This document shows positions 1-64,000 of a stretch of DNA of 64,000 bases, piece by piece. The position numbers were made by a program, and so were the translations under genes. Every line of letters begins with the position of its first letter. Within the stretch, counting starts at the first letter, position 1. The notes under the pieces are model-generated. The model was given only the letters and a program-made list of their open reading frames with translations. It searched no databases and was not told the origin of the DNA. The stretch is taken from the NCBI RefSeq assembly GCF_016406105.1, contig NZ_CP066308.1, forward strand, positions 2,205,501 to 2,269,500. Direction: 5' to 3'. The stretch is from Brevibacillus composti (GTDB lineage: Bacteria; Bacillota; Bacilli; Brevibacillales; Brevibacillaceae).

Positions 1-19
1 ATTTCTGGAGGTTTGTAGC

Positions 20-985
20 ATGTCAGGCACCATTACGGACGTGCCCGGGATTCGCGTAGGGCATGCAGAAGACACGAATGCTTGGACCGGGTGTACAGTG
101 GTGATCGCGGAGGATGCGGCCGTATGCGGCGTGGATGTCCGGGGCTCGGCCCCGGGCACCCGCGAAACGGATTTGCTGGACCCGGTCAATCTGGTAAGCC
201 ACGTGCACGCGATCTGCCTGTCGGGAGGCAGCGCCTACGGTCTGGATGCAGCCAGCGGCGTCATGGCTTACCTGGAGGAACAGGGCATCGGGCTTGATGT
301 CGGCTTTGGCGTCGTGCCGATCGTTCCGGCTGCTGTGCTGTTCGATCTCTCCATCGGCAATCCCAAGGTTCGTCCGACGCGGGACATGGGGTATGCCGCT
401 GCCAGCCTTGCCAGCAAAGAGCCAGTGGCACAGGGGAATGTCGGCGCTGGGGCGGGAGCAACTGTCGGCAAGCTGAACGGCTTTTCGCAAGCGATGAAAA
501 GCGGGATCGGTTCGGCATCGCGGGTGCTGCCAAACGGCTTGGTTATCGGAGCGCTCGTCGCCGTCAATGCGGTCGGCCATGTCAAAGACCCGGACAGCGG
601 GGAGATTCTCGCGGGTCCGCGAGATGAAGAGGGCGGGATTGTCGACAGTCTCGAACTGATGCAGCAGCATGCCTTCAACCTGATTCCGCCAGGCACCAAT
701 ACCACCATTGGCGTAGTCGCCAGCAATGCAGTCTTGACCAAGGCGGAGGCCAAGAAAATTGCCCAGATGGCCCATAATGGGCTGGCTCGCACCATCTGGC
801 CCATCCACACCATGTACGACGGCGATACGTTGTTTGCGATGGGAACCGGGCAAGTCAAGGCGTCGATTGATCTGATCGGGACTTTGTCCGCGGAGGTGCT
901 GGCCGAGGCCGTCGTCCGGGCGGTGCGCACTGCCCAACCGGCGGGAGGGCTGCCCGCTTGCAGCAGCATGCAGCGCACAGAATGA
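20..985 (+). CDS. P1/S58 family peptidase (DmpA-type aminopeptidase)
   Basis: This 321-residue protein belongs to the DmpA/P1 (S58) family, Ntn-fold enzymes that cleave themselves to free an N-terminal nucleophile and then hydrolyse N-terminal residues, D-amino acid amides or beta-peptides. It opens with the typical ITDVPGIRVGHAED block and has the glycine-rich LSGGSAYGLDAASGV and GNVGAGAGATVGK stretches. The self-cleavage site is probably at the Asn-Thr of GTNTTIGV near residue 227. A TGGAGG ribosome site precedes the ATG. An M20 hydrolase follows after 15 bases, suggesting a small peptide-catabolic operon. The true substrate cannot be told from sequence. Confidence 0.9.
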   Translation: MSGTITDVPGIRVGHAEDTNAWTGCTVVIAEDAAVCGVDVRGSAPGTRETDLLDPVNLVSHVHAICLSGGSAYGLDAASGVMAYLEEQGIGLDVGFGVVPIVPAAVLFDLSIGNPKVRPTRDMGYAAASLASKEPVAQGNVGAGAGATVGKLNGFSQAMKSGIGSASRVLPNGLVIGALVAVNAVGHVKDPDSGEILAGPRDEEGGIVDSLELMQQHAFNLIPPGTNTTIGVVASNAVLTKAEAKKIAQMAHNGLARTIWPIHTMYDGDTLFAMGTGQVKASIDLIGTLSAEVLAEAVVRAVRTAQPAGGLPACSSMQRTE

Positions 986-1000
986 GAAAGGAGCGATCGC

Positions 1001-2221
1001 ATGGTCCACCAAGTGATTTCCAGCGTCGATGAAAAAGAAGTGGTTCGTCTGACTCAGGAGTTGGTTCGCATCCCCAGCGTCTACCGGCCGGGTATGACTG
1101 ACGGCAATGAAGAGAGAGTCGCCCGGTTCGTCGCTGATTATTTGCGCCAGATGGGGCTTCAGGTGCATTACGAGGAAGTGGTGCCGGGGCGGCCCAATGT
1201 AATCGCCTTCTACGACTCCGGCCGTCCGGGCAAGACGCTCCTCTTTGAAGCGCATACCGATGTCGTCACCGAGGGAGACCGCGAAGCCTGGAGCTACGAC
1301 CCCTTTGGCGGACAAATAGCCGGCAATCGCATCTACGGACGGGGCTCCTGTGATACCAAAGGCAATCTGGCGGCAGCGATCTGCGCGGTGAAAGCCATAC
1401 AGCGGGCGGAAATCCCTTTCTACGGCAAAATCCTGCTCTGCATCCCCTGTGACGAGGAAGGCATGATGATCGGGATCAAGGATTTTATCCGCAGGGGCTG
1501 GGCCAAGGGCGTGGACGCGGCGATCATCTGCGAACCGGAGGAGAATCAGCTGTGCATTACGCAAAAAGGAGCCATCCGGGCGATCCTCCGCACGTACGGC
1601 AAAATGGCCCACGGGGCAATGCCCCTCACTGGCATCAATCCCAATACGCGCATGGCCCGCGCGATCGTGGCACTTGAGGAGCTGGAGCGAAAAGAGATGG
1701 CCCGGCTGGGAAATCACCCGATGCTCGGCTGGCCCAGCATCACGCCGACGATCCTGCAAGCGCCGGTGAAGGGAGACGCCCAGATCAATGTCGTGCCTGA
1801 TCAATGCATGACGACGCTGGACATCCGTACCGTGCCGGGACAGGAGCACCAGGCCTTGGTTGGGGAGATGAATCAGATCCTGGAGATGCTGGCCCGCGAG
1901 GATGAGCACTTCAAAGCGACGCTGGAAGTCATCGAGGAGCGGCCGTGGACCCTGACCGCGATGGAGGAGCCGATTGTGACCGCTGTCGCCGACGCCTACC
2001 GGGATTTGACGGGAAAAGAGCCGGTGTACAATGGTGTGCCGGGTGCCACGGACGGCACTTTCCTGCACCAGGCAGGCATCCCCATCCTGACGACGGGTGC
2101 TGGCGACCGGCATATCCCGCATCATGCAGATGAATACGTAGAGATCGATCAGCTGGTTGAATCGACACAGTTATTCGCCTTGTCGGCGTTGCTGTACCTG
2201 ACGCAGCCGGTCCACCGTTAA
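1001..2221 (+). CDS. M20 family metallohydrolase (YgeY/ArgE/DapE type)
   Basis: This 406-residue zinc-dependent amidohydrolase is of the M20 family, closest by eye to the YgeY-type hydrolases and ArgE/DapE deacylases. Metal-site motifs are visible: HTDVV near residue 85, GRGSCDTKG near 118, and the catalytic DEEG near 150. The dimerisation insert and a C-terminal metal histidine in GDRHIPHHADE are also present. It lies just after the P1 peptidase and is followed by a terminator, so the two probably form one transcription unit acting on N-acylated amino acids or small peptides. The exact substrate is unknown. Confidence 0.88.
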   Translation: MVHQVISSVDEKEVVRLTQELVRIPSVYRPGMTDGNEERVARFVADYLRQMGLQVHYEEVVPGRPNVIAFYDSGRPGKTLLFEAHTDVVTEGDREAWSYDPFGGQIAGNRIYGRGSCDTKGNLAAAICAVKAIQRAEIPFYGKILLCIPCDEEGMMIGIKDFIRRGWAKGVDAAIICEPEENQLCITQKGAIRAILRTYGKMAHGAMPLTGINPNTRMARAIVALEELERKEMARLGNHPMLGWPSITPTILQAPVKGDAQINVVPDQCMTTLDIRTVPGQEHQALVGEMNQILEMLAREDEHFKATLEVIEERPWTLTAMEEPIVTAVADAYRDLTGKEPVYNGVPGATDGTFLHQAGIPILTTGAGDRHIPHHADEYVEIDQLVESTQLFALSALLYLTQPVHR

Positions 2222-2229
2222 GGGAGTGC

Positions 2230-2260
2230 CCTTGCCGATTGTTGTCGGCGGGGTTTTTTC
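2230..2260 (+). terminator. Intrinsic terminator after the M20 hydrolase
   Basis: CCTTGCCGA pairs with TCGGCGGGG (two G-U pairs) around a short loop, followed by six T. It ends the two-gene hydrolase unit. Confidence 0.8.
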
Positions 2261-2308
2261 TTTTCCAAAGCAGTGAAAAAGTTCTGGCAATTTTTTCATC
2301 GATAAAAC

Positions 2309-2338
2309 TTGCTCTTGCCATAAGTTTTTTTTTACAAT
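2309..2338 (+). promoter_or_regulatory. Candidate sigma-A promoter of the M3 peptidase gene
   Basis: TTGCTC, 18 bases, then TACAAT, about 40 bases before the start codon. The -35 box is imperfect, so this is a by-eye candidate. Confidence 0.4.
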
Positions 2339-2377
2339 AAGGAGATAGGTCGACCATGATGAAGGGGGCGTGTCCTT

Positions 2378-4159
2378 GTGGATATGCGTTGGAATTTAGA
2401 CGGTTTGTATACGTCTTTTGAATCACCCGAATTACAGCAAGATTGGGAGAAGCTCTCCCGACTGATCACGGAATTGCAGGAATGGACCAGAGAAAATCTG
2501 CAATCCGATGCCGAGCCTGTCGCGAAAATGGAAGCGTACATAACCCAATTGACAACCATTCTGCAGGTCCAATCGCGTCTGTACAGCTTTGCCGAGCTGA
2601 CCGCCAGCGTGGATGCCAAGAATGAAAAAGCGCTGCAACTGGTAGAGCGGATTCAAGATATGGCAGTAGAACTCGTTGAGCCGGGTGTTCTCTTTCAGAA
2701 ATGGCTGGGTGGCATAGAACAGTTGGACCGCTGTATCGAAGCGTCTCCGCTGCTTGAAACCCATCGCTATTTCTTGACGGAAACCGCAGAGAAAAGCAAG
2801 TATTTGCTCAGTGAAAAAGAAGAGATCGTTCTCGCCAAGATGAAGAATACCGGCTCCAATGCCTGGTCCAAGCTGCAAGAGATGCTGACCTCCACGCTTT
2901 TGGTCGACATCCAGGTGGACGGAGAAGAGAAGCAGCTTCCTCTGCCAATCGTGCGCAACATGGCCTATGAGAAAGATCCGCAGGTGCGCAAAACCGCGTA
3001 TGAAGCGGAGTTGGCCGCGTATAAAAAAATCGAGGAATCGTCGGCGGCCAGCCTGAACGGGATCAAAGGTGAAGTGATCACCGTATCCAAACTGCGCGGC
3101 TATGCGTCTCCCTTGGAAAAGACGCTTCTCGACTCCCGCATGGACCAGGAGACCCTGGACGCGATGCTGACCGCCATGCGCGAAAGCCTGCCCGCTTTCC
3201 ACAAGTATTACCAAGCGAAGGCAAAACTGCTCGGCCATGAAAAAGGTCTCCCCTTTTACGATCTGTTCGCACCTGTGGGCGAGGCAGATATGCGCTTCAC
3301 CTATCAGGAAGCGCGCGATTTTATCGTGAAACATTTCGCTAGCTTCAGCGACAAGCTGGCCTCGTATGCGGCGCGCGCTTTTGACAACCGCTGGATCGAT
3401 GCGGAGCCGAGAGAGGGCAAGCGGGGCGGAGCCTTCTGCTACAATCTCCATGTGATCAAGGAAAGCCGCATCATGTCCAATTTCACAGGCAGCTATAACG
3501 ATGTCAGCACGCTCGCTCACGAATTGGGACACGGGTACCACGGAGAATGTCTCGTGGAAGAAGCATTTTTGAACAGCGATTATCCGATGCCCATCGCCGA
3601 GACCGCATCGATTCTCTGTGAGACCATCATCGCCAAAGCGGCCCTGGAGCAAGCGTCCGAAGAGGAAGCCTTTGCGATCCTGGAGAACGATCTCTCCGGA
3701 GCGGGACAGGTCATTGTGGATATTTACAGCCGCTTCCTGTTTGAGTCGGAGCTGTTCAAACGTCGCGAACAAGGCTCCCTCTCCGTGAACGAACTGAAGT
3801 CCATCATGCTGCAGGCCCAAAAGGACGCCTATGGAGACGGCCTGGATCACGAAGTGCTTCACCCGTACATGTGGGTGTGCAAGCCTCACTATTATTACGC
3901 AGATTTGAATTTCTACAACTTCCCTTACGCATTCGGCCTGTTGTTCGCCAAAGGCCTGTATGCGGTATACCTGGAGCGCGGCGACTCGTTCGTCCAGCAG
4001 TACGATGAGCTATTGGCAGTGACCGGCAAAAAGAAAATCGCCGATGTCGCGGCCATCATGGATGTCGATGTGCGCTCGGTTGACTTCTGGCGCGGTTCCC
4101 TGCAGCTGATTCAAGAAGACATCGAGCGCTTTGTCCGCCTGGCAGATGCGAAAAAGTAA
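2378..4159 (+). CDS. pepF: M3 family oligoendopeptidase (PepF type)
   Basis: This 593-residue cytoplasmic zinc metallopeptidase of family M3 degrades short peptides. The metal-binding HELGHGYHGE motif lies at residues 381-390, with the downstream glutamate ligand in AETASILCET. Length fits the PepF family of about 600 residues. A GTG start at 2378 is chosen because GAAGGGGG lies upstream at good spacing; an in-frame ATG two codons later is possible. There is no signal peptide. It stands alone between terminators. Confidence 0.92.
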   Translation: MDMRWNLDGLYTSFESPELQQDWEKLSRLITELQEWTRENLQSDAEPVAKMEAYITQLTTILQVQSRLYSFAELTASVDAKNEKALQLVERIQDMAVELVEPGVLFQKWLGGIEQLDRCIEASPLLETHRYFLTETAEKSKYLLSEKEEIVLAKMKNTGSNAWSKLQEMLTSTLLVDIQVDGEEKQLPLPIVRNMAYEKDPQVRKTAYEAELAAYKKIEESSAASLNGIKGEVITVSKLRGYASPLEKTLLDSRMDQETLDAMLTAMRESLPAFHKYYQAKAKLLGHEKGLPFYDLFAPVGEADMRFTYQEARDFIVKHFASFSDKLASYAARAFDNRWIDAEPREGKRGGAFCYNLHVIKESRIMSNFTGSYNDVSTLAHELGHGYHGECLVEEAFLNSDYPMPIAETASILCETIIAKAALEQASEEEAFAILENDLSGAGQVIVDIYSRFLFESELFKRREQGSLSVNELKSIMLQAQKDAYGDGLDHEVLHPYMWVCKPHYYYADLNFYNFPYAFGLLFAKGLYAVYLERGDSFVQQYDELLAVTGKKKIADVAAIMDVDVRSVDFWRGSLQLIQEDIERFVRLADAKK

Positions 4160-4199
4160 AAATCCGAGCGGAAAGCCTGTCATCCGCCGTTTTACCGAG

Positions 4200-4231
4200 G
4201 ACCCGGAACGTTTGTATCCGGGTCTTCTTTT
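4200..4231 (+). terminator. Intrinsic terminator after pepF
   Basis: GACCCGGA and TCCGGGTC form a perfect 8-bp stem with a 9-base loop, followed by a T-rich run. Confidence 0.75.
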
Positions 4232-4325
4232 CATGCAGGTGCAATCCGGGGTATAGAGACAAAATTGCAGGGGCACCCTATGATCGCATAGGGAATCATC
4301 AAGAACTTGTTGACGAGGTGATACT

Positions 4326-4571
4326 GTGTTGAACGGCTTGCAAATACTGGACTTACTTCGGGAAACGGAAAACAAAATGCTGCATTTACATAAAGCCATT
4401 GACCGTGTAAGCAACGAGCCTGATTTCAGAGAATCGGTCAGCGTGCTGACAGAGGTCGTGCGCGATTATCAAATGCAGCTGGACAAAATGAAGCACGCAC
4501 TGCGGAACGTCGAAATAACGAACCAGCATCAGCAGCACGGCAATCAAGAGCATCAGAATACGCAGCACTAG
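4326..4571 (+). CDS. Small helical hypothetical protein
   Basis: An 81-residue protein with a GTG start behind GACGAGGTGA. The first 65 residues are strongly charged and look alpha-helical, possibly coiled coil, with hydrophobic residues at heptad-like spacing. The tail is rich in histidine, glutamine and asparagine. There is no signal peptide, membrane segment or motif I recognise. It has its own terminator and therefore looks like a real monocistronic gene rather than a chance reading frame. Function unknown. Confidence 0.6.
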   Translation: MLNGLQILDLLRETENKMLHLHKAIDRVSNEPDFRESVSVLTEVVRDYQMQLDKMKHALRNVEITNQHQQHGNQEHQNTQH

Positions 4572-4578
4572 CCGAGTG

Positions 4579-4614
4579 AAAGCCTTCCTATCGGTACGGG
4601 AGGGCTTTTTTTTT
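4579..4614 (+). terminator. Intrinsic terminator after the small helical protein
   Basis: AAGCCTTCC pairs with GGGAGGGCTT around a loop and is followed by nine T. Confidence 0.8.
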
Positions 4615-4900
4615 GGGAGCAACCTACCGTTTTTTGCAAGGGAGGTAGACCCATTTTTTTGCAGCCCGGCTTGGCAGTCCTACGAAAATATTCGGGTTTT
4701 CCGGTGCGAGTTGCAGGACTCCAATCGGAAAATGATGGGAGGAAGGGTATATTTCTCTCGTTAGATTACAGTTGCATGACAACGGGGCGGCTGGTTGATG
4801 CAGGAGCAGGTGACTATGGTGGGTGGCGAAATTCTTGCTTATAATGACCGACAAGCGTTCCCTCTGGGAGCAGCCATGATCACAGGATGGGAGAAGTCTT
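4615..4900 (+). promoter_or_regulatory. Leader region of the exopolysaccharide operon
   Basis: About 285 bases without a credible gene. A TATAAT box at 4840-4845 is the best promoter candidate, but its -35 region (TGGTGG at 4817-4822) is poor. I looked by eye for a c-di-GMP riboswitch because of the downstream operon and saw no GEMM core. Confidence 0.35.
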
Positions 4901-7117
4901 ATGGGAAAGACATGGATTCGAAGGCGGATCGGATGGCTCTTTCTCACGGGATTCGCGGGGCTGGCCACCGGGTACCTGCTATGGGGGCCGACAGCGGCTC
5001 AGGTGGACGCCCACCAAACGGAGGAAGGGTACAGCCTGAAATTCCGCACCTCTCAAACCGACATGCAAGTGTATGAGGAGGGCGAATGGAGACCCTACTT
5101 TGTAAAAGGGATCAATCTGGGAGCATCGCTTCCCGGGCGCTATCCGGGAGAGCTTCCGATCGCAAAGGAGGATTACCTGCGCTGGTTTGGCATGATGCAT
5201 GAATTGGGGACAAGGGCTGTCCGCATCTACACGATCCATCAGCCTGTCTTCTACGAGGCTCTGGTGGAGTTTAACCGGAAGCATGCAAACGACCCTCTCT
5301 ATCTGATTCAAGGGATCTGGTCGCCGGAAGAAGCGCTCATCGAAAAAAAAGACGCTTTTCTGCCGGAGATTCGCACGGAATTTCGCAATGAGATCGAATA
5401 TGCCGTCGGTGCGGTCTACGGGGACATCACTATACCGGAGAGAAGCGGAAAAGCGAGCGGCACCTATTCCGCAAATGCCGGACCGTATTTGCTGGCATGG
5501 CATATCGGAACCGAATGGGACCCCGAGATGGTAAAGATCACCAACGAGAAGCGGGCGGAGGAACCACGGTATCAGGGTGACCATTTTCAAGCGAGTGCCG
5601 AAGCGTCCGCTTTTGAGTCCTGGCTCGCGGAGATGCTAGATCTGGCCGCAGAGCAGGAAGCGATGCGCGGCTGGCAGCATCCTGTCACGTTTACCAATTG
5701 GGTAACCACCGATCCGTTGGAACACCCCGGTGAACCGATGCTTCACGAGGACATGGTCAGCGTCGATCCGACGCACATCGAGCCGATCCGCTGGGAGGCG
5801 GGATATTTCGCCGCGTATCATGTCTACCCGTATTATCCGGATCTGTTTCGCTATGATGTCAGCTTACAGAACGTTCGCAATCAGAAGGGCGAAGTGGATA
5901 CGTACAAGGCCTATTTGCGAAAACTGCGGGAGCACCACAGCGAGATGCCCGTGATGGTAACCGAATTCGGCGTCCCTTCTTCAGTCGGCGCGGCCCATCG
6001 CGGTCTGTTGGGGCGGGACCAAGGCGGACATGACGAGCGGGAGCAAGGCCAAATCAATGCGGACCTGCTGCGTGAGATCTACGAGGAAGGTTACGCGGGC
6101 GCCATCCTGTTTACCTGGCAGGATGAGTGGTTTAAACGGACATGGAACACCATGCGATTCGAGCTCCCGGAGGAGAATCGGGCCTATTGGAAAAACGAGC
6201 TGACCAATGAATCGTTCTTCGGTCTGCTGGCGATGGATGCCGGTTTGGAAAACATCTTGAGCATCGACGGGGACGTGGAAGATTGGGACAAGCTGAAAGA
6301 CAATGTGAAAAAGCACATGAATGGAACGATGCCGGGAATCCGCGGGATGTGGATGACCCATGACGAGGCGTATGTCTACTTCCTCCTGCGACTGGAGCAG
6401 CCGCTTCGCCCGGAGCGGGAACATGTGGTGATCGGCATAGACACGATACCAGGCGGCAATCGGGAAGCGCAGGAATTGCCCGGCCTTCGCCTCGACGAAG
6501 GTCTGGAGGCCATGATTCGCCTCGGCGACAGCGATGAGAGTGAAGTGAAGATTGCTTCCAACTACGACTTCCACAAGCGTCTGTACGGCAAACGCTATGG
6601 CATGCTTCCTTACCCGGATGAGGAACAGCGGGATAACTCTGGCCTGTTCCTGCCATGGAAGCTGGCCGTCAGCTTGGAGATGAGTCCGCCGGATACCAAA
6701 ACAACACATCCCTTAGAAGAAATGACCGTCGGACAGCTGAGGCGAGGCACCACCGTGCCGGGCAAACAAGGGTACAGCTCGCAGGCAAACTGGGAGACCC
6801 GGGGAGAATGGCTGGAACTGCGCGTGCCTTGGATGCTGCTGGGCTTTACCGATCCAAGCACGAGTCGGGTGATGCGGTATCCGAGCGGAGAAGGCAGTTT
6901 GACATCCACGGAATCGGAGGGCATCCGCGTGCTCGCGATGCTCCAGGAGAAAGCGGAAGGGAGCATAAAAGGAGTGAGGGCAGGACAGATCATCCGGCTG
7001 ACCGAGCTGGATCGCTACTCCTGGCCCGTATGGAGCCTCCCCCGTTTTTCGGAGCGGAAAAAAGAGAGCTTTTCCCTGTATCAGAAAGCCTTGGATTCCA
7101 TACCAACCTATCGGTAA
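4901..7117 (+). CDS. Membrane-anchored glycoside hydrolase-like protein with CBM9/DOMON-like C-terminal domain
   Basis: This 738-residue protein starts with a basic stretch and one hydrophobic segment (residues about 9-27), a signal peptide or anchor, so the bulk is outside the cell. Residues about 60-440 look like a TIM-barrel glycosidase of clan A style: an early WFGMMHELGTRAVRIYT block, a possible acid/base in IGTEWDPE near 205, and a nucleophile-like glutamate in MVTEFGVPSS near 356. From about 455 a second domain begins with SIDGDVEDWDKL, typical of CBM9/DOMON-like sugar-binding modules. It opens a five-gene operon with a GT2 synthase, so it may trim or bind the secreted polymer. The family assignment is inference from motifs. 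Confidence 0.7.
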   Translation: MGKTWIRRRIGWLFLTGFAGLATGYLLWGPTAAQVDAHQTEEGYSLKFRTSQTDMQVYEEGEWRPYFVKGINLGASLPGRYPGELPIAKEDYLRWFGMMHELGTRAVRIYTIHQPVFYEALVEFNRKHANDPLYLIQGIWSPEEALIEKKDAFLPEIRTEFRNEIEYAVGAVYGDITIPERSGKASGTYSANAGPYLLAWHIGTEWDPEMVKITNEKRAEEPRYQGDHFQASAEASAFESWLAEMLDLAAEQEAMRGWQHPVTFTNWVTTDPLEHPGEPMLHEDMVSVDPTHIEPIRWEAGYFAAYHVYPYYPDLFRYDVSLQNVRNQKGEVDTYKAYLRKLREHHSEMPVMVTEFGVPSSVGAAHRGLLGRDQGGHDEREQGQINADLLREIYEEGYAGAILFTWQDEWFKRTWNTMRFELPEENRAYWKNELTNESFFGLLAMDAGLENILSIDGDVEDWDKLKDNVKKHMNGTMPGIRGMWMTHDEAYVYFLLRLEQPLRPEREHVVIGIDTIPGGNREAQELPGLRLDEGLEAMIRLGDSDESEVKIASNYDFHKRLYGKRYGMLPYPDEEQRDNSGLFLPWKLAVSLEMSPPDTKTTHPLEEMTVGQLRRGTTVPGKQGYSSQANWETRGEWLELRVPWMLLGFTDPSTSRVMRYPSGEGSLTSTESEGIRVLAMLQEKAEGSIKGVRAGQIIRLTELDRYSWPVWSLPRFSERKKESFSLYQKALDSIPTYR

Positions 7118-7146
7118 AAGCTGGAAAAGGAGAGGAGGGCGCGAGG

Positions 7147-8304
7147 ATGTTTCAGCATATTGAGGCGGCGTATCTATTCCTGCTCGTATCATCCGTCTTG
7201 ATCGTGATCGGGGTTTTGATTCTCTTGTTTTTGAAATACAGGCAAACGTATCTGACGCGCGAAAAAGAGCGTCTGCACCGCAAGCATAAGGAGTATGTCG
7301 CCTACGTGCTCGCCCATTTGGATGCCGATCAGCCGCTGGAGATGCCGGTCGGCCCGCTGGAAAAGCTGGATTTGATCGTGCTGGAAGAGTTGCTGATCGA
7401 AATTGCCGAACGCGTAAAAGGGAAACACCGCATGAAAGTAGGGGAGCTCTTCGAAAAACTGGGGTTGCCTGAGCTGGAGATAAGCCGCTTGCAGCAGCTC
7501 CCCGGTCCGATGCGCAGTGATGCCGCCTACAAGTTGGGGGCGATGGGCTACGAGAAGGCGACGCCTGCCTTGTTCGCCGCGTGGGAGTCGGAAAAGGACG
7601 AGGCTGGCCGCTATATTATCGCCAGAGCCATCGCCCGTTGTACGAAGACCGTGGCCGATTTGCGAAAGATGGTGGAAAACATGATCGCATGCGGAGCGGA
7701 CTCCCCGCGGCTGTTGGCGGAGCTGCTGCAAGATTCGCCGCTCGATCTGCAGCCGCTGCTGCGCGAATGGATGACGAGCGAAGATCATCGCTTTGTGCTG
7801 GTTTCCCTTGCATGCCTTCCCGCCACGGCAGTGGACGAGGGATGGACAGAGTGCTTGTGGAGGCAGGTCCAGTCTGTTGAAAAAGAAGTTCGAATCCAGT
7901 CTGCCAAGCGTCTGCTGACCGTAGATGAACTCGCTGCGGACCGGATTCAGGCGCTGTTGACCCACCCCGACTGGGAGATCCGTGCACTGATCGTCAAAGC
8001 GATCGGCGGCTGGCAGAAGGAGAGCTATGTGCCGGAGCTCCTCGCCGCGATCGAAGATGAAAACTGGTGGGTAAAATATCACGCGGCGCGCAGCCTCGTC
8101 AGAGTGGGAGAGGAAGGTTTCCGCGCCCTGTGCGAAATCGCGGCTCGCACGACGCGCAAGGAAACAGCCGATCTCGCGCTGCAGCTGATCCAGGAAGCCT
8201 TGCGGGAGGAGCGCTCCTCACTTGCCTCGGCTAAAAATCACAGCACCCGGCGCACCATTTACAACGATACGTTCCAACGCCAACAACAGCGAGTCATCTC
8301 ATGA
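7147..8304 (+). CDS. Membrane-anchored HEAT-repeat protein
   Basis: A 385-residue protein. The ATG at 7147 is chosen because AAAGGAGAGGAGGG lies just upstream. Residues about 8-30 form one transmembrane helix (YLFLLVSSVLIVIGVLILLF), followed by a basic stretch, so most of the protein should be cytoplasmic. From about 110 onward there are repeating amphipathic helix pairs of HEAT type, for example WEIRALIVKAIGGW and WWVKYHAARSLVRVG. HEAT repeats are protein-binding scaffolds. Placed 16 bases before the GT2 synthase gene, it probably scaffolds or regulates that enzyme at the membrane. No enzymatic motif is seen. Confidence 0.78.
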   Translation: MFQHIEAAYLFLLVSSVLIVIGVLILLFLKYRQTYLTREKERLHRKHKEYVAYVLAHLDADQPLEMPVGPLEKLDLIVLEELLIEIAERVKGKHRMKVGELFEKLGLPELEISRLQQLPGPMRSDAAYKLGAMGYEKATPALFAAWESEKDEAGRYIIARAIARCTKTVADLRKMVENMIACGADSPRLLAELLQDSPLDLQPLLREWMTSEDHRFVLVSLACLPATAVDEGWTECLWRQVQSVEKEVRIQSAKRLLTVDELAADRIQALLTHPDWEIRALIVKAIGGWQKESYVPELLAAIEDENWWVKYHAARSLVRVGEEGFRALCEIAARTTRKETADLALQLIQEALREERSSLASAKNHSTRRTIYNDTFQRQQQRVIS

Positions 8305-8320
8305 CGGGAGGTGAGGCACG

Positions 8321-9742
8321 ATGAGAGATTTTTTGCTGGGATACGGAATGTTTGCGATGTATTACGTGTTTGTCGTCAATTCCCTCTATCTCATCATCAA
8401 CATCTTTTCCCATGTGAATATTTACACAATTATGAAGCGTTCCCGCTTTTCCCGCTTTCAGTCGCTGGCCGGTTCGACGAGAGTCCCGCCGGTCTCTATC
8501 CTAGTACCCGCCTACAATGAAGAGCTGACCATCATCGAAAACGTCCGTTCGCTCCTCGCCTTGCGTTATCCGCAATTCGAGGTAATTGTCATCAACGACG
8601 GGTCCAGAGACGATACTTTGGGAGTCTTGATCCGAGAATTCGGACTGGTGCGACAGACACACACCTACGTGCGCAATGTCGTGCCAGCCAGTCCAATCAG
8701 CGGCATCTACCACAATCCGCAGTATCCGCAGCTGTTCGTGATCGATAAGGAAAACGGCGGGAAGGCGGATTCGCTGAATGCGGGCATCAACTTTTCGCAC
8801 TATCCGATGATCGCCTCCATCGATGCGGACTCGCTTCTGGAACGCGATGCGCTGATTCGCATGGCCCAGGTGTATATGGAAAATCCGGAGGAAACGATCG
8901 CGATCGGCGGAAATGTCCGCATCGCCAACGGCTGCAAGATCGAGGACGGACTGGTGAAAGAAGTGAATTTGCCGAAAAAGCTGCTGCCCATGTTTCAGAC
9001 CATCGAATACATGAAGGCTTTTCTCGGGGGCCGGATCGGCTGGAGCTCGATCAACGGATTGATTATCGTTTCCGGTGCCTTTGGGCTTTTCCGCAAAGAT
9101 TGCGTGATCGAAGTAGGGGGCTATCGCGAGGGGTACCCCGGTGAAGATATGAACATCATCATCAAGCTGCACAAGTACATGCTGGAAAAGAAACAGAAAT
9201 ACCGGATCGCCTTTTGCCCCGATGCCGTCTGCTGGACCCAGGCACCCGATACGCTGCACATCCTGTCCAGCCAACGGAAGCGCTGGGGGCGGGGAAATTT
9301 GAAGAACATGATCGAGTACCGGCACATGCTGTTTCATCCGAAATACAAGGTGATGGGCATGTTGACGATGCCCTACAACGTCATGTTTGAGACGCTGAAT
9401 CCGTATTTCAAGCTGACCGGCTTTCTCGCCCTGCTCGGCTACAGCTACTACGACATGACCCATGCCCATATCGTGCTGGTATTTATGGCGGTCAACCTGA
9501 TCTACGGCTATCTGCTGACGATCAGCGGTATTTTGCTGGAGGAACTGGCGTTTCGCAGATACACGCGGATGAGTGATCTGGTCAAGCTTCTCGGGTACGG
9601 CTTTCTCATGTTTTTCGGCTACTATCAGTTGGGCGCCATCTGGCGTGTACTCGGACATATCGATTTTCTCCGCAACAATAATACCTGGGGAGTCATGACG
9701 CGCCAGAGCTGGAAGGTCGAAACCAGGCAGCAATCTTCCTAG
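8321..9742 (+). CDS. Processive family 2 glycosyltransferase (polysaccharide synthase)
   Basis: This 473-residue membrane glycosyltransferase resembles the NodC/hyaluronan synthase/BcsA group, which polymerise UDP-sugars and export the chain. There is one N-terminal membrane segment (about 5-28), then the GT-A core: PVSILVPAYNEE, VIVINDGSRDDT, NGGKADSLNAG, the nucleotide-metal SIDADSLL near 166, the base-containing YPGEDMNIIIKLHKY, and the processivity motif QRKRWGRGN near 317. Several further membrane segments follow (about 350-450). RBS GGGAGGTGAGG. No c-di-GMP-binding PilZ domain is present, so control may come from the neighbouring degenerate GGDEF/receiver protein. The polymer is unknown. 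Confidence 0.88.
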   Translation: MRDFLLGYGMFAMYYVFVVNSLYLIINIFSHVNIYTIMKRSRFSRFQSLAGSTRVPPVSILVPAYNEELTIIENVRSLLALRYPQFEVIVINDGSRDDTLGVLIREFGLVRQTHTYVRNVVPASPISGIYHNPQYPQLFVIDKENGGKADSLNAGINFSHYPMIASIDADSLLERDALIRMAQVYMENPEETIAIGGNVRIANGCKIEDGLVKEVNLPKKLLPMFQTIEYMKAFLGGRIGWSSINGLIIVSGAFGLFRKDCVIEVGGYREGYPGEDMNIIIKLHKYMLEKKQKYRIAFCPDAVCWTQAPDTLHILSSQRKRWGRGNLKNMIEYRHMLFHPKYKVMGMLTMPYNVMFETLNPYFKLTGFLALLGYSYYDMTHAHIVLVFMAVNLIYGYLLTISGILLEELAFRRYTRMSDLVKLLGYGFLMFFGYYQLGAIWRVLGHIDFLRNNNTWGVMTRQSWKVETRQQSS

Positions 9743-9766
9743 CTTCCCAAAAAGGAGTGACTTTCT

Positions 9767-10591
9767 ATGAATCCGGTAGAGAAGTCCATGGCGAAACCGC
9801 CGGGCTTTGTTGAAAAGCTGCGATATCTATTCCGGTACTATGAAGCGAGCAAAATGGCCTGCGGAATGATCGCGATCCGCTGCCGGCATCGCGGAGATCC
9901 CGAGTGGAAGGAATTGCAGGAGTTTCTCGCAAATCAGCGGCCTGAATTGGCGGCGTCATTCTGTTACGAGGAGAATGCAAAACGTCTGGTGATCCTCGCG
10001 GAAGAGTTGACGGTGGCAGAAACACATTACCTGGCGATCGTGATCAAAGAGTATTTGCAAAGAACCGAACAATTGGCGGGAGGCGCCGCGGTGGCCGCCT
10101 ACCCGGAAAGCGGCGATGCCATGGAGGAGATCCTGATGGAGATGACGGAGCGCTTGAACCAAAAGCCCTTTCCACACGCGGGAATCCAAGTCGTGCTCAG
10201 GCCCGAGGAAAAATGGGACCGACCGCCTCGATTGCTCCTGGTAGAAAGCGATCCTGTGATTCAGCAAATCCTCTCCGTCCGTCTAGCCAAAAACGGCTAT
10301 GAAATTTTCCAGGCCCTAGACGGCAAAGAGGGACAGCAAAAAATCCTGCAGGTGCAGCCTGATCTGATCATCACCGAGCTCACCCTGCCTGTGATGAACG
10401 GCTACCAGCTGATCGACTGGGTGCAAAGACAGCACGGGCAGACCGCCGCTTGCAAAATCGTCGTACTGACGGACCGACGCTTGGAGGAGGACATGTCGCA
10501 TTGCTTCCAAAAAGGAGTGGCGGACTTCTTGACCAAACCGTTTTCTCCCGTCGAGCTGGATTGGCGAATCAAACGACTACTCATCTCGTAG
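9767..10591 (+). CDS. Degenerate GGDEF-like domain fused to a pseudo-receiver domain
   Basis: A 274-residue soluble protein. Residues about 150-274 are a response-regulator receiver domain (LLLVESDPVIQQIL, then a conserved LTKPFSPVEL lysine), but the phosphoacceptor aspartate is replaced by glutamate in the ITELTLP block (residue about 204), and the acidic pair is only partly kept. The first 130 residues resemble a GGDEF domain in overall pattern, ending GGAAVAAYPESGD, but the GGDEF signature itself is missing (YEENAKR at that place). Only the arginine of an RxxD inhibitory site may remain. I infer a non-catalytic regulator of the adjacent synthase. The GGDEF relation is tentative; the receiver assignment is firm. 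Confidence 0.75.
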   Translation: MNPVEKSMAKPPGFVEKLRYLFRYYEASKMACGMIAIRCRHRGDPEWKELQEFLANQRPELAASFCYEENAKRLVILAEELTVAETHYLAIVIKEYLQRTEQLAGGAAVAAYPESGDAMEEILMEMTERLNQKPFPHAGIQVVLRPEEKWDRPPRLLLVESDPVIQQILSVRLAKNGYEIFQALDGKEGQQKILQVQPDLIITELTLPVMNGYQLIDWVQRQHGQTAACKIVVLTDRRLEEDMSHCFQKGVADFLTKPFSPVELDWRIKRLLIS

Positions 10592-10618
10592 TTACTCATT
10601 CAACCGGAGGGATGGCAG

Positions 10619-11977
10619 ATGGACCGATATACAGCGCTTAAACAAAAAATCGAGGCAAAGACAGCCAGGATAGGCGTCATTGGACTGGGGTATGTGGGAC
10701 TTCCTTTGGCCGTGGAGATAGCGCAAAGCGGCTTTACCGTGTTCGGCGTGGACCTGGACATCGGCAAAATCGAAACATTGCAGCGTGGGGAATCGTACAT
10801 ACGAGATGTGCCAAGCGAGTCCGTGGAACAGCTGGTGCGGGAAGGGAAGTTGATTCCAACGACAGACTACCGCGTCCTGAAGGAACTGGATGCCATCAGC
10901 ATCTGCGTGCCCACTCCGCTGAGCGAGAATCAGGACCCGGATACGTCGTACATATCCCGTGTAGTCGACCAGATCAAGCATTACATTCAAAATGGTCCGC
11001 TCATCACCCTTGAGAGCACCACATATCCAGGCACCACAGAAGAGTTGATTCAGCGGGAGCTAGAGCGGATGGGGTATCAAGCGGGAAGCGACTTCTTCCT
11101 CTGCTTTTCGCCCGAGCGGGTCGATCCGGGGAATCATCGATTTTCCACGACCAATACGCCCAAGGTGATTGGCGGCACGACAGCGAAATGTCTGGAGCTG
11201 GGCGTCCAGCTGTACAGCCACTTTATCCGCCAGATCGTCCCGGTCTCTTCCACGAAGGTGGCGGAGATGTCGAAGCTGCTGGAAAATACGTTCCGCAGCA
11301 TCAATATCGCGTTTATCAATGAAATGGCGCTGATGTGCGAACGAATGGACATCGATGTGTGGGAAGTGATCAAGGCTTCTTCCACCAAGCCGTTCGGATT
11401 CATGCCGTTTTATCCCGGTCCTGGCATCGGCGGACATTGCATACCGCTGGACCCGATGTACCTGTCCTGGAAGGCCAAGGGATACCGGTTTTTCAGTAAG
11501 TTCATTGATCTGGCCCAGTCGATTAACAACAGCATGCCAGACTACGTGGTCTACAAGACATCCGTGATTCTGAACATGTACGCCAAATCCATCCGCAACT
11601 CACGGGTCCTTCTGCTGGGGATGGCTTACAAGCCGGATATTGATGATTTGCGGGAATCGCCTTCGCTGCAAGTGTATGAATTGTTTAAAGAGGCAGGAGC
11701 GCTGGTCGATTACTATGACCCGTACGCCCAATCCTTTATCGATCAGAGCGGCAAGGAAGTCCACAGCGTCTCCTATGACGCAAAAGCATGGCGAAATTAT
11801 GATTGCATGATCCTTTTGACAAATCACAAGGTGTTTCCGTACCGCGCATGGGCCGAATTGGGCGTAGCCATTCTCGATACGCGCAACGCATTTGACGGAA
11901 TCCAAGTCCCGCATCTGTATAAATTGGGGAATTCCGTCAAAAACGCGAAAATTACAGAAGCATCGCTCGCGATCTAA
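10619..11977 (+). CDS. Nucleotide-sugar 6-dehydrogenase (UDP-GlcNAc/UDP-ManNAc type)
   Basis: This 452-residue NAD-dependent enzyme oxidises the C6 of a UDP-hexose or UDP-N-acetylhexosamine to a uronic acid in two steps. Motifs: Rossmann loop IGLGYVGLPLAVE (residues about 20-32), CVPTPLSENQDPD, CFSPERVDPGN, and the catalytic cysteine in GPGIGGHCIPLDP near 273. The SPERVDPGN and GGHCIPLDP forms are those of WbpA/TviB/WecC rather than the UDP-glucose dehydrogenases. As the last gene of the exopolysaccharide operon it should supply a uronic acid precursor to the GT2 synthase. Substrate choice between GlcNAc and ManNAc is not decided here. Confidence 0.88.
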   Translation: MDRYTALKQKIEAKTARIGVIGLGYVGLPLAVEIAQSGFTVFGVDLDIGKIETLQRGESYIRDVPSESVEQLVREGKLIPTTDYRVLKELDAISICVPTPLSENQDPDTSYISRVVDQIKHYIQNGPLITLESTTYPGTTEELIQRELERMGYQAGSDFFLCFSPERVDPGNHRFSTTNTPKVIGGTTAKCLELGVQLYSHFIRQIVPVSSTKVAEMSKLLENTFRSINIAFINEMALMCERMDIDVWEVIKASSTKPFGFMPFYPGPGIGGHCIPLDPMYLSWKAKGYRFFSKFIDLAQSINNSMPDYVVYKTSVILNMYAKSIRNSRVLLLGMAYKPDIDDLRESPSLQVYELFKEAGALVDYYDPYAQSFIDQSGKEVHSVSYDAKAWRNYDCMILLTNHKVFPYRAWAELGVAILDTRNAFDGIQVPHLYKLGNSVKNAKITEASLAI

Positions 11978-11979
11978 AT

Positions 11980-12038
11980 GAAAAAGTCTTCCCGGAACCG
12001 GCTGCTGCATGAGCAGATGGAAGAGGGAAGACTTTCTC
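11980..12038. terminator. Bidirectional hairpin between convergent genes
   Basis: AAAGTCTTCCC and GGGAAGACTTT pair across a loop of about 31 bases that itself contains a small CTGCTGCATGAGCAG hairpin. The T-run is better on the minus side, so it mainly serves the LysM/NlpC gene. Confidence 0.6.
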
Positions 12039-12056
12039 TGTTTCATCTCGTGCGAT

Positions 12057-12974
12057 TTATTCGGCGATGTATCGCTTCACGCCATAGAAGGGGTACAGCT
12101 TGTGCATAGTTGCCAATTTTTCAAATCGGACATCTTCTCCATTGGCGTGCGCGATCATGCCATCCCCCATGTAGATGGCGACGTGGGAGACGCGTCCTTT
12201 GCGCAGGGAATCGTAAAAAATAAGATCGCCGGGTGCGGCTTCCTCGAACGGGATGGCTTGTCCGCTCCGAAACTGATCTTCGGATGTGCGCGGCAGCGTG
12301 ATGCCCAGCTGCTGGAATACATAAGAGGTGAAGCCGCTGCAGTCGAAGCCGTCAGGGGTGGTGCCGCCCAGGATGTACGGGGTTTTGAGCAGCGGACCGA
12401 TGATCGCTTGCAGTCTCTCGGAGGAGAGGGATACCGGCGGCTGGCCGGCATTGGCGGTGGCGCTGATCTCTGCGAGATAGGCGCTGGCGATATAGGATTC
12501 TCCTTGGCCAAAAGCGACACGGGTCCATTCTGCTCCCGGTTCCAGAACGTCGACGACAGCTCCCAAAGGCAGCTTTCCGGCGATTTCCGCATCCAGAGAC
12601 GGGGCCGTTCTGACATTGACGATATCGCCCGTGATCCGCGCTTTCACCCCGGTGCGAATGGGGGCGGGCTGTTCGCTTGAGAGAATATCGGCCGGTGGGA
12701 GTGTATCCGGACGTTCCGTTGCGACAGCTTGCGTAGCAGCGTATTGGGCTGGAGCCGCAATTTTAGGCAGTGTGAGTTTTTGGCCGATGGCGAGGCGATC
12801 TGTGGTGAGCTGATTGCTCTGCATCAGCTCTTGCACAGTCGTCTGGTGCTCACGCGCGATTTTCATCAGGGTATCACCTGCTTCCACCACGTATACAGGG
12901 GAGGAAGCATGCGCAGGAATCGGCATCAGTGCGCAAAAGGAGAGAACGGTGAGTATTCTTGTCGCAAGTTTCAT
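12057..12974 (-). CDS. Secreted LysM-SH3-NlpC/P60 peptidoglycan endopeptidase
   Basis: A 305-residue cell-wall hydrolase. A signal peptide (MKLATRILTVLSF to HAS) is followed by a LysM domain (YVVEAGDTLMKIAREH, about 30-72), a bacterial SH3 domain (GDIVNVRTAPSLDAE, about 112-170), and a C-terminal NlpC/P60 domain with the catalytic cysteine in DGFDCSGF and histidine in SHVAIYMGDG. It should cut the gamma-D-Glu to diamino-acid bond of stem peptides. The start at 12974 is preferred over an ATG nine bases upstream because AAGGAG is correctly spaced only for the former. Confidence 0.9.
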   Translation of the reverse strand: MKLATRILTVLSFCALMPIPAHASSPVYVVEAGDTLMKIAREHQTTVQELMQSNQLTTDRLAIGQKLTLPKIAAPAQYAATQAVATERPDTLPPADILSSEQPAPIRTGVKARITGDIVNVRTAPSLDAEIAGKLPLGAVVDVLEPGAEWTRVAFGQGESYIASAYLAEISATANAGQPPVSLSSERLQAIIGPLLKTPYILGGTTPDGFDCSGFTSYVFQQLGITLPRTSEDQFRSGQAIPFEEAAPGDLIFYDSLRKGRVSHVAIYMGDGMIAHANGEDVRFEKLATMHKLYPFYGVKRYIAE

Positions 12975-13081
12975 GGAGATCATCTCCTTTCTACGTTTTT
13001 CCGCATTTGACTACATAAATTGTAGCGAAATTCGACTGGTAAATCTATGAAAACTTTTTCGATGAATTTGATAAAAAGTTC

Positions 13082-13110
13082 TTGTATTCTATTTAACGGC
13101 ATGCTATATT
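13082..13110 (+). promoter_or_regulatory. Sigma-A promoter of the tRNA cluster
   Basis: TTGTAT, 17 bases, then TATATT, ending about 40 bases before the first tRNA. Confidence 0.6.
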
Positions 13111-13151
13111 ACAAGAGTCGCCACGAGAGAGCGACGGTTGCGAATCAATAT

Positions 13152-13228
13152 GGAGCTGTGGTGAAGTTGGAGTTCACGCCGGTCTGTCACACCGGAGGTC
13201 GCGGGTTCGAGTCCCGTCAGCTCCGCCA
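13152..13228 (+). tRNA. tRNA-Asp(GTC)
   Basis: A 77-base cloverleaf. Acceptor GGAGCTG pairs with CAGCTCC; the anticodon stem CCGGT/ACCGG carries loop CTGTCAC with anticodon GTC; the T arm contains GGTTCGAGTCC. CCA is encoded. Confidence 0.95.
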
Positions 13229-13282
13229 GTATTTCAATGAAGTGCGGCTCTCTCACCCGTACCGGGTTCAGAAGATCAACAT

Positions 13283-13358
13283 GCCGGTGTAGCTCAATTG
13301 GTAGAGCACCTGACTTGTAATCAGGGGGTTGTGGGTTCAAGTCCTATCGCCGGCACCA
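13283..13358 (+). tRNA. tRNA-Thr(TGT)
   Basis: A 76-base cloverleaf. Acceptor GCCGGTG pairs with CGCCGGC; the anticodon stem CCTGA/TCAGG carries loop CTTGTAA with anticodon TGT; the T arm contains GGTTCAAGTCC. CCA is encoded. Confidence 0.95.
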
Positions 13359-13377
13359 CGATAGGTTTCACGATTTT

Positions 13378-13461
13378 GCGGTCGTGGCGGAATTGGCAGA
13401 CGCGCTAGATTCAGGTTCTAGTGGTGGCAACACCGTGGAGGTTCAAGTCCTCTCGACCGCA
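13378..13461 (+). tRNA. tRNA-Leu(CAG)
   Basis: An 84-base class II tRNA with a long variable arm (TGGTGGCAACACCG). Acceptor GCGGTCG pairs with CGACCGC; anticodon stem CTAGA/TCTAG with loop TTCAGGT gives anticodon CAG. Unlike the two upstream tRNAs, CCA is not encoded (the next bases are TCG), so it depends on the CCA-adding enzyme. Confidence 0.95.
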
Positions 13462-13470
13462 TCGAACAGA

Positions 13471-13505
13471 AAGGGCATTTCAACATTGTTGAAATGCCCT
13501 TTTTC
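13471..13505 (+). terminator. Terminator of the tRNA operon
   Basis: Perfect stem GGGCATTTCAAC/GTTGAAATGCCC with a 3-base loop and five T. Confidence 0.9.
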
Positions 13506-13553
13506 CTGTCTGTATCCGCTTGATTGTGTTTGCGCATGCTATTTGGTCGTATA

Positions 13554-14228
13554 CTAGCGAAAATGCTGCAAAACCGTTCCTTTGCCGTCCGCTGCCTCTA
13601 CATCCGCGTAAGTACCATTGATCAAAGTGATTTGCGGAGGTACATGGCCACAATCGATTCGAACAATGGTCAAACCAGCCGGCCAGCTTCATTTGCACGA
13701 GGGATCTCCGCAAATCGGTCGTGGACAGCTCGCAGTTTTCGAAATACCACAAGATCGGCTGATCCTCGATAAATTGCTTCTGAAATCGCCGCACGTCACC
13801 GTATGGGGTGCCTACGAGCAGTCTACAAAATTGACCCCGTGAGCCGTGGCGATACCTTTTTGCAGGGTAATCGCTAGTAAAAGCACGCTGGTATCGGAAT
13901 AGCCGAGCACCCATTTGCTCGGCAGCTGATCGAAGTCGATATGCTTCAGAATCTCGATTGCCAATTCACCGCCCCAGGGCGGAAAGATCATGTCGATCTC
14001 GCCATCGCCCATCATGGCCTGAAACTCGGCAGCCCGAATTTTCGCTGCGGACGATTTTGGTTTGTTTTGTGTCCAGACTGTTTCTCCGAAGGTTACCGCA
14101 TACCCTTTGCTCTCCATCCGCTCGCGTGAGAGCAATAGCAGGTGATGCAACTCCGCATCTACCCCTGATGAAGGAGACATGACGCCAATGGCGGCGCCCT
14201 GCCTTAAAATCGGATACCTGATCATCAT
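13554..14228 (-). pseudogene. Broken LD-carboxypeptidase / MccF-like S66 peptidase
   Basis: The 5' part reads as a normal S66 N-terminus (IRYPILRQGAAIGVMSPSSG) up to the nucleophile region LGYSDTSVLLLA and then TAHGVNF. The 3' part, in a different frame, carries the later family blocks: ILWYFENCELSTTDLRRSL with the catalytic glutamate, then after a further frame change DCGHVPPQITLINGTYADVE with the catalytic histidine. About 70-100 residues between nucleophile and glutamate regions are missing. Intact members have about 300-340 residues, so this copy cannot make a complete enzyme. It ends at a TAG at 13554. Confidence 0.85.
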
Positions 14229-14334
14229 GCCACCTCCTGATTTTTCATGATCGTACCGGATTCAGAGGTAATCATCAATCTTTTTTTCCATGTGAGCCTA
14301 TCCACTTACAAAAAAATATTAACTTACATGTTTC

Positions 14335-14363
14335 TTGAGTGTGGAGTGGGCATGGGGTACAAT
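14335..14363 (+). promoter_or_regulatory. Sigma-A promoter of the FrnE-like gene
   Basis: TTGAGT, 17 bases, then TACAAT, 32 bases before the ATG at 14396. Confidence 0.65.
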
Positions 14364-14395
14364 ATAGCAAAAGCGAACAGAAGGAGCAATTTCTC

Positions 14396-15022
14396 ATGAT
14401 CATTGAGATTTATCAAGACACGATCTGTCCTTGGTGCCGAATCGGCAAAAAGAAATTATTCGATGCGATTGAGCAGTGGGACGGGCAGCCGCTTACCATT
14501 CGCTATCGCGCCTATCAGCTTAACCCGGATACGCCGAAAGAAGGCCTGCCTTTCTGGGAATCGATGGCAGCGATGAAGGGCGGCATGGACGTGGTGGGGC
14601 AAATGGTGCAGCATGCGGCAAACGCAGGTGAGGCGGCTGGAGTGCCCTTTCGGTTTGACCAGGTAAAAAAGTGGCCCCATACATTTGCCTCTCATCAGCT
14701 CATCAAACTGGCTCCTGCGGATAAACAGACCTCGGTCCTCGATGCCGTGTACCGGGCCTATTTTGAGGATGGGCAAGACATCGGCCAACTCGATGTTTTG
14801 CTCAGAATCGCCGGTGAACATGGGATGGATCCGGACGAAACGCGCCGCCAAATCGAAGCCGGGGAAAAAGCGGATGAGATCGAGGAAGATTTGCGCTATG
14901 CAGCAGAACTGCAAATTACGGGTGTTCCCTTTTTTATCATCGACGGCAAATTTGCCTTATCCGGTGCCCATCCGGTAGAGAATTTTCTCAAAGCGTTTCA
15001 GCAGGCTGCCGAGACGCCCTGA
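14396..15022 (+). CDS. DsbA-family oxidoreductase (FrnE-like)
   Basis: A 208-residue cytoplasmic thioredoxin-fold protein of the FrnE/DsbA group. It begins MIIEIYQDTICPWCRIGKK with the CPWC redox motif at residues 11-14 on strand one, a long helical insert, and the cis-proline loop ITGVPFFIIDGKFALSGA near 180. Such proteins act in oxidative-stress thiol exchange or isomerisation; no signal peptide is present. AGAAGGAG precedes the ATG at 14396 and a terminator follows, so it is monocistronic. Confidence 0.88.
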   Translation: MIIEIYQDTICPWCRIGKKKLFDAIEQWDGQPLTIRYRAYQLNPDTPKEGLPFWESMAAMKGGMDVVGQMVQHAANAGEAAGVPFRFDQVKKWPHTFASHQLIKLAPADKQTSVLDAVYRAYFEDGQDIGQLDVLLRIAGEHGMDPDETRRQIEAGEKADEIEEDLRYAAELQITGVPFFIIDGKFALSGAHPVENFLKAFQQAAETP

Positions 15023-15032
15023 TGCATTTCCA

Positions 15033-15060
15033 AAACCGTCTGGTGACAGGCGGTTTCTTT
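15033..15060 (+). terminator. Terminator after the FrnE-like gene
   Basis: AAACCGTCTG pairs with CAGGCGGTTT (one G-U) around a 4-base loop, followed by CTTT. Confidence 0.65.
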
Positions 15061-15191
15061 ATGGGACAAAACGATCCTCCCCAAAATTTACAGATTGAGT
15101 AAGTCGTTGCAGCTTGTTACAGTTGTCTATGAGACAGCTGGCAGTATGCACAGCCGGCTGACATTCCGATAAGAAAGGCGAGGACGAAGCT

Positions 15192-15938
15192 GTGAACAAT
15201 CGATCTCGTTACTGGATCATCCCTGTCATATCCGCGTTCGCGCTTTCCGTCTGGCATGCTCCCTTTGCCCATGCCGCAGGTCTTGCAGAGCCCGCTGCTC
15301 CGCAACACCCAGCCCCGGGAGGTGTACAGACATCCCCAGGCGCACCGACGCAACCGGAGACCGGACCGGCGCCAGCCAACCTTCCTGCAAATCCAGCAGT
15401 GACGCAGCCAGCCGAAGGCGAAGCACCGGCACTCGTGCCAGCGTACGACAGGCACGAGCTGATTCAAAAACTGGGTGTCGACGAGGAACAGGTCCTGGGC
15501 ATCTACTACACTTCCATGGAAGGCAGCACCGATAACCGGAAGCATAATATAGTAAAAGCCATGCGCAAAATTAACGGCGAAAAAATTAAGCCGGGCGAAA
15601 TCTTTTCCTACAATGAAGAGGTAGGCAACTCCAACCTGGCCGAAGATAACTGGAAAGAAGCGCATGTAATCGTGAACGGCCAGTTGACGGCGGGATACGG
15701 GGGCGGCATCTGCCAGGTTTCCTCTACGCTCTTCAACGCAGTTCAAGAGGCGAAGCTCCCCATCGTGGAGCGGCATACGCACAGCAAGACGGTCGGCTAT
15801 GTGCCCGTCGGACAGGACGCCACTGTGGCATATGGTTTGCTCGATTTTCGATTCTCCAACCCATTTGACCATACGCTGACCATCAAAGCCAAAGTTTTTG
15901 ACGATACGAATGTCGTAATTGCGATCCTGAAAAAATAG
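15192..15938 (+). CDS. Secreted VanW-domain protein
   Basis: A 248-residue protein with a signal peptide (first 28 residues, ending HAAG), a proline- and alanine-rich low-complexity linker (about 30-90), and a C-terminal VanW domain containing the hallmark YGGGICQVSSTLFNA near 175. VanW occurs in vancomycin clusters but is also common in spore-formers, often with peptidoglycan-binding domains; its function is unknown. The GTG start is supported by AGAAAGGCGAGG. It is flanked by terminators. Confidence 0.85.
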   Translation: MNNRSRYWIIPVISAFALSVWHAPFAHAAGLAEPAAPQHPAPGGVQTSPGAPTQPETGPAPANLPANPAVTQPAEGEAPALVPAYDRHELIQKLGVDEEQVLGIYYTSMEGSTDNRKHNIVKAMRKINGEKIKPGEIFSYNEEVGNSNLAEDNWKEAHVIVNGQLTAGYGGGICQVSSTLFNAVQEAKLPIVERHTHSKTVGYVPVGQDATVAYGLLDFRFSNPFDHTLTIKAKVFDDTNVVIAILKK

Positions 15939-15948
15939 ACACTTTTCA

Positions 15949-15987
15949 AAAGACGTGTTACCAGGAAGAGCTGGTCACGTCTTTTTT
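15949..15987 (+). terminator. Terminator after the VanW gene
   Basis: AAAGACGTG/CACGTCTTT plus an inner ACCAG/CTGGT stem with a two-base bulge, followed by seven T. Confidence 0.8.
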
Positions 15988-16091
15988 TATAACCCGCATC
16001 CAGGACGAGGCCATTCCTTGGCAAAAGGGGCGACCGGCTCGTTTCGGACAGCGCTCTCCCGCACATACTGTCTGGTAAAGGAGGGATTGCC

Positions 16092-16634
16092 GTGTTCGTT
16101 ACTGTGGAAAAGGAAGGCGAGGGAGCCGCCGTACGTGTGATGGGTGAGAAAATCAGGCATGATGGCAACGGGACCTATCCGCTGCCGGGGCGGTTAATCC
16201 AGGCGCTGAAGCCGGCAGATTTGCCGACCGGCCTGGTATTTACGCTGAGCGATACGCTGCCTTGTGGCGTCCGCTTTTTTCAGGAGGATCTCGTCGTGTT
16301 TTGGCGGGAAGGGAGCCCGCTTTCGTTTCAGATCGAAGTGATCTCCCGCTATGATCCCGCCACATGGGATGGGCTATTTCCGCTCGCCCAGACGCTGCTT
16401 CAGCGCTACCGGCTGTTGCAAACGGTGCGGGATGTCGATGTGGCCGAAGCCCGTCTGGATGAACAGACATATCGGCTGTCCTACCGTTTTCGCTGGCAGG
16501 CTCGCGAAGAGGAAGATTTGGAAGGCCTGCTGCTTTCCGTCTGGGAAGTGATCAGCAGGCTGGAGCAGATGGGGAATGCCCGTCTCTGGAAGGGAATTCA
16601 ATCAGAATCTGGCAATGACTTGTATCCGTCTTGA
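16092..16634 (+). CDS. Hypothetical protein of 180 residues
   Basis: GTG start behind AAAGGAGGGA. The protein is soluble, of mixed charge, without signal peptide or membrane segment, and matches no family I recognise. It is rich in beta-prone stretches at the N-terminus (FVTVEKEGEGAAVRVMG) and helix-rich at the C-terminus. No terminator is visible before the FAH-family gene starting 57 bases later, but a promoter-like stretch lies in that gap, so co-transcription is uncertain. Function unknown. Confidence 0.6.
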   Translation: MFVTVEKEGEGAAVRVMGEKIRHDGNGTYPLPGRLIQALKPADLPTGLVFTLSDTLPCGVRFFQEDLVVFWREGSPLSFQIEVISRYDPATWDGLFPLAQTLLQRYRLLQTVRDVDVAEARLDEQTYRLSYRFRWQAREEEDLEGLLLSVWEVISRLEQMGNARLWKGIQSESGNDLYPS

Positions 16635-16691
16635 AAGGATCAGTGGTATAGTAGAAGTGTCAATAATAGAAGAGCAGGGGGAGAGAAGGGA

Positions 16692-17318
16692 ATGGAAACC
16701 ATCCGCAATATTTTCTGTGTGGGACGCAATTACAGACTTCATGCCGAAGAATTGGGCAATGCCGTGCCTACTGTGCCGATGCTGTTCGGCAAGCCGACTC
16801 ATTCGCTGACCCTGACGAATGGGCAGACGATCGAGCTTCCGGGCAACCGCGGCGAGGTGCATTACGAAGCGGAGCTCGTCATACATATCGCCAGACCGTT
16901 TTCCGAAGGAGCCAGCCTGGAGGAGATGATCGACAAAATCGCCCTGGGGATTGACTTTACCTTGCGCGATGTGCAGAGCGAGCTGAAAAAGAATAGCCAC
17001 CCCTGGCTTTTGGCAAAAGGCTTTCGCCATTCGGCCGTGATCACGCCGTTTCAGCCATTTCCGGGATTGGCTGTGTGCGAGCAGACCGATTTTTCCCTGA
17101 ACATCAATGGGGAGCAGGCACAGCGGGGAAATATTCGCAACATGATCTTTGACCTGATGACGATTATCCGCTACACGCATGAACATTTCGGACTCGGGGC
17201 GGGCGATATTATTTTTACCGGAACGCCTGAAGGCGTCGGCCCGACCAAAAATGGCGACCATTTTTCCCTGCTCTGGGGAGACCAGATTTGGGGAGAATTT
17301 ACAGCGACGTTCTCTTAA
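16692..17318 (+). CDS. Fumarylacetoacetate hydrolase-family protein
   Basis: A 208-residue member of the FAH superfamily, whose enzymes hydrolyse or decarboxylate acylpyruvate-type and related beta-keto acids using a divalent metal. Visible signatures: FCVGRNYRLHAEELG at the start, the metal ligands in HYEAELVIHIA near 60, GIDFTLRDVQ near 97, and the late IIFTGTPEGVGP. Length fits the short one-domain FAH type. RBS GGGGGAGAGAAGGG. The substrate is not predictable. Confidence 0.87.
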   Translation: METIRNIFCVGRNYRLHAEELGNAVPTVPMLFGKPTHSLTLTNGQTIELPGNRGEVHYEAELVIHIARPFSEGASLEEMIDKIALGIDFTLRDVQSELKKNSHPWLLAKGFRHSAVITPFQPFPGLAVCEQTDFSLNINGEQAQRGNIRNMIFDLMTIIRYTHEHFGLGAGDIIFTGTPEGVGPTKNGDHFSLLWGDQIWGEFTATFS

Positions 17319-17331
17319 TACCGCTTGGAGA

Positions 17332-17372
17332 AAGCCATCTTCTGTCATGATCAGGCAGAAGATGGTTTTTTT
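17332..17372 (+). terminator. Terminator after the FAH-family gene
   Basis: AGCCATCTTCTG pairs with CAGAAGATGGTT around an 11-base loop; seven T follow. Confidence 0.85.
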
Positions 17373-17578
17373 GCGGGCGATCAGCCATTTTCTTTTTGGC
17401 CTAGGCCTTCTGAACCACAGGCCAAGTTTGGCGAAGAGTGAGCCCCTTTTTTTGGCTAGTGCCATTTTACCAAAAATCAGGTTGGTAAATTTTTCGGTCT
17501 TATCCTCCTGTTTCCTCCTGCGGTACCCTTTGCTTGTACCCGTTAGCGGGATCACAACATAACAAGGAGGAAAAGAGA

Positions 17579-18508
17579 GTGACGAAAAGAGATTGGGTGA
17601 TGAAATCGACTATCGCCGTCATGCTGAGTACGTCCCTGTTAATGGGTGGTCAAGTTGGACAAGCGGCCGCTTATTCACAAGATTCCGTAAAGTCAGAAGA
17701 GATTGTCAAACTGACGAAATCACTGGTAGGAAAAGATTACAAATATGGGGCAGAAGGTCCGAAGAGCTTTGGCTCTGCCGGTCTCGCTACGTATGTGTAT
17801 GGCCAAGCTGGCATCAAAATTCAGGATACCATTTCAGAATTGTACAGCAAAGGCACCAAGGTGAGCCGCACCGCGGTCAAACCGGGTGACCTCGTCTTCT
17901 TTTCTTCAAGCGGAAATGGGAAGCCGACCTTCATGGGAATCTACGTGGGGAACGATCAATTCATCTACTCTTCGCAAAGCAAAGGTGAAGTGGTCGTGAA
18001 AAAGTACTCCGCGTACAAGAATAAATTCCTCGGAGCGAGAAGCTACCTGTCTGCGGAGTCGGCCGCAAAACCGACCACGCCTGACTCCTCCAAGCCGGAT
18101 CAAGACGCAAAGGCATCGGCGCTCGCCGACAAGGTCATCAAAATCGGGGAGAAGTATATGGGGACCCCGTACAAATTCGGTTCGAGCAAAAACACGACAA
18201 AAACCTTTGACTGCTCGTCCTTTACCCAGCGCGTCTTCAAAGAAGCAGGGATCGAGCTTCCGCGCGATTCCCGCCAGCAGTCTACGGTGGGAAAAACAGT
18301 CTCGCTGAAAAACCTGAAAAAAGGCGATCTGATCTTTATGAAAGCATCGGTCAAAACTTCTTCTGACCGGATCACGCATGTCGCCATCTACGCCGGAAAT
18401 GGAAAAATCCTGCATACCTACGGCAAACCCGGCGTTACATACTCCAAGTTCTTTGATACCAACTGGGAGCGTCGTGTCGTAAAGGTAAAACGGGTCATTC
18501 CGGAATAA
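17579..18508 (+). CDS. Secreted protein with two NlpC/P60 domains, the first catalytically dead
   Basis: A 309-residue cell-wall protein with a signal peptide ending near QAAA. Residues about 38-165 and 185-309 are two copies of an NlpC/P60 fold. In the second, the catalytic cysteine (TFDCSSFTQRVF) and histidine (ITHVAIYAGNG) are present. In the first, the matching positions read SFGSAGLATYVY and PTFMGIYVGND, so cysteine is serine and histidine is phenylalanine. The first copy probably binds rather than cuts peptidoglycan. The GTG at 17579 is chosen because AAGGAGG precedes it by 8 bases. Confidence 0.87.
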   Translation: MTKRDWVMKSTIAVMLSTSLLMGGQVGQAAAYSQDSVKSEEIVKLTKSLVGKDYKYGAEGPKSFGSAGLATYVYGQAGIKIQDTISELYSKGTKVSRTAVKPGDLVFFSSSGNGKPTFMGIYVGNDQFIYSSQSKGEVVVKKYSAYKNKFLGARSYLSAESAAKPTTPDSSKPDQDAKASALADKVIKIGEKYMGTPYKFGSSKNTTKTFDCSSFTQRVFKEAGIELPRDSRQQSTVGKTVSLKNLKKGDLIFMKASVKTSSDRITHVAIYAGNGKILHTYGKPGVTYSKFFDTNWERRVVKVKRVIPE

Positions 18509-18518
18509 AATGGGTCCA

Positions 18519-18558
18519 TCAGACTCTTAGGCATGCCGCCTGAGAGTCTGATTTTTTT
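18519..18558 (+). terminator. Terminator after the tandem NlpC/P60 gene
   Basis: Stem TCAGACTCTTAGG/CCTGAGAGTCTGA, loop of about 7 bases, then seven T. Confidence 0.9.
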
Positions 18559-18676
18559 GCCGTCGGCCCACTTTCTTGTTACGTATGACGGACAGCGAAA
18601 AAACTTTGTTACACCGAATTTATTGACAAATGGTGGTTGTGACGTGCATCGTGTCATCAGGAGGTGTTTGTCTTCG

Positions 18677-19213
18677 ATGAATATCCGTTTCCTCTTCGTG
18701 TTCGCGATTATCCTCACGGCGACCTATCTCGTCGTCGGGACAGGGAAGCAGGATGGCAATACAGAGGGAATTGCCAAGCCGGACGTGCGCTATCAGGCTC
18801 CCGCTTTTCTCGGAACATCTCTGGATGGACAAGAGATCGCACTCTCGCAGCTCCAGGGCAAGCCGGTATTCCTCAATTTTTGGGCCAGCTGGTGCCCGCC
18901 GTGCAAGGCAGAGATGCCTGATCTGACGGCCTTGCATGAGCGCTACGGAGACGCTGTCTCTTTTCTGGGCATCCATACCACGTACAATGATTCTGAAGAG
19001 GCAGCGAGGGATTTTGTCTCTTTCTATCAGGTGAAATATCCGGTGCTGGTCGATCCGCAGGGCACGATCAGCAAGGAGTATCAGATTATCGCGATGCCTA
19101 CGAGTTTTATTATCGACCCACGCGGCCAAATCCTGTTCAAAAAAATAGGTCCCCTCACCATAGAGGAGTTTGAACGAGTGGTCCGACCCATGCTGCAAAA
19201 GGAGAGTTTTTGA
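18677..19213 (+). CDS. Membrane-anchored TlpA/ResA-type thiol-disulfide oxidoreductase
   Basis: A 178-residue protein with one N-terminal hydrophobic segment (FLFVFAIILTATYLVV) and an extracytoplasmic thioredoxin fold. The redox motif WCPPC lies in FWASWCPPCKAEMPDL near residue 70; the cis-proline is in AMPTSFIIDPRGQ. ResA/TlpA proteins reduce disulfides, for example in cytochrome c maturation. AGGAGG lies 12 bases before the chosen ATG; an in-frame TTG at 18668 would be too close. Its stop overlaps the next ATG (TGATG), implying translational coupling. Confidence 0.88.
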   Translation: MNIRFLFVFAIILTATYLVVGTGKQDGNTEGIAKPDVRYQAPAFLGTSLDGQEIALSQLQGKPVFLNFWASWCPPCKAEMPDLTALHERYGDAVSFLGIHTTYNDSEEAARDFVSFYQVKYPVLVDPQGTISKEYQIIAMPTSFIIDPRGQILFKKIGPLTIEEFERVVRPMLQKESF

Positions 19214-19926
19214 TGCTGGAACCAGGGACGATGCTGGCATTTGGCCCGCTTCATTTTTCTGCCGATCTCCTGTCTGTTTTGTTAGCGCTCTTGCTATTTC
19301 CGCCATGGCTCAAACGCGTCGAGGCCGACAAGTCAGGGAGCTCCGCCTTTTTGCAGGCAGGGGGCAACTCAATCCTGCTCGCCCTCGTTCTGTACAAGCT
19401 GTGGCCGATCCTGGAGGGGGGATTTGAGGTGATACGGGAGCCGTCGCGCTGGCTCCTCTACAGTGGCGGTGCCTTTGGACTCGAAGCCGGAGCAGCCGGA
19501 GGAGCGTTGTTGTTCTTCGTGCAGGCTCTGCGCGGCAAATGGCTAAAGCCGGCGGTAGGGGAATGGCTGCTTGCGGCCGTCGCGTTTTGGGCTTTGGCAC
19601 AGGCCTTGTTGATCAAAGGGTACGGAATCGAAACGGCTGGCTGGGGCTTGGAACTGCAAGGGGTCTATTACTTCCCGCTGCATCTGCTGGAGGCTGCCGT
19701 GCTCTTGGCGATGCTTCTGCTGCTTACGTTTCCTCGTTGGCGCGCATCCTTTTCCAAGAGGGAGAGAATCGGCATCCTTCTCATCGGTCTCGGATTTTGG
19801 ACCATCATCCACATTACTCTCTCCGCGGCAGACCGAATCCCATCCGGGCTGCTGTCTTATCGTGAGGAGGCGGGGCTTGTGGCCGTATATCTGGGAGCCT
19901 GGCTTTTCCTCAGGAAACGGGAATAG
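19213..19926 (+). CDS. Polytopic membrane protein coupled to the TlpA gene
   Basis: A 237-residue protein with about seven hydrophobic segments and few polar loops. The topology recalls prolipoprotein diacylglyceryl transferase, but I cannot see the HGGL-type catalytic motif of Lgt. The start overlaps the stop codon of the thioredoxin gene and AAGGAGAG sits upstream. Because the partner is an outward-facing thiol reductase, this protein may pass reducing equivalents across the membrane, as DsbD/CcdA do, but it shows no cysteine pair, so that role is doubtful. Function unknown. Confidence 0.65.
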   Translation: MLEPGTMLAFGPLHFSADLLSVLLALLLFPPWLKRVEADKSGSSAFLQAGGNSILLALVLYKLWPILEGGFEVIREPSRWLLYSGGAFGLEAGAAGGALLFFVQALRGKWLKPAVGEWLLAAVAFWALAQALLIKGYGIETAGWGLELQGVYYFPLHLLEAAVLLAMLLLLTFPRWRASFSKRERIGILLIGLGFWTIIHITLSAADRIPSGLLSYREEAGLVAVYLGAWLFLRKRE

Positions 19927-20025
19927 GCCGTCTGTGGGCAGAATATCCATCAGTCTGAACAGGGAAAATGAGCAACGACAGAGAATCTTACTTTCTATAC
20001 CTTGTTGGAAATAGGGGGAGTATGC

Positions 20026-21606
20026 ATGCAGCTGCAATTGCCGGAACGCTATAATTTTGCCGCACAGGTGGATCGCTGGGCCGATCTTCATCCCCAGCGA
20101 CGCGCTATCTGGGAAGTCAATGCAGAGGGAGAAGAAAGGGTACTCACCTACGAAGAACTGCGCCGTCACTCCAATCGTGTGGCCAACGGACTTGAGTCAC
20201 TCGGCATTGGCGCCGGGGATCGCGTACTCGTGCTGGTGCCGCGCGGCGTAGAGGCTTATGCCATCTATCTGGGCTTGCTGAAAATCGGGGCAGTCGTCAT
20301 GCCTGGATCAGAGATGCTGCGGAGCAAGGATATCGAGTACCGCGCCAACCATGCCCAAGCCAAAGCGATTATCGGTTTCGATGCCATCCGGGATGAAGTC
20401 GATCAGATACGGTCCGCGTCGCCTTCTCTGTCCCGGTTCATAACGATCGGACAGCTGGCGGACGGCTGGATATCGTTGTCTGAATTGTTGGACGATCAGT
20501 CGGACGACTACCGCTGTGCAGATACCAAGGCAGACGAATTGGCGTTTCTGTCCTACACGTCGGGGACGACCGGAGGACCCAAGGGGGTCATGCATGTGCA
20601 CGGCTGGCCTTTTGCCCATCTGGCGGTAGCCGCCAAGCTCTGGCTCGATGTACAGGAAGGCGATCTGGTCTGGGCCACGGCGGGACCAGGCTGGGCAAAA
20701 TGGATCTGGAGTCCGTTTGTCTCTACTCTAGGGATGGGAGCGACTGCCTTAGTTTATAAAGGCCGTTTTGATCCCGATACCTATCTAACGCTGCTGCAAA
20801 ACTACCCGATCACCGTCCTGTGCGCGACTCCTACGGAATACCGTTTGATGGCCAAAGTGCCGGGTCTGGAAAAGTATGCGCTGCAAGCGCTGCGCAGCGC
20901 GTGTTCTGCAGGAGAACCGCTGAATCGGGAGGTCATCGACACATTCCGGCGCGTATACGGCCTGACCGTTCGGGATGGATACGGACAGACGGAAAATACG
21001 CTGCTCGTGGGCACCTTTGTAGGCATGGAGCCAAAGCCGGGATCGATGGGCAGGCCATCTCCTGTGGTGCGCGTCGCCATTATCGACGAGGAAGGGGCGG
21101 AACTGCCGCAGGGAGAAGTGGGCGACATCGCCATCGATCGGGACATGATCGCGCTGTTCCGCGGTTATCTGGATGATCCAGAGCGGACCGAGAGAGCGTT
21201 TCGCGGCAACTGGTACGTGACGGGCGACCAGGGGCGGATGGACGAAGAAGGGTACATCTGGTTTGAGGGCAGGGCGGACGACATTATTATCTCCGGTGGC
21301 TACACGATCGGACCCTTCGAGGTAGAGGATGCGCTGGTGAAGCATCCGGCCGTAGCCGAATGCGCGGCGGTGGCCAGTCCGGATCCGGAGCGGGGCCAGG
21401 TGGTCAAAGCCTTTGTCGTGCTGCAGCAAGGCATGCAGCCCTCTGAGGAGTTGGTGCGTGAACTGCAGGATCATGTCAAGCGGATGACGGCCCCTTACAA
21501 ATATCCGCGCAAGGTAGAGTTCGTGGCGGAACTGCCCAAAACGACCTCCGGAAAAATCAGGCGCGTCGAGCTTCGCCAACAGGAAAAACAAAAATCCCAT
21601 TCCTAG
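20026..21606 (+). CDS. Acyl-CoA synthetase (medium-chain/ACSM-like)
   Basis: A 526-residue adenylate-forming enzyme that activates a carboxylic acid to its CoA thioester with ATP. Motifs: P-loop SYTSGTTGGPKGVMH near 178, WATAGPGWAKWIWSPF typical of the medium-chain (ACSM) branch, DGYGQTENTLLVG near 320, the hinge TGDQGRMDEEGYIWFEGRADD near 400, and the catalytic lysine in PKTTSGKIRR near 513. The ATG at 20026 is preferred because AGGGGGAG is directly upstream. A terminator follows. The chain length of the acid is not determined. Confidence 0.9.
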   Translation: MQLQLPERYNFAAQVDRWADLHPQRRAIWEVNAEGEERVLTYEELRRHSNRVANGLESLGIGAGDRVLVLVPRGVEAYAIYLGLLKIGAVVMPGSEMLRSKDIEYRANHAQAKAIIGFDAIRDEVDQIRSASPSLSRFITIGQLADGWISLSELLDDQSDDYRCADTKADELAFLSYTSGTTGGPKGVMHVHGWPFAHLAVAAKLWLDVQEGDLVWATAGPGWAKWIWSPFVSTLGMGATALVYKGRFDPDTYLTLLQNYPITVLCATPTEYRLMAKVPGLEKYALQALRSACSAGEPLNREVIDTFRRVYGLTVRDGYGQTENTLLVGTFVGMEPKPGSMGRPSPVVRVAIIDEEGAELPQGEVGDIAIDRDMIALFRGYLDDPERTERAFRGNWYVTGDQGRMDEEGYIWFEGRADDIIISGGYTIGPFEVEDALVKHPAVAECAAVASPDPERGQVVKAFVVLQQGMQPSEELVRELQDHVKRMTAPYKYPRKVEFVAELPKTTSGKIRRVELRQQEKQKSHS

Positions 21607-21622
21607 CCGCAGCGGCTCATGG

Positions 21623-21650
21623 AAAGCCCGGTCATTAGCCGGGCTTTTTT
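21623..21650 (+). terminator. Terminator after the acyl-CoA synthetase gene
   Basis: AAAGCCCGG/CCGGGCTTT stem with a 7-base loop and six T. Confidence 0.9.
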
Positions 21651-21784
21651 CATTTTATCTGGGGCTTTTTATCATCTGAAGCGAAAGATTACGAAGTTGT
21701 AAGCCGGCTGTAAGCGGATTCGATAGGAGCCTCCCTCGCTGCTGCTTATCATGGAGATAAGATGCGAGCAAAGGAGGAACCCGC

Positions 21785-22549
21785 GTGAATCCGAGAGCTG
21801 CTTACCCGAATCAAGCCGTCTGGAAAAAATGGCTGATCGCGATCTCGCTGACGATGATCATCTTTACTTATCTGCTCCCAGTTCTGATGGCGCAGGCTGG
21901 CAGCAGCTGGATCGACGAGTCTAAAATCAATACGCTGCGAAGCGAAAACAGCGCCTACATTCCCATCGAGCAGATGCCGCCGCACTTGTGGAAGGCTTTC
22001 GTGGCGATTGAAGACCACCGCTTTATGCAGCATGACGGTGTGGATCTTGCCGCGCTGGCCCGAGCGATTTGGATCGATATCAGGTCCGGCTCGTATCAGC
22101 AAGGAGGCAGTACGATCACTATGCAATTGGCCCGCAACCTGTTTTTGACCCATGACAAGACCATCATCCGCAAAGGAAAGGAGATGGCGATCGCGCTGGC
22201 GCTCGAGCGCAAATACAGCAAGCGCGAGCTGCTGGAGCTGTATCTCAATGCGATTTACTACGGGCATGGGCAATATGGCATCGGCCATGCGGCGCAGTAT
22301 TATTTCGGCAAAGGCAACCCTGATGGCCTGCGGACGTTGACGGTGGGAGAATCCGCTCTCCTGGCCTCCCTCCCCAAAGCGCCGGAGTCCTATTCGCCGA
22401 TCAAGCATTCGCAAAAGGCTCGGCAGAGGCAGGAGCTGGTGCTGGACAGAATGGCCCAACTCGAAATCCTGACGGATGCCGACCGGGAGCGGGCTTTGCG
22501 TGAGCCGATCCTGCTGCGCGGACAAAAAATGAACCCGAGCGGGAGCTAG
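21785..22549 (+). CDS. Monofunctional peptidoglycan glycosyltransferase (GT51)
   Basis: A 254-residue membrane-anchored transglycosylase that polymerises lipid II. One N-terminal membrane segment (about 17-38) is followed by the five GT51 motifs: the catalytic glutamate in AIEDHRFMQHDG near residue 75, GGSTITMQLARNLFL, the basic RKGKEMAIALALERKYSK block, ELLELYLNAIYYGHGQYGIG, and SALLASLPKAPESYSP. There is no penicillin-binding transpeptidase domain, unlike class A PBPs. The GTG start is preceded by AAAGGAGG. It stands alone. Confidence 0.92.
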   Translation: MNPRAAYPNQAVWKKWLIAISLTMIIFTYLLPVLMAQAGSSWIDESKINTLRSENSAYIPIEQMPPHLWKAFVAIEDHRFMQHDGVDLAALARAIWIDIRSGSYQQGGSTITMQLARNLFLTHDKTIIRKGKEMAIALALERKYSKRELLELYLNAIYYGHGQYGIGHAAQYYFGKGNPDGLRTLTVGESALLASLPKAPESYSPIKHSQKARQRQELVLDRMAQLEILTDADRERALREPILLRGQKMNPSGS

Positions 22550-22580
22550 GCTTTCGCCTCATGCCTGTACCCTTGTCCTT

Positions 22581-23693
22581 TCAAGTGGTTCGGTTGACAG
22601 CCTTGCTCAGCGCGTCTTCCAGGACGTGGGCATATTGCATCGTCGTCTCGATTTTGGAATGGCCGAGCTGCGCCTGCAGCTGATGAGCGTCCGGATTGAG
22701 GCGTAGAAACTGGGTGGCAAAGCTATGCCGCAGCTTGTGCACGGATAAATCGGGAATGCCAAACGCCTGCGCGTATTTTTTCACCAGCTTTTGCACGGAG
22801 CGCACTTCGATGCGATGCCCATGCGGCTTGGATGGAGAGACCGCGAGAAAGACAGCCTGTTCGGATTCCGCCGGCTGATAGCGGTGGCGGACCGCCAGAT
22901 ATCGCTGTAGATAAACTTTTCCCCAGTCGCTAAAAAACGGGGCGTCCTCTTTCTTTCCTTTCCGTATCATTTTTAATTGGTTTTTTTCCAAGACCACGTC
23001 GGACAAATCCAGATTGACGATTTCCGATACGCGAAAGCCGCCGGAGAGAATTAGGGCGATCAGCGCTGTGTCGCGATCCCGGTTCTGCTCATGGTAGCGG
23101 CGCTTTTTGACGGTATCGCAGTGAGCCAGATAGCCGTCGTAGACGAAGTCGACAAACTGGTGAATCTGCTCGTCGATCAGGATTTTCGCGCGGATGGCAT
23201 GGGCTCTCGCCAGGGGAGTGGCTTCTTCCGTGTCCAGTTCGATTTTGGCCATCACATTGCGAGTCAGGTAAGATTCTCCCTGTTCATCCTCGGCGATGGC
23301 GGACAGGTAGGTGAACAGCGATTTTAGACTGGAGATCTTCCGCTGAATCGTCCGGTCGCTGTATTCCCGCCGCGCGCTGCGCGTCGGTTTTTGCAGGAGA
23401 CCGGAACGTTCAAACAGATGAGATTCTTGCAGATAGAGGATGTAGCTCTCCACCGTCTCCTTTTTTAGCTCATTCAGTGTTTCCAGCGGAATCTCCTTCA
23501 TCTCCCGCGCGCTGGTCAGGCCTTCTGCCATCAACCAGCGAAAGAAAAAAGAAAAGTCGCGCAAATACCCCAGCAAGGTCGAGGGGGAATTTTTTTTGCT
23601 CTTTTTATGCTCGACAAACTTTTCCACGTACCAGGGAAACGTGGGAACGAGCTGCAGCAGTTGGATGGAATCCCGTTTCTTGATCACAGACAT
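22581..23693 (-). CDS. xerS: Tyrosine recombinase, XerS-like
   Basis: A 370-residue site-specific recombinase with an N-terminal SAM-like core-binding domain (PWYVEKFVEHKKSKK onward) and a C-terminal catalytic domain. Catalytic residues are all visible: arginine in SGGFRVSEIVNLDL near 221, lysine in the beta-hairpin near MIRKGKK, HKLRHSFATQFL near 318, LGHSKIETTMQYAH with the nucleophilic tyrosine near 354. Length and the N-terminal pattern resemble XerS, the single Xer of streptococci, rather than XerC/XerD of about 300 residues. No phage genes lie nearby, so it is probably a resident recombinase. A palindrome lies just upstream. Confidence 0.8.
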   Translation of the reverse strand: MSVIKKRDSIQLLQLVPTFPWYVEKFVEHKKSKKNSPSTLLGYLRDFSFFFRWLMAEGLTSAREMKEIPLETLNELKKETVESYILYLQESHLFERSGLLQKPTRSARREYSDRTIQRKISSLKSLFTYLSAIAEDEQGESYLTRNVMAKIELDTEEATPLARAHAIRAKILIDEQIHQFVDFVYDGYLAHCDTVKKRRYHEQNRDRDTALIALILSGGFRVSEIVNLDLSDVVLEKNQLKMIRKGKKEDAPFFSDWGKVYLQRYLAVRHRYQPAESEQAVFLAVSPSKPHGHRIEVRSVQKLVKKYAQAFGIPDLSVHKLRHSFATQFLRLNPDAHQLQAQLGHSKIETTMQYAHVLEDALSKAVNRTT

Positions 23694-23728
23694 CTGTGAA
23701 AACCCTCCTCTACGTACTCTTTCAATCC

Positions 23729-23758
23729 ATGATAGAAGACGAACATATATTCTATCAT
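23729..23758. repeat. Perfect inverted repeat upstream of xerS (dif-like candidate)
   Basis: ATGATAGAA, a 12-base spacer, then TTCTATCAT: two perfect 9-bp arms centred about 50 bases upstream of the XerS-like start codon. In streptococci the difSL site lies next to xerS. The 12-base spacer is longer than in classical dif sites, so it could instead be an operator. Confidence 0.5.
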
Positions 23759-23787
23759 ACCTTCAAAGGAATTGGGAATATTTGTTC
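23741..23787. promoter_or_regulatory. Two LexA-like boxes between xerS and the subtilase remnant
   Basis: GAACATATATTC (23741-23752) and GAATATTTGTTC (23776-23787) each differ by one base from the Gram-positive SOS box core GAAC-N4-GTTC and are mirror images of each other. They could bind LexA; this is unproven. Confidence 0.35.
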
Positions 23788-23879
23788 GTTTGCGTCGAGA
23801 GGTGATTTCGATGCGGGTCTTTCCTATCACTCTCTCCTTGCATAAACCATAGTAATCCTGCAAAAAGGGAGGAATGGTT

Positions 23880-24874
23880 ATGTGGCTATGGACGGGACTT
23901 GCGTTCGCCGGTCTTGCCGTTGCGTACCTCTTGTATTGGTACCGGGAAAAGAGAGAGGATGAAAAATGGCACGATCATGTGCCCAATGAATTGATCGTCA
24001 AATTTAAGGAGGGTGTCGGTCCAGAGCAGATGGACAGCATCCACCGTCGAGCCAAATGCTGGTCGGCAGGCTGTGATGAGGAGCTGGGTATTCACAAGAT
24101 TCGCTCCAAGCGAAAAATGAGGAAGATGCTGAATACCTACCGGGATTTGCCTGAAGTCGAATTCGCCGAACCGAACTATCTCTTTTCGTTTCGGCATCGG
24201 TTACGCCCAATGACCCCTTTTTCGCGTCTTATCAGTATGGACCACAGCGCATCCAGGCGCCGTCCGCATGGGATGTGACCCAGAGCAACCCCGCGGTCCG
24301 CAGCCGTGACCAATAACGGGATCGGGATCGCGGGGATGGCACCGCTGGCTTCCATCCTGCCGGTACGCGTATTGGATAACTCGGGGAGCGGTGATCTGGC
24401 CAATGTGGCGAGAGGCATCGTCTATGCAGCACAGCGGGGAGCCCAGGTCATCAATCTGAGTCTGGGAGCACCAGTCTCATCCTCTACGCTGGAATCAGCC
24501 ATTCAGTACGCGTGGAGCCGGGGGGCGGTTATTGTGGCAGCCGCCGGAAACGAGGGAACTTCCCGGCTCAACTATCCGGCCGCCTACGCCAATGTCATTG
24601 CCGTCGCTTCGACGAATGAGCGGGACCAAAAGTCCGGCTTCTCCAACTACGGGCAGTGGGTGGAGGTGGCTGCTCCGGGCGAAAACATCTTGTCCACCTA
24701 TCCGGGCGGATACTACGCGTATCTAAGCGGTACTTCAATGGCGGCTCCGCATGTGGCCGGCTTGGCGGGATTGCTCGCAGAAATGCCATCCTGTCCACGT
24801 CTGACCCGGTGGCAGGCACCGGCGTCTATTGGCTCTATGGACGGGTCAATGCATCCAGAGCCGTCCGATCGTAA
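23880..24874 (+). pseudogene. Broken subtilisin-like S8 serine peptidase
   Basis: The first part has a signal anchor (WLWTGLAFAGLAVAYLLYW) and an inhibitor-like propeptide (PNELIVKFKEGVGPEQM to EVEFAEPNYLF). Near 24190 the frame shifts; the next frame continues sensibly with VTPNDPFFASYQYGPQRIQ and WDVTQSNPAVR. The region that should hold the catalytic aspartate and histidine (DTG and HGTHVAG) is absent, joined directly to VTNNGIGIAGMAPLAS. The serine block SGTSMAAPHVAGLAGLLA is intact, then a second frame change near 24780 leads to TSDPVAGTGVYWLYGR. Two of three catalytic residues are missing, so it cannot be active. Confidence 0.87.
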
Positions 24875-24884
24875 CCCGGAGAGG

Positions 24885-24917
24885 GAGGCCGCTTTCAATT
24901 CAGCGGTCTCTTTTTTT
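24885..24917 (+). terminator. Terminator after the subtilase remnant
   Basis: GAGGCCGCT pairs with AGCGGTCTC (one G-U) across an 8-base loop, with seven T. Confidence 0.75.
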
Positions 24918-25089
24918 GCGTACCCGTATCGTCAACGTTCGTTCATTCTATATGATGATTGGGTTGTGCTTTGCACGGAACGAAGCCACCGGGATTGAAT
25001 TCTCCTGACAAGAGAGAAGAAGATTGCTACAATGAACATTCAGGTTTTGTTTCTGTTTGGCTAGACAGAGAGGGAGAGGAGGGGGAAAA

Positions 25090-25464
25090 ATGTCTACCTG
25101 GAACTTATCACGCACCAAACAGCATGTTTTTCTTTGCAATGGTGGAAGCTGCACGCGGGAAGGAGCGGAGGAGCTGACCAAAGCCATCCGCGCCGCGATC
25201 ACGGATGCTGGGTTGGACGATCAGGTGCACACGACCAAAACGATGTGCAACGGACGCTGTGAGGATTCCTGCGTGGTGATCGTCTATCCCGAAGGCATTT
25301 GGTACCGAAAAATGACTCCCCAGCTGGCACGTGAATTTGTGTTAAAGCAGCTGGTTGGCGGAGAGCCATTGCCAGGCCATGTGTCCCATCAACGGGGGGA
25401 GAATGGTTTTGAAAGGGCGGGCGAAGCGCCAGAAGGAATCTTTAAATCGGAAAAAAAGAAATAA
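25090..25464 (+). CDS. Thioredoxin-like [2Fe-2S] ferredoxin
   Basis: A 124-residue protein of the thioredoxin-like ferredoxin family. Four cysteines fit the cluster-binding pattern: two in FLCNGGSCTREG (residues about 15-20) and two or three in TMCNGRCEDSCVV near 55. It is a small cytoplasmic electron carrier; relatives are often found near cobalamin or sulfur metabolism genes, though none is adjacent here. The C-terminal 35 residues look disordered. The ATG at 25090 is chosen over an upstream in-frame start because GAGAGGAGGGGG sits 5-15 bases before it. Confidence 0.82.
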   Translation: MSTWNLSRTKQHVFLCNGGSCTREGAEELTKAIRAAITDAGLDDQVHTTKTMCNGRCEDSCVVIVYPEGIWYRKMTPQLAREFVLKQLVGGEPLPGHVSHQRGENGFERAGEAPEGIFKSEKKK

Positions 25465-25490
25465 CGCTTGATACAAGCGGAGAAGTTTGG

Positions 25491-25530
25491 CGCAGCCGGA
25501 TCCGAAACAAAGGGACCGGCTGCGTTTATT
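25491..25530 (+). terminator. Terminator after the ferredoxin gene
   Basis: CGCAGCCGG and CCGGCTGCG form a 9-bp stem with a 16-base loop followed by TTTATTTT. Confidence 0.7.
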
Positions 25531-25818
25531 TTATGTACAAAAGCAGGTGGCGGACAGGTCTATCTTTTCCAAAAAAAGGAGAGGGTAAATAGGGGAGGAG
25601 GCCGCTATGTTAACGCTTCCAAATATGTCTACGTCATATGGACGTTTTTTGAATAAAATGATATGATATTATCATAAAGGTTGTTATATAGGGGATATTC
25701 ACCTTTTGTGTGTACATACCATAAAGACAGATGTGCTCGGTGAATGTATCTCGCCACATGCTGCTTACAGCGCAAAACACAGGAATCTGCTGAAATCACC
25801 ATATCGGGAGGATGTACG
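25531..25818 (+). promoter_or_regulatory. Leader region of the kbl-tdh operon
   Basis: About 290 bases with no credible gene. The central part is AT-rich and holds the palindrome TGATATTATCA (25664-25674), possibly an operator. I could not assign a convincing -35/-10 pair. Confidence 0.3.
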
Positions 25819-27012
25819 ATGGGAAGCAAAAAACTGCAGAGCTTTTTGGAAGAAAACCTGGCCGATCTGAAGAGCAAAGGTCTGTATAACGTAATTGATC
25901 CTCTGCAAAGCGCAAATGGACCGATCATCACGATCTCCGGCAAACAATTGATCAATCTCTCCTCCAATAACTACCTGGGTCTTGCCACCGACCAGCGGCT
26001 GATTGACGCTGCGGTGCAAGCCGCCCAGAAATACGGCGTCGGCGCGGGCGCGGTCCGCACGATCAACGGGACGCTGGAGCTTCATATCCAGCTCGAGGAA
26101 AAGCTGGCCGCCTTCAAGCAGACAGAAGCGGCGATTGCCTACCAGTCCGGCTTCAACTGCAATATGGCAGCGATCTCTGCTGTGATGGACAAGGACGACG
26201 CCATTCTCTCCGACGAGCTGAACCACGCTTCGATCATCGACGGCTGCCGCCTGTCCCGCGCCCAGATCATTCGCTACAACCACTCCGACATTGACGATCT
26301 CCGCGCCAAAGCAAAAGAGGCCGTCGAGTCCGGCAAGTACAAAAAAGTAATGGTGATTACGGACGGCGTCTTCTCGATGGATGGCGACATCGCCAAATTG
26401 CCGGAAATCGTCGAGGTGGCCGAAGAATTCGACCTGATCACCTACGTCGATGATGCCCATGGTTCCGGCGTCCTCGGCAAAGGGGCAGGCACCGTGAAGC
26501 ATTTTGGCCTCTCGGATAAAATCGACTTCCAGATCGGCACCCTGTCCAAAGCGATCGGGGTAGTCGGCGGGTATGTGGCCGGCAGACAGAACCTGATTGA
26601 TTGGCTGAAGGTACGCAGCAGACCGTTCCTGTTCTCGACGTCGCTCACGCCAGCGGACGTTGCTGCAAGCATGACGGCCATCGATATTCTGCAAAGCAGC
26701 ACGGAGCTGCATGACCGTCTCTGGGAGAACGGCCATTACCTGAAAAAAGGCTTGAAGGAACTCGGCTTTGACATCGGAAACAGCGAGACGCCGATCACCC
26801 CTTGCGTCATCGGCGAGGAACAGAAGACGCAGGAGTTCAGCAAGCGCTTGTATGAAGCAGGCGTCTACGCCAAGTCCATCGTATTCCCGACCGTGCCAAG
26901 AGGGACCGGCCGCGTCCGCAATATGCCGACAGCCGCCCATACCAAAGACATGCTGGATGAAGCACTTCGCATCTATGAAAAAGTGGGCAAAGAAATGGGG
27001 ATTCTTTCATGA
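25819..27012 (+). CDS. kbl: Glycine C-acetyltransferase (2-amino-3-ketobutyrate CoA ligase)
   Basis: A 397-residue PLP enzyme of the alpha-oxoamine synthase family that splits 2-amino-3-ketobutyrate with CoA into glycine and acetyl-CoA, the second step of threonine catabolism. Motifs: [46 protein letters not shown], and the PLP lysine in [13 protein letters not shown] at residue 244. The ATG at 25819 follows GGGAGG. The stop overlaps the start of tdh by four bases, so both are translated from one message. Confidence 0.95.
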
Positions 27013-27971
27013 AAAAAATCATCATTACCGGTGCACTGGGTCAGATCGGTTCCGAATTGACGGCGAAGCTGCGCGACGTATACGGCGCGCATAATGTGAT
27101 CGCGACTGACATCAGAATGCCGAAAGACCATCCCACCGTACAGGCTGGACCCTTTGAACTCCTGGATGTAACCGATGCCAAAGCGATGTACGAGATCGCC
27201 AAAAAGCATCAGGTCGATACGTTCATGCATTTGGCGGCACTGCTCTCCGCGACGGCAGAAGCCAAACCGCTCCTGGCCTGGAACTTGAACATGGGCGGAC
27301 TCGTGAATGCGCTCGAAGTCTCCCGCGAGCTGGGATGCCAGTTCTTCACGCCAAGCTCTATCGGGGCATTTGGTCCCAGCACGCCAAAAGATCAGACACC
27401 GCAGGACACCATCCAGCGTCCGACGACGATGTACGGCGTGAACAAAGTAGCGGGTGAGCTTCTGTGCGATTACTACTACCATAAATTCGGCGTCGATACG
27501 CGGGGAGTCCGCTTCCCTGGGCTGATTTCCTACGTCACCCCACCCGGCGGGGGCACGACCGACTATGCCGTCGAAATCTATTACAAAGCGATCCTGGACG
27601 GGACGTACACTTCGTACATCGCCAAAGGAACATACATGGATATGATGTACATGCCGGATGCTCTGCAAGCGATCATCAAATTGATGGAGGCAGACCCGTC
27701 CCGCTTGAAGCATCGCAATGCCTTCAATGTGACGGCCATGAGCATCGAGCCGGAGGATGTGGCACGGGCCATTCAAAAGCATATTCCCTCGTTTACGCTG
27801 CAATATGATGTCGATCCAGTTCGCCAGGCGATCGCCGAAAGCTGGCCGAACTCCATCGACCCGACGGCCGCCAAAGAAGAATGGGGCTTTGAAGCAGAGT
27901 ATGACCTGGACAAAATGACGGCCGACATGCTTACGCAGCTCAAAGGGAAGCTGCTGCAAAAAATCAGCTGA
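27009..27971 (+). CDS. tdh: L-threonine 3-dehydrogenase, SDR/epimerase type
   Basis: A 320-residue NAD-dependent enzyme oxidising threonine to 2-amino-3-ketobutyrate, the substrate of the preceding kbl product. It is of the short-chain (GalE-like) type: Rossmann loop [14 protein letters not shown] at residues 4-17, [11 protein letters not shown], and the YxxxK motif in [13 protein letters not shown] near 140. It overlaps kbl by four bases. Its last codons lie within a 24-bp tandem duplication that also copies the stop codon; the reading frame is unaffected. Confidence 0.95.
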
Positions 27972-28001
27972 GAGAAGCTGCAAAAAATCAGCTGAGAGAA
28001 G
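27954..28001 (+). repeat. Tandem 24-bp duplication across the tdh stop codon
   Basis: Two identical adjacent 24-base units (27954-27977 and 27978-28001), each starting CTGCAAAAAATC and ending GAGAGAAG. The first contains the tdh stop codon. Confidence 0.9.
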
Positions 28002-28026
28002 CGGAACAGTCGCCGCGGATAAAAAA

Positions 28027-28060
28027 ACAAGCCTGCTTTGACCCAGGCTTGTTTTTTTTT
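28027..28060 (+). terminator. Terminator of the kbl-tdh operon
   Basis: ACAAGCCTG/CAGGCTTGT stem, 8-base loop, eight or more T. Confidence 0.88.
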
Positions 28061-28078
28061 AGGAACAATGGGATATAG

Positions 28079-28125
28079 CGCAACGCGGCTTCGCCCAGCA
28101 CCATGCCGCTGGCGAAGCCGCGTTT
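28079..28125. repeat. Long inverted repeat between convergent genes
   Basis: AACGCGGCTTCGCC and GGCGAAGCCGCGTT form a perfect 14-bp stem around a loop of about 15 bases. It is very GC-rich and followed by TTTTC only on the plus side. It may be a backup terminator or transcription block. Confidence 0.7.
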
Positions 28126-28135
28126 TCACAGATCG

Positions 28136-29740
28136 CTACGAGGATGTTCCCCTCATTTTCCACTTATGGAGAGTCCACGCATTGGAAATGACATTCCACA
28201 CATCCGGCAAGGGTTCTCCGACGTACCAAAAAGCAAATCCGGCGATCGGCTGATCCATGCTGGCGCGCAGCTTGGCTCCGATCGATCGGCTTTCTTCCAG
28301 CCAGAGCGAATGCGTGATCCCGTTTTTCGCATAGACCGCCTTGTATTGGGAAACGGCTGGATCCCATTTCAGTGTTGGCTTGGTTTGCGCAAGCAGCCGA
28401 TACGATTCCAGGATGAGCAGGTCTCTGGACAGCAGCGTGCCATTTTCCCGGTACCAGTCGCGCGTATAGAGCGGAAGCCCGGTTATGAATTTTTGCGGCG
28501 GTACGAGAGACAGCAAATGATCGGACGCCTTCACGAGCCAGGGAACGGAAGAGACGGAACCGGCCGCAGGACCGCCGCTCCAGTGCTCCTCATACCCCAT
28601 CAATACGATGTAGTCGGCGATTTTGCCCAACTGGACGTAATCGTAGGGAGCACTCCAATCGGACTGGGAATCCGGCGGAACATCGACCGATACTTTCAGG
28701 CCTTTTTTATGCAGCGCGGCCGTCAGCTCTTTGACAAAAAGCGTAAAGGAATAGCGGTCTTCCGGCTTGATATTCTCAAAATCGACGTTGACTCCATCCC
28801 ATTGGTATTTGACGCTGAACTCTTCCAGTTGAGCGATGACGGCGGCCCGTTTGGCGGGAGATGTGAGCATCTCGTGCGTCGCTTTGGCGTCAAAGCGGTT
28901 GCCAAACAGCGCCCATACCTTTCTGCCGTTCTGATGCGCCCAGCGGACGATGGCCGCATCGGTGTGGTCCGAGACAGAGCCATCCGCCTGCAGGTAATAC
29001 CAGCGCGGCGACAGCGTATTGACCGGCGAATCTTTGATCAAATCAATAAATTCCTGGGTGCTGGTCTGGTATTGCCAGCCGAGGATGATCGGCTGCTTGG
29101 CGGATGCGCCTTGTCCCGCCTTTGTCTTCAAGCGGCTGAGGATCACGGCTGTCTCTTCCCGGGACAGAGCGGCGTTTGGGCGAAAATACCCCTGATAACC
29201 GACCAGTATTTTTTGGCGGATGACCTCATGTACATACGGGCGCGCCCATCCGGCGACGTCACGGGCGTCATGCAGCGGCAGCGAGTGCGGCTGCGCAGGC
29301 TCGTCCTGCAAGGCCCTGATCAGCAGGGCGGCTGCCTCCTGACGCGAGATGGTGCGGTTTGGCGAAAATGTCGTGGCCGTTGTGCCGTTGGCGATGCCGA
29401 GCGAAACCGCGGCTTGTACAGGCCCGTATGCCCAAGAGCTTTTCGGCACATCGACATAGGCCGGATACTGACTCTTGACAGGCAAAAGTCCCCAGGTGCG
29501 GGTGAGCATGGCGACGAATTCCGCGCGGGTCACCGGCTGCTTGGGGTGATAATACCCGTCTGCATCGCCGAGGACGATCCCCGCCTGATAGAGCGATTGG
29601 ATCTCAGCCCGGGCGTAGCTGTCCGCGATGTCTTTCAGCGATGCGGTCTTCGCGTCGGACGAGGAGACGCCGACCGTCAGGCACAAGAGGGACGAGGCCC
29701 ACAAAAAGAAGGTAAGCATGATCGGGTGTTGTTTTTTCAT
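28136..29740 (-). CDS. Surface-anchored GH18 glycosidase with three SLH domains
   Basis: A 534-residue exported protein. A signal peptide (first 30 residues) is followed by three SLH repeats (about 32-78, 93-140, 155-200; for example YYHPKQPVTRAEFVAMLTR), which hold proteins to pyruvylated wall polymer. The C-terminal GH18 domain carries the catalytic DGVNVDFE motif near residue 315, plus DYIVLMGYEEHW and the late GFAFWYVGEPLPDVW. Similar proteins are spore or wall glucosaminidases related to YaaH/YdhD. A preceding inverted repeat closes the gene. Confidence 0.9.
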   Translation of the reverse strand: MKKQHPIMLTFFLWASSLLCLTVGVSSSDAKTASLKDIADSYARAEIQSLYQAGIVLGDADGYYHPKQPVTRAEFVAMLTRTWGLLPVKSQYPAYVDVPKSSWAYGPVQAAVSLGIANGTTATTFSPNRTISRQEAAALLIRALQDEPAQPHSLPLHDARDVAGWARPYVHEVIRQKILVGYQGYFRPNAALSREETAVILSRLKTKAGQGASAKQPIILGWQYQTSTQEFIDLIKDSPVNTLSPRWYYLQADGSVSDHTDAAIVRWAHQNGRKVWALFGNRFDAKATHEMLTSPAKRAAVIAQLEEFSVKYQWDGVNVDFENIKPEDRYSFTLFVKELTAALHKKGLKVSVDVPPDSQSDWSAPYDYVQLGKIADYIVLMGYEEHWSGGPAAGSVSSVPWLVKASDHLLSLVPPQKFITGLPLYTRDWYRENGTLLSRDLLILESYRLLAQTKPTLKWDPAVSQYKAVYAKNGITHSLWLEESRSIGAKLRASMDQPIAGFAFWYVGEPLPDVWNVISNAWTLHKWKMRGTSS

Positions 29741-29979
29741 GGTTCTTCACTTTCGTATGTATTTTCTGTCTGTGTTGCGGTTATGTCTCTTTTTAGTGTA
29801 AAGAATTGAAAAAGCTCTTTCATTCCTCATTTTCTGGAAATGACATGAAAATGGACCGCCAGCGCAGCCAGAAGCGCCCTCGGGACGGGCGGAGTGTCCG
29901 CGAATGGCCGCGGGTATGTTATCATGGGGGTACTGTGTGATAGAGAGATCCAATAGACAAACAGAGGATGGATGGGACC

Positions 29980-30963
29980 ATGGAGCAAGTATTGATTATC
30001 GGAGCGGGGCCTTGTGGCCTTGCCGCCGCCGTAGAATTGAAGAGACGGGGAATCGACCCGCTGGTCATTGAAAAGGGGACATTGGTTCATTCAATTTACC
30101 GCTATCCCACGTACATGATTTTTCACAGTACGCCGGAGCGTTTGGAGATTGGCGACATTCCGTTTTCGACCCCGAATGAAAAGCCGACGCGCGCTGAGGC
30201 CTTGAACTATTACCGTCTGGTAGCTGCCCGCCACCAGCTCAGGATCCACCTGTATGAAGAAGTTTTTCACGTGGAGAGAGAAGCGGAGGGATTTCTCGTC
30301 AGGACGCGGGACCGGTTTCAAGCGGAACAGACATACCGATGCAGGTATCTCGTCCTCGCGACGGGCTACTTCGACAATCCCAATCGCTTGCATGTCCCGG
30401 GAGAAAATCTCAAGAAGGTTTCCGCGTTTTTCACGGAGGCGCATCCCTATGCGGGCATGAAGGTAGCCGTGATTGGCGGCAATAATTCGGCGGTAGACGC
30501 CGCGATGGAGCTGGAGCGGGCGGGGGCAGAGGTGACGGTGCTCTGCCGCAAGCCGACGCTCTCCGATCGGGTGAAAGCCTGGACCCGGCCGGTTTTTGAG
30601 AGCTTGGCGGAAAAGGGCAGAATACAGGTGCTTTACGCGGCGGAAGTGCAGGAGATCCGCGAGCGGGAGCTGGTCGTCCGCGTCGGAGGAGAGGTGCGGA
30701 CCCTTGCCAATGATTTTGTCTTTTCCCTGATCGGCTTTCGGCCGGACCGGGCGATGCTCGCTGCACTGGGGGCACAGACCGATCCGCACAGCGGGGAACC
30801 GGTTCATGATCCGGACACCATGGAGACAAACGTGCCCGGACTCTACATCGCCGGCGTCATCGCTTCCGGGGAGCACGCCAATGCCATCTTTATCGAAAAT
30901 GGACGGGACCACGGCAAGCTGATTGCCGAGCATATCGCCCAGTCCATGGGATCGGCAGAGTAA
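29980..30963 (+). CDS. ypdA: Bacillithiol disulfide reductase YpdA
   Basis: A 327-residue FAD- and NADPH-dependent oxidoreductase of the YpdA/Bdr family, which reduces oxidised bacillithiol. The FAD-binding VLIIGAGPCGLAAAVELK lies at the N-terminus; the cysteine of GPCGL at about residue 12 is the one proposed to take part in catalysis. A second Rossmann motif KVAVIGGNNSAVDAAMEL is near 165, and GLYIAGVIASGEHAN closes the FAD site. The ATG at 29980 is preferred; one 12 bases upstream overlaps the ribosome site. It implies that the organism makes bacillithiol. Confidence 0.88.
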   Translation: MEQVLIIGAGPCGLAAAVELKRRGIDPLVIEKGTLVHSIYRYPTYMIFHSTPERLEIGDIPFSTPNEKPTRAEALNYYRLVAARHQLRIHLYEEVFHVEREAEGFLVRTRDRFQAEQTYRCRYLVLATGYFDNPNRLHVPGENLKKVSAFFTEAHPYAGMKVAVIGGNNSAVDAAMELERAGAEVTVLCRKPTLSDRVKAWTRPVFESLAEKGRIQVLYAAEVQEIRERELVVRVGGEVRTLANDFVFSLIGFRPDRAMLAALGAQTDPHSGEPVHDPDTMETNVPGLYIAGVIASGEHANAIFIENGRDHGKLIAEHIAQSMGSAE

Positions 30964-31035
30964 GCGGCGGCTCCGGGCTGCACGCTAAACGCTCACGGCT
31001 GCATTCGCTTACGGAAAGTGCCAAAGGATACGAAG

Positions 31036-31085
31036 CAAAAAAAGACAATGCCGCGCTCGACGGAGCGGGGAGCATTGTCTTTTTC
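31036..31085. terminator. Bidirectional terminator between ypdA and the HIT gene
   Basis: AAAGACAATGC and GCATTGTCTTT form the outer stem, CCGCTC-type pairs the inner part, with A/T runs on both sides. It serves both convergent genes. Confidence 0.88.
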
Positions 31086-31099
31086 TTTGGAGAGAACAG

Positions 31100-31438
31100 C
31101 TACATCTTCCACTCCAATTGGCGGCCGCCGATCAGGTGGTAATGGATGTGGAAAACGGCTTGTTGTCCGTGTACGCCCGTATTGGTGATCACGCGGAAGC
31201 CCGTCTCGTCTACGCCGACTTCTGCCGCTACCTTTTGCAGGGAGAGGTGGAGATGGCCGATCAATTCCTTGTCTTCGGGCTTGATGTCCAAGACAGAGGT
31301 GATGTGCTTTTTCGGGATGGTCAGGACGTGCACCGGTGCGATCGGGTTGATGTCGTGGAAGGCGACTACGTGCTCATCCTCGTATACCTTGTTTGCCGGC
31401 AGCTCGCCCTTTACGATTTTACAAAAAATGCAATCCAT
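31100..31438 (-). CDS. HIT family protein (HinT-like nucleoside phosphoramidase)
   Basis: A 112-residue histidine-triad protein. It starts CIFCKIVKGELPANKVYED and has the HIT motif HIHYHLIGGR near residue 98, with the catalytic histidine in the middle. HinT enzymes hydrolyse AMP-lysine and similar phosphoramidates. The two N-terminal cysteines may bind zinc with downstream histidines, as in some homologues. RBS AAGGAAGG. It is monocistronic. Confidence 0.93.
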   Translation of the reverse strand: MDCIFCKIVKGELPANKVYEDEHVVAFHDINPIAPVHVLTIPKKHITSVLDIKPEDKELIGHLHLSLQKVAAEVGVDETGFRVITNTGVHGQQAVFHIHYHLIGGRQLEWKM

Positions 31439-31699
31439 GTTCGTTTCCTTCCTTTCGTTTTGCTGAACCCAGAATACTTCGGCAGAGAAACATCTTTTTC
31501 CTTTTGCCCGCGTGGTTCTTCTTCGCCATTTGTGTGCGAAATGGAATTTCGCTGCTCCCTTTTTCCCGTTTTTCTGGTACTCTTTTAGAGAGCCATTGGA
31601 ATTAGTCTAGCTCTGCCGCCACTTTTTCAAACCGGGCGGCCGGTCGAAGCGGTCATCCGGGCTTTTTATGCTGTTTCCATACGGGAGGGCTGTATTTCA

Positions 31700-32278
31700 G
31701 TGATTGGGTCGGAGTTAGTGGTATCCACTTCGGAGTGGATACGATCGTGGGGAGTTCTCGCAATTGTCGCCAGCTTGCTGATCAATGTTCTGATCAGTGT
31801 GGCCGGTTTCCTGCCTTCCCTGTTCCTGTCGGCGGCCAATGCCGTCGTGTTTGGGCTGTGGGGAGGATTTCTCATCTCGCTCGCGGGCGAAATACTGGGA
31901 GCGACGGTGTCGTTTCTCCTGTACCGCTGGGGAATATCCCGTTCGGCGAAGCTGCAGAAGGTAAGCGATACGCGCTTGTTCAAAAGGCTCGCCGAGATGA
32001 GCAGATCACGCCGCTTGCTGACGTTGATTCTCTTGCGGATCAATCCCCTGATACCTTCGGGGGTCGTCAACGTGGGGGCATCCTTTGCCCGCATTCCGTT
32101 CGGCGATTTCTTTCTCGCGACGGTCATAGGCAAGACGCCGTCGCTGGTGCTGGAAACCTTTATTGGACATGACCTGGTCTTTCTGTCAGAAAACAAGTAC
32201 CGGTTGATCATTGCCGTCCTGCTGGCGGCGGGTGTGCTGGTGCTGTTCAAATGGACGGAGAAAAAAGAAGAGGTCTAG
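31700..32278 (+). CDS. VTT-domain (TVP38/TMEM64 family) membrane protein
   Basis: A 192-residue protein with about five hydrophobic segments. The VTT/DedA-like core is seen in AGFLPSLFLSAANAVVFGLW, GGFLISLAGEILGATVSF and LTLILLRINPLIPSGVVNVG, which match the re-entrant half-helices of the family. Members are thought to act as lipid scramblases or transporters. A GTG start with GGGAGG about 12 bases upstream is used. The function in this strain is unknown. Confidence 0.85.
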   Translation: MIGSELVVSTSEWIRSWGVLAIVASLLINVLISVAGFLPSLFLSAANAVVFGLWGGFLISLAGEILGATVSFLLYRWGISRSAKLQKVSDTRLFKRLAEMSRSRRLLTLILLRINPLIPSGVVNVGASFARIPFGDFFLATVIGKTPSLVLETFIGHDLVFLSENKYRLIIAVLLAAGVLVLFKWTEKKEEV

Positions 32279-32299
32279 TCAGCAGCAGTATTAAGTCCC

Positions 32300-32400
32300 C
32301 TTTCAGTTTTGCATGACGCTGGTGAAGGCTCCCTGCCTTTGCCGGCGTATTTGTTTTGCGCATCTTTCAAAAATGAAAGCATGCCGTTCAAAACTGAAAG
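32300..32400 (+). promoter_or_regulatory. Three upstream activator-binding repeats of the cox operon
   Basis: A perfect palindrome CTTTCAAAAATGAAAG (32364-32379), a close copy CGTTCAAAACTGAAAG (32385-32400) and, in reverse orientation, a third (32300-32315) share the TGAAAG/CTTTCA core. They lie 50-150 bases upstream of a sigma-54 promoter, where enhancer-binding proteins normally sit. Confidence 0.6.
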
Positions 32401-32452
32401 AAAATCGAGGGCTTGCGGCCTGAATCGTCTCATTATTCCGACGAATCTTGTC

Positions 32453-32467
32453 TGGCACAATACTTGC
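32453..32467 (+). promoter_or_regulatory. Sigma-54 (-24/-12) promoter
   Basis: TGGCAC, five bases, TTGC: an exact match to the RpoN consensus core, 83 bases before the coxG start. It needs an AAA+ activator. Confidence 0.82.
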
Positions 32468-32549
32468 GATGCGTCTGGGGAAAGACCTGCATGGCTTGCA
32501 CAGAGATTTTGCAGGGAATACGACACAGGATTGAAAGGGGAGAGCTTGC

Positions 32550-33017
32550 CTGAAAATCTCGTACACACATCAGTTTCGTTTGCCGCTCGACACTGTTTGG
32601 AGAGGAATGCAGGACGAGGGGGTGTTGAAAAAGGCCATTCCGGGCTGCCAATCCTTCTCACGTGTGGCTGATCAGCTGTACCACGCGGAAATGGGCCTGA
32701 GTGTCGGTCCGGTGAAAGGGGTCTTCACCTGTGAGGTCAGGCAGGAGGATCAAGAGGAGCCTGTCTTTTACCGCTTGCTGGTCAAAGGCAAAGGAGGGCC
32801 GGGAGAGATCGACGCGGTAGCCGACATGCGGCTCTCTCCAGAGGGAGACGGCGTGCGGCTCGACTGCGCGGCGGAAGTGCAGGTGTCGGGGATGCTTGCA
32901 TCGGTCGGACAGCGGGTCATGAATGGCGTAGCCAAGCTGGTGATGGGACAGTTTTTCAAAGCGGCGGAAAAAGAGATGGGGCTCTTGTTTTCTCACTCGC
33001 AATCAAAAGAAGGATGA
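32550..33017 (+). CDS. coxG: CoxG-like SRPBCC protein
   Basis: A 155-residue protein of the CoxG/SRPBCC family, which helps mature or anchor molybdenum hydroxylases at the membrane. The family signature is clear: KISYTHQFRLPLDTVW at the start, then VLKKAIPGCQSF, and the late amphipathic SVGQRVMNGVAKLVMGQFF. To start where the family starts, translation must use CTG at 32550, which lies 7 bases after AAAGGGGAGAG; the next in-frame start, TTG at 32580, would remove the first strand and has no ribosome site. It leads the cox operon behind a sigma-54 promoter. Confidence 0.8.
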   Translation: MKISYTHQFRLPLDTVWRGMQDEGVLKKAIPGCQSFSRVADQLYHAEMGLSVGPVKGVFTCEVRQEDQEEPVFYRLLVKGKGGPGEIDAVADMRLSPEGDGVRLDCAAEVQVSGMLASVGQRVMNGVAKLVMGQFFKAAEKEMGLLFSHSQSKEG

Positions 33018-33029
33018 GGGGGTGTCTCA

Positions 33030-33557
33030 ATGAACCGTACATGCAAAATCGCACTGACGGTAAATGAGGTGGCAAGAGAAGCTGAGGTGGAACCCCGCCT
33101 GCTTCTGGTCCACTTTCTGAGAGAGAAGCTCAATTTGACGGGGACGCACATCGGCTGCGACACCAGTCAATGCGGTGCCTGTACTGTCATGGTCAACGGC
33201 CGCGCGGTCAAGTCCTGCACGATGTTGGCCGTCCAGGCTGACGGCGCCGAGGTTCTGACAGTGGAAGGCTTGGGAAATATGGAGCGTCTGCATCCGATCC
33301 AGCAAGGCTTTTGGGAGAAGCACGGGCTGCAGTGCGGTTTCTGCACGCCGGGTGTGATGATGGCGATGGCCGGCCTGCTGCAGGAGAATGCCAGCCCCAC
33401 AGAAGCAGAGGTGCGTGAATCGCTGGAGGGTGTCATCTGCCGCTGTACGGGCTATCAGTTCATCGTCGATGCCGTGATGCATGCAGCCAGTGAAATGGCG
33501 AAATCGGCGGAGAGCGCCGAGGCTGCCCAGTCAGTATCAGTCGGGGAGGGTGAATAA
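33030..33557 (+). CDS. coxS: [2Fe-2S] subunit of a molybdenum hydroxylase (CoxS-like)
   Basis: A 175-residue iron-sulfur subunit of the xanthine oxidase/CO dehydrogenase family. The plant-type cluster site is GCDTSQCGACTVMVNGRAVKSC and the second, deeper cluster site is QCGFCTPGVMM plus CRCTGYQ, all eight cysteines being present. It passes electrons from the molybdenum centre to the FAD subunit, but no coxM-type FAD gene is present in the window. It should pair with the adjacent CoxL, which is truncated. The extra C-terminal tail is low complexity. Confidence 0.92.
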   Translation: MNRTCKIALTVNEVAREAEVEPRLLLVHFLREKLNLTGTHIGCDTSQCGACTVMVNGRAVKSCTMLAVQADGAEVLTVEGLGNMERLHPIQQGFWEKHGLQCGFCTPGVMMAMAGLLQENASPTEAEVRESLEGVICRCTGYQFIVDAVMHAASEMAKSAESAEAAQSVSVGEGE

Positions 33558-33559
33558 GC

Positions 33560-34642
33560 ATGTCCATCATCGGAACCCCTGTAAAACGAAAAGAGGACCC
33601 GCGCCTGCTCACCGGTAACGGGAAATTTACCGACGACATCAAGCTGCCCGGCATGCTGCACGCGGCTTTTCTGCGCAGTCCGTTTGCCCATGCCAAAATC
33701 AAGGGCATCGACGTGGAAAAGGCTAGGCAGCTCCCCGGCGTAGCCGCTGTGTATACGGCAGCGGATTTGCACGGAAAAGTGAAGCCTGTGCCGACGATGT
33801 GGTATGTGCCTGGCGCTGACCTCAAGGCCAAAGACAGGAGCCCGCTGGCCGGGGAAAAGGTATTGTATGCAGGCGAGGCGGTAGCGGTCGTCATCGCGGA
33901 GGATCGGTACATAGCCCGGGACGCGCTTGATTTGATCGAAGTGGATTACGAGGAGCTGCCAGCGGTGACGCATCAGGAAAAAGCGCTGGAAGACGGCGCG
34001 CCCCAGCTTCATGACGATGTGCCGCGAAACCTCGCCCTCCTGTGGAAAGCCGGGGACATCCCGGACGAAGTATTCGAACAGGCGGAAGTGGTCGTCCGGC
34101 AGCGGCTTTACAACCAGCGGGTCATTCCCAATCCGATGGAAACCAGAGCGGCTGTGGCGCAGTACAATCCGGGCGGCGGGGAAATGACGATCTGGTGCAC
34201 CTCGCAGAATCCGCACATCCACCGGATGATTTACGCGGATGTGCTGGGGATTCCGGAGAGCAAGCTGCGCATCGTCGCACCCGATGTAGGCGGGGGCTTC
34301 GGCGCCAAGATCGCGACCTACACCGAGGAGGCGGTCGTCGCTCACGCTGCACGAGATCTGCAGCGGCCTGTGAAGTGGGTGGAGGAGCGCAGGGAGCATT
34401 TTATGGCGACTACCCACGCCAGAGATGAAGTGATCGAGGTGGAGCTGGCAGGGACGCGGGACGGCATCTTCACTGCGATCCGGGTGAAGAACACGGCCAA
34501 TCTCGGCGCCTATCTGTCTACCTTCGGAGCGGGCTGTCCGACGATCGACTTTGGCCTCATGGTGCCGGGGGCCTACCAGATCCCGCATATTGGCCAGGCA
34601 ATGTCAGGGAGCTGCAAAACATGGTGGAGCGACTGGTCGTAA
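33560..34642 (+). pseudogene. coxL: Truncated molybdenum hydroxylase large subunit (CoxL-like)
   Basis: The first about 345 residues are a good N-terminal half of a xanthine dehydrogenase/CoxL large subunit: IGTPVKRKEDPRLLTG, LAGEKVLYAGEAVAVVIA, NPMETRAAVAQYNP, and GGGFGAKIATYTEE. Full-length members have about 770-800 residues with the molybdopterin contacts and catalytic glutamate in the second half. Here the family match stops at GAYQIPHI (about 34593) and the frame runs only 16 more codons. The following DNA, in another frame, encodes the end of a sigma-54 activator, so a deletion joined the two genes. Confidence 0.88.
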
Positions 34643-34887
34643 CGGCGAGGGGGGACCAGATCGGCGCGCGCGACGTGCTCGGCAATCTCTATGACCGCAA
34701 GCCGCAAGAGATGGACAAAAAGCCGATCATCCGGGAAATTGTCCCGCTCAGGGACGCCATCGAGGAGGTAGAGGCACAGCTGATTCAAATGGCCTTGCAA
34801 AAGTACGGGACGGCGGCCAGAGCCGCGCAAGTTCTGGGCGTCAGTCCGGCTACGCTGAGCAGGAGAATGCAAAAACTTCTTCCCTGA
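34596..34887 (+). pseudogene. C-terminal remnant of a sigma-54-dependent activator (Fis-type HTH)
   Basis: From about 34596 one frame reads WPGNVRELQNMVERLVV, the conserved end of the AAA+ domain of enhancer-binding proteins, then a linker and a Fis-type helix-turn-helix (TAARAAQVLGVSPATLSRRM) up to the stop. The sensory domain and the Walker A, GAFTGA and Walker B parts are missing, joined instead to the coxL fragment. An internal ATG at 34621 could start only a 88-residue DNA-binding piece. It may be what remains of the activator of the sigma-54 promoter at 32453. Confidence 0.85.
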
Positions 34888-34900
34888 AGGAGGAATGGCG

Positions 34901-35788
34901 ATGTTTATGCTGCCGGAGACCCGCTTTGATTTTGGCGGAGACGAATACATATTTGCCGAGATTTCACGCGATATGAGCGAAGAGAGCAATTTTAAGGCGC
35001 TGGCGATCACGAGCGAGCTGCGAAAGCGCCAGATCCCCGGTATCCTGGATATCTGTCCGTCCAATTCCTCGTATCTGATCCGCTTTGACCCGGAGGTGAT
35101 CTCCGCATCGACGCTGCTCGATTATTTAAAAGAGATCGACATGACCAAAAGCAATCCCTCGGCGTTAAATCTGGAGGTGCGCATCGTCGAGATCCCGATC
35201 TGGTACGACGACCCGATCACCCGCGAGTATGGAAAACGGTTTCAGGAGCGGAATATCGATCACGGCTTCGACAGCAATTTTGAACTAGTGATGCGGCTCA
35301 ACGGCTACCGGGACAAAGAAGCCTTTATCGAGGCGCACTCGCGGAGTCCCTACCTGATTTCCATGATGGGCTTCATCCCGGGAACCGCCTGGGAGTATCC
35401 GCTGGGGCTGCGGCGGGAGGAGATCATCCAGACGCCCAAATACGCCAGCCCCCGCACGGACACGCCAGGCAGGGCGGTCGGTCTGGGAGGAGCCTTCACG
35501 GTGATCTATCCGCTGTCCGCTCCTGGGAGCTATCAGCTCATCGGCATGTCGGCCGTTTCCGTTTTCGATCAGACGGGGAGGCTGGAGGATCTGCGCGATT
35601 CCTTCTTTTTGGCGAGGCCGGGGGACATCTGGAAGCACCGCCCCGTTGACGAAGGGGAGTACCACCGGATTTTATCGGAAGTGGAGGAGGGCCGCTACCG
35701 GTACCGGATGAAGTACGTTGACTTTTCCCCCGAAGAGTATTTCGCCATGCGCGATCAGTATATCAGACAATTGATGGAGGATTTTTGA
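34901..35788 (+). CDS. Carboxyltransferase domain subunit 1 (KipI/PxpB-like)
   Basis: A 295-residue protein of the AHS1 family, found as KipI/PxpB in the 5-oxoprolinase complex and in allophanate/urea carboxylase systems. The typical block MMGFIPGTAWEYPLGL and TPGRAVGLGGAFTVIYPLSAPGSYQLIG are present. It is about 55 residues longer than PxpB, mostly at the C-terminus. The ATG at 34901 is well spaced from AAGGAGG; one at 34895 is too close. Its partner follows 1 base later. With the upstream activator remnant it was probably part of a regulated catabolic operon. Substrate unknown. Confidence 0.85.
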   Translation: MFMLPETRFDFGGDEYIFAEISRDMSEESNFKALAITSELRKRQIPGILDICPSNSSYLIRFDPEVISASTLLDYLKEIDMTKSNPSALNLEVRIVEIPIWYDDPITREYGKRFQERNIDHGFDSNFELVMRLNGYRDKEAFIEAHSRSPYLISMMGFIPGTAWEYPLGLRREEIIQTPKYASPRTDTPGRAVGLGGAFTVIYPLSAPGSYQLIGMSAVSVFDQTGRLEDLRDSFFLARPGDIWKHRPVDEGEYHRILSEVEEGRYRYRMKYVDFSPEEYFAMRDQYIRQLMEDF

Positions 35789-35789
35789 G

Positions 35790-36764
35790 ATGCTGTATAT
35801 CATCGACGGCGGCTTGCAGACACTGGTGCAGGACATGGGGCGAAAGGAATACTACCACCTCGGGGTGCCTCCCTCCGGTGCTGCCGACAAGTATTCGTAT
35901 GTGCTCGGCAATCTCCTGCTCGGCAATCCCCAAGACTATGCGGCTCTGGAAATCACGCTGCTCGGACCCGTGATCGAATTTCGCAAAAAAACAGTGATCG
36001 CCATCACGGGCGCGCCCTGCGAAGCAAAACTGAACGCGGAGATCGTGCCGATGTGGGAGTCGCTTCTGGTGAAAGAAGGGGATGTCCTCTCTTTTCGCAT
36101 GACCACGAGCGGCGTCAAGACGTACCTCTGCGTATCGGGCGGGATCCAGGTGCCGGACGTGCTCGGCTGCAAATCCACGTATGTACTGAGCCAGCTGGGC
36201 GGCTATCAGGGCAGGAAGCTGCAGGCGGGCGACGAGGTGCAGATCGGAGAGCCGCTGCCAGGCGTATTCCAGCAGGTGGGCAAACGGATCCCGGACGAAT
36301 ACCTTCCTCCTTTTTCTACCTCTGTCGATATCCGCATGGTCGTCGGTCTTTCCAGCTATCGGCTGAGCGACGAGGGCCTGCGGGCGTTTCTCAATTCGGA
36401 ATGGCAGGTGGGTCTGGAGTCAAACAATATCGCGTACCGGTACACGGGCGCCACGGTTACCTTCAAACCGACCGAACCGGCTTTTGGAGCGGGCGACAAT
36501 TCTTCCAATGTGGTAGACATCGTCTATCCGATCGGGGCGATTATGGTGCCCAATGAAAAGGAGCTGATTCTGCTGCTTCGCGATGCGACGACAGGTGGCG
36601 GCTTCGTCACGATCGGAACAGCGATTCACGCGGATCTGGACCTGATCGCCCAGTCCCGGCCCAACACCAAAACCCGGTTTATCTCCGTCACCGTCGATCA
36701 GGCGATTGAGGCGCGCATGAATAAAAAACGGAAGGTGCAAGCCGTGCAGGAACTGCTGCGCTGA
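35790..36764 (+). CDS. Carboxyltransferase domain subunit 2 (KipA/PxpC-like)
   Basis: A 324-residue protein of the AHS2 family (biotin-dependent carboxyltransferase-like; KipA/PxpC). Signatures: GGLQTLVQDMGRKEYYHLGVPPSG at the start, ALEITLLGP, YLCVSGGIQVPDVLGCKSTY, and the late PTEPAFGAG with GFVTIGTAIHADLDLIAQ. It should form a heteromer with the preceding subunit. The third pxp gene (pxpA, LamB/YcsF) is not in the window, so 5-oxoprolinase activity cannot be claimed. Confidence 0.88.
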   Translation: MLYIIDGGLQTLVQDMGRKEYYHLGVPPSGAADKYSYVLGNLLLGNPQDYAALEITLLGPVIEFRKKTVIAITGAPCEAKLNAEIVPMWESLLVKEGDVLSFRMTTSGVKTYLCVSGGIQVPDVLGCKSTYVLSQLGGYQGRKLQAGDEVQIGEPLPGVFQQVGKRIPDEYLPPFSTSVDIRMVVGLSSYRLSDEGLRAFLNSEWQVGLESNNIAYRYTGATVTFKPTEPAFGAGDNSSNVVDIVYPIGAIMVPNEKELILLLRDATTGGGFVTIGTAIHADLDLIAQSRPNTKTRFISVTVDQAIEARMNKKRKVQAVQELLR

Positions 36765-36780
36765 CGCCTGGGGGGTGCCT

Positions 36781-36816
36781 GCGTGCTGCAAGTCTAGCAG
36801 CCGCGTCCGCTTCTTT
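36781..36816 (+). terminator. Probable terminator after the kipI/kipA-like pair
   Basis: GCGTGCTGC and GCAGCCGCG form a stem with one mismatch around AAGTCTA, with a T-rich run about 5 bases beyond. Confidence 0.5.
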
Positions 36817-36833
36817 TTTCCCGGTGGCAATGA

Positions 36834-36892
36834 TATAATGAGAGGCATCCAAATGAAGTGGGCCCTGTGTTTCCCCGCGGAGACAAAGGGTC
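36834..36892 (+). promoter_or_regulatory. Promoter -10 box and leader hairpin of the BtuFCD-cobU operon
   Basis: A perfect TATAAT (36834-36839; weak -35 TTCTTT at 36811) is followed by a 13-bp imperfect hairpin (36860-36892, GGGCCCTGTGTTTC with GAGACAAAGGGTC) and TTTTC. It may be an attenuator. No cobalamin-riboswitch B12 box is visible. Confidence 0.5.
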
Positions 36893-36931
36893 TTTTCGCT
36901 TGCACATTTGTCAGAAGGGAAGAAGAATGGT

Positions 36932-37933
36932 ATGAGACGCATGATGTTTTTCCTGTTCTGTTTGGTGCTCGTCATCGGACTTGCAGGCTGCGGTGGCACC
37001 AGTCAAACCGCCCAACCAGCAGAACCAGCGCCGCAAACAGAAGCGAGCAGCCCCGCCGCTCCGCCGCCATCTGCGGAATCGAGCGCAAAGGCGACCAGCT
37101 ATCCGATCACGATAAAAGATGCAACAGGTCAAGAGATTACGTTTGAAGCAGCGCCGGAGAGGATCGTCTCCACGTCGCCGGCAGAGACCGAGATGCTGTT
37201 TGCGCTCGGCCTCGGTGACAAGGTGGTGGCCGTCTCCGATTACGATGACTACCCAGAAGAAGCGAAAGCAAAGCCGAAAGTCGGCGGCGTCGTTACGCCC
37301 AATGAAGAAGCGATCATTTCGCATGCGCCTGACCTGGTCATCGGCGGCATTTCGATGAAAAATGAGGTCGTCGAGAAACTGCGTGCTCTCGACCTGAAGG
37401 TGATTACGTTTCAACCCAAGGTCGTCGACGACATCATGGACAATATTTTGCTGATCGGACAAATTACCGACCGCAATCAGCAGGCGGAAGACTTGGTCGC
37501 GAAGATGAAAGCGGACATCACGAAGGTCACCGAAGCTGTCCAGACCCTGAAACCGGAGGAAAAGAAGAAAGTCTATTTGGAGTTTTCTGCTGGCTGGACG
37601 GTCGGCAAAGGGGAATTTCTCGATGAGCTGATTACGATGGCGGGCGGAATCAATATCGCTGCCGATACCGAAGGGTGGAATCCGATCAGCGAAGAGAAAA
37701 TCCTCCAGGAAGACCCGGATGTGATCCTGTATGCAAAAGGCTTCACCGACGATAAAACGGGGGAGAGTCTGGACCAGATGATTCGCAAGCGCAATGGTTG
37801 GGACAAGATCAAAGCGATTGAGGAAAATCAAGTGTTCGGTCTGGACCACAATGTGCTGTCTCGTCCAGGCCCGCGGATTACACAAGGATTGTACGAAATG
37901 GCCAAAGCCGTCTACCCGGAACGGATGAAATAA
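36932..37933 (+). CDS. btuF: ABC transporter substrate-binding lipoprotein (BtuF-like)
   Basis: A 333-residue cluster A substrate-binding lipoprotein. The signal peptide ends in a lipobox VIGLAGC, then a serine/proline/alanine-rich linker, then the binding fold: ERIVSTSPAETEMLFALGLGDKVVAVSDYDD, APDLVIGG, and the late RPGPRITQGLYEMAK. Such proteins bind cobalamin, haem or siderophores. The permease and ATPase follow and cobU ends the operon, so cobalamin or cobinamide is the best guess. The ATG at 36932 gives a proper lipoprotein signal. Confidence 0.85.
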   Translation: MRRMMFFLFCLVLVIGLAGCGGTSQTAQPAEPAPQTEASSPAAPPPSAESSAKATSYPITIKDATGQEITFEAAPERIVSTSPAETEMLFALGLGDKVVAVSDYDDYPEEAKAKPKVGGVVTPNEEAIISHAPDLVIGGISMKNEVVEKLRALDLKVITFQPKVVDDIMDNILLIGQITDRNQQAEDLVAKMKADITKVTEAVQTLKPEEKKKVYLEFSAGWTVGKGEFLDELITMAGGINIAADTEGWNPISEEKILQEDPDVILYAKGFTDDKTGESLDQMIRKRNGWDKIKAIEENQVFGLDHNVLSRPGPRITQGLYEMAKAVYPERMK

Positions 37934-37934
37934 A

Positions 37935-38981
37935 ATGAAAATGCGTTTTTTTCTATTTGGAGGAGCCGGGATGGCTCTCCTCTTTCTGTCTGTAGGGACG
38001 AGTCTCTCTCTCGGCTCGGCAGACCTGCCGCTGTCGCAGGTGTGGGGCATTCTGCTGCACCAGATTCCCGGCGTGGGGATGCTGGTGTCAGCCGACTGGC
38101 CGCAGTCAGCAGAACAGATCGTGCTGAAGGTCCGTTTTCCGCGCGTGCTCCTGGCCATTTTGGTCGGCGCTTGTCTTTCGTTGGCGGGCGCTGGCTTCCA
38201 GGGAATCATGCGCAATCCTCTGGCGGATCCATATACCCTGGGAGTCGCCTCCGGCTCGGCAGTGGGCGCGTCGCTTATGATCCTGTTCGGCTTCCAGTAT
38301 GCTTTGCTTGGGCAGTGGAGCGTACCGCTGGCGGCCTTCGGGACCGGCCTGCTGAGTCTCTGGATGGTGATCCGGCTGGCCAACAACCAAGGGAACATAC
38401 ATATCGAGACCTTGATCTTGTCCGGGGTGGTGGCCCAGGCTTTTCTGGGATCGATCGTCTCGCTGCTGGTGTCCCTCTCAGACCAGGTCGTCAATGAGAT
38501 CCTCTTTTGGCTGATGGGCAGTCTGGCTTTTCGGGGCTTGCCCTTTACCATGGTCCTTTTGCCGGCCTTGCTCCTGGGTCTTGTGATTCTCATGGGCTAT
38601 AGCCGGACGATGAATGTATTTGCCTTGGGGGAGAGGCAGGCAGCCCACCTGGGGATCGAGGTCGACCAGACCAAAATCGCCGTCCTGTCCGTCTCCACCC
38701 TGCTCACGGCTGTAGCGGTATCCGTGTCGGGCATTATCGGATTTGTCGGACTGGTCGTCCCGCATCTCGTCAGGCTGATGGCGGGTCCGGACTACCGGCT
38801 GCTGCTGCCGCTGTCCGCCCTGTACGGAGGGATCTACGTGCTCTGGGCGGACACGCTGGCACGAACCGTGCTAAGTCCGACCGAAATCCCTTTGGGAGTC
38901 GTGACAGCTTTTCTGGGAACGCCTTTCTTCGCGTATCTGTTGAAGAAAAAACAGCGTTCGGGTAAGGGGGAAGCGATGTGA
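37935..38981 (+). CDS. btuC: FecCD-family ABC permease (BtuC-like)
   Basis: A 348-residue membrane protein with about ten hydrophobic helices. FecCD/BtuC signatures are present: RFPRVLLAILVGACLSLAGAG, MRNPLADPYTLGVASGSAVGA, and the late GIIGFVGLVVPHLVRLM, the coupling helix that meets the ATPase. It starts 1 base after the btuF stop and overlaps the ATPase gene by four bases, so the three are one transporter. Confidence 0.9.
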   Translation: MKMRFFLFGGAGMALLFLSVGTSLSLGSADLPLSQVWGILLHQIPGVGMLVSADWPQSAEQIVLKVRFPRVLLAILVGACLSLAGAGFQGIMRNPLADPYTLGVASGSAVGASLMILFGFQYALLGQWSVPLAAFGTGLLSLWMVIRLANNQGNIHIETLILSGVVAQAFLGSIVSLLVSLSDQVVNEILFWLMGSLAFRGLPFTMVLLPALLLGLVILMGYSRTMNVFALGERQAAHLGIEVDQTKIAVLSVSTLLTAVAVSVSGIIGFVGLVVPHLVRLMAGPDYRLLLPLSALYGGIYVLWADTLARTVLSPTEIPLGVVTAFLGTPFFAYLLKKKQRSGKGEAM

Positions 38982-39757
38982 TCCGGGTCGTGGATGTATC
39001 TAAAAACTACAATGGCCGCTCTGTTCTGAGCAGTCTGAACTTCTCCGTAGAGCCGGGCGAATTCTTCGGCATAATCGGCCCCAACGGAAGCGGAAAGTCC
39101 ACCCTGCTCAAGCTGCTCTCCGGGGTAGAATCCTGGGGTGACGGGCAGATCTGGCTGCAGGAGAAGCTCGTTTCGCAGTACAAGCGGAAGGATCTGGCTA
39201 CGTGGCTGGCCGTCCTTCAGCAAGAGCCCCTGCCTCCAGTCGGCTTTCGCGTCCGGGAGGTGGTGGAGATGGGCAGATATCCCTACCAGAGCTGGCTCGG
39301 TACGGAGAAAGCGGATTCCTCGGACATGATTGATGACATCCTGCGGACACTGCGGCTCGACGACTTGCAGGATCGCACGCTGGAAAAGCTGAGCGGCGGA
39401 GAAAAGCAGCGTGTCGCTCTGGCCAAAGTACTGGCTCAGCAGCCCCGGCTGCTTCTTTTGGATGAGCCGACGACCTATCTCGATATCGGCTACCAAATTC
39501 AGCTGCTGGATACCGTCCACCGCTGGCAACGGACGCGACAGACAACCGTGATTGCGGTCCTGCATGACCTGAATCTGGCCTCACTCTACTGCGACCGGAT
39601 TCTTCTCTTGAACAAAGGCCGCCAGATCGGAGTGGGCGTCCCTGAAGAAATCTTGCGGGCTGAATTGATCAAAGACGTCTATGGGATCGAGCCGATTGTG
39701 CTGGATCATCCCGTGCACGAGTTGCCGCAAATCATGCTGCGGTCTCAGCGGGAATAG
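38978..39757 (+). CDS. btuD: ABC transporter ATPase (BtuD/FecE-like)
   Basis: A 259-residue ATPase with Walker A GPNGSGKST near 35, Q-loop in VLQQEPLP, signature LSGGEKQR near 138, Walker B LLLLDEPTTYLD, and H-loop VLHDLN. It belongs to the iron-siderophore/B12 importer class. The GTG start overlaps the permease stop (GTGA). Energises import by the btuF-btuC system. Confidence 0.9.
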   Translation: MIRVVDVSKNYNGRSVLSSLNFSVEPGEFFGIIGPNGSGKSTLLKLLSGVESWGDGQIWLQEKLVSQYKRKDLATWLAVLQQEPLPPVGFRVREVVEMGRYPYQSWLGTEKADSSDMIDDILRTLRLDDLQDRTLEKLSGGEKQRVALAKVLAQQPRLLLLDEPTTYLDIGYQIQLLDTVHRWQRTRQTTVIAVLHDLNLASLYCDRILLLNKGRQIGVGVPEEILRAELIKDVYGIEPIVLDHPVHELPQIMLRSQRE

Positions 39758-39804
39758 AGCGATCAGCTTTTGCCATGCATTCTTGTATACGGGAGGTTGT
39801 ACCC

Positions 39805-40386
39805 ATGGTCATCCTGATTACAGGCGGCGTCAGAAGCGGCAAGAGCCGTTTCGCCTCCACCTATGCGGCACAGCTGGGCGAGAGCGGTCTTTTTGTGGCC
39901 ACGGCGATCCCGGGGGATGCGGAGATGAGGGAGCGTATCCGCCGGCACCAAGAGGAGCGGGCACAAGCCGCCTTTCACTGGGAAACGGCCTGGGAGGCGT
40001 ATGATTTGAGCGGATGCTTGCGCCGAATCAAAGAGCAGTGGCAGCGGGAATCAAAAAACCCCGTGATCCTCGTGGACTGCCTCACCCTCTGGCTCTCCAA
40101 CTGGCTGCTGCGGCATGAGCATGACCAGCCGATGGAAAAGGTGTCGCGGCGAATCGAAGAATTGACCGAGGAGCTGCGGGATTTTCCCGGTACGATCCTG
40201 CTCGTCTCAAATGAGGTCGGTTACGGTCTGGTGCCAGACTATTTGCTCGGCAGACAGTTTCGCGATTTATCCGGAATCATGAACCAGAGCGTCGCCGCAG
40301 TCAGTGACCAGGTGTTCTTGGTGACCGCCGGCATTCCGCTTGAAATCAAGAGCCGGGCCTTTCATATCCCGGGCCGGTGCCCCTAA
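39805..40386 (+). CDS. cobU: Adenosylcobinamide kinase/phosphate guanylyltransferase
   Basis: A 193-residue bifunctional CobU/CobP enzyme that phosphorylates adenosylcobinamide and then transfers GMP, in assembly of the B12 nucleotide loop. P-loop ITGGVRSGKSRFA lies at residues 5-17; RRHQEERAQAAFHWET, ILVDCLTLWLSN and LVSNEVGYGLVP are family marks, with the guanylylated histidine expected in the RRHQEER block. ATG at 39805 behind GGGAGG. Directly after the BtuFCD-like genes it suggests salvage of imported cobinamide. No other cob gene is in the window. Confidence 0.92.
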   Translation: MVILITGGVRSGKSRFASTYAAQLGESGLFVATAIPGDAEMRERIRRHQEERAQAAFHWETAWEAYDLSGCLRRIKEQWQRESKNPVILVDCLTLWLSNWLLRHEHDQPMEKVSRRIEELTEELRDFPGTILLVSNEVGYGLVPDYLLGRQFRDLSGIMNQSVAAVSDQVFLVTAGIPLEIKSRAFHIPGRCP

Positions 40387-40405
40387 AAGAGACCGGCGTA
40401 TATAG

Positions 40406-40443
40406 AAAATGCCAACCCTGCGGTCCAGGGTTGGCATTTTTTC
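40406..40443. terminator. Bidirectional terminator between cobU and ydjO
   Basis: Perfect 15-bp stem AAAATGCCAACCCTG/CAGGGTTGGCATTTT with a 5-base loop. Confidence 0.92.
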
Positions 40444-40456
40444 TATCGTTTATCGC

Positions 40457-40651
40457 TTACCGAAATACATTCCAAGTCAGCGGCGGGAGCATTCGCGTCC
40501 CCTTCGTCATCGAAGAGCTGCACATCGGGCAGGTAGGTTCCTCTTCAAAGGTCAGATTTTCTCTCATCCAGCAGGTACAGTCATCGTTGCTGCAGGTCCA
40601 AATGGTCGTTTCCAGCTCAGGTACGGGCTCCTGATTTCTTTTTGCAAACAA
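40457..40651 (-). CDS. ydjO: YdjO-family zinc-ribbon protein (cold-inducible)
   Basis: A 64-residue protein matching the YdjO family: KRNQEPVPELETTIWTCSND, CTCWMRENLTF and EEEPTCPMCSSSMTKGTRML. Two cysteine pairs suggest a small zinc ribbon. In Bacillus, ydjO is described as cold-inducible with unknown function. The TTG at 40651 is chosen as start because GGAGG precedes it by 9 bases and the protein then lines up with the family; the further upstream frame would include that ribosome site. Confidence 0.82.
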   Translation of the reverse strand: MFAKRNQEPVPELETTIWTCSNDDCTCWMRENLTFEEEPTCPMCSSSMTKGTRMLPPLTWNVFR

Positions 40652-40847
40652 TGCAAGACACCTCCAGTTTGTCACCGTGCAGGAAAGAGTAACTCCTTCT
40701 AGTTTGTGCTAAGACTGGTTTTTCTATGCATGCTTTCAGCCATGCTGTTCGGTTCACCGGGACACCGGACGCTGCATAGACTGAGAAAGTAAATCATGTG
40801 GGAACGGCTGCTCGTGGCAAACCGCTTCAGGAAAAGGGGGAATCAAG

Positions 40848-41933
40848 ATGCCAAGTATCAAAGCGGCCATTGTCGGGGTGGGGAATTGTGCGTCTGCCTT
40901 GTTGCAGGGCATTTCCTATTACAAGAGCAGGTCAACCGATGCAAGCGGCTTGATCCATCCGTCAATCGGTGGATATGAACCCGGGGATATAGAGATTGTC
41001 GCGGCTTTTGACATTGATGACCGAAAAGTGGGAACGCCTCTTCATCAGGCGATATTTGCCGCGCCCAATTGCACCAAGGTATTTGCCGCAGATGTAGAAG
41101 AATCGACGGTAGTGGTCAAGATGGGCCATCTTTTGGACGGGATATCTTCCCACATGGACTCCTTTGCCGAGGAGAGACGCTTCCGGCCATCTTCCTTGCC
41201 CCCTTGTGACATTGTCAGGGAATTGCGCGAGAGCGGAGCAGAAATGCTGATCAACTTTTTGCCCGTTGGCAGTGTAGAGGCTACAGAACATTACGCATCA
41301 TGCGCACTTGAGGCGGGTGTGGCTTTTATCAATTGCATCCCCGTTTTTATCGCGTCCGACCCGAAATGGGCGGACAAATTCGAGCAGGCTGGCTTGCCGC
41401 TCATCGGAGATGACATCAAGTCTCAGCTCGGGGCAACGATCATTCACCGGGTATTGACCCGCCTCTGTGAGGAACGCGGCATTCGGATCAACCGCACCTA
41501 TCAATTGAATATCGGGGGGAATACCGATTTTCTCAACATGCTGAACCGAGAGCGTGTGGCCATGAAAAAAATCTCGAAGACGGAAGCCGTACAGTCGCAG
41601 TTGGAGACGCCGCTGGCCGAGGAGCACATTCATGTCGGGCCAAGTGACTATATCCCCTGGCTCAAAGACAATAAAATTTGCCATATACGCATCGAGGGCA
41701 GCCAGTTTGGCGGCGCGGACGTGAAGCTGGATGTGAAGCTGTCCGTCGAAGACTCCCCGAACAGTGCGGGCATCGTCATCGATGTGATCCGTTGCTGCAA
41801 GCTCGCCCTGGAGCGCCGGCTTTCCGGCTCCATCCTGCCGGTTGCCGCCTATGCGATGAAGCATCCCCTCGTTCAGTGTACAGAAGAAGAAGCCCGCGTC
41901 CTGCTGGGGCAGTTTATCCAGGGAGCAAGCTAA
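40848..41933 (+). CDS. ino1: Inositol-3-phosphate synthase (Ino1)
   Basis: A 361-residue NAD-dependent enzyme converting glucose 6-phosphate to inositol 3-phosphate. It is of the mycobacterial/archaeal type: AAIVGVGNCASALLQGI near residue 6 binds NAD, DDIKSQLGATIIHR near 195, NIGGNTDFLNML near 222, and SDYIPWL, DVKLDVKLSVEDSPNSAGIV follow. This enzyme is uncommon in Bacillales. Glycosyltransferase genes lie next to it on the other strand, so an inositol-containing glycolipid or glycan is a possible product. Confidence 0.92.
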   Translation: MPSIKAAIVGVGNCASALLQGISYYKSRSTDASGLIHPSIGGYEPGDIEIVAAFDIDDRKVGTPLHQAIFAAPNCTKVFAADVEESTVVVKMGHLLDGISSHMDSFAEERRFRPSSLPPCDIVRELRESGAEMLINFLPVGSVEATEHYASCALEAGVAFINCIPVFIASDPKWADKFEQAGLPLIGDDIKSQLGATIIHRVLTRLCEERGIRINRTYQLNIGGNTDFLNMLNRERVAMKKISKTEAVQSQLETPLAEEHIHVGPSDYIPWLKDNKICHIRIEGSQFGGADVKLDVKLSVEDSPNSAGIVIDVIRCCKLALERRLSGSILPVAAYAMKHPLVQCTEEEARVLLGQFIQGAS

Positions 41934-41945
41934 TATGAGATGAGA

Positions 41946-41982
41946 CACATGCCCTCCTTAGCAGAGGAGGGTATTTCTGTAT
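41946..41982. terminator. Hairpin between ino1 and the convergent glycosyltransferase gene
   Basis: ATGCCCTCCTT and AGAGGAGGGTAT form a short-loop stem followed by a moderately T-rich stretch. Confidence 0.6.
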
Positions 41983-42052
41983 CTTTTGTTTCTCGGCCAT
42001 ACGCCGTTTCCCTTTGTGGCGCGGTGTAATAGGATAAAAAAGGCGTCGGCGA

Positions 42053-43084
42053 TTAGCGGGACCACTCCAAAAAGCGCTGCTCCAGTTCTTGCACCAAGCC
42101 TTCGTACGAGAATTGGCTCAAAGCGCGATGCTTCGCTTGCCTGCTCATCTTCTCCCAGGCAGGACCGTCTTGCAGCAACTGTACGACGGAGTCGGCAAAA
42201 GTCTGATAAAAATCAGGATCGTAATCGGGAAGCGTGTAGATCAGTTTCCCCGTATACCCGTCCTGGACAGTCGTGGAGAGGGCGCCTTGATGGGTGGCGA
42301 CGGTAGGCGTCCCGGCAGCCTGGCACTCCAGGGAAGCAAGACAGAACATCTCGTAGGGGCCGTCGCAGGGGTAGAGATGGACCATGCTCGTCTTTTGCTC
42401 TTCAATTAACTGGTGTCGCGGCACGTTGCCGAGGTAGCGAATGCCGTCCAGTCCTGCAAAAAGCCGGCGATAATGGGCGATATCGGGATCGAAGCCCCAG
42501 AGGGAGTAGTCCATCGTAATCACCAGAGAGGCTTCCGGCACCCGCTGTTTGATTCGCTCGAAAATGCGCGGAACATGCTGCAGACCGCGCTCGGGAGCCG
42601 AACAAAAAATAAGTTTCCCCTGTACCTTAGGGAAATCGCTGAGATACTCGTCCGCCCTGACGCCTAGACGGGCCTCATAGATCTTGCTTTGGCTCAGATG
42701 AAAAATATTGCGCATCATTTTGGTGTGAAAGGGACTGATGGTGATAATTTTGTCAACGTAGGCATGGTCTTTCTCCACGCTGTTGTCCCCGGGATCGATG
42801 CACCAGTGGAGCTTGCAAGAGGCATGTACGTTAGGAGGCACGGCACAGCGGAAGCTGATGAACACATCCCATCTTTCCTCATGGTCAAAACGATTCACAT
42901 GACGGTAGACCACGCCATGGTACCGCCCTTCGCGGGAGGTGCTGTTAAAGATGGTGACATCATGCCGTTTGGCCAGTTCTCTTGTGATCGAAATGAGCGC
43001 GGATTGGGAACCTCCGACTCCTTTGGTCTCCAGATCTTGGTCATTCCAATCAAAGGAGGAGTCGTAGTAAAACGCGATTCTCAT
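42053..43084 (-). CDS. Family 4 glycosyltransferase
   Basis: A 343-residue GT-B glycosyltransferase. The N-terminal acceptor half contains GVGGSQSALISITRELAKRHD; the donor half contains LIFCSAPERGLQHV, IRYLGNVPRHQLIEE, and the nucleotide-sugar EX7E-like block YPCDGPYEMFCLASLECQ. The start at 43084 is supported by AAAGGAG at good spacing; a longer upstream reading frame lacks family similarity. Donor and acceptor are unknown. It is convergent with ino1. Confidence 0.85.
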   Translation of the reverse strand: MRIAFYYDSSFDWNDQDLETKGVGGSQSALISITRELAKRHDVTIFNSTSREGRYHGVVYRHVNRFDHEERWDVFISFRCAVPPNVHASCKLHWCIDPGDNSVEKDHAYVDKIITISPFHTKMMRNIFHLSQSKIYEARLGVRADEYLSDFPKVQGKLIFCSAPERGLQHVPRIFERIKQRVPEASLVITMDYSLWGFDPDIAHYRRLFAGLDGIRYLGNVPRHQLIEEQKTSMVHLYPCDGPYEMFCLASLECQAAGTPTVATHQGALSTTVQDGYTGKLIYTLPDYDPDFYQTFADSVVQLLQDGPAWEKMSRQAKHRALSQFSYEGLVQELEQRFLEWSR

Positions 43085-43164
43085 AGTTCTCCTTTCCACT
43101 AAAAAAGGTTGATACCTCAGTATATGTGCAAGGCAAGTACGTGTTGACTTTAGGAATGGGGTAG

Positions 43165-43377
43165 GTGCCGATGAGCGGGAGTGAGACTCTCTTTGTGGCC
43201 CCTTCGTACACGAGAGGATTGGCCATTCGGGACGATACGATCTACGTCGGTCAAAGCAACCTGCGGCGGGGTGCAGACAGGCGCGCTGCCGGAATCCACA
43301 TCCTTCGCCGAGAGAGCGGGCAGCAGACATTTATCCCGCTTCCTTCGGAGGAGGTATACGGTATTCTCGTCACATAG
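43165..43377 (+). pseudogene. C-terminal fragment resembling DUF4915/TIGR03032 proteins
   Basis: A 70-residue reading frame whose residues 14-69 (TRGLAIRDDTIYVGQSNLRR, AGIHILRRESG, EEVYGILVT) look like the last part of DUF4915/TIGR03032-like proteins, which are several hundred residues long and often sit beside glycan-modifying genes. No start with a good ribosome site is seen. I read it as the remains of a larger gene whose 5' part is gone. The family match is from memory of its motifs and is moderate. Confidence 0.45.
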
Positions 43378-43433
43378 GGTCACATCTTGCGCCCGAGATT
43401 CTTATCCGTTTTGGATCAGGAGGTGGTCTGAAC

Positions 43434-44462
43434 GTGGCATTGTCCGAACATCACAAGCATCCCTTGCTCTTCTTTATCCATCTGCCGAAGACGGCCGGAA
43501 CCACTATGCTGGAGATGGTCACGAGGGAGTATGCGGAAACGGAACGGGAACTGCTCTATCACAATGAAAAGGAAATGGAAGAAAAGCTGCGGCTGGATGA
43601 AGAGGGACGGATCAAATGCGTCTATGGCCATTACTTTTTCGGATTGCATAGCCACGTGACAAGGCCGTATACGTACGCGACGATTCTGCGGCACCCGATC
43701 GATCGGCTTCTCTCGCTGTACTCCTTCAAACAGCCGGAAATCCAGATGTCGATCACTGAGTTTCTGTCATCCGACTTTCCCCAGGTGTCCAATAATATGA
43801 TCCAATACCTGGCAGGGGGAGGTGTAGATCTCGGCCGGGCAAAAGAAAACTTGCAAAAGCATTTTTCGGTGATCGGTCTGACGGAGCGCTTCGCGGAATC
43901 GGTGTATTTGTTGAAAAGTACATTCGGGTGGACGCAAATCGATTCGCTGTGGAAGTCCAATGTCACACCGAATCGTCCTCATCAGGAGGAGATTTCACCG
44001 GAGGTTATCGAGATCATCAAAGCGCAAAATGAGCTCGACCTGGAGCTGTACACTTTTGCCAAAACGCTCTTTGAAGAGCGGATCGCCGCTCTGGATGCCG
44101 AGGCAAAAAAAGAGTTGGAAGATTTCGTCAACCAGACAACGGGGACCGTACGGCCGGATGATCAAGCGGCCCCTCCTCATTTTCTATCTTCACATGCCTG
44201 TTCGTACACGTGCAGCGTTCTTTCGATCATATTGGCGGGATGCCAATGCTTTCTTCCCCACCGCCTGCTGTTTTCCGCCATCCTTTTTCTGAGGTCGGGA
44301 TTTTCCATCAGCGTAAGCAGTGCCTCTGCCAGCTGCTGGCTGTTTCTCGGCTCCACCAGCATGCCTGTGTGCAGCGGCGTCAACAGCTCTCCATTTCCTC
44401 CCGCACGCGTCGTAATGACGGGAAGGCCGATCACCTGCGCCTCCATGACGGCCAGGGAGTGA
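43434..44462 (+). CDS. Sulfotransferase family 2-type protein with anomalous C-terminal extension
   Basis: Residues 1 to about 240 are a PAPS-dependent sulfotransferase-like protein: the 5'-phosphosulfate loop FIHLPKTAGTTMLEMV near residue 14, the 3'-phosphate loop ILRHPIDRLLSLYSF near 85, and FSVIGLTERFAESVYLL. After about residue 245 the frame runs antisense to the 3' end of the convergent glycosyltransferase gene for 286 bases and is rich in cysteine and serine, unlike a real domain. The native stop was probably lost by a small deletion or frameshift. GTG start with AGGAGGTGG. Confidence 0.75.
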   Translation: MALSEHHKHPLLFFIHLPKTAGTTMLEMVTREYAETERELLYHNEKEMEEKLRLDEEGRIKCVYGHYFFGLHSHVTRPYTYATILRHPIDRLLSLYSFKQPEIQMSITEFLSSDFPQVSNNMIQYLAGGGVDLGRAKENLQKHFSVIGLTERFAESVYLLKSTFGWTQIDSLWKSNVTPNRPHQEEISPEVIEIIKAQNELDLELYTFAKTLFEERIAALDAEAKKELEDFVNQTTGTVRPDDQAAPPHFLSSHACSYTCSVLSIILAGCQCFLPHRLLFSAILFLRSGFSISVSSASASCWLFLGSTSMPVCSGVNSSPFPPARVVMTGRPITCASMTARE

Positions 44463-45388
44463 TTTTCTACGAGCGAAGGCAGGACGAATACATCCGCTTG
44501 TTTCAATAGGCGGACGACATCGCTGCGGTTGCCCAGGAACTGGACATGATCTTGCAGTCCCAAGGAAGCCGCCAATGCCTCCAGCTCTGCACGCTGCGAG
44601 CCATCCCCGGCAAACTGGCAGATAAAATCGTCGCGCACCTGGCGCAATTTAGCCAGCGCTTCGATCAGATAACGCTGGCCTTTGTAGGGGACGAGCCTCG
44701 CCGGACAGAGGAAGACCAGCTTGGCGTCTGATCGCGGGATGGGCGTGATGGCGTCCGCCTCCCGGATGATTTGCTCCGTATTCAGCCCGTAGGGGATGAC
44801 GGTCAGCTTTTCCGGATTGACGAAAAAGCGATTGACGTATTCCCTGCGCAGCCACTCGCTGGGAAGGATGGTCCGATCGGCGGAGGAGGCGCCGAGCCGC
44901 TCTTCGATGAAGCTGTATTTCCATCTGCCGCTGCCCTCCTGCGTGATTTCTCCCGTGACAAAAAACTCTTCCATCAATAAACCGTGAATGGTCGCCACAT
45001 GAGCCGTTCTTTCGGGGCGAATGCGGGCATAGGCCCGCGTGGAGATGACGTCATGAGTATGGATCAAATCGAACTGATCCAATGAAAACAGAGAGGAAGC
45101 CAATTCAAATGCATAGCTTTCAATCTCGCGAAAGCGGGCCCAATCTTCCAAATCCGGCTGCTCCCGCTGAAAATAATCCATCATCAGCTCATAGAGAGGA
45201 TAGAGAATCGGCTTTTTCTCGATCGTTTTCCCGCTGAGCGGCTGATAAATTTCACTCATGCTGGGATGGTGGGCGAGCAGTTCTACCTGATGCCCGCGTT
45301 CCTCCAATCCTTGTTTCAGCACTTTTAGATAGGTATCCACCCCACCTACATGGGGCAGGTACCAAAAGGTAGCCAAAAGTATTTTCAA
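44177..45388 (-). CDS. Family 4 glycosyltransferase
   Basis: A 403-residue GT-B glycosyltransferase. The start has FWYLPHVGGVDTYLKVLK; the donor domain has LVFLCPARLVPYKGQRYLIEAL, VQFLGNRSDVVRLLKQADVFVLPS, and ENHSLAVMEAQVIGLPVITT with the paired glutamates that grip the nucleotide sugar. The TTG start behind GGGGAGG lies 3 bases after the stop of the phosphosugar mutase gene, so both form an operon. It probably adds mannose, glucose or a related sugar to a surface glycan. Confidence 0.9.
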   Translation of the reverse strand: MKILLATFWYLPHVGGVDTYLKVLKQGLEERGHQVELLAHHPSMSEIYQPLSGKTIEKKPILYPLYELMMDYFQREQPDLEDWARFREIESYAFELASSLFSLDQFDLIHTHDVISTRAYARIRPERTAHVATIHGLLMEEFFVTGEITQEGSGRWKYSFIEERLGASSADRTILPSEWLRREYVNRFFVNPEKLTVIPYGLNTEQIIREADAITPIPRSDAKLVFLCPARLVPYKGQRYLIEALAKLRQVRDDFICQFAGDGSQRAELEALAASLGLQDHVQFLGNRSDVVRLLKQADVFVLPSLVENHSLAVMEAQVIGLPVITTRAGGNGELLTPLHTGMLVEPRNSQQLAEALLTLMENPDLRKRMAENSRRWGRKHWHPANMIERTLHVYEQACEDRK

Positions 45389-45391
45389 AGA

Positions 45392-47188
45392 CTACGCCTC
45401 CCCTGCGGCAGACTGTGACTCGGACAGCAAGCGGTCGGTAAGCGACAGGACCTCTTGCTTCAACCGCGCCAGCTTGCGGTTGCTCTCCTCCAAAGACGAG
45501 CCTTTCACGCCAAAATAGCATTTCATTTTGGGTTCGGTCCCTGAGTGCCGCAGACAAAACCAGGAGCCGTCCGCGAGCGTATATTTCAACACATTGGACA
45601 GTGGCAGGGCGAGAGGGTAGGTACGACGCTGGACGAAGTCCTGACAGGTTCCCTGCCGATAATCTTCCTTTTTCGCCACCTCTTCACCGGCGAAATCGGG
45701 ATACGCGTTGTGGCGAAAATGATCGAGGAGGGCGGCGATCCGACTGACTCCCGTTTTTCCCTTTTGCTCCAGAGAGACCAGCTCTTCCTGATAGAATCCA
45801 TAGACGGCGTAGAGCTCCAAAAGCCTCTGATGCAAGGTTTTGCCATTCGCCTTCCAGCGTGCGCACATGTCAGCCGTCCAAATGGCGGCCTGGATGCCGT
45901 CTTTATCCCGGACAAAATCGCCGATCACATACCCGTTGCTCTCTTCGAAACCAAAGAGAAATTGATATACGCCCGACTCTGCATACGCGCTCATTTTTTC
46001 CCCGATGTATTTAAAGCCGGTCAGGGTGTCGATCGTGGCAACTCCGTATGCGTCTGCGATCGCTCGCGCCAGCTCCGTGCTGACGATCGTTTTCAGCACT
46101 GCGCCATTCGTGGGAAGCGTGCCATCCTCGGCTTTCACGGAAAGGATATGGTCGAGCAACAACACACCAAGCTGATTGCCGGACAGCACTTGGTAATGAT
46201 CTTCCGAATCCAATACGGCGACACCCAGTCGGTCCGCGTCCGGATCTGTCGCCAGCAACAAATCGGCGTGCACCTGCCGGCCGTAGCGCATCGCCAGCGA
46301 AAAGGCATCGACTTCCTCGGGATTGAGAGAGGAGGCTTGCGAGAAAGCAGGGTCAGGATCGGCTTGCTCGCTGACGATGGTCGGCTGCGGGTAGCCGCAT
46401 GCGGCCCATGTACGCTGCATGGTTTCCAGGGCAGTGCCGTGCAAGGGGGTAAATACGATCGACAACGGGGGGCTGGCATTCGGGGCGGCTTCAAGTCTGT
46501 CTGACGCCGCCTTTTCATTCGGCCGCAACCGGACTGCTTGCAGGCAGGACAAATACGATTGCAGGACGTCTTCGCAGATCAGCGTCAATCGCCCGCTCTC
46601 TCGCAGCGAAGCCTCATCGAGCACGGAAAGCGACCATTCATCCTCGATTTTACGGATCTTCTGTGTAATCCGGTCGGCTATGGCAGGCGTCAATTGGCCG
46701 CCGTCCGCGCCATACAGCTTGCATCCATTGTACGCGGGGGGGTTGTGGCTCGCGGTAAACATGATCCCACCTGCTGCCTTTTTCATCCGGACAGCGTAGG
46801 AGAGCAGCGGTGTGGGGCAGGCGCGGTCAAACAGGTACACGCGAAAGCCGTGCTTGCCCAATAAACAGGCGGCTTCCCAGGCAAAATCGCCGGATTTGTA
46901 GCGCGTATCGTAGGCAATCACGACGCCGCTGTTTCGCGCAGCCGCGTGACGATCCAGCAAATAGCGGGCATATCCCTCGACAACCTTGCGAATGGTGTAG
47001 CGATTGATTCGGTTTGGGCCGGGTCCGATTTCACCGCGAATCCCTCCGGTGCCGAAGTCCAAATCTCGATAAAAACAGTCCTCCAGCAAAGCCTCGTTAT
47101 CCTTCCACGCCAGGAGCTGCTGCTTCACCTCTCGATCCATTTCCGCTCGATTGAGCCAATGCTGGTAGCGTTCCCTCCAGGTTAGCAT
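45392..47188 (-). CDS. pgcA: Phosphoglucomutase/phosphomannomutase (PgcA type)
   Basis: A 598-residue alpha-D-phosphohexomutase interconverting glucose 1- and 6-phosphate (and often mannose phosphates). Motifs: catalytic phosphoserine in FTASHNPPAYNGCKLYG near residue 145, metal loop ATDPDADRLGVAV near 310, sugar-binding GFEESNGYV near 410, and phosphate-binding RHSGTEPKMKCY near 560. It feeds nucleotide-sugar synthesis for the glycosyltransferases. GGAGG precedes the ATG by about 10 bases. Confidence 0.93.
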   Translation of the reverse strand: MLTWRERYQHWLNRAEMDREVKQQLLAWKDNEALLEDCFYRDLDFGTGGIRGEIGPGPNRINRYTIRKVVEGYARYLLDRHAAARNSGVVIAYDTRYKSGDFAWEAACLLGKHGFRVYLFDRACPTPLLSYAVRMKKAAGGIMFTASHNPPAYNGCKLYGADGGQLTPAIADRITQKIRKIEDEWSLSVLDEASLRESGRLTLICEDVLQSYLSCLQAVRLRPNEKAASDRLEAAPNASPPLSIVFTPLHGTALETMQRTWAACGYPQPTIVSEQADPDPAFSQASSLNPEEVDAFSLAMRYGRQVHADLLLATDPDADRLGVAVLDSEDHYQVLSGNQLGVLLLDHILSVKAEDGTLPTNGAVLKTIVSTELARAIADAYGVATIDTLTGFKYIGEKMSAYAESGVYQFLFGFEESNGYVIGDFVRDKDGIQAAIWTADMCARWKANGKTLHQRLLELYAVYGFYQEELVSLEQKGKTGVSRIAALLDHFRHNAYPDFAGEEVAKKEDYRQGTCQDFVQRRTYPLALPLSNVLKYTLADGSWFCLRHSGTEPKMKCYFGVKGSSLEESNRKLARLKQEVLSLTDRLLSESQSAAGEA

Positions 47189-47440
47189 GAATGGTAAACC
47201 TCCAGATTCTCGTGAACATTATGCATCTTTTTCTATTGGACATTGTATGTCAGTTTCACTGAGCCGCAACGGCCATGCATCCATTTTCCGCGGGAGACCC
47301 TGCGTTATGCGGGGGCGCGTGTTCACTGGGAGAGAACTTTCCGCAAATCATCCGGTCGATTGATACACTCGCGGGGGGAGGCTCGCACATATGGATATTA
47401 CATGCGATCACAGAGTCAGTCAGAAAAGGGGTGCGAATCC

Positions 47441-47874
47441 ATGAAGCTTGTCCTGCTCTCCGGGGGATCGGGTACACGCCTGTGGCCGCTTTCCTCGGAC
47501 GACGCCCGATGTTTGAAGAGAGGCGGTGGGGATCTTATCGGGTGCTGGATTATCAGACATTGGACGACGGGAGCGAATTTTTGACCAAGCGCCTGCGGAT
47601 ACGGGCGGGGAAGAATCTCAGCTATCAGTACCACATGCAGCGAAGCGAGATATGGACCGTGATCGTCGGCAGAGGGGAGCTGGTGCTCGATGGCCGGTTC
47701 ATTCCGATGAAGCCGGGTGATGTCGCCCACATTCCGGTTGGGGCAAAGCATGCCATCCGGGCCGTCACTGAGCTGGAGATTGTCGAGGTACAGCTCGGTA
47801 CCAGGCTGATCGAGGAAGACATCGTCCGTCTGTTTTTCTCCTGGGAGGAGCTGCTCCGCTCGCTCTCCGAATGA
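47441..47874 (+). pseudogene. manC: Remnant of mannose-1-phosphate guanylyltransferase (ManC type)
   Basis: The ATG at 47441 opens MKLVLLSGGSGTRLWPLSSD, the exact nucleotide-binding start of ManC/GMP-type pyrophosphorylases, but after about 23 codons the frame is lost. From 47509, in another frame, RWGSYRVLDYQTL to QLGTRLIEEDIVR is the C-terminal cupin (phosphomannose isomerase-like) domain. Intact ManC has about 460 residues; some 300 are missing in the middle. The cupin part could still be made alone, but no ribosome site is seen before 47509. A GDP-mannose supply from this gene is therefore unlikely. Confidence 0.82.
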
Positions 47875-47962
47875 TTGATGCCTTACTGCTCGGATCAGGT
47901 GTCCCCCGGGCTCGCAATCGAAGGGGGACCTGCTTATTTTTCGTCTTGCCAATCGGTAAATT

Positions 47963-47992
47963 TTGAATTGCTAAACATCGCCAGCGTACATT
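47963..47992 (+). promoter_or_regulatory. Candidate promoter of the amidohydrolase gene
   Basis: TTGAAT, 18 bases, TACATT, about 100 bases before the start codon. Confidence 0.45.
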
Positions 47993-48090
47993 ATGATGAA
48001 CGAAGCGGCGTCAAAAATACTGATCATTCGTCATTTTCTTAGCCGTCCTATTTATATCTGCATCGTCAGACAGAGAAACGGAGGAGTAGT

Positions 48091-49827
48091 ATGTTTGCAA
48101 AGAAAGCGGCAAGCGCTCTGTTGCTTGCCTCATTGCTGGTGCCGTCCATCGGACATGCCGCGCCGGCTGCATCAGGCAAGTCATCGGTTCAACCCGCGGA
48201 TTTGATCCTGCAGAACGGGGCTGTCTACACGGTTGACCGCAACCGCAACTGGGCGGAGGCCGTCGTGGTCAAAGGGGATACCATTGTGTTCGTCGGGTCT
48301 ACCGAGGACGCCAAGGCCTACGCCGGAGAAAAGACCAAAGTCGTCGATTTGAAAGGAAAAATGGTGTTGCCCGGCTTCATCGACAGTCATACCCATGCCA
48401 GCAAGACCACCGGTATGATCTATACCGTCGATCTGTTTGATCTGGGATCGATCGAGAAATACGTAGAAGCCGTGAAACAATTCGCGGAAAAATACCCGAG
48501 TGAAAAGGCAATCCAGGGACGCGGCTGGACTAACTCGGCAGCCACGGGGATCGGTCCTCGCAAGGAGGCGCTCGATGCGATTTCCAAGGATGTCCCGATC
48601 GCGCTCACCTCGGATGACGGCCACTCCCTCTGGGTGAACTCGAAAGCGCTGGAAATTGCGGGCATCGGCAATGATACGCCCAATCCCGAGGGCGGTCTGA
48701 TCGAACGCGATCCGGAAACAGGAGAGGCTTCCGGAACCCTGCGTGAAAAAGCAATGGATCTGGTGCTGAAACAAATCCCGGGGTTGTCCGTGGAGCAATA
48801 CATGAACGGCATTCTCGAATATCAGAAGCTGGCCGCCGAGAGAGGCGTGACGACAGCACGCGACCCGGACATGCTTCGCTATCCGAATGTGCTGGAAGCG
48901 TATCAAAAACTGTCCGAGCAGGACAAACTGACCGTCCGTTTCCGTAATGCATTTACCGCCGATCCGGAAAAAGGGCCGGAACAAGTGAACGATTTCATCA
49001 AACTGCGGGAAGCAAACAAAGGTCCCCATTTTCAGGTGAACGCTGTGAAAATTTTTATGGACGGCGTGGTGGAAGGCGGAACCGGTTATCTGGAAGAGCC
49101 ATACAAGCATAAGGACACCCATGGCCAACTGATCTGGACGCCCGAAGCCTATAAGAAAACTGCCGCTGCTGCGGACAAGGCCGGCTTCCAGCTCCACGTC
49201 CACTCGATTGGGGACGCAGCGACGAGAATCACACTGGATGGGTTTGAGTATGCGGAAAAAGAAAACGGCAAGCGTGACGCGCGTCCGTCGGTCGTGCATT
49301 TGCAGCTGGTGAATCCCAAAGATATTGAGCGCTTCAAAAAGCTGGGGGCGGTGGGGATTCCGCAGCCGTATTGGTTCCTCAAAGAACCGGGCTTTTTTGA
49401 AGAGATCGAAGTGCCGTACCTCGGCCGCGAGCGCGCCGAACAGGAATACCCGATGAAGAGCCTGATCAATGCCGGCGTCATCATGGCCTCTGGCAGCGAC
49501 TACATCGTCACCCAAGAATTCAATCCGCTCCACGGCATTCAGCAAGGCGTCACTCGCATCGAAGAAGGGAAGACCGATTTCAAGGATATCGCCAATCCGA
49601 GCGAGCGTGCCACGCTGGCTGACATGATCGCCAGCTTCACGATTGACGGCGCGTATTCGACATATGTAGAGGATATCACCGGTTCGATTGAAGCGGGCAA
49701 AAGAGCGGACCTGGTCGTACTGGACAAGAACTTGTTCACGATCCCTGCTTCGGAAATCAACAAGACCGAGATTCTTTGGACCCTGTTTGAAGGAAAAGAA
49801 GTCTACCGGAGTGAAAACTTCAAGTAA
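48091..49827 (+). CDS. Secreted amidohydrolase (YtcJ-like)
   Basis: A 578-residue exported metal-dependent hydrolase of the amidohydrolase-3 (YtcJ) group. A signal peptide ends near HAAPA. The body has MVLPGFIDSHTHASKTT with the metal-binding HTH near 98, LHVHSIGDAATRITLDG near 365, and the late metal aspartate in MASGSDYIVTQEFNPLHGIQ, closing with GKRADLVVLDKNLF. Most YtcJ proteins are cytoplasmic; export is less usual. GGAGGAG is upstream. Substrate unknown. Confidence 0.9.
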   Translation: MFAKKAASALLLASLLVPSIGHAAPAASGKSSVQPADLILQNGAVYTVDRNRNWAEAVVVKGDTIVFVGSTEDAKAYAGEKTKVVDLKGKMVLPGFIDSHTHASKTTGMIYTVDLFDLGSIEKYVEAVKQFAEKYPSEKAIQGRGWTNSAATGIGPRKEALDAISKDVPIALTSDDGHSLWVNSKALEIAGIGNDTPNPEGGLIERDPETGEASGTLREKAMDLVLKQIPGLSVEQYMNGILEYQKLAAERGVTTARDPDMLRYPNVLEAYQKLSEQDKLTVRFRNAFTADPEKGPEQVNDFIKLREANKGPHFQVNAVKIFMDGVVEGGTGYLEEPYKHKDTHGQLIWTPEAYKKTAAAADKAGFQLHVHSIGDAATRITLDGFEYAEKENGKRDARPSVVHLQLVNPKDIERFKKLGAVGIPQPYWFLKEPGFFEEIEVPYLGRERAEQEYPMKSLINAGVIMASGSDYIVTQEFNPLHGIQQGVTRIEEGKTDFKDIANPSERATLADMIASFTIDGAYSTYVEDITGSIEAGKRADLVVLDKNLFTIPASEINKTEILWTLFEGKEVYRSENFK

Positions 49828-49855
49828 CCCTAGCGTTCATGTTTGTTAGACAGAA

Positions 49856-49903
49856 AAGAAGCTGCCCTCCGCAGGTCTATCCTGCTTGAGGGGCAGCTTC
49901 TTC
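49856..49903. terminator. Bidirectional terminator between amidohydrolase and MFS genes
   Basis: AAGAAGCTGCCCT and GGGGCAGCTTCTT form a long stem with an inner GCAGG/CCTGC hairpin. Confidence 0.85.
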
Positions 49904-49966
49904 GTTTGGGATATGTTGGTCTTGGCTAGATCTCTGTCTGTTCTTTGCTTGGCACGTGCTTTTTTT

Positions 49967-51196
49967 TTAACCCGCGGACCGGTTCAGGCTTTCTTTGACC
50001 GGCTGCGTACCGGGTACCGGCGGGATCGGCAGCTTCACCTTGACCCAGATAGCTGTAACCAGCAAGAGGACTCCGTTTAGGATAAAGACCAGCTTGATCG
50101 GTATCCAGCCGCCTAAAAAGCCGCCCAAAACGGGTCCGATCATCGTAGCCAGCTGTGTCGACGACTGATTCAGACTAAACGCCCTGCCGCGGAAGTCGGC
50201 ATCTGTCACTTTTACGATCATCGCATTCAGAGCCGGATAGACCGCAGCGAAAAAGAGGCCGTAGAAGAAGCGCAAGATGCCGAAACCGTAGAGATCGTCA
50301 AAAAAGACTTGCAGCAGGTTGCCGATGCCGCCGCCCAGCATCCCGAAGAACAGCACGCGGGTGTATCCGATTTTCGCGCCGAGTGATCCCCAGCGCGGCG
50401 CCGCCAATACCGTAGCGATCCCAACCGCGGAGAAGATAATGCCGGCGCTGAGCGAGGCGTCCTGCTGCGTGGCGCCGAGCTCCAAGACATAGACAGTAAT
50501 CAAAGGTTCCAACAGCATCACGGAAATGGTGACGATCATGGCCAGACCCAGCAGTTGGACGAAGGGGCGGTTGCCCATCGCCAGGCGAATGTCCTCCGAC
50601 ACATGCGAGCGTTCACCCGACCGGTTGAGATTGGTTTCTTTGACAAAAAAAGTGGCAATAAATGCGGCGACCAATACGACAATCCCGGAAAAGAGAAAGG
50701 CCTCCCGATTCCCCCAGAGATGGCTGACCACCCCGCCGACAAGCGGACCGATAATGCCGCCTGTCGCTCCGGCAGTAGCCATGACGCCCAGAGCGTAGCC
50801 GACATGCTTCTCCGGTGTATTCGTGGCGACCAGGGCAATCGAGGCCGGCACGAACCCGGCGAGCAAACCCTGCAGAATGCGGAGCAGCAGAAACAAATAA
50901 GGGTCTGTGACCAGATAGGTCAAAAAATACAAAACGGCCAAGCTGTAACCCGACCGAATGAGCATAGGCTTTCTGCCGTACTTGTCGGCGAGCGATCCCC
51001 AGTAGGGCGAGATCAGCGCGCTGGCTAAAAAAGTGATGCCAAAGGAGATGCCGGCCCACGCCTCCAAATGATCGTTTACGCCCAATGAGGTGTGGAGAAA
51101 GATCGGAAGAAAAGGAATGGAGATGGAATACGCCGAGCTGCAAAAAAAGACACCGAGCCAGAGAATGATCAAGTTACGTTTCCAGGAAAAGTCCAT
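49967..51196 (-). CDS. MFS efflux transporter (MdtG/multidrug type)
   Basis: A protein of about 409 residues with twelve hydrophobic helices. The MFS motif A appears as GSLADKYGRKPMLI after helix 2, and motif C-like ATAGATGGIIGPLVGG marks it as a drug:proton antiporter. The start MDFSWKRNLIILWLGVFF resembles MdtG-like exporters. The start codon is uncertain: ATG at 51196 is used, TTG at 51208 is possible. No regulator gene is adjacent. The substrate is not predictable. Confidence 0.88.
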   Translation of the reverse strand: MDFSWKRNLIILWLGVFFCSSAYSISIPFLPIFLHTSLGVNDHLEAWAGISFGITFLASALISPYWGSLADKYGRKPMLIRSGYSLAVLYFLTYLVTDPYLFLLLRILQGLLAGFVPASIALVATNTPEKHVGYALGVMATAGATGGIIGPLVGGVVSHLWGNREAFLFSGIVVLVAAFIATFFVKETNLNRSGERSHVSEDIRLAMGNRPFVQLLGLAMIVTISVMLLEPLITVYVLELGATQQDASLSAGIIFSAVGIATVLAAPRWGSLGAKIGYTRVLFFGMLGGGIGNLLQVFFDDLYGFGILRFFYGLFFAAVYPALNAMIVKVTDADFRGRAFSLNQSSTQLATMIGPVLGGFLGGWIPIKLVFILNGVLLLVTAIWVKVKLPIPPVPGTQPVKESLNRSAG

Positions 51197-51394
51197 CTGT
51201 ACACACAACCTTTTCGCCAGTCAATCGTGTTCACAATATGTTCATTTTATCATTTGTTTATGAAAAGGCGTAATCAAGAAAACACATCATGTTGATCGCA
51301 AAAGGTGAATGAAAAAAAGTCACAGAAAATTAACGTTTGAAACGAAACGGATCAGGGAGCTGACACGTATAGCTTAGTAGTTTTCGCTGGGTAG

Positions 51395-51441
51395 AAAAGC
51401 AAAAGAAGCCGGATGCCTCCAGAGGAGCTGCATCCGACTTC
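51395..51441 (-). terminator. Terminator of the two-component operon
   Basis: Read on the minus strand, GAAGTCGGATGC pairs with GCATCCGGCTTC and is followed by TTTTGCTTTT. Confidence 0.8.
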
Positions 51442-51472
51442 ATCGTTGCTTTTGCTGAGATGGCCGCTGCGC

Positions 51473-52165
51473 TTATTTCACCAATTTATGGCGGAGAGCG
51501 AGAGCGACGGCCTGTGTTCGGTCTTCTACACCCATTTTCTGTAAAATCCGGTGCACATGGGTTTTTACCGTTCCTTCGGAGATGAACAGATTCTGTGCGA
51601 TCTGGTCGTTCCGGAAGCCAAAGGCCAATTGCTGGAGCACGTCCAGCTCGCGCTCCGTCAGCTCTTCCAACAGCACATGGCGCTGCCCGCCTGGAGCCGG
51701 CTCATCCGCACGCTGGTTTTTCAACAACTCCGCTAAGGCTTTTGCCGCCGTGCCCGTATGGTAGAGTACAGCACCGTCATAGGCATTGCGGATCAGCTCC
51801 AGCATCTCCTGCGAGTCGGCATCTTTCAGCATGTAGCCCACTGCGCCTGCCCTGATGCCGTCCACCACGTAGTTCTGGATGTCAAATGTGGTCAGAATGA
51901 GCACCTTGATGTGGGGAAATTGTTTTAAAATTTCACGCGTCGCTTCAATGCCGGTGCATTTCGGCATCTGTACATCCATCATGATCACATCGGGCCGGCA
52001 TTTGGCCGCGGCGGCGATCGCTTCCAGTCCGTCCGCCGCCTCGCCCACGACCTCCATATCCGGCTGCATCTGGATAACGTAGCCGAGGCCTTGGCGGATC
52101 ATCGTCTGATCATCTACGAGCAGCACCCTGATTTTTTTCGTCTTTTGCTTATCTTCCGTCACCAT
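51473..52165 (-). CDS. NarL-family response regulator
   Basis: A 230-residue regulator. The receiver domain shows VLLVDDQTMIRQGL, the phosphoacceptor aspartate in DVIMMDVQMPKCTG near residue 65, and LTTFD plus GYMLKDA. The C-terminal LuxR-type HTH contains LTERELDVLQQLAFGFRNDQIAQ. ATG at 52165 follows GGAGGGGG. The gene overlaps the end of the histidine kinase gene by 17 bases, so both are co-translated. Targets are unknown. Confidence 0.92.
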   Translation of the reverse strand: MVTEDKQKTKKIRVLLVDDQTMIRQGLGYVIQMQPDMEVVGEAADGLEAIAAAAKCRPDVIMMDVQMPKCTGIEATREILKQFPHIKVLILTTFDIQNYVVDGIRAGAVGYMLKDADSQEMLELIRNAYDGAVLYHTGTAAKALAELLKNQRADEPAPGGQRHVLLEELTERELDVLQQLAFGFRNDQIAQNLFISEGTVKTHVHRILQKMGVEDRTQAVALALRHKLVK

Positions 52166-53360
52166 GATTATCCCCCTCCGGGCAATCGCCAGCATACGGG
52201 ATTGCCACACGTATCTCAAAGCCATGCGGATCCCGTGCCGCGAACGAAATGCTGCCCTTTTGCTCCTGCACGCGCTCCTTCATGCTGGACAGTCCGAAGC
52301 CGGGTGTAATGACATTTTGCGGTGTAAGAGCGCCATCATCGCGGATTGTCAGATAAAAATGAGAATCGCTGCGGGAGACGACGACTTCCAGCTGGGTGGC
52401 ATCCGCATGCCGCAATGTATTGGTAACCGCTTCCTGGAGGATCCGGTAGAAAGAGATCGAGATGGATTGCGTGAGAACCAGCTCGGGATCATCCGCCACC
52501 AACTCGCAGCGCAGTCCGGTATTTTTTTCGGTTTGGGAGAGAAAGGCACGCAGTGGAGCCAACCCCAGAGAAGACTGGTCGGTTGCCAGCGTATGGACCG
52601 AACCGCGAATATCATCCAGGCTCTGTTTGGCGACAACCAGCATGTTTTTCACAGCCTGCTGCGCATCTTGCGGCCCGTTTTCGAGCATGAATTTCAAGGC
52701 ATGCAGCTGCACAATCAAAGAGGTGAGGGAATGTCCCAGCTGATCGTGAAGGTCGCGGGCGATTCTCGTACGCTCCTCCAAAACGGCGACCTGCATCGTA
52801 TGCACAGCGGCTTCCTGCAGTTCATCATGCGCTTCTTTTAACTGCGCCAGTGTATTTTGCAGCTGTTCCAGGTGAAGGCGGGTTTGGGCATTGGCTTCGT
52901 ACTGCACGCGATATCCTTTCGCTCCGATAAAACAACCGACGTAGGTCAGCACGAACGGCACCAGATGAGAGATGGTGTTTTCCGAGTCCATCAGCAGCAC
53001 GGCAAGGCTGAACACTCCCATCCCGATGGCATAGACCAGCGCACGTCGATTGACCATTCGGGCTCCGATAAAAATCGCCAGCGGAAACATCAGACCCAGA
53101 CTTTCCGATCCGCCTACATATCCCTTCAGCAGCGTCACCAGCCCGAGCAGGATCGTGACAATTTCGACACGGGCGGGATTCCACCAGTGCTTGGGCGACC
53201 AGAAAAGCCAAAAATGGCAGAAAATAATCAGAAGTGAAAAAGCAAATTGAAAAGAGGTCTCGGTGATGTACGAATTGGGGATCAGGATCAGCACCATGAT
53301 TGCCAGATACCAGATGGTAAAAAACCGTTCTTTGAGAACCTCCCACACTCGTCTGAACAA
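52149..53360 (-). CDS. Sensor histidine kinase (HisKA_3/NarX-DegS class)
   Basis: A 403-residue membrane kinase. The N-terminal 160 residues hold about five to six membrane helices with little outside the bilayer. A coiled-coil stretch follows, then the dimerisation block LEERTRIARDLHDQLGHSL with the phosphorylated histidine near 205, and an HATPase with YRILQEAVTNTLRHADA (N box) and GFGLSSMKERV. TTG start behind AAAGGAG. It is the partner of the adjacent NarL-type regulator. The intramembrane sensor suggests an envelope or antibiotic stress signal, but that is inference. Confidence 0.9.
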   Translation of the reverse strand: MFRRVWEVLKERFFTIWYLAIMVLILIPNSYITETSFQFAFSLLIIFCHFWLFWSPKHWWNPARVEIVTILLGLVTLLKGYVGGSESLGLMFPLAIFIGARMVNRRALVYAIGMGVFSLAVLLMDSENTISHLVPFVLTYVGCFIGAKGYRVQYEANAQTRLHLEQLQNTLAQLKEAHDELQEAAVHTMQVAVLEERTRIARDLHDQLGHSLTSLIVQLHALKFMLENGPQDAQQAVKNMLVVAKQSLDDIRGSVHTLATDQSSLGLAPLRAFLSQTEKNTGLRCELVADDPELVLTQSISISFYRILQEAVTNTLRHADATQLEVVVSRSDSHFYLTIRDDGALTPQNVITPGFGLSSMKERVQEQKGSISFAARDPHGFEIRVAIPYAGDCPEGDNHGDGR

Positions 53361-53418
53361 AATGAAGAATCTCCTTTCCGTCTGACAAACTTACTTTCAT
53401 TCTATCATGGGGTGTCAT

Positions 53419-53757
53419 CTATCTCTAGATAGACGGGGAGGATGCCAATATCAATCCTCCGGTAGATCAAATCCAAAAGTCCGCTGTTTATAATGTACAA
53501 TGTGGTACTCTTGCCATCCTTAAGGAGAGGGTAGGGTGGCCGTTCGTCAGAGGAGGTCAGAAATGGAAAAAGTGGTTGAAAAATTTGGATCATCATGTTT
53601 TACTTGTCAGCAGGTTCTCATCTAAAAAATTTTTATTGGGAGAAAAATGCGCGATTTACAAACAGAAAACCGCACCTTGCGCACGAGATTGTCGGGGACA
53701 GACATCCTATCCTTCGCAATCGGAGATGGGCAGGTTTGGAAAAAAGCTTTTAGTTGA
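53419..53757 (+). other. Gap upstream of the RND pump with two very short reading frames
   Basis: No recognised gene. A 20-codon frame (53563-53625; MEKVVEKFGSSCFTCQQVLI) has a strong GAGGAGG site, and a 36-codon frame (53647-53757) ends next to the pump gene behind GGGAGAAA. They may be leader peptides or scraps of a lost TetR-type regulator, which often lies here. A TATAAT at 53489 has no good -35. Confidence 0.35.
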
Positions 53758-53778
53758 GTGGGAAGAGGTGAAGTGGAA

Positions 53779-56700
53779 GTGAACCTGTCTGCACTATCTA
53801 TCAAACGGCCTGTCACGATGATCATGCTTACTTTGGCATTGATTATTTTTGGCTTCGTGTCGTTGCCGCGCCTGGCGATTGACCTGATGCCCGAACTGGA
53901 CATCCCGGTAGCTGTCGTCGTTACCAGTGTAAATGGCGCATCGCCAACCGAAGTAGAAAATCTGGTCACCAAGCCGCTCGAAAATGCGCTCGGTACGGTA
54001 GCCGATCTCGACAGCATCTCCTCCGTATCGATGCAGGGGGCCTCACAGGTCATCCTGATGTTCAACTGGGGAACCGATCTGGATCAGGCTACTCTCAATA
54101 TGCGAGATAAAGTAGACCAAGTGCGGGGCATCCTGCCAGACTCGGCGAATGCGCCGCGCGTTCTGCGAATCGACCCGAACAGCCAGCCGATTATGAGCTA
54201 CGCGCTGACGGGGATGGAGGATGTCAACCAGCTGAGAAAAATCGCCGAAGAGGTCATCCAGCCGCGGCTGGAGCGTATCGACGGCGTCGCATCAGCTGCC
54301 CTGTCCGGCGGTCAGGACCGCGTCATCGACGTCGTGCTTGACCCGGCAAAAATCGCCGCTTATGGCCTGACGCTGGAGCAGATCCAGCAAGCGCTCAGCA
54401 GCAATAACCTCGCAGGTACGGCAGGGGCCGTGCGCGAAGGGGAGAGCAAGATCAATATCCGCGTAGAGGGTGAATACGCAGATGTCCAACAGATTGGCTT
54501 GACGCCGATCTCTGTTGGGGCCGGCTCGATCCGCCTGAAGGATATCGCCACCATCGAAGATACCGTCGAAACCATTACCCAGCTGAACTACGTTAACGGA
54601 GAGCCGAGCCTTGGCATTTCCATTACAAAAGCTTCTGGGGGCAACACGATCGAAGTCGCAGACGCCGTCAAGAAGGAAATGGAAAAGCTGAAGAAGGACT
54701 TGCCCAAAAACCTGGTGATCAAGTCCACGATGGATAACTCCACCTACATCAAGGACTCCATCTATACCACGGCAGAGCATGCGCTCTTGGGCGGAGGAAT
54801 CGGGATTATTCTCCTGTTCTTCTTCCTCGGCAGCTTCTCGTCGATGCTGATCGCTACGATCGTACTGCCCGTCTCGATTATTGCAACTTTTCTATTGATG
54901 TACATGACCGGCCAGACGATCAACCTGATCTCGCTGTCCGGCTTGACACTCGGCCTCGGCTCTCTGATTGACTTCGCTGTCGTAATTCTGGAAAATATTT
55001 TCCGGAAGCGCGAAGAAGGCAAGAGCATGATGGCCGCAGCATTGGAAGGTTCCCAAGAAGTGGGCAATGCCGTCATGGCATCCGCCCTGGCACAGATTTG
55101 CGTATTCCTGCCGATTGCCATGACGGAAGGTATCGCCTCCGAATTGTTTGGACCCTTGGCTTTGACCGTTGTGTACTCTCACATCGCCGCCCTGGTATTC
55201 TCGCTCCTCTTGGTGCCGATGATGAGCTCGCGCATCCTGAAGCGTGTGCCGCATCATGAGAGTCTCTCCGGCTATCGCGGGGTGAACCCGGTCAAATGGT
55301 TCAACATCGGATTTAAAAAAGTGGAAAATGGATACCGCGGCCTGCTGAAGTGGTCGCTGGGCCATCGAAAAACGGTGATCATCTCTACAATCGTGATGAT
55401 GGTCGGCTCGCTCGGACTGGTGCCGATGATCGGCGCGGAGTTTATTCCCGCCATGGATGAGGGGATCGTCAACGTCTCTATCAAAATGCCGAATGGCACC
55501 GTGCTGGAAGAGACAGAGAAGGTAGCCAAAGAGATTGAAAAAATCGCATCCGAAGTGCCGGAACTGGATATCCTCACTACCTCGATAGGCAGCAGCGGTT
55601 CGCCGATTGCGTCTACGGCACTATCCAACCGCGCATCTCTTACGCTCATCCTCATCGATGTTACAGAGCGGACTCGCTCTGCGAACGAGATTGCGATCGA
55701 GATGCAGAAAAAGTTGGCTGACATTCCAGGCGCTGAGATTACGGTGAGCGCAACCCAGGGCTTCTCCACAGGCTCCCCCATCGATATCCGTCTCAGCGGT
55801 GATGATCTTGCCGTTCTGCAGGATATCGGCAGCATTATAAAGGAAGAAATCAAGAGCATCCCGGGTACGGCGAACGTAACGACAAGCATGGAAGAGACGC
55901 TGCAAGAGCTGCAGGTTACCGTAGACCCGGAAAAAGCGAGCATGTACGGGCTGACCACCGGACAAATATTGTCCAGCGTCCGCACGTCCTTCCAGGGTCA
56001 GACGGTGACCAAATACCGTACCGGCGATGATGAGATCGACATCAATATCAAACTGCCGGAAGCGTATCAGGAAGATATCAACTATTTGAAAAACCTGCGC
56101 ATTTCCGCACCGGGTGGCGTCCAAGTCGCGCTTTCCTCGGTGGCAAGCATTGCCAAAGTCGATGTTCCGGTCAACATCAACCGTGAAAATCTGGCGAGAC
56201 AAATCTCGATTACCAGCGATCTGGCCGGACGCGATCTGAACTCGGTCATTCGGGATGTACAGGCGAAGATCAACAAGCTCTCTCTGCCAGATGGCTACAA
56301 AATCAGTTTTGGCGGCCAATCGGAGGATATGGCGGAGTCCTTTGCCAGCCTGGCTCTGGCGATCATTTTGTCGATCGTCCTCGTCTACATGGTCATGGCG
56401 GGCCAATTTGAATCGTTCTACACGCCGTTTATCATCATGTTCTCGGTACCGCCTACCATAACCGGGGTTCTGATCGGATTGCTGGTGACGGGAACGACGA
56501 TCAGTGTTACCGTATTGATCGGGTATATTCTCTTGATCGGTCTCGTCGTAAACAATGCGATCGTGCTGATCGACTACGTGAACCAGCTCCGTCAGCGCGG
56601 ACGCACGCTGCATGATGCGATTCTGGAAGCGGGTCCGATTCGTCTTCGTCCGATTCTGATGACCTCGATGACCACGATTCTGGCGATTGGCCCGCTCGCC

Positions 56701-56907
56701 TTTGCATCCGGTTCGGGAAGTGAGACGCAGGCTCCGATGGCCATTACCGTCATCTTTGGTCTCAGTTTCTCCACCTTGATTACGTTGGTTCTGGTGCCTG
56801 TCGTCACAACCGTGTTCGATGATTTAGGCAGAAAAATGCGCAACAGACGAAGCAAGAGAAAAGCGAAGAAGCAAGCAAAAAAAGGCATTCCTGCCATCGA
56901 ATCATAA
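53779..56907 (+). CDS. swrC: RND-family multidrug/surfactin efflux pump (SwrC-like)
   Basis: A 1042-residue HAE1/AcrB-type transporter. MNLSALSIKRPVTMIMLTLALIIF is the first membrane helix; two large extracellular loops and twelve helices follow. The proton-relay aspartate is in LGLGSLIDFAVVILENI (helix 4), and the second half repeats the plan with VLIGYILLIGLVVNNAIVLID. Length and start match SwrC of Bacillus subtilis. GTG at 53779 is chosen because AGAGGTG lies 8 bases upstream; two earlier in-frame GTG codons exist. The adaptor lipoprotein follows 28 bases later. Confidence 0.9.
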   Translation: MNLSALSIKRPVTMIMLTLALIIFGFVSLPRLAIDLMPELDIPVAVVVTSVNGASPTEVENLVTKPLENALGTVADLDSISSVSMQGASQVILMFNWGTDLDQATLNMRDKVDQVRGILPDSANAPRVLRIDPNSQPIMSYALTGMEDVNQLRKIAEEVIQPRLERIDGVASAALSGGQDRVIDVVLDPAKIAAYGLTLEQIQQALSSNNLAGTAGAVREGESKINIRVEGEYADVQQIGLTPISVGAGSIRLKDIATIEDTVETITQLNYVNGEPSLGISITKASGGNTIEVADAVKKEMEKLKKDLPKNLVIKSTMDNSTYIKDSIYTTAEHALLGGGIGIILLFFFLGSFSSMLIATIVLPVSIIATFLLMYMTGQTINLISLSGLTLGLGSLIDFAVVILENIFRKREEGKSMMAAALEGSQEVGNAVMASALAQICVFLPIAMTEGIASELFGPLALTVVYSHIAALVFSLLLVPMMSSRILKRVPHHESLSGYRGVNPVKWFNIGFKKVENGYRGLLKWSLGHRKTVIISTIVMMVGSLGLVPMIGAEFIPAMDEGIVNVSIKMPNGTVLEETEKVAKEIEKIASEVPELDILTTSIGSSGSPIASTALSNRASLTLILIDVTERTRSANEIAIEMQKKLADIPGAEITVSATQGFSTGSPIDIRLSGDDLAVLQDIGSIIKEEIKSIPGTANVTTSMEETLQELQVTVDPEKASMYGLTTGQILSSVRTSFQGQTVTKYRTGDDEIDINIKLPEAYQEDINYLKNLRISAPGGVQVALSSVASIAKVDVPVNINRENLARQISITSDLAGRDLNSVIRDVQAKINKLSLPDGYKISFGGQSEDMAESFASLALAIILSIVLVYMVMAGQFESFYTPFIIMFSVPPTITGVLIGLLVTGTTISVTVLIGYILLIGLVVNNAIVLIDYVNQLRQRGRTLHDAILEAGPIRLRPILMTSMTTILAIGPLAFASGSGSETQAPMAITVIFGLSFSTLITLVLVPVVTTVFDDLGRKMRNRRSKRKAKKQAKKGIPAIES

Positions 56908-56935
56908 GGACATGGGGGATAAGGAGGGGAATAGG

Positions 56936-58180
56936 ATGAACGTGAAAAAACAACCGGTTATCCTGGCTTTGTCGGCGGTGTTGCTGGTCGCCGGCTGCTC
57001 ACAGCCAGAAGCGGCTCCTACGGATACACAGCAGCAGGAAGAGAGCGCGACGCCAGTAGAAGTGGATCAAGTGAAAAAAGGGACGGTCAGCTCGGAATCG
57101 GGGATCACGGCAAAATTGGCTCCGAGTGAAGAGGTGCAAATCAGTCCCAAGATCAGCGGCAAGATTATCGATCTTCCAGTGAAGCTCGGTGACTCCGTAT
57201 CGGCGGGGCAGGTGTTGTTTAAGCTGGATCAGCAAGACCTGGCCAATACCGTCGCTCAGCAGGAAGCTGCCTACAAGGTGGCCCTGGCCGGGCTGAAGCA
57301 ATCCGGAAGCAGCACCGATCAAGGCTTGGTGCAGGCACGCAACTCGCTGAAGCAAGCGGAGCAAGCGCTGGCGGACGCGCGGCTCAACCAGCAGCGCATG
57401 AAGCTGTTGTTTGAACAGGGGGCAATCTCCTCTCAGCAGATGGAGCAAGCCAATACGGCTTTGACCAACGCCCAAACCGCCTTTGAAAACGCAAAGCAAG
57501 TATGGGAAACGTCGCAGCAGAAGACAAACCTGCAAGTCTCTGAAGCATCGCTTAACCAGGCTGCCGTCGCTCTGCAAAACGCAAAAGAACAATTGGCCAA
57601 TGCCGTCGTGACGGCTCCGATCAACGGCTATGTCTCCAGCGTCAATGGTGCCGTCGGACAGATCGCTGGTCCGCAAAGCCCGGTCGTCGTGATCGTCAAG
57701 ACCAATCCGCTGTTGGTAAAGGCGAACCTGTCTGAAGCAGACATCACCAAGGTGAGTGTGGGTACGGCCGTGAAAGTGAGCATTCCGGTCCTCTCCAAGG
57801 ACGTGGAAGCAAAGGTAACCGCGGTCAGCCCGGTCATGAACCAGCAGTTGAAGGCATACCCGATCGAGATCACCATCCCGAATCCAGATGGCGAGCTGAA
57901 GGCCGACATGGTGGTCAACGTGACCTTCGCCGGCCAGGCTGCCGTTCAAAACGAGCAGCTGGTCATCCCGCGCAAAGCGGTCTTCGATCGCGACGGAAAG
58001 CGCTATGTATACCGGATCGAAGGAGAGGCCGCCAAAATGGTGGAAGTGACGACCGGCGAAGAAACAAGCGACCTGATCGTGATCCAGTCCGGCCTGGCCG
58101 AAGGCGATCAAATCGTCGTCAGAGGGCAAACACTTTTGCAGGACGGCAAAAAGGTATCCATCATCAATAAGAGCAAGTAA
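56936..58180 (+). CDS. RND periplasmic-adaptor-like lipoprotein (HlyD/MFP family)
   Basis: A 414-residue membrane fusion protein. The signal peptide ends in lipobox LLVAGCSQ, so it is a lipoprotein. EVQISPKISGKIIDLPVKLGDSV is the first half of the lipoyl-like domain, a long coiled coil rich in alanine and glutamine follows (about 100-225), then VTAPINGYVSSVNGAVGQI completes the lipoyl fold and beta-barrel domains follow. It partners the RND pump. In a Gram-positive cell it likely works outside the membrane, against the wall. Confidence 0.9.
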   Translation: MNVKKQPVILALSAVLLVAGCSQPEAAPTDTQQQEESATPVEVDQVKKGTVSSESGITAKLAPSEEVQISPKISGKIIDLPVKLGDSVSAGQVLFKLDQQDLANTVAQQEAAYKVALAGLKQSGSSTDQGLVQARNSLKQAEQALADARLNQQRMKLLFEQGAISSQQMEQANTALTNAQTAFENAKQVWETSQQKTNLQVSEASLNQAAVALQNAKEQLANAVVTAPINGYVSSVNGAVGQIAGPQSPVVVIVKTNPLLVKANLSEADITKVSVGTAVKVSIPVLSKDVEAKVTAVSPVMNQQLKAYPIEITIPNPDGELKADMVVNVTFAGQAAVQNEQLVIPRKAVFDRDGKRYVYRIEGEAAKMVEVTTGEETSDLIVIQSGLAEGDQIVVRGQTLLQDGKKVSIINKSK

Positions 58181-58213
58181 TGGAGAGTGCGCCTTTTTCA
58201 TCACGGAGGCAAT

Positions 58214-58260
58214 CAAAAAAACTGTGCTGTCGCAGGCAAGCTGCGGGCACAGTTTTTTTT
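58214..58260. terminator. Bidirectional terminator between the efflux operon and chrA
   Basis: AAAAAAACTGTGC/GCACAGTTTTTTTT with an inner GCAG/CTGC pair. Confidence 0.9.
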
Positions 58261-58269
58261 ACCCCATCA

Positions 58270-59442
58270 TCAAGACAGGATGGACAATAACCAGCCTCCG
58301 GTTGCGCCAATCACGACGACCACCCATGGCGGCAGCTTCCAGAAAACCAGGAGGGCAAACAGGATCGCGGCCATCGCGAAATCCGCAGGCGAGAGAATGG
58401 TACTCGTCCAGATCGGATTATACAAGGCAGCCAGCAAGATTCCGACGACGGCCGCATTGATCCCGGCGAGGGCTCCCTGTGCACGCGGATGGCTTCGCAA
58501 TACATCCCAGAAGGGCAAGCACCCGATCACCAGTAAAAATGCGGGGAGGAAGATCGCCAGCGTGGCGACGATTGCACCGGATGGGCCGCCGACCATCGCC
58601 CCGAGATAGCTGGCAAACGTAAAAAGCGGCCCAGGAACGGCTTGAGCGGCGCCGTACCCTGCGAGAAAGTCTTCGCTGGACAAAAGGCCTGTCGGGACGA
58701 ACTCTCTTTCCAACAGCGGCAGCACCACATGTCCCCCGCCATAGACCAGCGATCCGGCGCGATAGAGGGAATCAAACAGTTGGAGCCAGGCGACGCCGCT
58801 GCTTCGGCTGATCCAAGGCAAGACGAGCAAAAAAGCGAAGAAGAGCAGCAAGCAGCCAAGCGCAAACCTGCGGCTGATCGGGATGTGCAGATTGGCCGGG
58901 GCCGTTTGCGAGGAATCTCTCCACAAAACGCAGCCCAGCAGGCCCGCCAGTAGTATCAGGATGACTTGGGTGACAGCCGTCGGCCACAGCAAGGCGACGG
59001 AAGCGGTGAGTACCGCGATGCTTGCGCGCATTTTGCCCACGGCCAGCTTTTGGCCCATGCCAAGCACCGCCTGCGCGACGACCGCGACAGCCACCAGCTT
59101 CAGTCCGTGAATCCACCCGGCATCGCCGAAAGACCCCAGGTGGAGGATGTACGCGAAGAGGGCGAGCAGGAGGGCAGAGGGGAGCGTAAAGCCCAGCCAT
59201 GCGGCGATTCCTCCCCAGACGCCGCCCCGCAAGACGCCAATCCCGATTCCCACCTGACTGCTGGCGGGACCGGGGAGGAATTGGCAGAGAGCCACCAGAT
59301 CGGCATAGCTGGCATCGTCGATCCATTTGCGGCGGCGAACATACTCCTCATGAAAATAGCCGAGATGAGCGATCGGTCCTCCAAAGGAGGTTAGGCCTAG
59401 CTTTGTGGAGATGAGGAAAATTTCTTGCAGCGTACGTGCCAA
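58270..59442 (-). CDS. chrA: Chromate transporter ChrA (long, two-domain)
   Basis: A 390-residue CHR-family membrane protein with two homologous halves. The first has SFGGPIAHLGYFHEEYV and CQFLPGPASSQVGIGIG; the second YGGGHVVLPLLEREFV and QAVPGPLFTFASYLGAMVGG. Around ten to twelve helices. Members export chromate, probably in exchange for sulfate. It is monocistronic with its own terminator. Export of chromate is a family property; this copy is not tested. Confidence 0.92.
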   Translation of the reverse strand: MARTLQEIFLISTKLGLTSFGGPIAHLGYFHEEYVRRRKWIDDASYADLVALCQFLPGPASSQVGIGIGVLRGGVWGGIAAWLGFTLPSALLLALFAYILHLGSFGDAGWIHGLKLVAVAVVAQAVLGMGQKLAVGKMRASIAVLTASVALLWPTAVTQVILILLAGLLGCVLWRDSSQTAPANLHIPISRRFALGCLLLFFAFLLVLPWISRSSGVAWLQLFDSLYRAGSLVYGGGHVVLPLLEREFVPTGLLSSEDFLAGYGAAQAVPGPLFTFASYLGAMVGGPSGAIVATLAIFLPAFLLVIGCLPFWDVLRSHPRAQGALAGINAAVVGILLAALYNPIWTSTILSPADFAMAAILFALLVFWKLPPWVVVVIGATGGWLLSILS

Positions 59443-59553
59443 TGAGAGTCCCGCCTTTTCTCTAGCGTAATAGAATCGAGAATCGGGTAAATGGACAGAA
59501 TCCCCCTATAATTATAGATCGGAACGGCCGGCGAACCAATTCTTTTTCCCTTC

Positions 59554-60657
59554 CTATCCGTACGGCTTGTCCTGGTAGTCAAAGTTGGGACTGTGCCAGG
59601 TATTGTCATAGGTTTTATGGAAAATATGCGTCGTAGCGGGCGATACCGGGGGGATGAGCCAGGTCCAGTCCCCTGTGACACGGCGACCCGCGTCCTCTTC
59701 CTGCTGTTCAAACAGTTTAAACTGCTGAGCAGCCGTATGATGATCGACGATGCTGACTCCCGCTGCCTTGTACGAGTGATGGACCGCCACATTCAGCTCG
59801 ATCAGGGCTTTGTCCTTCCACATCGTCGCATGGCTCGACATATCCAGTCCCATGCGGGAGGCGACAGTCGGGAGCAGGTCGAAGCGATCTTCGTCAGCCA
59901 GATTTCGCGCGCCAATTTCCGTTTCCATATACCATCCGTTAAAGGGTGCCGCCGTATAGGAGATCCCGCCTACCTCCAGACGCATCTCGGAGATGATCGG
60001 CACCGCGTACCAACGCAAAGAAAGCTCGGCGAACCAGGGATACTCCGGATGAGCGATCGGCACTTCGAGGACGTGGTCGCCGGGTATCTCAAACAGTGCG
60101 GGCGGTCGGTCGCCGATTTGTATCACGAGCGGCAGGATGCGATACGGTTCTGCATCCGCTTTCCATCCCAACTCCAGGCATTTTTTGGTAAAGGGGACGG
60201 AGTGAGGATCGCCCACAACGCCTGCCTCTGTCTCGAAGCCTGCGTAGCGGATCAGCTGGTGATTCCAGATGCGTATGCTCTCCATTGGGTTCGTCGCTGC
60301 ACGAAAGACGGTGATGGCCGGCCGGATTCGTCCGTCATTGGTCGCGTAGTCGATGTGGCGGAGGAGCGCATCGCGTATCTCTTCTGCCGTTTCCGCCTTG
60401 CGCTCGTCGAAGAGATGGATGGTTTGCCAAAACAGCCGTCCGATGCAGCGATTGCTGTTCCGCCATGCCGCTTTTGCACCGTAGTGAAGCTCATCGTAGG
60501 TATGTTCGTAGGTGCCGGTTTGCTCGATCTCCTGCTGGATTTGCCGGAGGCGGGCCTCGATGTCTGATTCCGGTTTGTGTAAAAAGGTATAGCACTCGCG
60601 AATAAACGTGCTGGCTTCATTCCATAGTCGATGTGTAATAACAACCACCCTTTCCAT
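59554..60657 (-). CDS. nos: Nitric oxide synthase oxygenase
   Basis: A 367-residue bacterial NOS of the oxygenase-only type that makes NO from arginine, using electrons from general flavodoxins or reductases. The haem-ligand cysteine lies in AWRNSNRCIGRLFW near residue 71; GFNGWYMETEIGARNL-like AAPFNGWYMETEIG carries the arginine-binding glutamate near 245; DHHTAAQQFKLFEQQEE and GDWTWLIPPVSPATT complete the dimer and pterin site. The reductase domain is absent, as usual in bacteria. The first ten residues are not conserved, so the exact start is uncertain. Confidence 0.95.
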   Translation of the reverse strand: MERVVVITHRLWNEASTFIRECYTFLHKPESDIEARLRQIQQEIEQTGTYEHTYDELHYGAKAAWRNSNRCIGRLFWQTIHLFDERKAETAEEIRDALLRHIDYATNDGRIRPAITVFRAATNPMESIRIWNHQLIRYAGFETEAGVVGDPHSVPFTKKCLELGWKADAEPYRILPLVIQIGDRPPALFEIPGDHVLEVPIAHPEYPWFAELSLRWYAVPIISEMRLEVGGISYTAAPFNGWYMETEIGARNLADEDRFDLLPTVASRMGLDMSSHATMWKDKALIELNVAVHHSYKAAGVSIVDHHTAAQQFKLFEQQEEDAGRRVTGDWTWLIPPVSPATTHIFHKTYDNTWHSPNFDYQDKPYG

Positions 60658-60790
60658 TGGCTAAACCTGATCTGGTTGGCCGGACATCTCCGTGTGTAAG
60701 CCATGCATACACATGCACATCTAGCATAGCATGTCCTTTTGGGTCGACTCTGGAAAGGGAATGAACGTTCTTCGAAATTTTTACCGATAG

Positions 60791-60838
60791 TAAAAAGCAG
60801 CCCTGTGTTCCATTAACAGGAAAACAGAGCTGCCCAAG
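60791..60838 (-). terminator. Terminator after yneQ
   Basis: Read on the minus strand, GCAGCTCTGTT pairs with AACACAGGGCTGC and ends in TTTTTACT. Confidence 0.7.
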
Positions 60839-60866
60839 AAAGAGAAGAGGCACAGGTTGCGATTTT

Positions 60867-61166
60867 TTACAGGCGAAACCGCTCCACATGATCCCGCATA
60901 TTTTCCTGAAGCAGTATCTCCTTTTGCCGCGAACCAATCAGATCGAAGTGGGGGAAGGGCGGCCGGTGATGGATATAGCGCGGATTCAACTGATGGCGCT
61001 CACACCAGGAGGCCAGCTTCCCGAGATCCGCACAGCCGACCTTGGTCACCGTCGTGATGCCGGGAAAGCGGGGGTCGCGCCAATAATGGGTCAAAAAAGC
61101 GATTTCCCCCCGCGCCACAGCTTCTTTCCACCGATTCAATTCCTCTCGGGTAATGCCAAATGCCAT
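60867..61166 (-). CDS. yneQ: YneQ-family conserved protein
   Basis: A 99-residue soluble protein that matches the conserved YneQ family: MAFGITREELNRWKEAV, IAFLTHYWRDPRFPGI, VTKVGCADLGKLASWCER and the late FDLIGSRQKEILLQE. The function of YneQ is not known. AAAGGGTG precedes the ATG by 7 bases. The upstream mqnC remnant reads into this gene in a different frame, a sign of damage on that side only. Confidence 0.85.
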   Translation of the reverse strand: MAFGITREELNRWKEAVARGEIAFLTHYWRDPRFPGITTVTKVGCADLGKLASWCERHQLNPRYIHHRPPFPHFDLIGSRQKEILLQENMRDHVERFRL

Positions 61167-61603
61167 AAGTCTTCACCCTTTCGTTTTGCATGACGAAATC
61201 GCGATCCGCTTTTTCGTTATCAGGGAAGATGCGCAGGATTTCATACCGCGTATTTCGCTGAGCGGGTATGTTTCCTGTTTCGCGGATCAGGCGAAGGATG
61301 AGATCAATGTTCACTTTATGGGTCGTGCCGGCTGCCGACACCACATTCTCCTCGATCATCGTACTTCCAAAGTCGTTCACCCCGTAGGAGAGAGATTGCT
61401 TGCCAATATCAGGTCCCATCGTGACCCAGGATGCCTGGAGGTTGTCGATGTTGTCCAGCATGATCCGGTTGATCGCGACCATTTTCAGGTACTCCTCCGG
61501 CTTCGATTTTTCCACCCGCAGACCGGAGAGCACTTTCATTTTTTGAATCTCCGCCGGGGAAAAGGAGTGCATGATGATCTGCGGGAAGGTCCACTGTCTG
61601 CAT
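61000..61603 (-). pseudogene. mqnC: Truncated mqnC (cyclic dehypoxanthinyl futalosine synthase)
   Basis: The frame contains SKPEEYLKMVAINRIMLDNI, NLQASWVTMGPDIGKQSLSY and GVNDFGSTMIEENVVSAAG, blocks of the C-terminal half of MqnC, a radical-SAM enzyme of the futalosine route to menaquinone. The N-terminal half with the CX3CX2C cluster motif is missing: a ribosome site AGGAGG and ATG at 61603 lead into another frame. At the 3' side the normal end is overrun and the frame continues antiparallel to nothing useful inside yneQ. The enzyme cannot be active from this copy. Confidence 0.78.
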
Positions 61604-61728
61604 GATGCAGGCCTCCTTCATTTCCATATAGGGGTTCACGAATTTAGAGAAATCGATCTATCCTACCATAGAACGAGGAGTTCGTCATCCCAATTCTCCA
61701 GTTGGGCATACTTTACCCGCAGCATTGG

Positions 61729-61757
61729 TTGACACCTATTTTCCACTCCGATATATT
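61729..61757 (+). promoter_or_regulatory. Promoter of the GntR gene, giving a probable leaderless message
   Basis: TTGACA, 17 bases, TATATT. The -10 box ends 6 bases before the ATG at 61764, so the transcript should begin at or next to the start codon. No ribosome binding site is visible. Confidence 0.7.
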
Positions 61758-61762
61758 GGTTT
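61748..61762 (+). promoter_or_regulatory. Half-operator at the GntR promoter
   Basis: CCGATATATTGGTTT, identical to the right part of the palindrome at 62467-62491, overlaps the -10 box. Its left arm is not conserved. Confidence 0.6.
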
Positions 61763-61763
61763 C

Positions 61764-62414
61764 ATGAAAATCATTAAACCATTGGATCGTCCCGTACTGA
61801 GAGATCAGATTTATGATTACCTAAAAAAAGCGATCGTCACGCTGGAGCTGGAGCCCGGACAGCGGATCAAGGACAGCGATCTGGCAGCGGAATTCGGAGT
61901 CAGCCGTACGCCTGTGCGCGAAGCACTCAAAAGGCTGGAGGACGAAGGACTGGTGGAGTCGGCGCCCGGCTCGCTCACCCGGGTCACGCCGATCCAGATC
62001 GAGGAAGCCAAGAACGCATTTACCGTAGCTGCCACCCTGCATGGGCTGGCCGCCCGGTTGGCCGTACCCGCGCTGGAGGAAGCCCATCTGGCAGCGCTGG
62101 AGCAGCACAATCAGCGATTGCAAGAAGCTATGCAGCAGCAGGATATGCAGGCCGCGGTCGAAGCCGATGACGCCTTTCATCAGGTCTTCCTGGAGGTCAG
62201 CAAAAATGGGGAGATCGCCCTCGCGCTGGAGCGCATCGTCCCGAAAATCCGCCGGCTGGAATTCGCCAAGTTCGGATCTCTGGCAGGCCTCAGTTCTGTC
62301 GAGCAGCATCAAGCCATTATCGCCGCCTGCCAGGCGCAGGATGCCGGGCTTGCATCACAACTTATGGAGGAGAATTGGTTAAGTCTGGGCCGTGTGCTCA
62401 CCGAAGAGTCGTAA
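61764..62414 (+). CDS. GntR-family regulator (FadR subfamily)
   Basis: A 216-residue regulator. The winged-helix domain shows VLRDQIYDYLKKAIVTLEL, DSDLAAEFGVSRTPVREALKRLEDEGL (residues about 35-62); the C-terminal FCD ligand-binding domain is all helical, with the metal/ligand-type residues in AVEADDAFHQVFLEVS and SVEQHQAIIAACQ. The promoter lies so close that the message is likely leaderless. The same 15-base motif occurs at its own -10 and in the promoter of the next gene, so it probably represses both. The inducer is unknown. Confidence 0.88.
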   Translation: MKIIKPLDRPVLRDQIYDYLKKAIVTLELEPGQRIKDSDLAAEFGVSRTPVREALKRLEDEGLVESAPGSLTRVTPIQIEEAKNAFTVAATLHGLAARLAVPALEEAHLAALEQHNQRLQEAMQQQDMQAAVEADDAFHQVFLEVSKNGEIALALERIVPKIRRLEFAKFGSLAGLSSVEQHQAIIAACQAQDAGLASQLMEENWLSLGRVLTEES

Positions 62415-62455
62415 AACAGCTCCCGCCGTTTCCAAACGGTTGGGAGCTGTTTTGT
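62413..62455 (+). terminator. Terminator after the GntR gene
   Basis: AAAACAGCTCCC/GGGAGCTGTTTT with inner CCGTTT/AAACGG pairs. Confidence 0.85.
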
Positions 62456-62456
62456 A

Positions 62457-62486
62457 TTGACATCATAAACCAATATCCGATATATT
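62457..62486 (+). promoter_or_regulatory. Promoter of the SHMT-like gene
   Basis: TTGACA, 18 bases, TATATT, immediately after the terminator of the regulator gene. Confidence 0.75.
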
Positions 62487-62491
62487 GGTTT
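62467..62491. promoter_or_regulatory. Palindromic operator for the GntR regulator
   Basis: AAACCAATAT, 5 bases, ATATTGGTTT: perfect 10-bp arms lying between and over the -35 and -10 boxes. Confidence 0.75.
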
Positions 62492-62561
62492 TAAGTGGAC
62501 GAATGCCAATACTGTGACTCTAAAAATGGATCGAAAATCGAACAGGGAAAGAGGGATGGCG

Positions 62562-63905
62562 ATGGCTGCCAATCAGACTTCTGCACAAACAGTTGAGGTA
62601 CATGATGCGAAGGTTTTGCAATGGGCGCGCGATTTGCTCGATCAGTGTTCTTCTCCCCGGATGATGCAGCGAGAGGTCATACAGGCGGTGGAGCGAAACG
62701 AAATCTGGAGAGGCGAAGAGTGCCTCAATCTGCTGGCTCCCGAAGCGCCCACGAGTCCCACCGTGCGCAAGCTGCTGTCCGCAGAGGTAGGGACGCGCGC
62801 TGCCGAAGGACATATCGGCCCGACCGAACGCTGGTTTGCCGGGACGAAGTACATCGACGAGATCGAAGCCTTATGCGTAGAGCTGTTGAAGCGCGTTTTT
62901 CGCTGCAACTACGCCGACCACCGGCTCGTCGCCAGCATGCTCGGCAATATGACGGTCTATGCTGCCCTGACCAAGCCGGGCGATCACGTGATGACGATCT
63001 CCCAGCCATTCGGCGGACATTCCAGCAATCGCGTGGACGGTCCCGCCGGGATTCGTGGTCTGCAGATTCACGATGTCCCGATGGACCCCGTGGAGTTGGA
63101 GGTCGATCTCGACCAGTTTGCAGAGGCTGCCCGCCGCATCAAGCCCCGTTTGGTATCCTTGGGCGCATCGATGACGCTGTTTCCGCTGCCGGTGCGGGAG
63201 ATGTCCCAGATCGTCTCCGAATGGGGAGGGCGCATCTTTTTTGACGGCGCTCACCAGCTCGGACTGATCGGCGGCGGCCAATTCCAGGACCCGCTTCAGG
63301 AAGGCGCGTGCATCCTCACCGGTTCTGCCGGAAAGACCTTCAGCGGCCCGCAGAGCGGCATTATCGTCTGGAATGATCCCGAATTGACAAGACCCGTCAC
63401 CGACGCGATCTTCCCGGCACTGGCTGCGACGCACCAGGTCAATCGGGTCGCAGCGCTGGCGGCATCCGCGGCAGAATTTTTGGCCTATGGAAACGAGTAC
63501 ATGGCGCAAATCGTCGCCAATGCACAAGCCCTGGGCAAAGCGCTGTCCGATCGAGGCTTTGCGGTCCTGGGGGCGCATAAAGGGTTCACGCGCACGCATC
63601 AGATTATTCTGGATGTTCGCGCCTACGGAGGCGGCCTCAAAGTGGCGCAGGAACTGGCCAAAGCCAATATCATAACCAACAAGAACCTGATTCCCTGCGA
63701 CAAACCGGAGGACTGGGATTACCCCAGCGGTTTGCGGATCGGTACCACGGAAGTGACGCGTCTCGGCATGAAGGAAGCTGAAATGGAGACGATCGCCGAT
63801 TTGTTTGTCTCTGTCCTGGAAGGCCAGGAAAAGCCGGAGCAGACGCGTCAGCGAGTCGTCGAGATGCGCCGTGCCTATCAGAAGATTCATTACTGCTTCG
63901 ATTAG
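62562..63905 (+). CDS. SHMT-like PLP-dependent enzyme
   Basis: A 447-residue fold-type I PLP enzyme related to serine hydroxymethyltransferase. Family-like blocks: LNLLAPEAPTSPTVRKLL, GHIGPTERWFAGTKYIDEIE, LVASMLGNMTVYAALTKPGD, ASMTLFPLPV, and FFDGAHQLGLIGGGQFQDPL; the PLP lysine is in TGSAGKTFSGPQSG near 265. The canonical SHMT lysine motif TTTTHK is not kept, so it is not housekeeping GlyA and may be an aldolase or transaldolase for another beta-hydroxy amino acid. ATG 62562 is well spaced from AGAGGG. It is controlled by the adjacent GntR protein. Confidence 0.85.
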   Translation: MAANQTSAQTVEVHDAKVLQWARDLLDQCSSPRMMQREVIQAVERNEIWRGEECLNLLAPEAPTSPTVRKLLSAEVGTRAAEGHIGPTERWFAGTKYIDEIEALCVELLKRVFRCNYADHRLVASMLGNMTVYAALTKPGDHVMTISQPFGGHSSNRVDGPAGIRGLQIHDVPMDPVELEVDLDQFAEAARRIKPRLVSLGASMTLFPLPVREMSQIVSEWGGRIFFDGAHQLGLIGGGQFQDPLQEGACILTGSAGKTFSGPQSGIIVWNDPELTRPVTDAIFPALAATHQVNRVAALAASAAEFLAYGNEYMAQIVANAQALGKALSDRGFAVLGAHKGFTRTHQIILDVRAYGGGLKVAQELAKANIITNKNLIPCDKPEDWDYPSGLRIGTTEVTRLGMKEAEMETIADLFVSVLEGQEKPEQTRQRVVEMRRAYQKIHYCFD

Positions 63906-64000
63906 TGGATCCATGATGATGAGGGCATGGTAGGCAAGTGTACGTTTACTCAATGAAAACCAGGTAATTCCCCATCAACTTGAAAGCTGTCCCGCACCTG
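63906..64000. other. Window end, nothing assigned
   Basis: Ninety-five bases after the SHMT-like gene with no hairpin terminator, gene start or repeat that I can support. Confidence 0.5.

Follow-up and report, generated by a model that had tools for sequence, protein, structure and literature searches.

A regulator with degenerate GGDEF and receiver domains adjoins an exopolysaccharide synthase in Brevibacillus and Paenibacillus

Introduction

Two described proteins come closest to the regulator analysed here: YdaK, encoded in the ydaJKLMN operon of B. subtilis, and PssE, encoded in the pssA-E operon of Listeria. Both are degenerate GGDEF proteins of exopolysaccharide (EPS) operons that also contain a glycosyltransferase, and both are essential for polymer production in their operons (PMC7064775, PMC4125290). 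They keep the I-site and bind c-di-GMP. In YdaK, binding requires the I-site Arg, and the R202A substitution abolishes it (PMC7064775). YdaK has four transmembrane helices, and neither YdaK nor PssE has been described with a receiver domain.

Receiver domains can also lose their chemistry. Asp-less pseudo-receivers have the receiver fold with the phosphoacceptor replaced, most commonly by Glu (PMC4395418, PMC12632262). According to a 2025 review, a Glu-induced active shape has been suggested for some pseudo-receivers and doubted for others, and the switching of bacterial pseudo-receivers is a mystery (PMC12632262). A GGDEF domain and a pseudo-receiver occur in a single chain in PleD of Caulobacter (REC - pseudo-REC - GGDEF), which is an active, phosphorylation-controlled cyclase.

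Here, we describe a regulator encoded in a 64,000-nucleotide stretch of the Brevibacillus composti genome (hereafter, the window). Like YdaK and PssE, it has a degenerate GGDEF domain and lies beside a glycosyltransferase; unlike them, it has lost the I-site and has a fused pseudo-receiver. Its domain order is the opposite of that in PleD, and it differs from Asp-less pseudo-receivers at large in having a pseudo-GGDEF domain fused ahead of the pseudo-receiver and in its link to a synthase operon.

Results

Five genes lie in a row on the same strand with intergenic gaps of 16 to 29 bases, as calculated from their coordinates, and the regulator gene is the fourth (Table 1). In order, they encode an exported protein, a HEAT-repeat protein, a GT2 synthase, the regulator and a UDP-sugar dehydrogenase. 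The boundaries of this operon were drawn from gene spacing alone, because scans for promoters and terminators around it returned no more matches than scans of shuffled sequences. A Pfam search found no PilZ match in the synthase, and an Rfam scan of the window, in which three tRNAs were the only matches, retrieved no c-di-GMP riboswitch. The host genome carries 10 GGDEF genes and four PilZ genes. The exported protein gave no Pfam match above the cut-off and no PDB sequence match, looked hydrolase-like by eye only, and is present at nearly every locus of the regulator family. Elsewhere, the window holds a cluster of three tRNA genes and a further ORF with a receiver domain.

Table 1. Features of the operon, the regulator and the remainder of the window
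Feature	Position in window	Strand	Basis
Exported protein of unclassified type, conserved	4901..7117	+	Synteny; 738 aa
HEAT-repeat protein, N-terminal hydrophobic segment	7147..8304	+	Pfam HEAT_2, 63 bits; segment by eye
GT2 polysaccharide synthase, PgaC/IcaA-like	8321..9742	+	Best match PgaC/IcaA, below equivalog cut-off
Pseudo-GGDEF/pseudo-receiver regulator gene	9767..10591	+	ORF, 274 aa
N-terminal degenerate GGDEF domain, about residues 14-142	9806..10192	+	AlphaFold model, structural alignment, hhalign
Position of c-di-GMP I-site RxxD, here PELA, residues 59-62	9941..9952	+	Profile alignment
Position of GGDEF signature, here NAKRL, residues 70-74	9974..9988	+	Profile alignment
His87, invariant in the window regulator family	10025..10027	+	Homologue alignment
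C-terminal pseudo-receiver domain, residues 155-273	10229..10585	+	Pfam PF00072, model
Acid-pair region E160 S161 D162 (canonical D D then D/E)	10244..10252	+	Homologue alignment
Phosphoacceptor position, Glu204 (motif ITELTLP)	10376..10378	+	ORF translation, homologue alignment
Conserved switch Lys257 (motif LTKPFSP)	10535..10537	+	Invariant in 70/70 homologues
UDP-sugar dehydrogenase	10619..11977	+	Best match UDP-N-acetylhexosamine type, below equivalog cut-off
Three-tRNA gene cluster	13152..13461	+	
Further receiver-domain ORF	51476..52279	-	57 bits

Pfam detected no GGDEF match above the cut-off in the N-terminal domain, and neither single-sequence hmmsearch nor a two-sequence profile retrieved a link to GGDEF domains; a PDB sequence search with the N-domain profile also gave no match. 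At the sequence level, the link was seen only when a deeper pair of profiles was aligned with hhalign (probability 80-84%), the partner profile comprising 34 true GGDEF domains from the same bacterial family. The AlphaFold model of the domain, computed from 22 family sequences, has a pLDDT of 91.3, and its best structural match scored VIA Z 12.3 over 121 of 129 residues at 2.6 A. Every one of the 50 best PDB entries listed is a GGDEF or diguanylate-cyclase chain (Z 12.3 to 10.0), and these entries cover 112 to 125 of the 129 residues at 5 to 18% identity; Foldseek alone gave a borderline result (best E 1.4e-3). In this model, the domain has the GGDEF fold, with the b-a-b-b-a-b-a-b topology of diguanylate cyclases. 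A first-pass annotation had described it as GGDEF-like around AVAAYPESGD without a GGDEF loop. The predicted fold and the hhalign register, which places AVAAYPESGD on the conserved SIGIAlYPkDG stretch, agree with that description.

In the same register, NAKRL occupies the place of the GGDEF signature, PELA that of the I-site RxxD, and an 11-residue deletion spans the FKxINDxxGH region. Therefore, catalysis, the substrate site and the primary inhibitory site are all gone. No GGDEF-like motif occurs in any of the 70 homologues aligned, and the protein does not qualify as a diguanylate cyclase. The residues that are invariant in the N-domain across the family alignment are His87 and Gly33.

A degenerate GGDEF domain could still bind c-di-GMP and thereby activate the synthase, and the first-pass annotation had pointed to receptors such as YdaK. 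The predicted fold, the GGDEF and PilZ genes of the genome, the precedent of YdaK and PssE as receptors in EPS operons (PMC7064775, PMC4125290) and the RxxD motif kept by most decayed relatives in sister operons (see below) are consistent with this reading. However, Arg is absent from the I-site column in 70/70 homologues, and it is the equivalent Arg that YdaK needs for binding (PMC7064775); the substrate side has also been removed by the FKxINDxxGH deletion. For the window protein, we consider a YdaK- or PssE-like c-di-GMP receptor improbable, and this part of the annotation did not hold up.

The C-terminal domain is matched by the Pfam profile PF00072 (Response_reg) over residues 157-267, with an E of 5e-20 and 72.2 bits against a cut-off of 30.2. 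In CheY numbering, positions 12, 13, 14, 57, 87, 106 and 109 correspond to E160, S161, D162, E204, T235, F254 and K257, so that the pocket reads E12 S13 D14, E57, T87, F106 and K109. The replacement of the phosphoacceptor Asp by Glu and the retention of the Lys, both reported in the annotation, were confirmed in the ORF, and the altered acid pair (E160, S161) is an additional loss. With E160 and S161 at the acid pair and E204 as the acceptor, only T235 and K257 are kept of what a phosphorylatable receiver needs. The domain is an Asp-less pseudo-receiver, that is, a receiver fold with E204 in place of Asp, and, to judge from its sequence, it is no longer phosphorylatable in the usual way.

This condition extends to the whole family, as a complete phosphorylation pocket was found in 0/70 homologues. 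Position 12 is Asp in 32 of them, Glu in 10, Asn in 27 and Ser in 1, and position 13 is acidic in only four. All 70 have Thr or Ser at position 87 and Lys at position 109, and 68 have an aromatic residue at position 106. Together with NAKRL and PELA in the N-domain, the incomplete pocket bears out the earlier proposal that both signalling domains lack their chemistry. Conservation is greater in the receiver than in the N-domain (mean column entropy 1.43 vs 2.33 bits), with peaks at b3, b4, b5 and the KPFS loop.

Among the homologues (Brevibacillus, Paenibacillus, Cohnella), 44 have Glu at position 57 and 26 have Asp. Glu57 is fixed in the clade of the window protein, where it is not a private mutation, and is present in all sampled Paenibacillus and Cohnella homologues; one whole Brevibacillus clade has Asp57. 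All 26 Asp57 homologues have Asn or Ser at position 12 and have, thus, lost the metal-site acid. The idea that Glu57 strictly complements an acid at position 12 was considered and rejected: the match is perfect in Brevibacillaceae and is broken by the proteins of loci L086 and L113, which combine Asn12 with Glu57. Since a tree built without columns 12 and 57 requires only two changes for each trait, this pairing amounts to one or two events, and we make no statistical claim for it.

These distributions bear on two further readings of the receiver. In the first, Glu204 mimics phospho-Asp through T235 and K257, and the synthase is permanently switched on. The Glu of the 44 homologues and the invariant Thr/Ser and Lys favour this mechanism, as does the nature of Glu itself, which takes the place of Asp more often than any other residue in Asp-less receivers and is known to mimic the phosphorylated state in part (PMC12632262); by analogy, Glu204 may keep the domain in a conformation resembling the active one. 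However, in some pseudo-receivers the idea that Glu drives activity has been refuted (PMC12632262), an independent clade of short regulators described below has Asn at the phosphoacceptor, and 26 of the 70 relatives, encoded in the same operon, combine Asp with Asn or Ser at the metal site. Because the Asp clade, with Asn at its metal site, sits in the same operon, Glu is not required for the role of the family, and we regard a permanently activated receiver as an unlikely explanation. The second is a conventional response regulator that is still phosphorylatable. The Asp clade keeps the acceptor Asp, Thr and Lys, but it has Asn or Ser and a non-acid in place of the two metal-site acids, and the acceptor itself is lost in the Glu clade. 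Moreover, searching the flanks of 54 family loci for receiver and GGDEF domains revealed no other gene with either of them. This makes conventional phosphorylation very improbable indeed.

Full-length homologues of the regulator were retrieved from 30 of the 39 genomes of the bacterial family. The dN/dS ratio ranges from 0.06 to 0.17 over six pairs; dS is saturated in all three comparisons of the window protein, L009 and L010 with one another. Together with the 44 Glu-bearing homologues, this spread and these ratios speak against a chance origin of the observed losses. As far as these substitution patterns indicate, the folds and the receiver switch residues T235, F254 and K257 are under strong selection. 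The regulator adjoins the synthase at all 59 loci whose synthase is at least 61% identical to that of the window, a count based on 399 genomes of the class with loci matched by hand, and which includes L206 and L207, missed by the profile search yet carrying the regulator. Brevibacillus, Paenibacillus and Cohnella share the same gene order, apart from small rearrangements of the genes for the exported protein and the dehydrogenase. The linkage spans two bacterial families and is also found in paralogous operon copies. This strongly suggests an obligate link between the regulator and the neighbouring synthase, and the genomic context supports the annotation's proposal that the protein is an allosteric subunit of that enzyme. 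Among the loci, L050-L053 (also L086, L087 and L088) are diverged operon copies, the genomes of L050-L053 each containing another copy too. At L053 and L086, the gene for the exported protein lies several kilobases away from its usual place.

Across Bacilli, synthase homologues with roughly 37-45% identity adjoin larger regulators of HPt-REC-GGDEF-REC architecture, where the HPt label refers to an HSxKGT motif plus a sub-threshold Pfam match. In these sister operons, the regulator gene comes first, followed by the HEAT, synthase and exported-protein genes. Often they also encode a stand-alone receiver, together with a large protein, presumably a hybrid kinase, that ends in a receiver domain. 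The window protein shares with the sister regulators the GGDEF-REC order, a related C-terminal receiver, and homologous synthase and HEAT neighbours. A literature search retrieved no paper describing HPt-REC-GGDEF-REC or REC-GGDEF-REC proteins by name, or the operon by its parts.

Many full-length sister regulators combine an intact GGEEF with canonical receivers. Thirteen of the sister regulators have kept the GGDEF motif (L200, L204, L205, L210, L245, L247, L250, L254, L255, L257, L260, L261 and L263), all of them with a canonical C-terminal receiver, and Pfam GGDEF matches were obtained in L201, L205 and L208. Others, for example L211, L213, L252 and L275, combine a decayed GGDEF motif with a canonical receiver. 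In L201 and L208, the HPt, N-terminal receiver and GGDEF domains are decayed and the C-terminal receiver contains Glu. Another group of short regulators (about 280-310 residues; L267, L270-L274, L277 and L278) has Asn at position 57 and a decayed GGDEF-like domain that keeps RxxD; these proteins are predicted c-di-GMP receptors. In these operons, RxxD is kept in 19 of the 21 decayed GGDEF relatives alignable by profile, and it is lost in the window family. Still more degraded regulators of 248 aa, with Thr at the phosphoacceptor and Leu replacing the switch Lys, occur at loci of a similar type (L202:10181-10924 and L258:9478-10221). A long insert separates the decayed GGDEF domain from the C-terminal receiver in L212:9665-11896, L259:9541-11775 and L282:3538-5934.

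In the receiver phylogeny, the window family joined the C-terminal receivers of these proteins, not the N-terminal or stand-alone ones, on a branch that is only moderately supported (87/78; 81/72 with pocket columns masked). A single origin of the Glu shared by the window family and L201/L208 received 99/85 with all columns and 52/61 with pocket columns masked; in the synthase tree, L201 and L208 are not placed beside the window family. The synthase tree also positions the short Asn57 forms inside the long-regulator group, apart from the window family. Because these short forms nest among long regulators, the protein was probably shortened, and its phosphoacceptor lost, on two or more occasions. 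The similarity in sequence and the receiver tree suggest that the window protein corresponds to the C-terminal half (GGDEF-REC) of the HPt-REC-GGDEF-REC regulators, and that it is the form that has decayed furthest. We infer that decay proceeded from an active long form to a dead short form.

Discussion

We consider it fairly probable that the regulator is a non-enzymatic subunit of the adjacent GT2 exopolysaccharide synthase, with a regulatory or assembly role exerted through contact. Its persistence in the same place across two families, despite its lost chemistry, suggests that it works by touching the synthase. With neither input chemistry left and the gene bound to a single synthase, contact is the simplest mechanism. 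The extra receiver genes often found in sister operons, compared with none in the flanks of the 54 family loci, also count in favour of a contact subunit. Against it stands the position of the gene, which follows the synthase here and precedes the HEAT gene in the sister operons. The moderate support for the branch that joins the family to the C-terminal receivers, and the placement of L201 and L208 in the synthase tree, weigh against it too. Alternatively, the N-domain, in which His87 is invariant, could have gained a new ligand site, which would make the protein a sensor and not a passive subunit.

In the Brevibacillus/Paenibacillus lineage, the protein lacks the HPt domain and first receiver and has lost the GGDEF catalytic motif and the I-site. 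In the contact mechanism, the remaining pair of pseudo-GGDEF and pseudo-receiver domains would dock onto the synthase from its cytoplasmic side, or onto the HEAT protein, and the bound regulator would keep the complex together or in its active state. We infer both this physical contact and the sign of its effect from sequence comparisons. Output would then depend on how much of the protein is present, on the partners it binds or on some other ligand, and not on phosphate or c-di-GMP.

The sister operons allow a tentative evolutionary scenario, which we put forward with some doubt. An HPt-REC-GGDEF-REC cyclase would have given rise, by stepwise loss, to decayed forms that keep the I-site and then to a form devoid of phosphotransfer, cyclase activity and c-di-GMP site. 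The short form would have at least two origins, one with Glu and another with Asn, always keeping its tie to the synthase, and the retained role would be structural contact. In the active ancestors as well, such contact may have been the essential role.

Beyond the first-pass annotation, the analysis adds the decay series and the conserved synthase system that surrounds the regulator. The degenerate GGDEF proteins best known from EPS operons have kept c-di-GMP binding; here, a single type of regulator beside a single type of synthase grades naturally from active to completely dead. Swapping natural members of this series could separate the contributions of phosphate, cyclase activity, c-di-GMP binding and contact. 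The series also draws attention to an apparently undescribed exopolysaccharide system, synthase-dependent and widespread among Bacilli.
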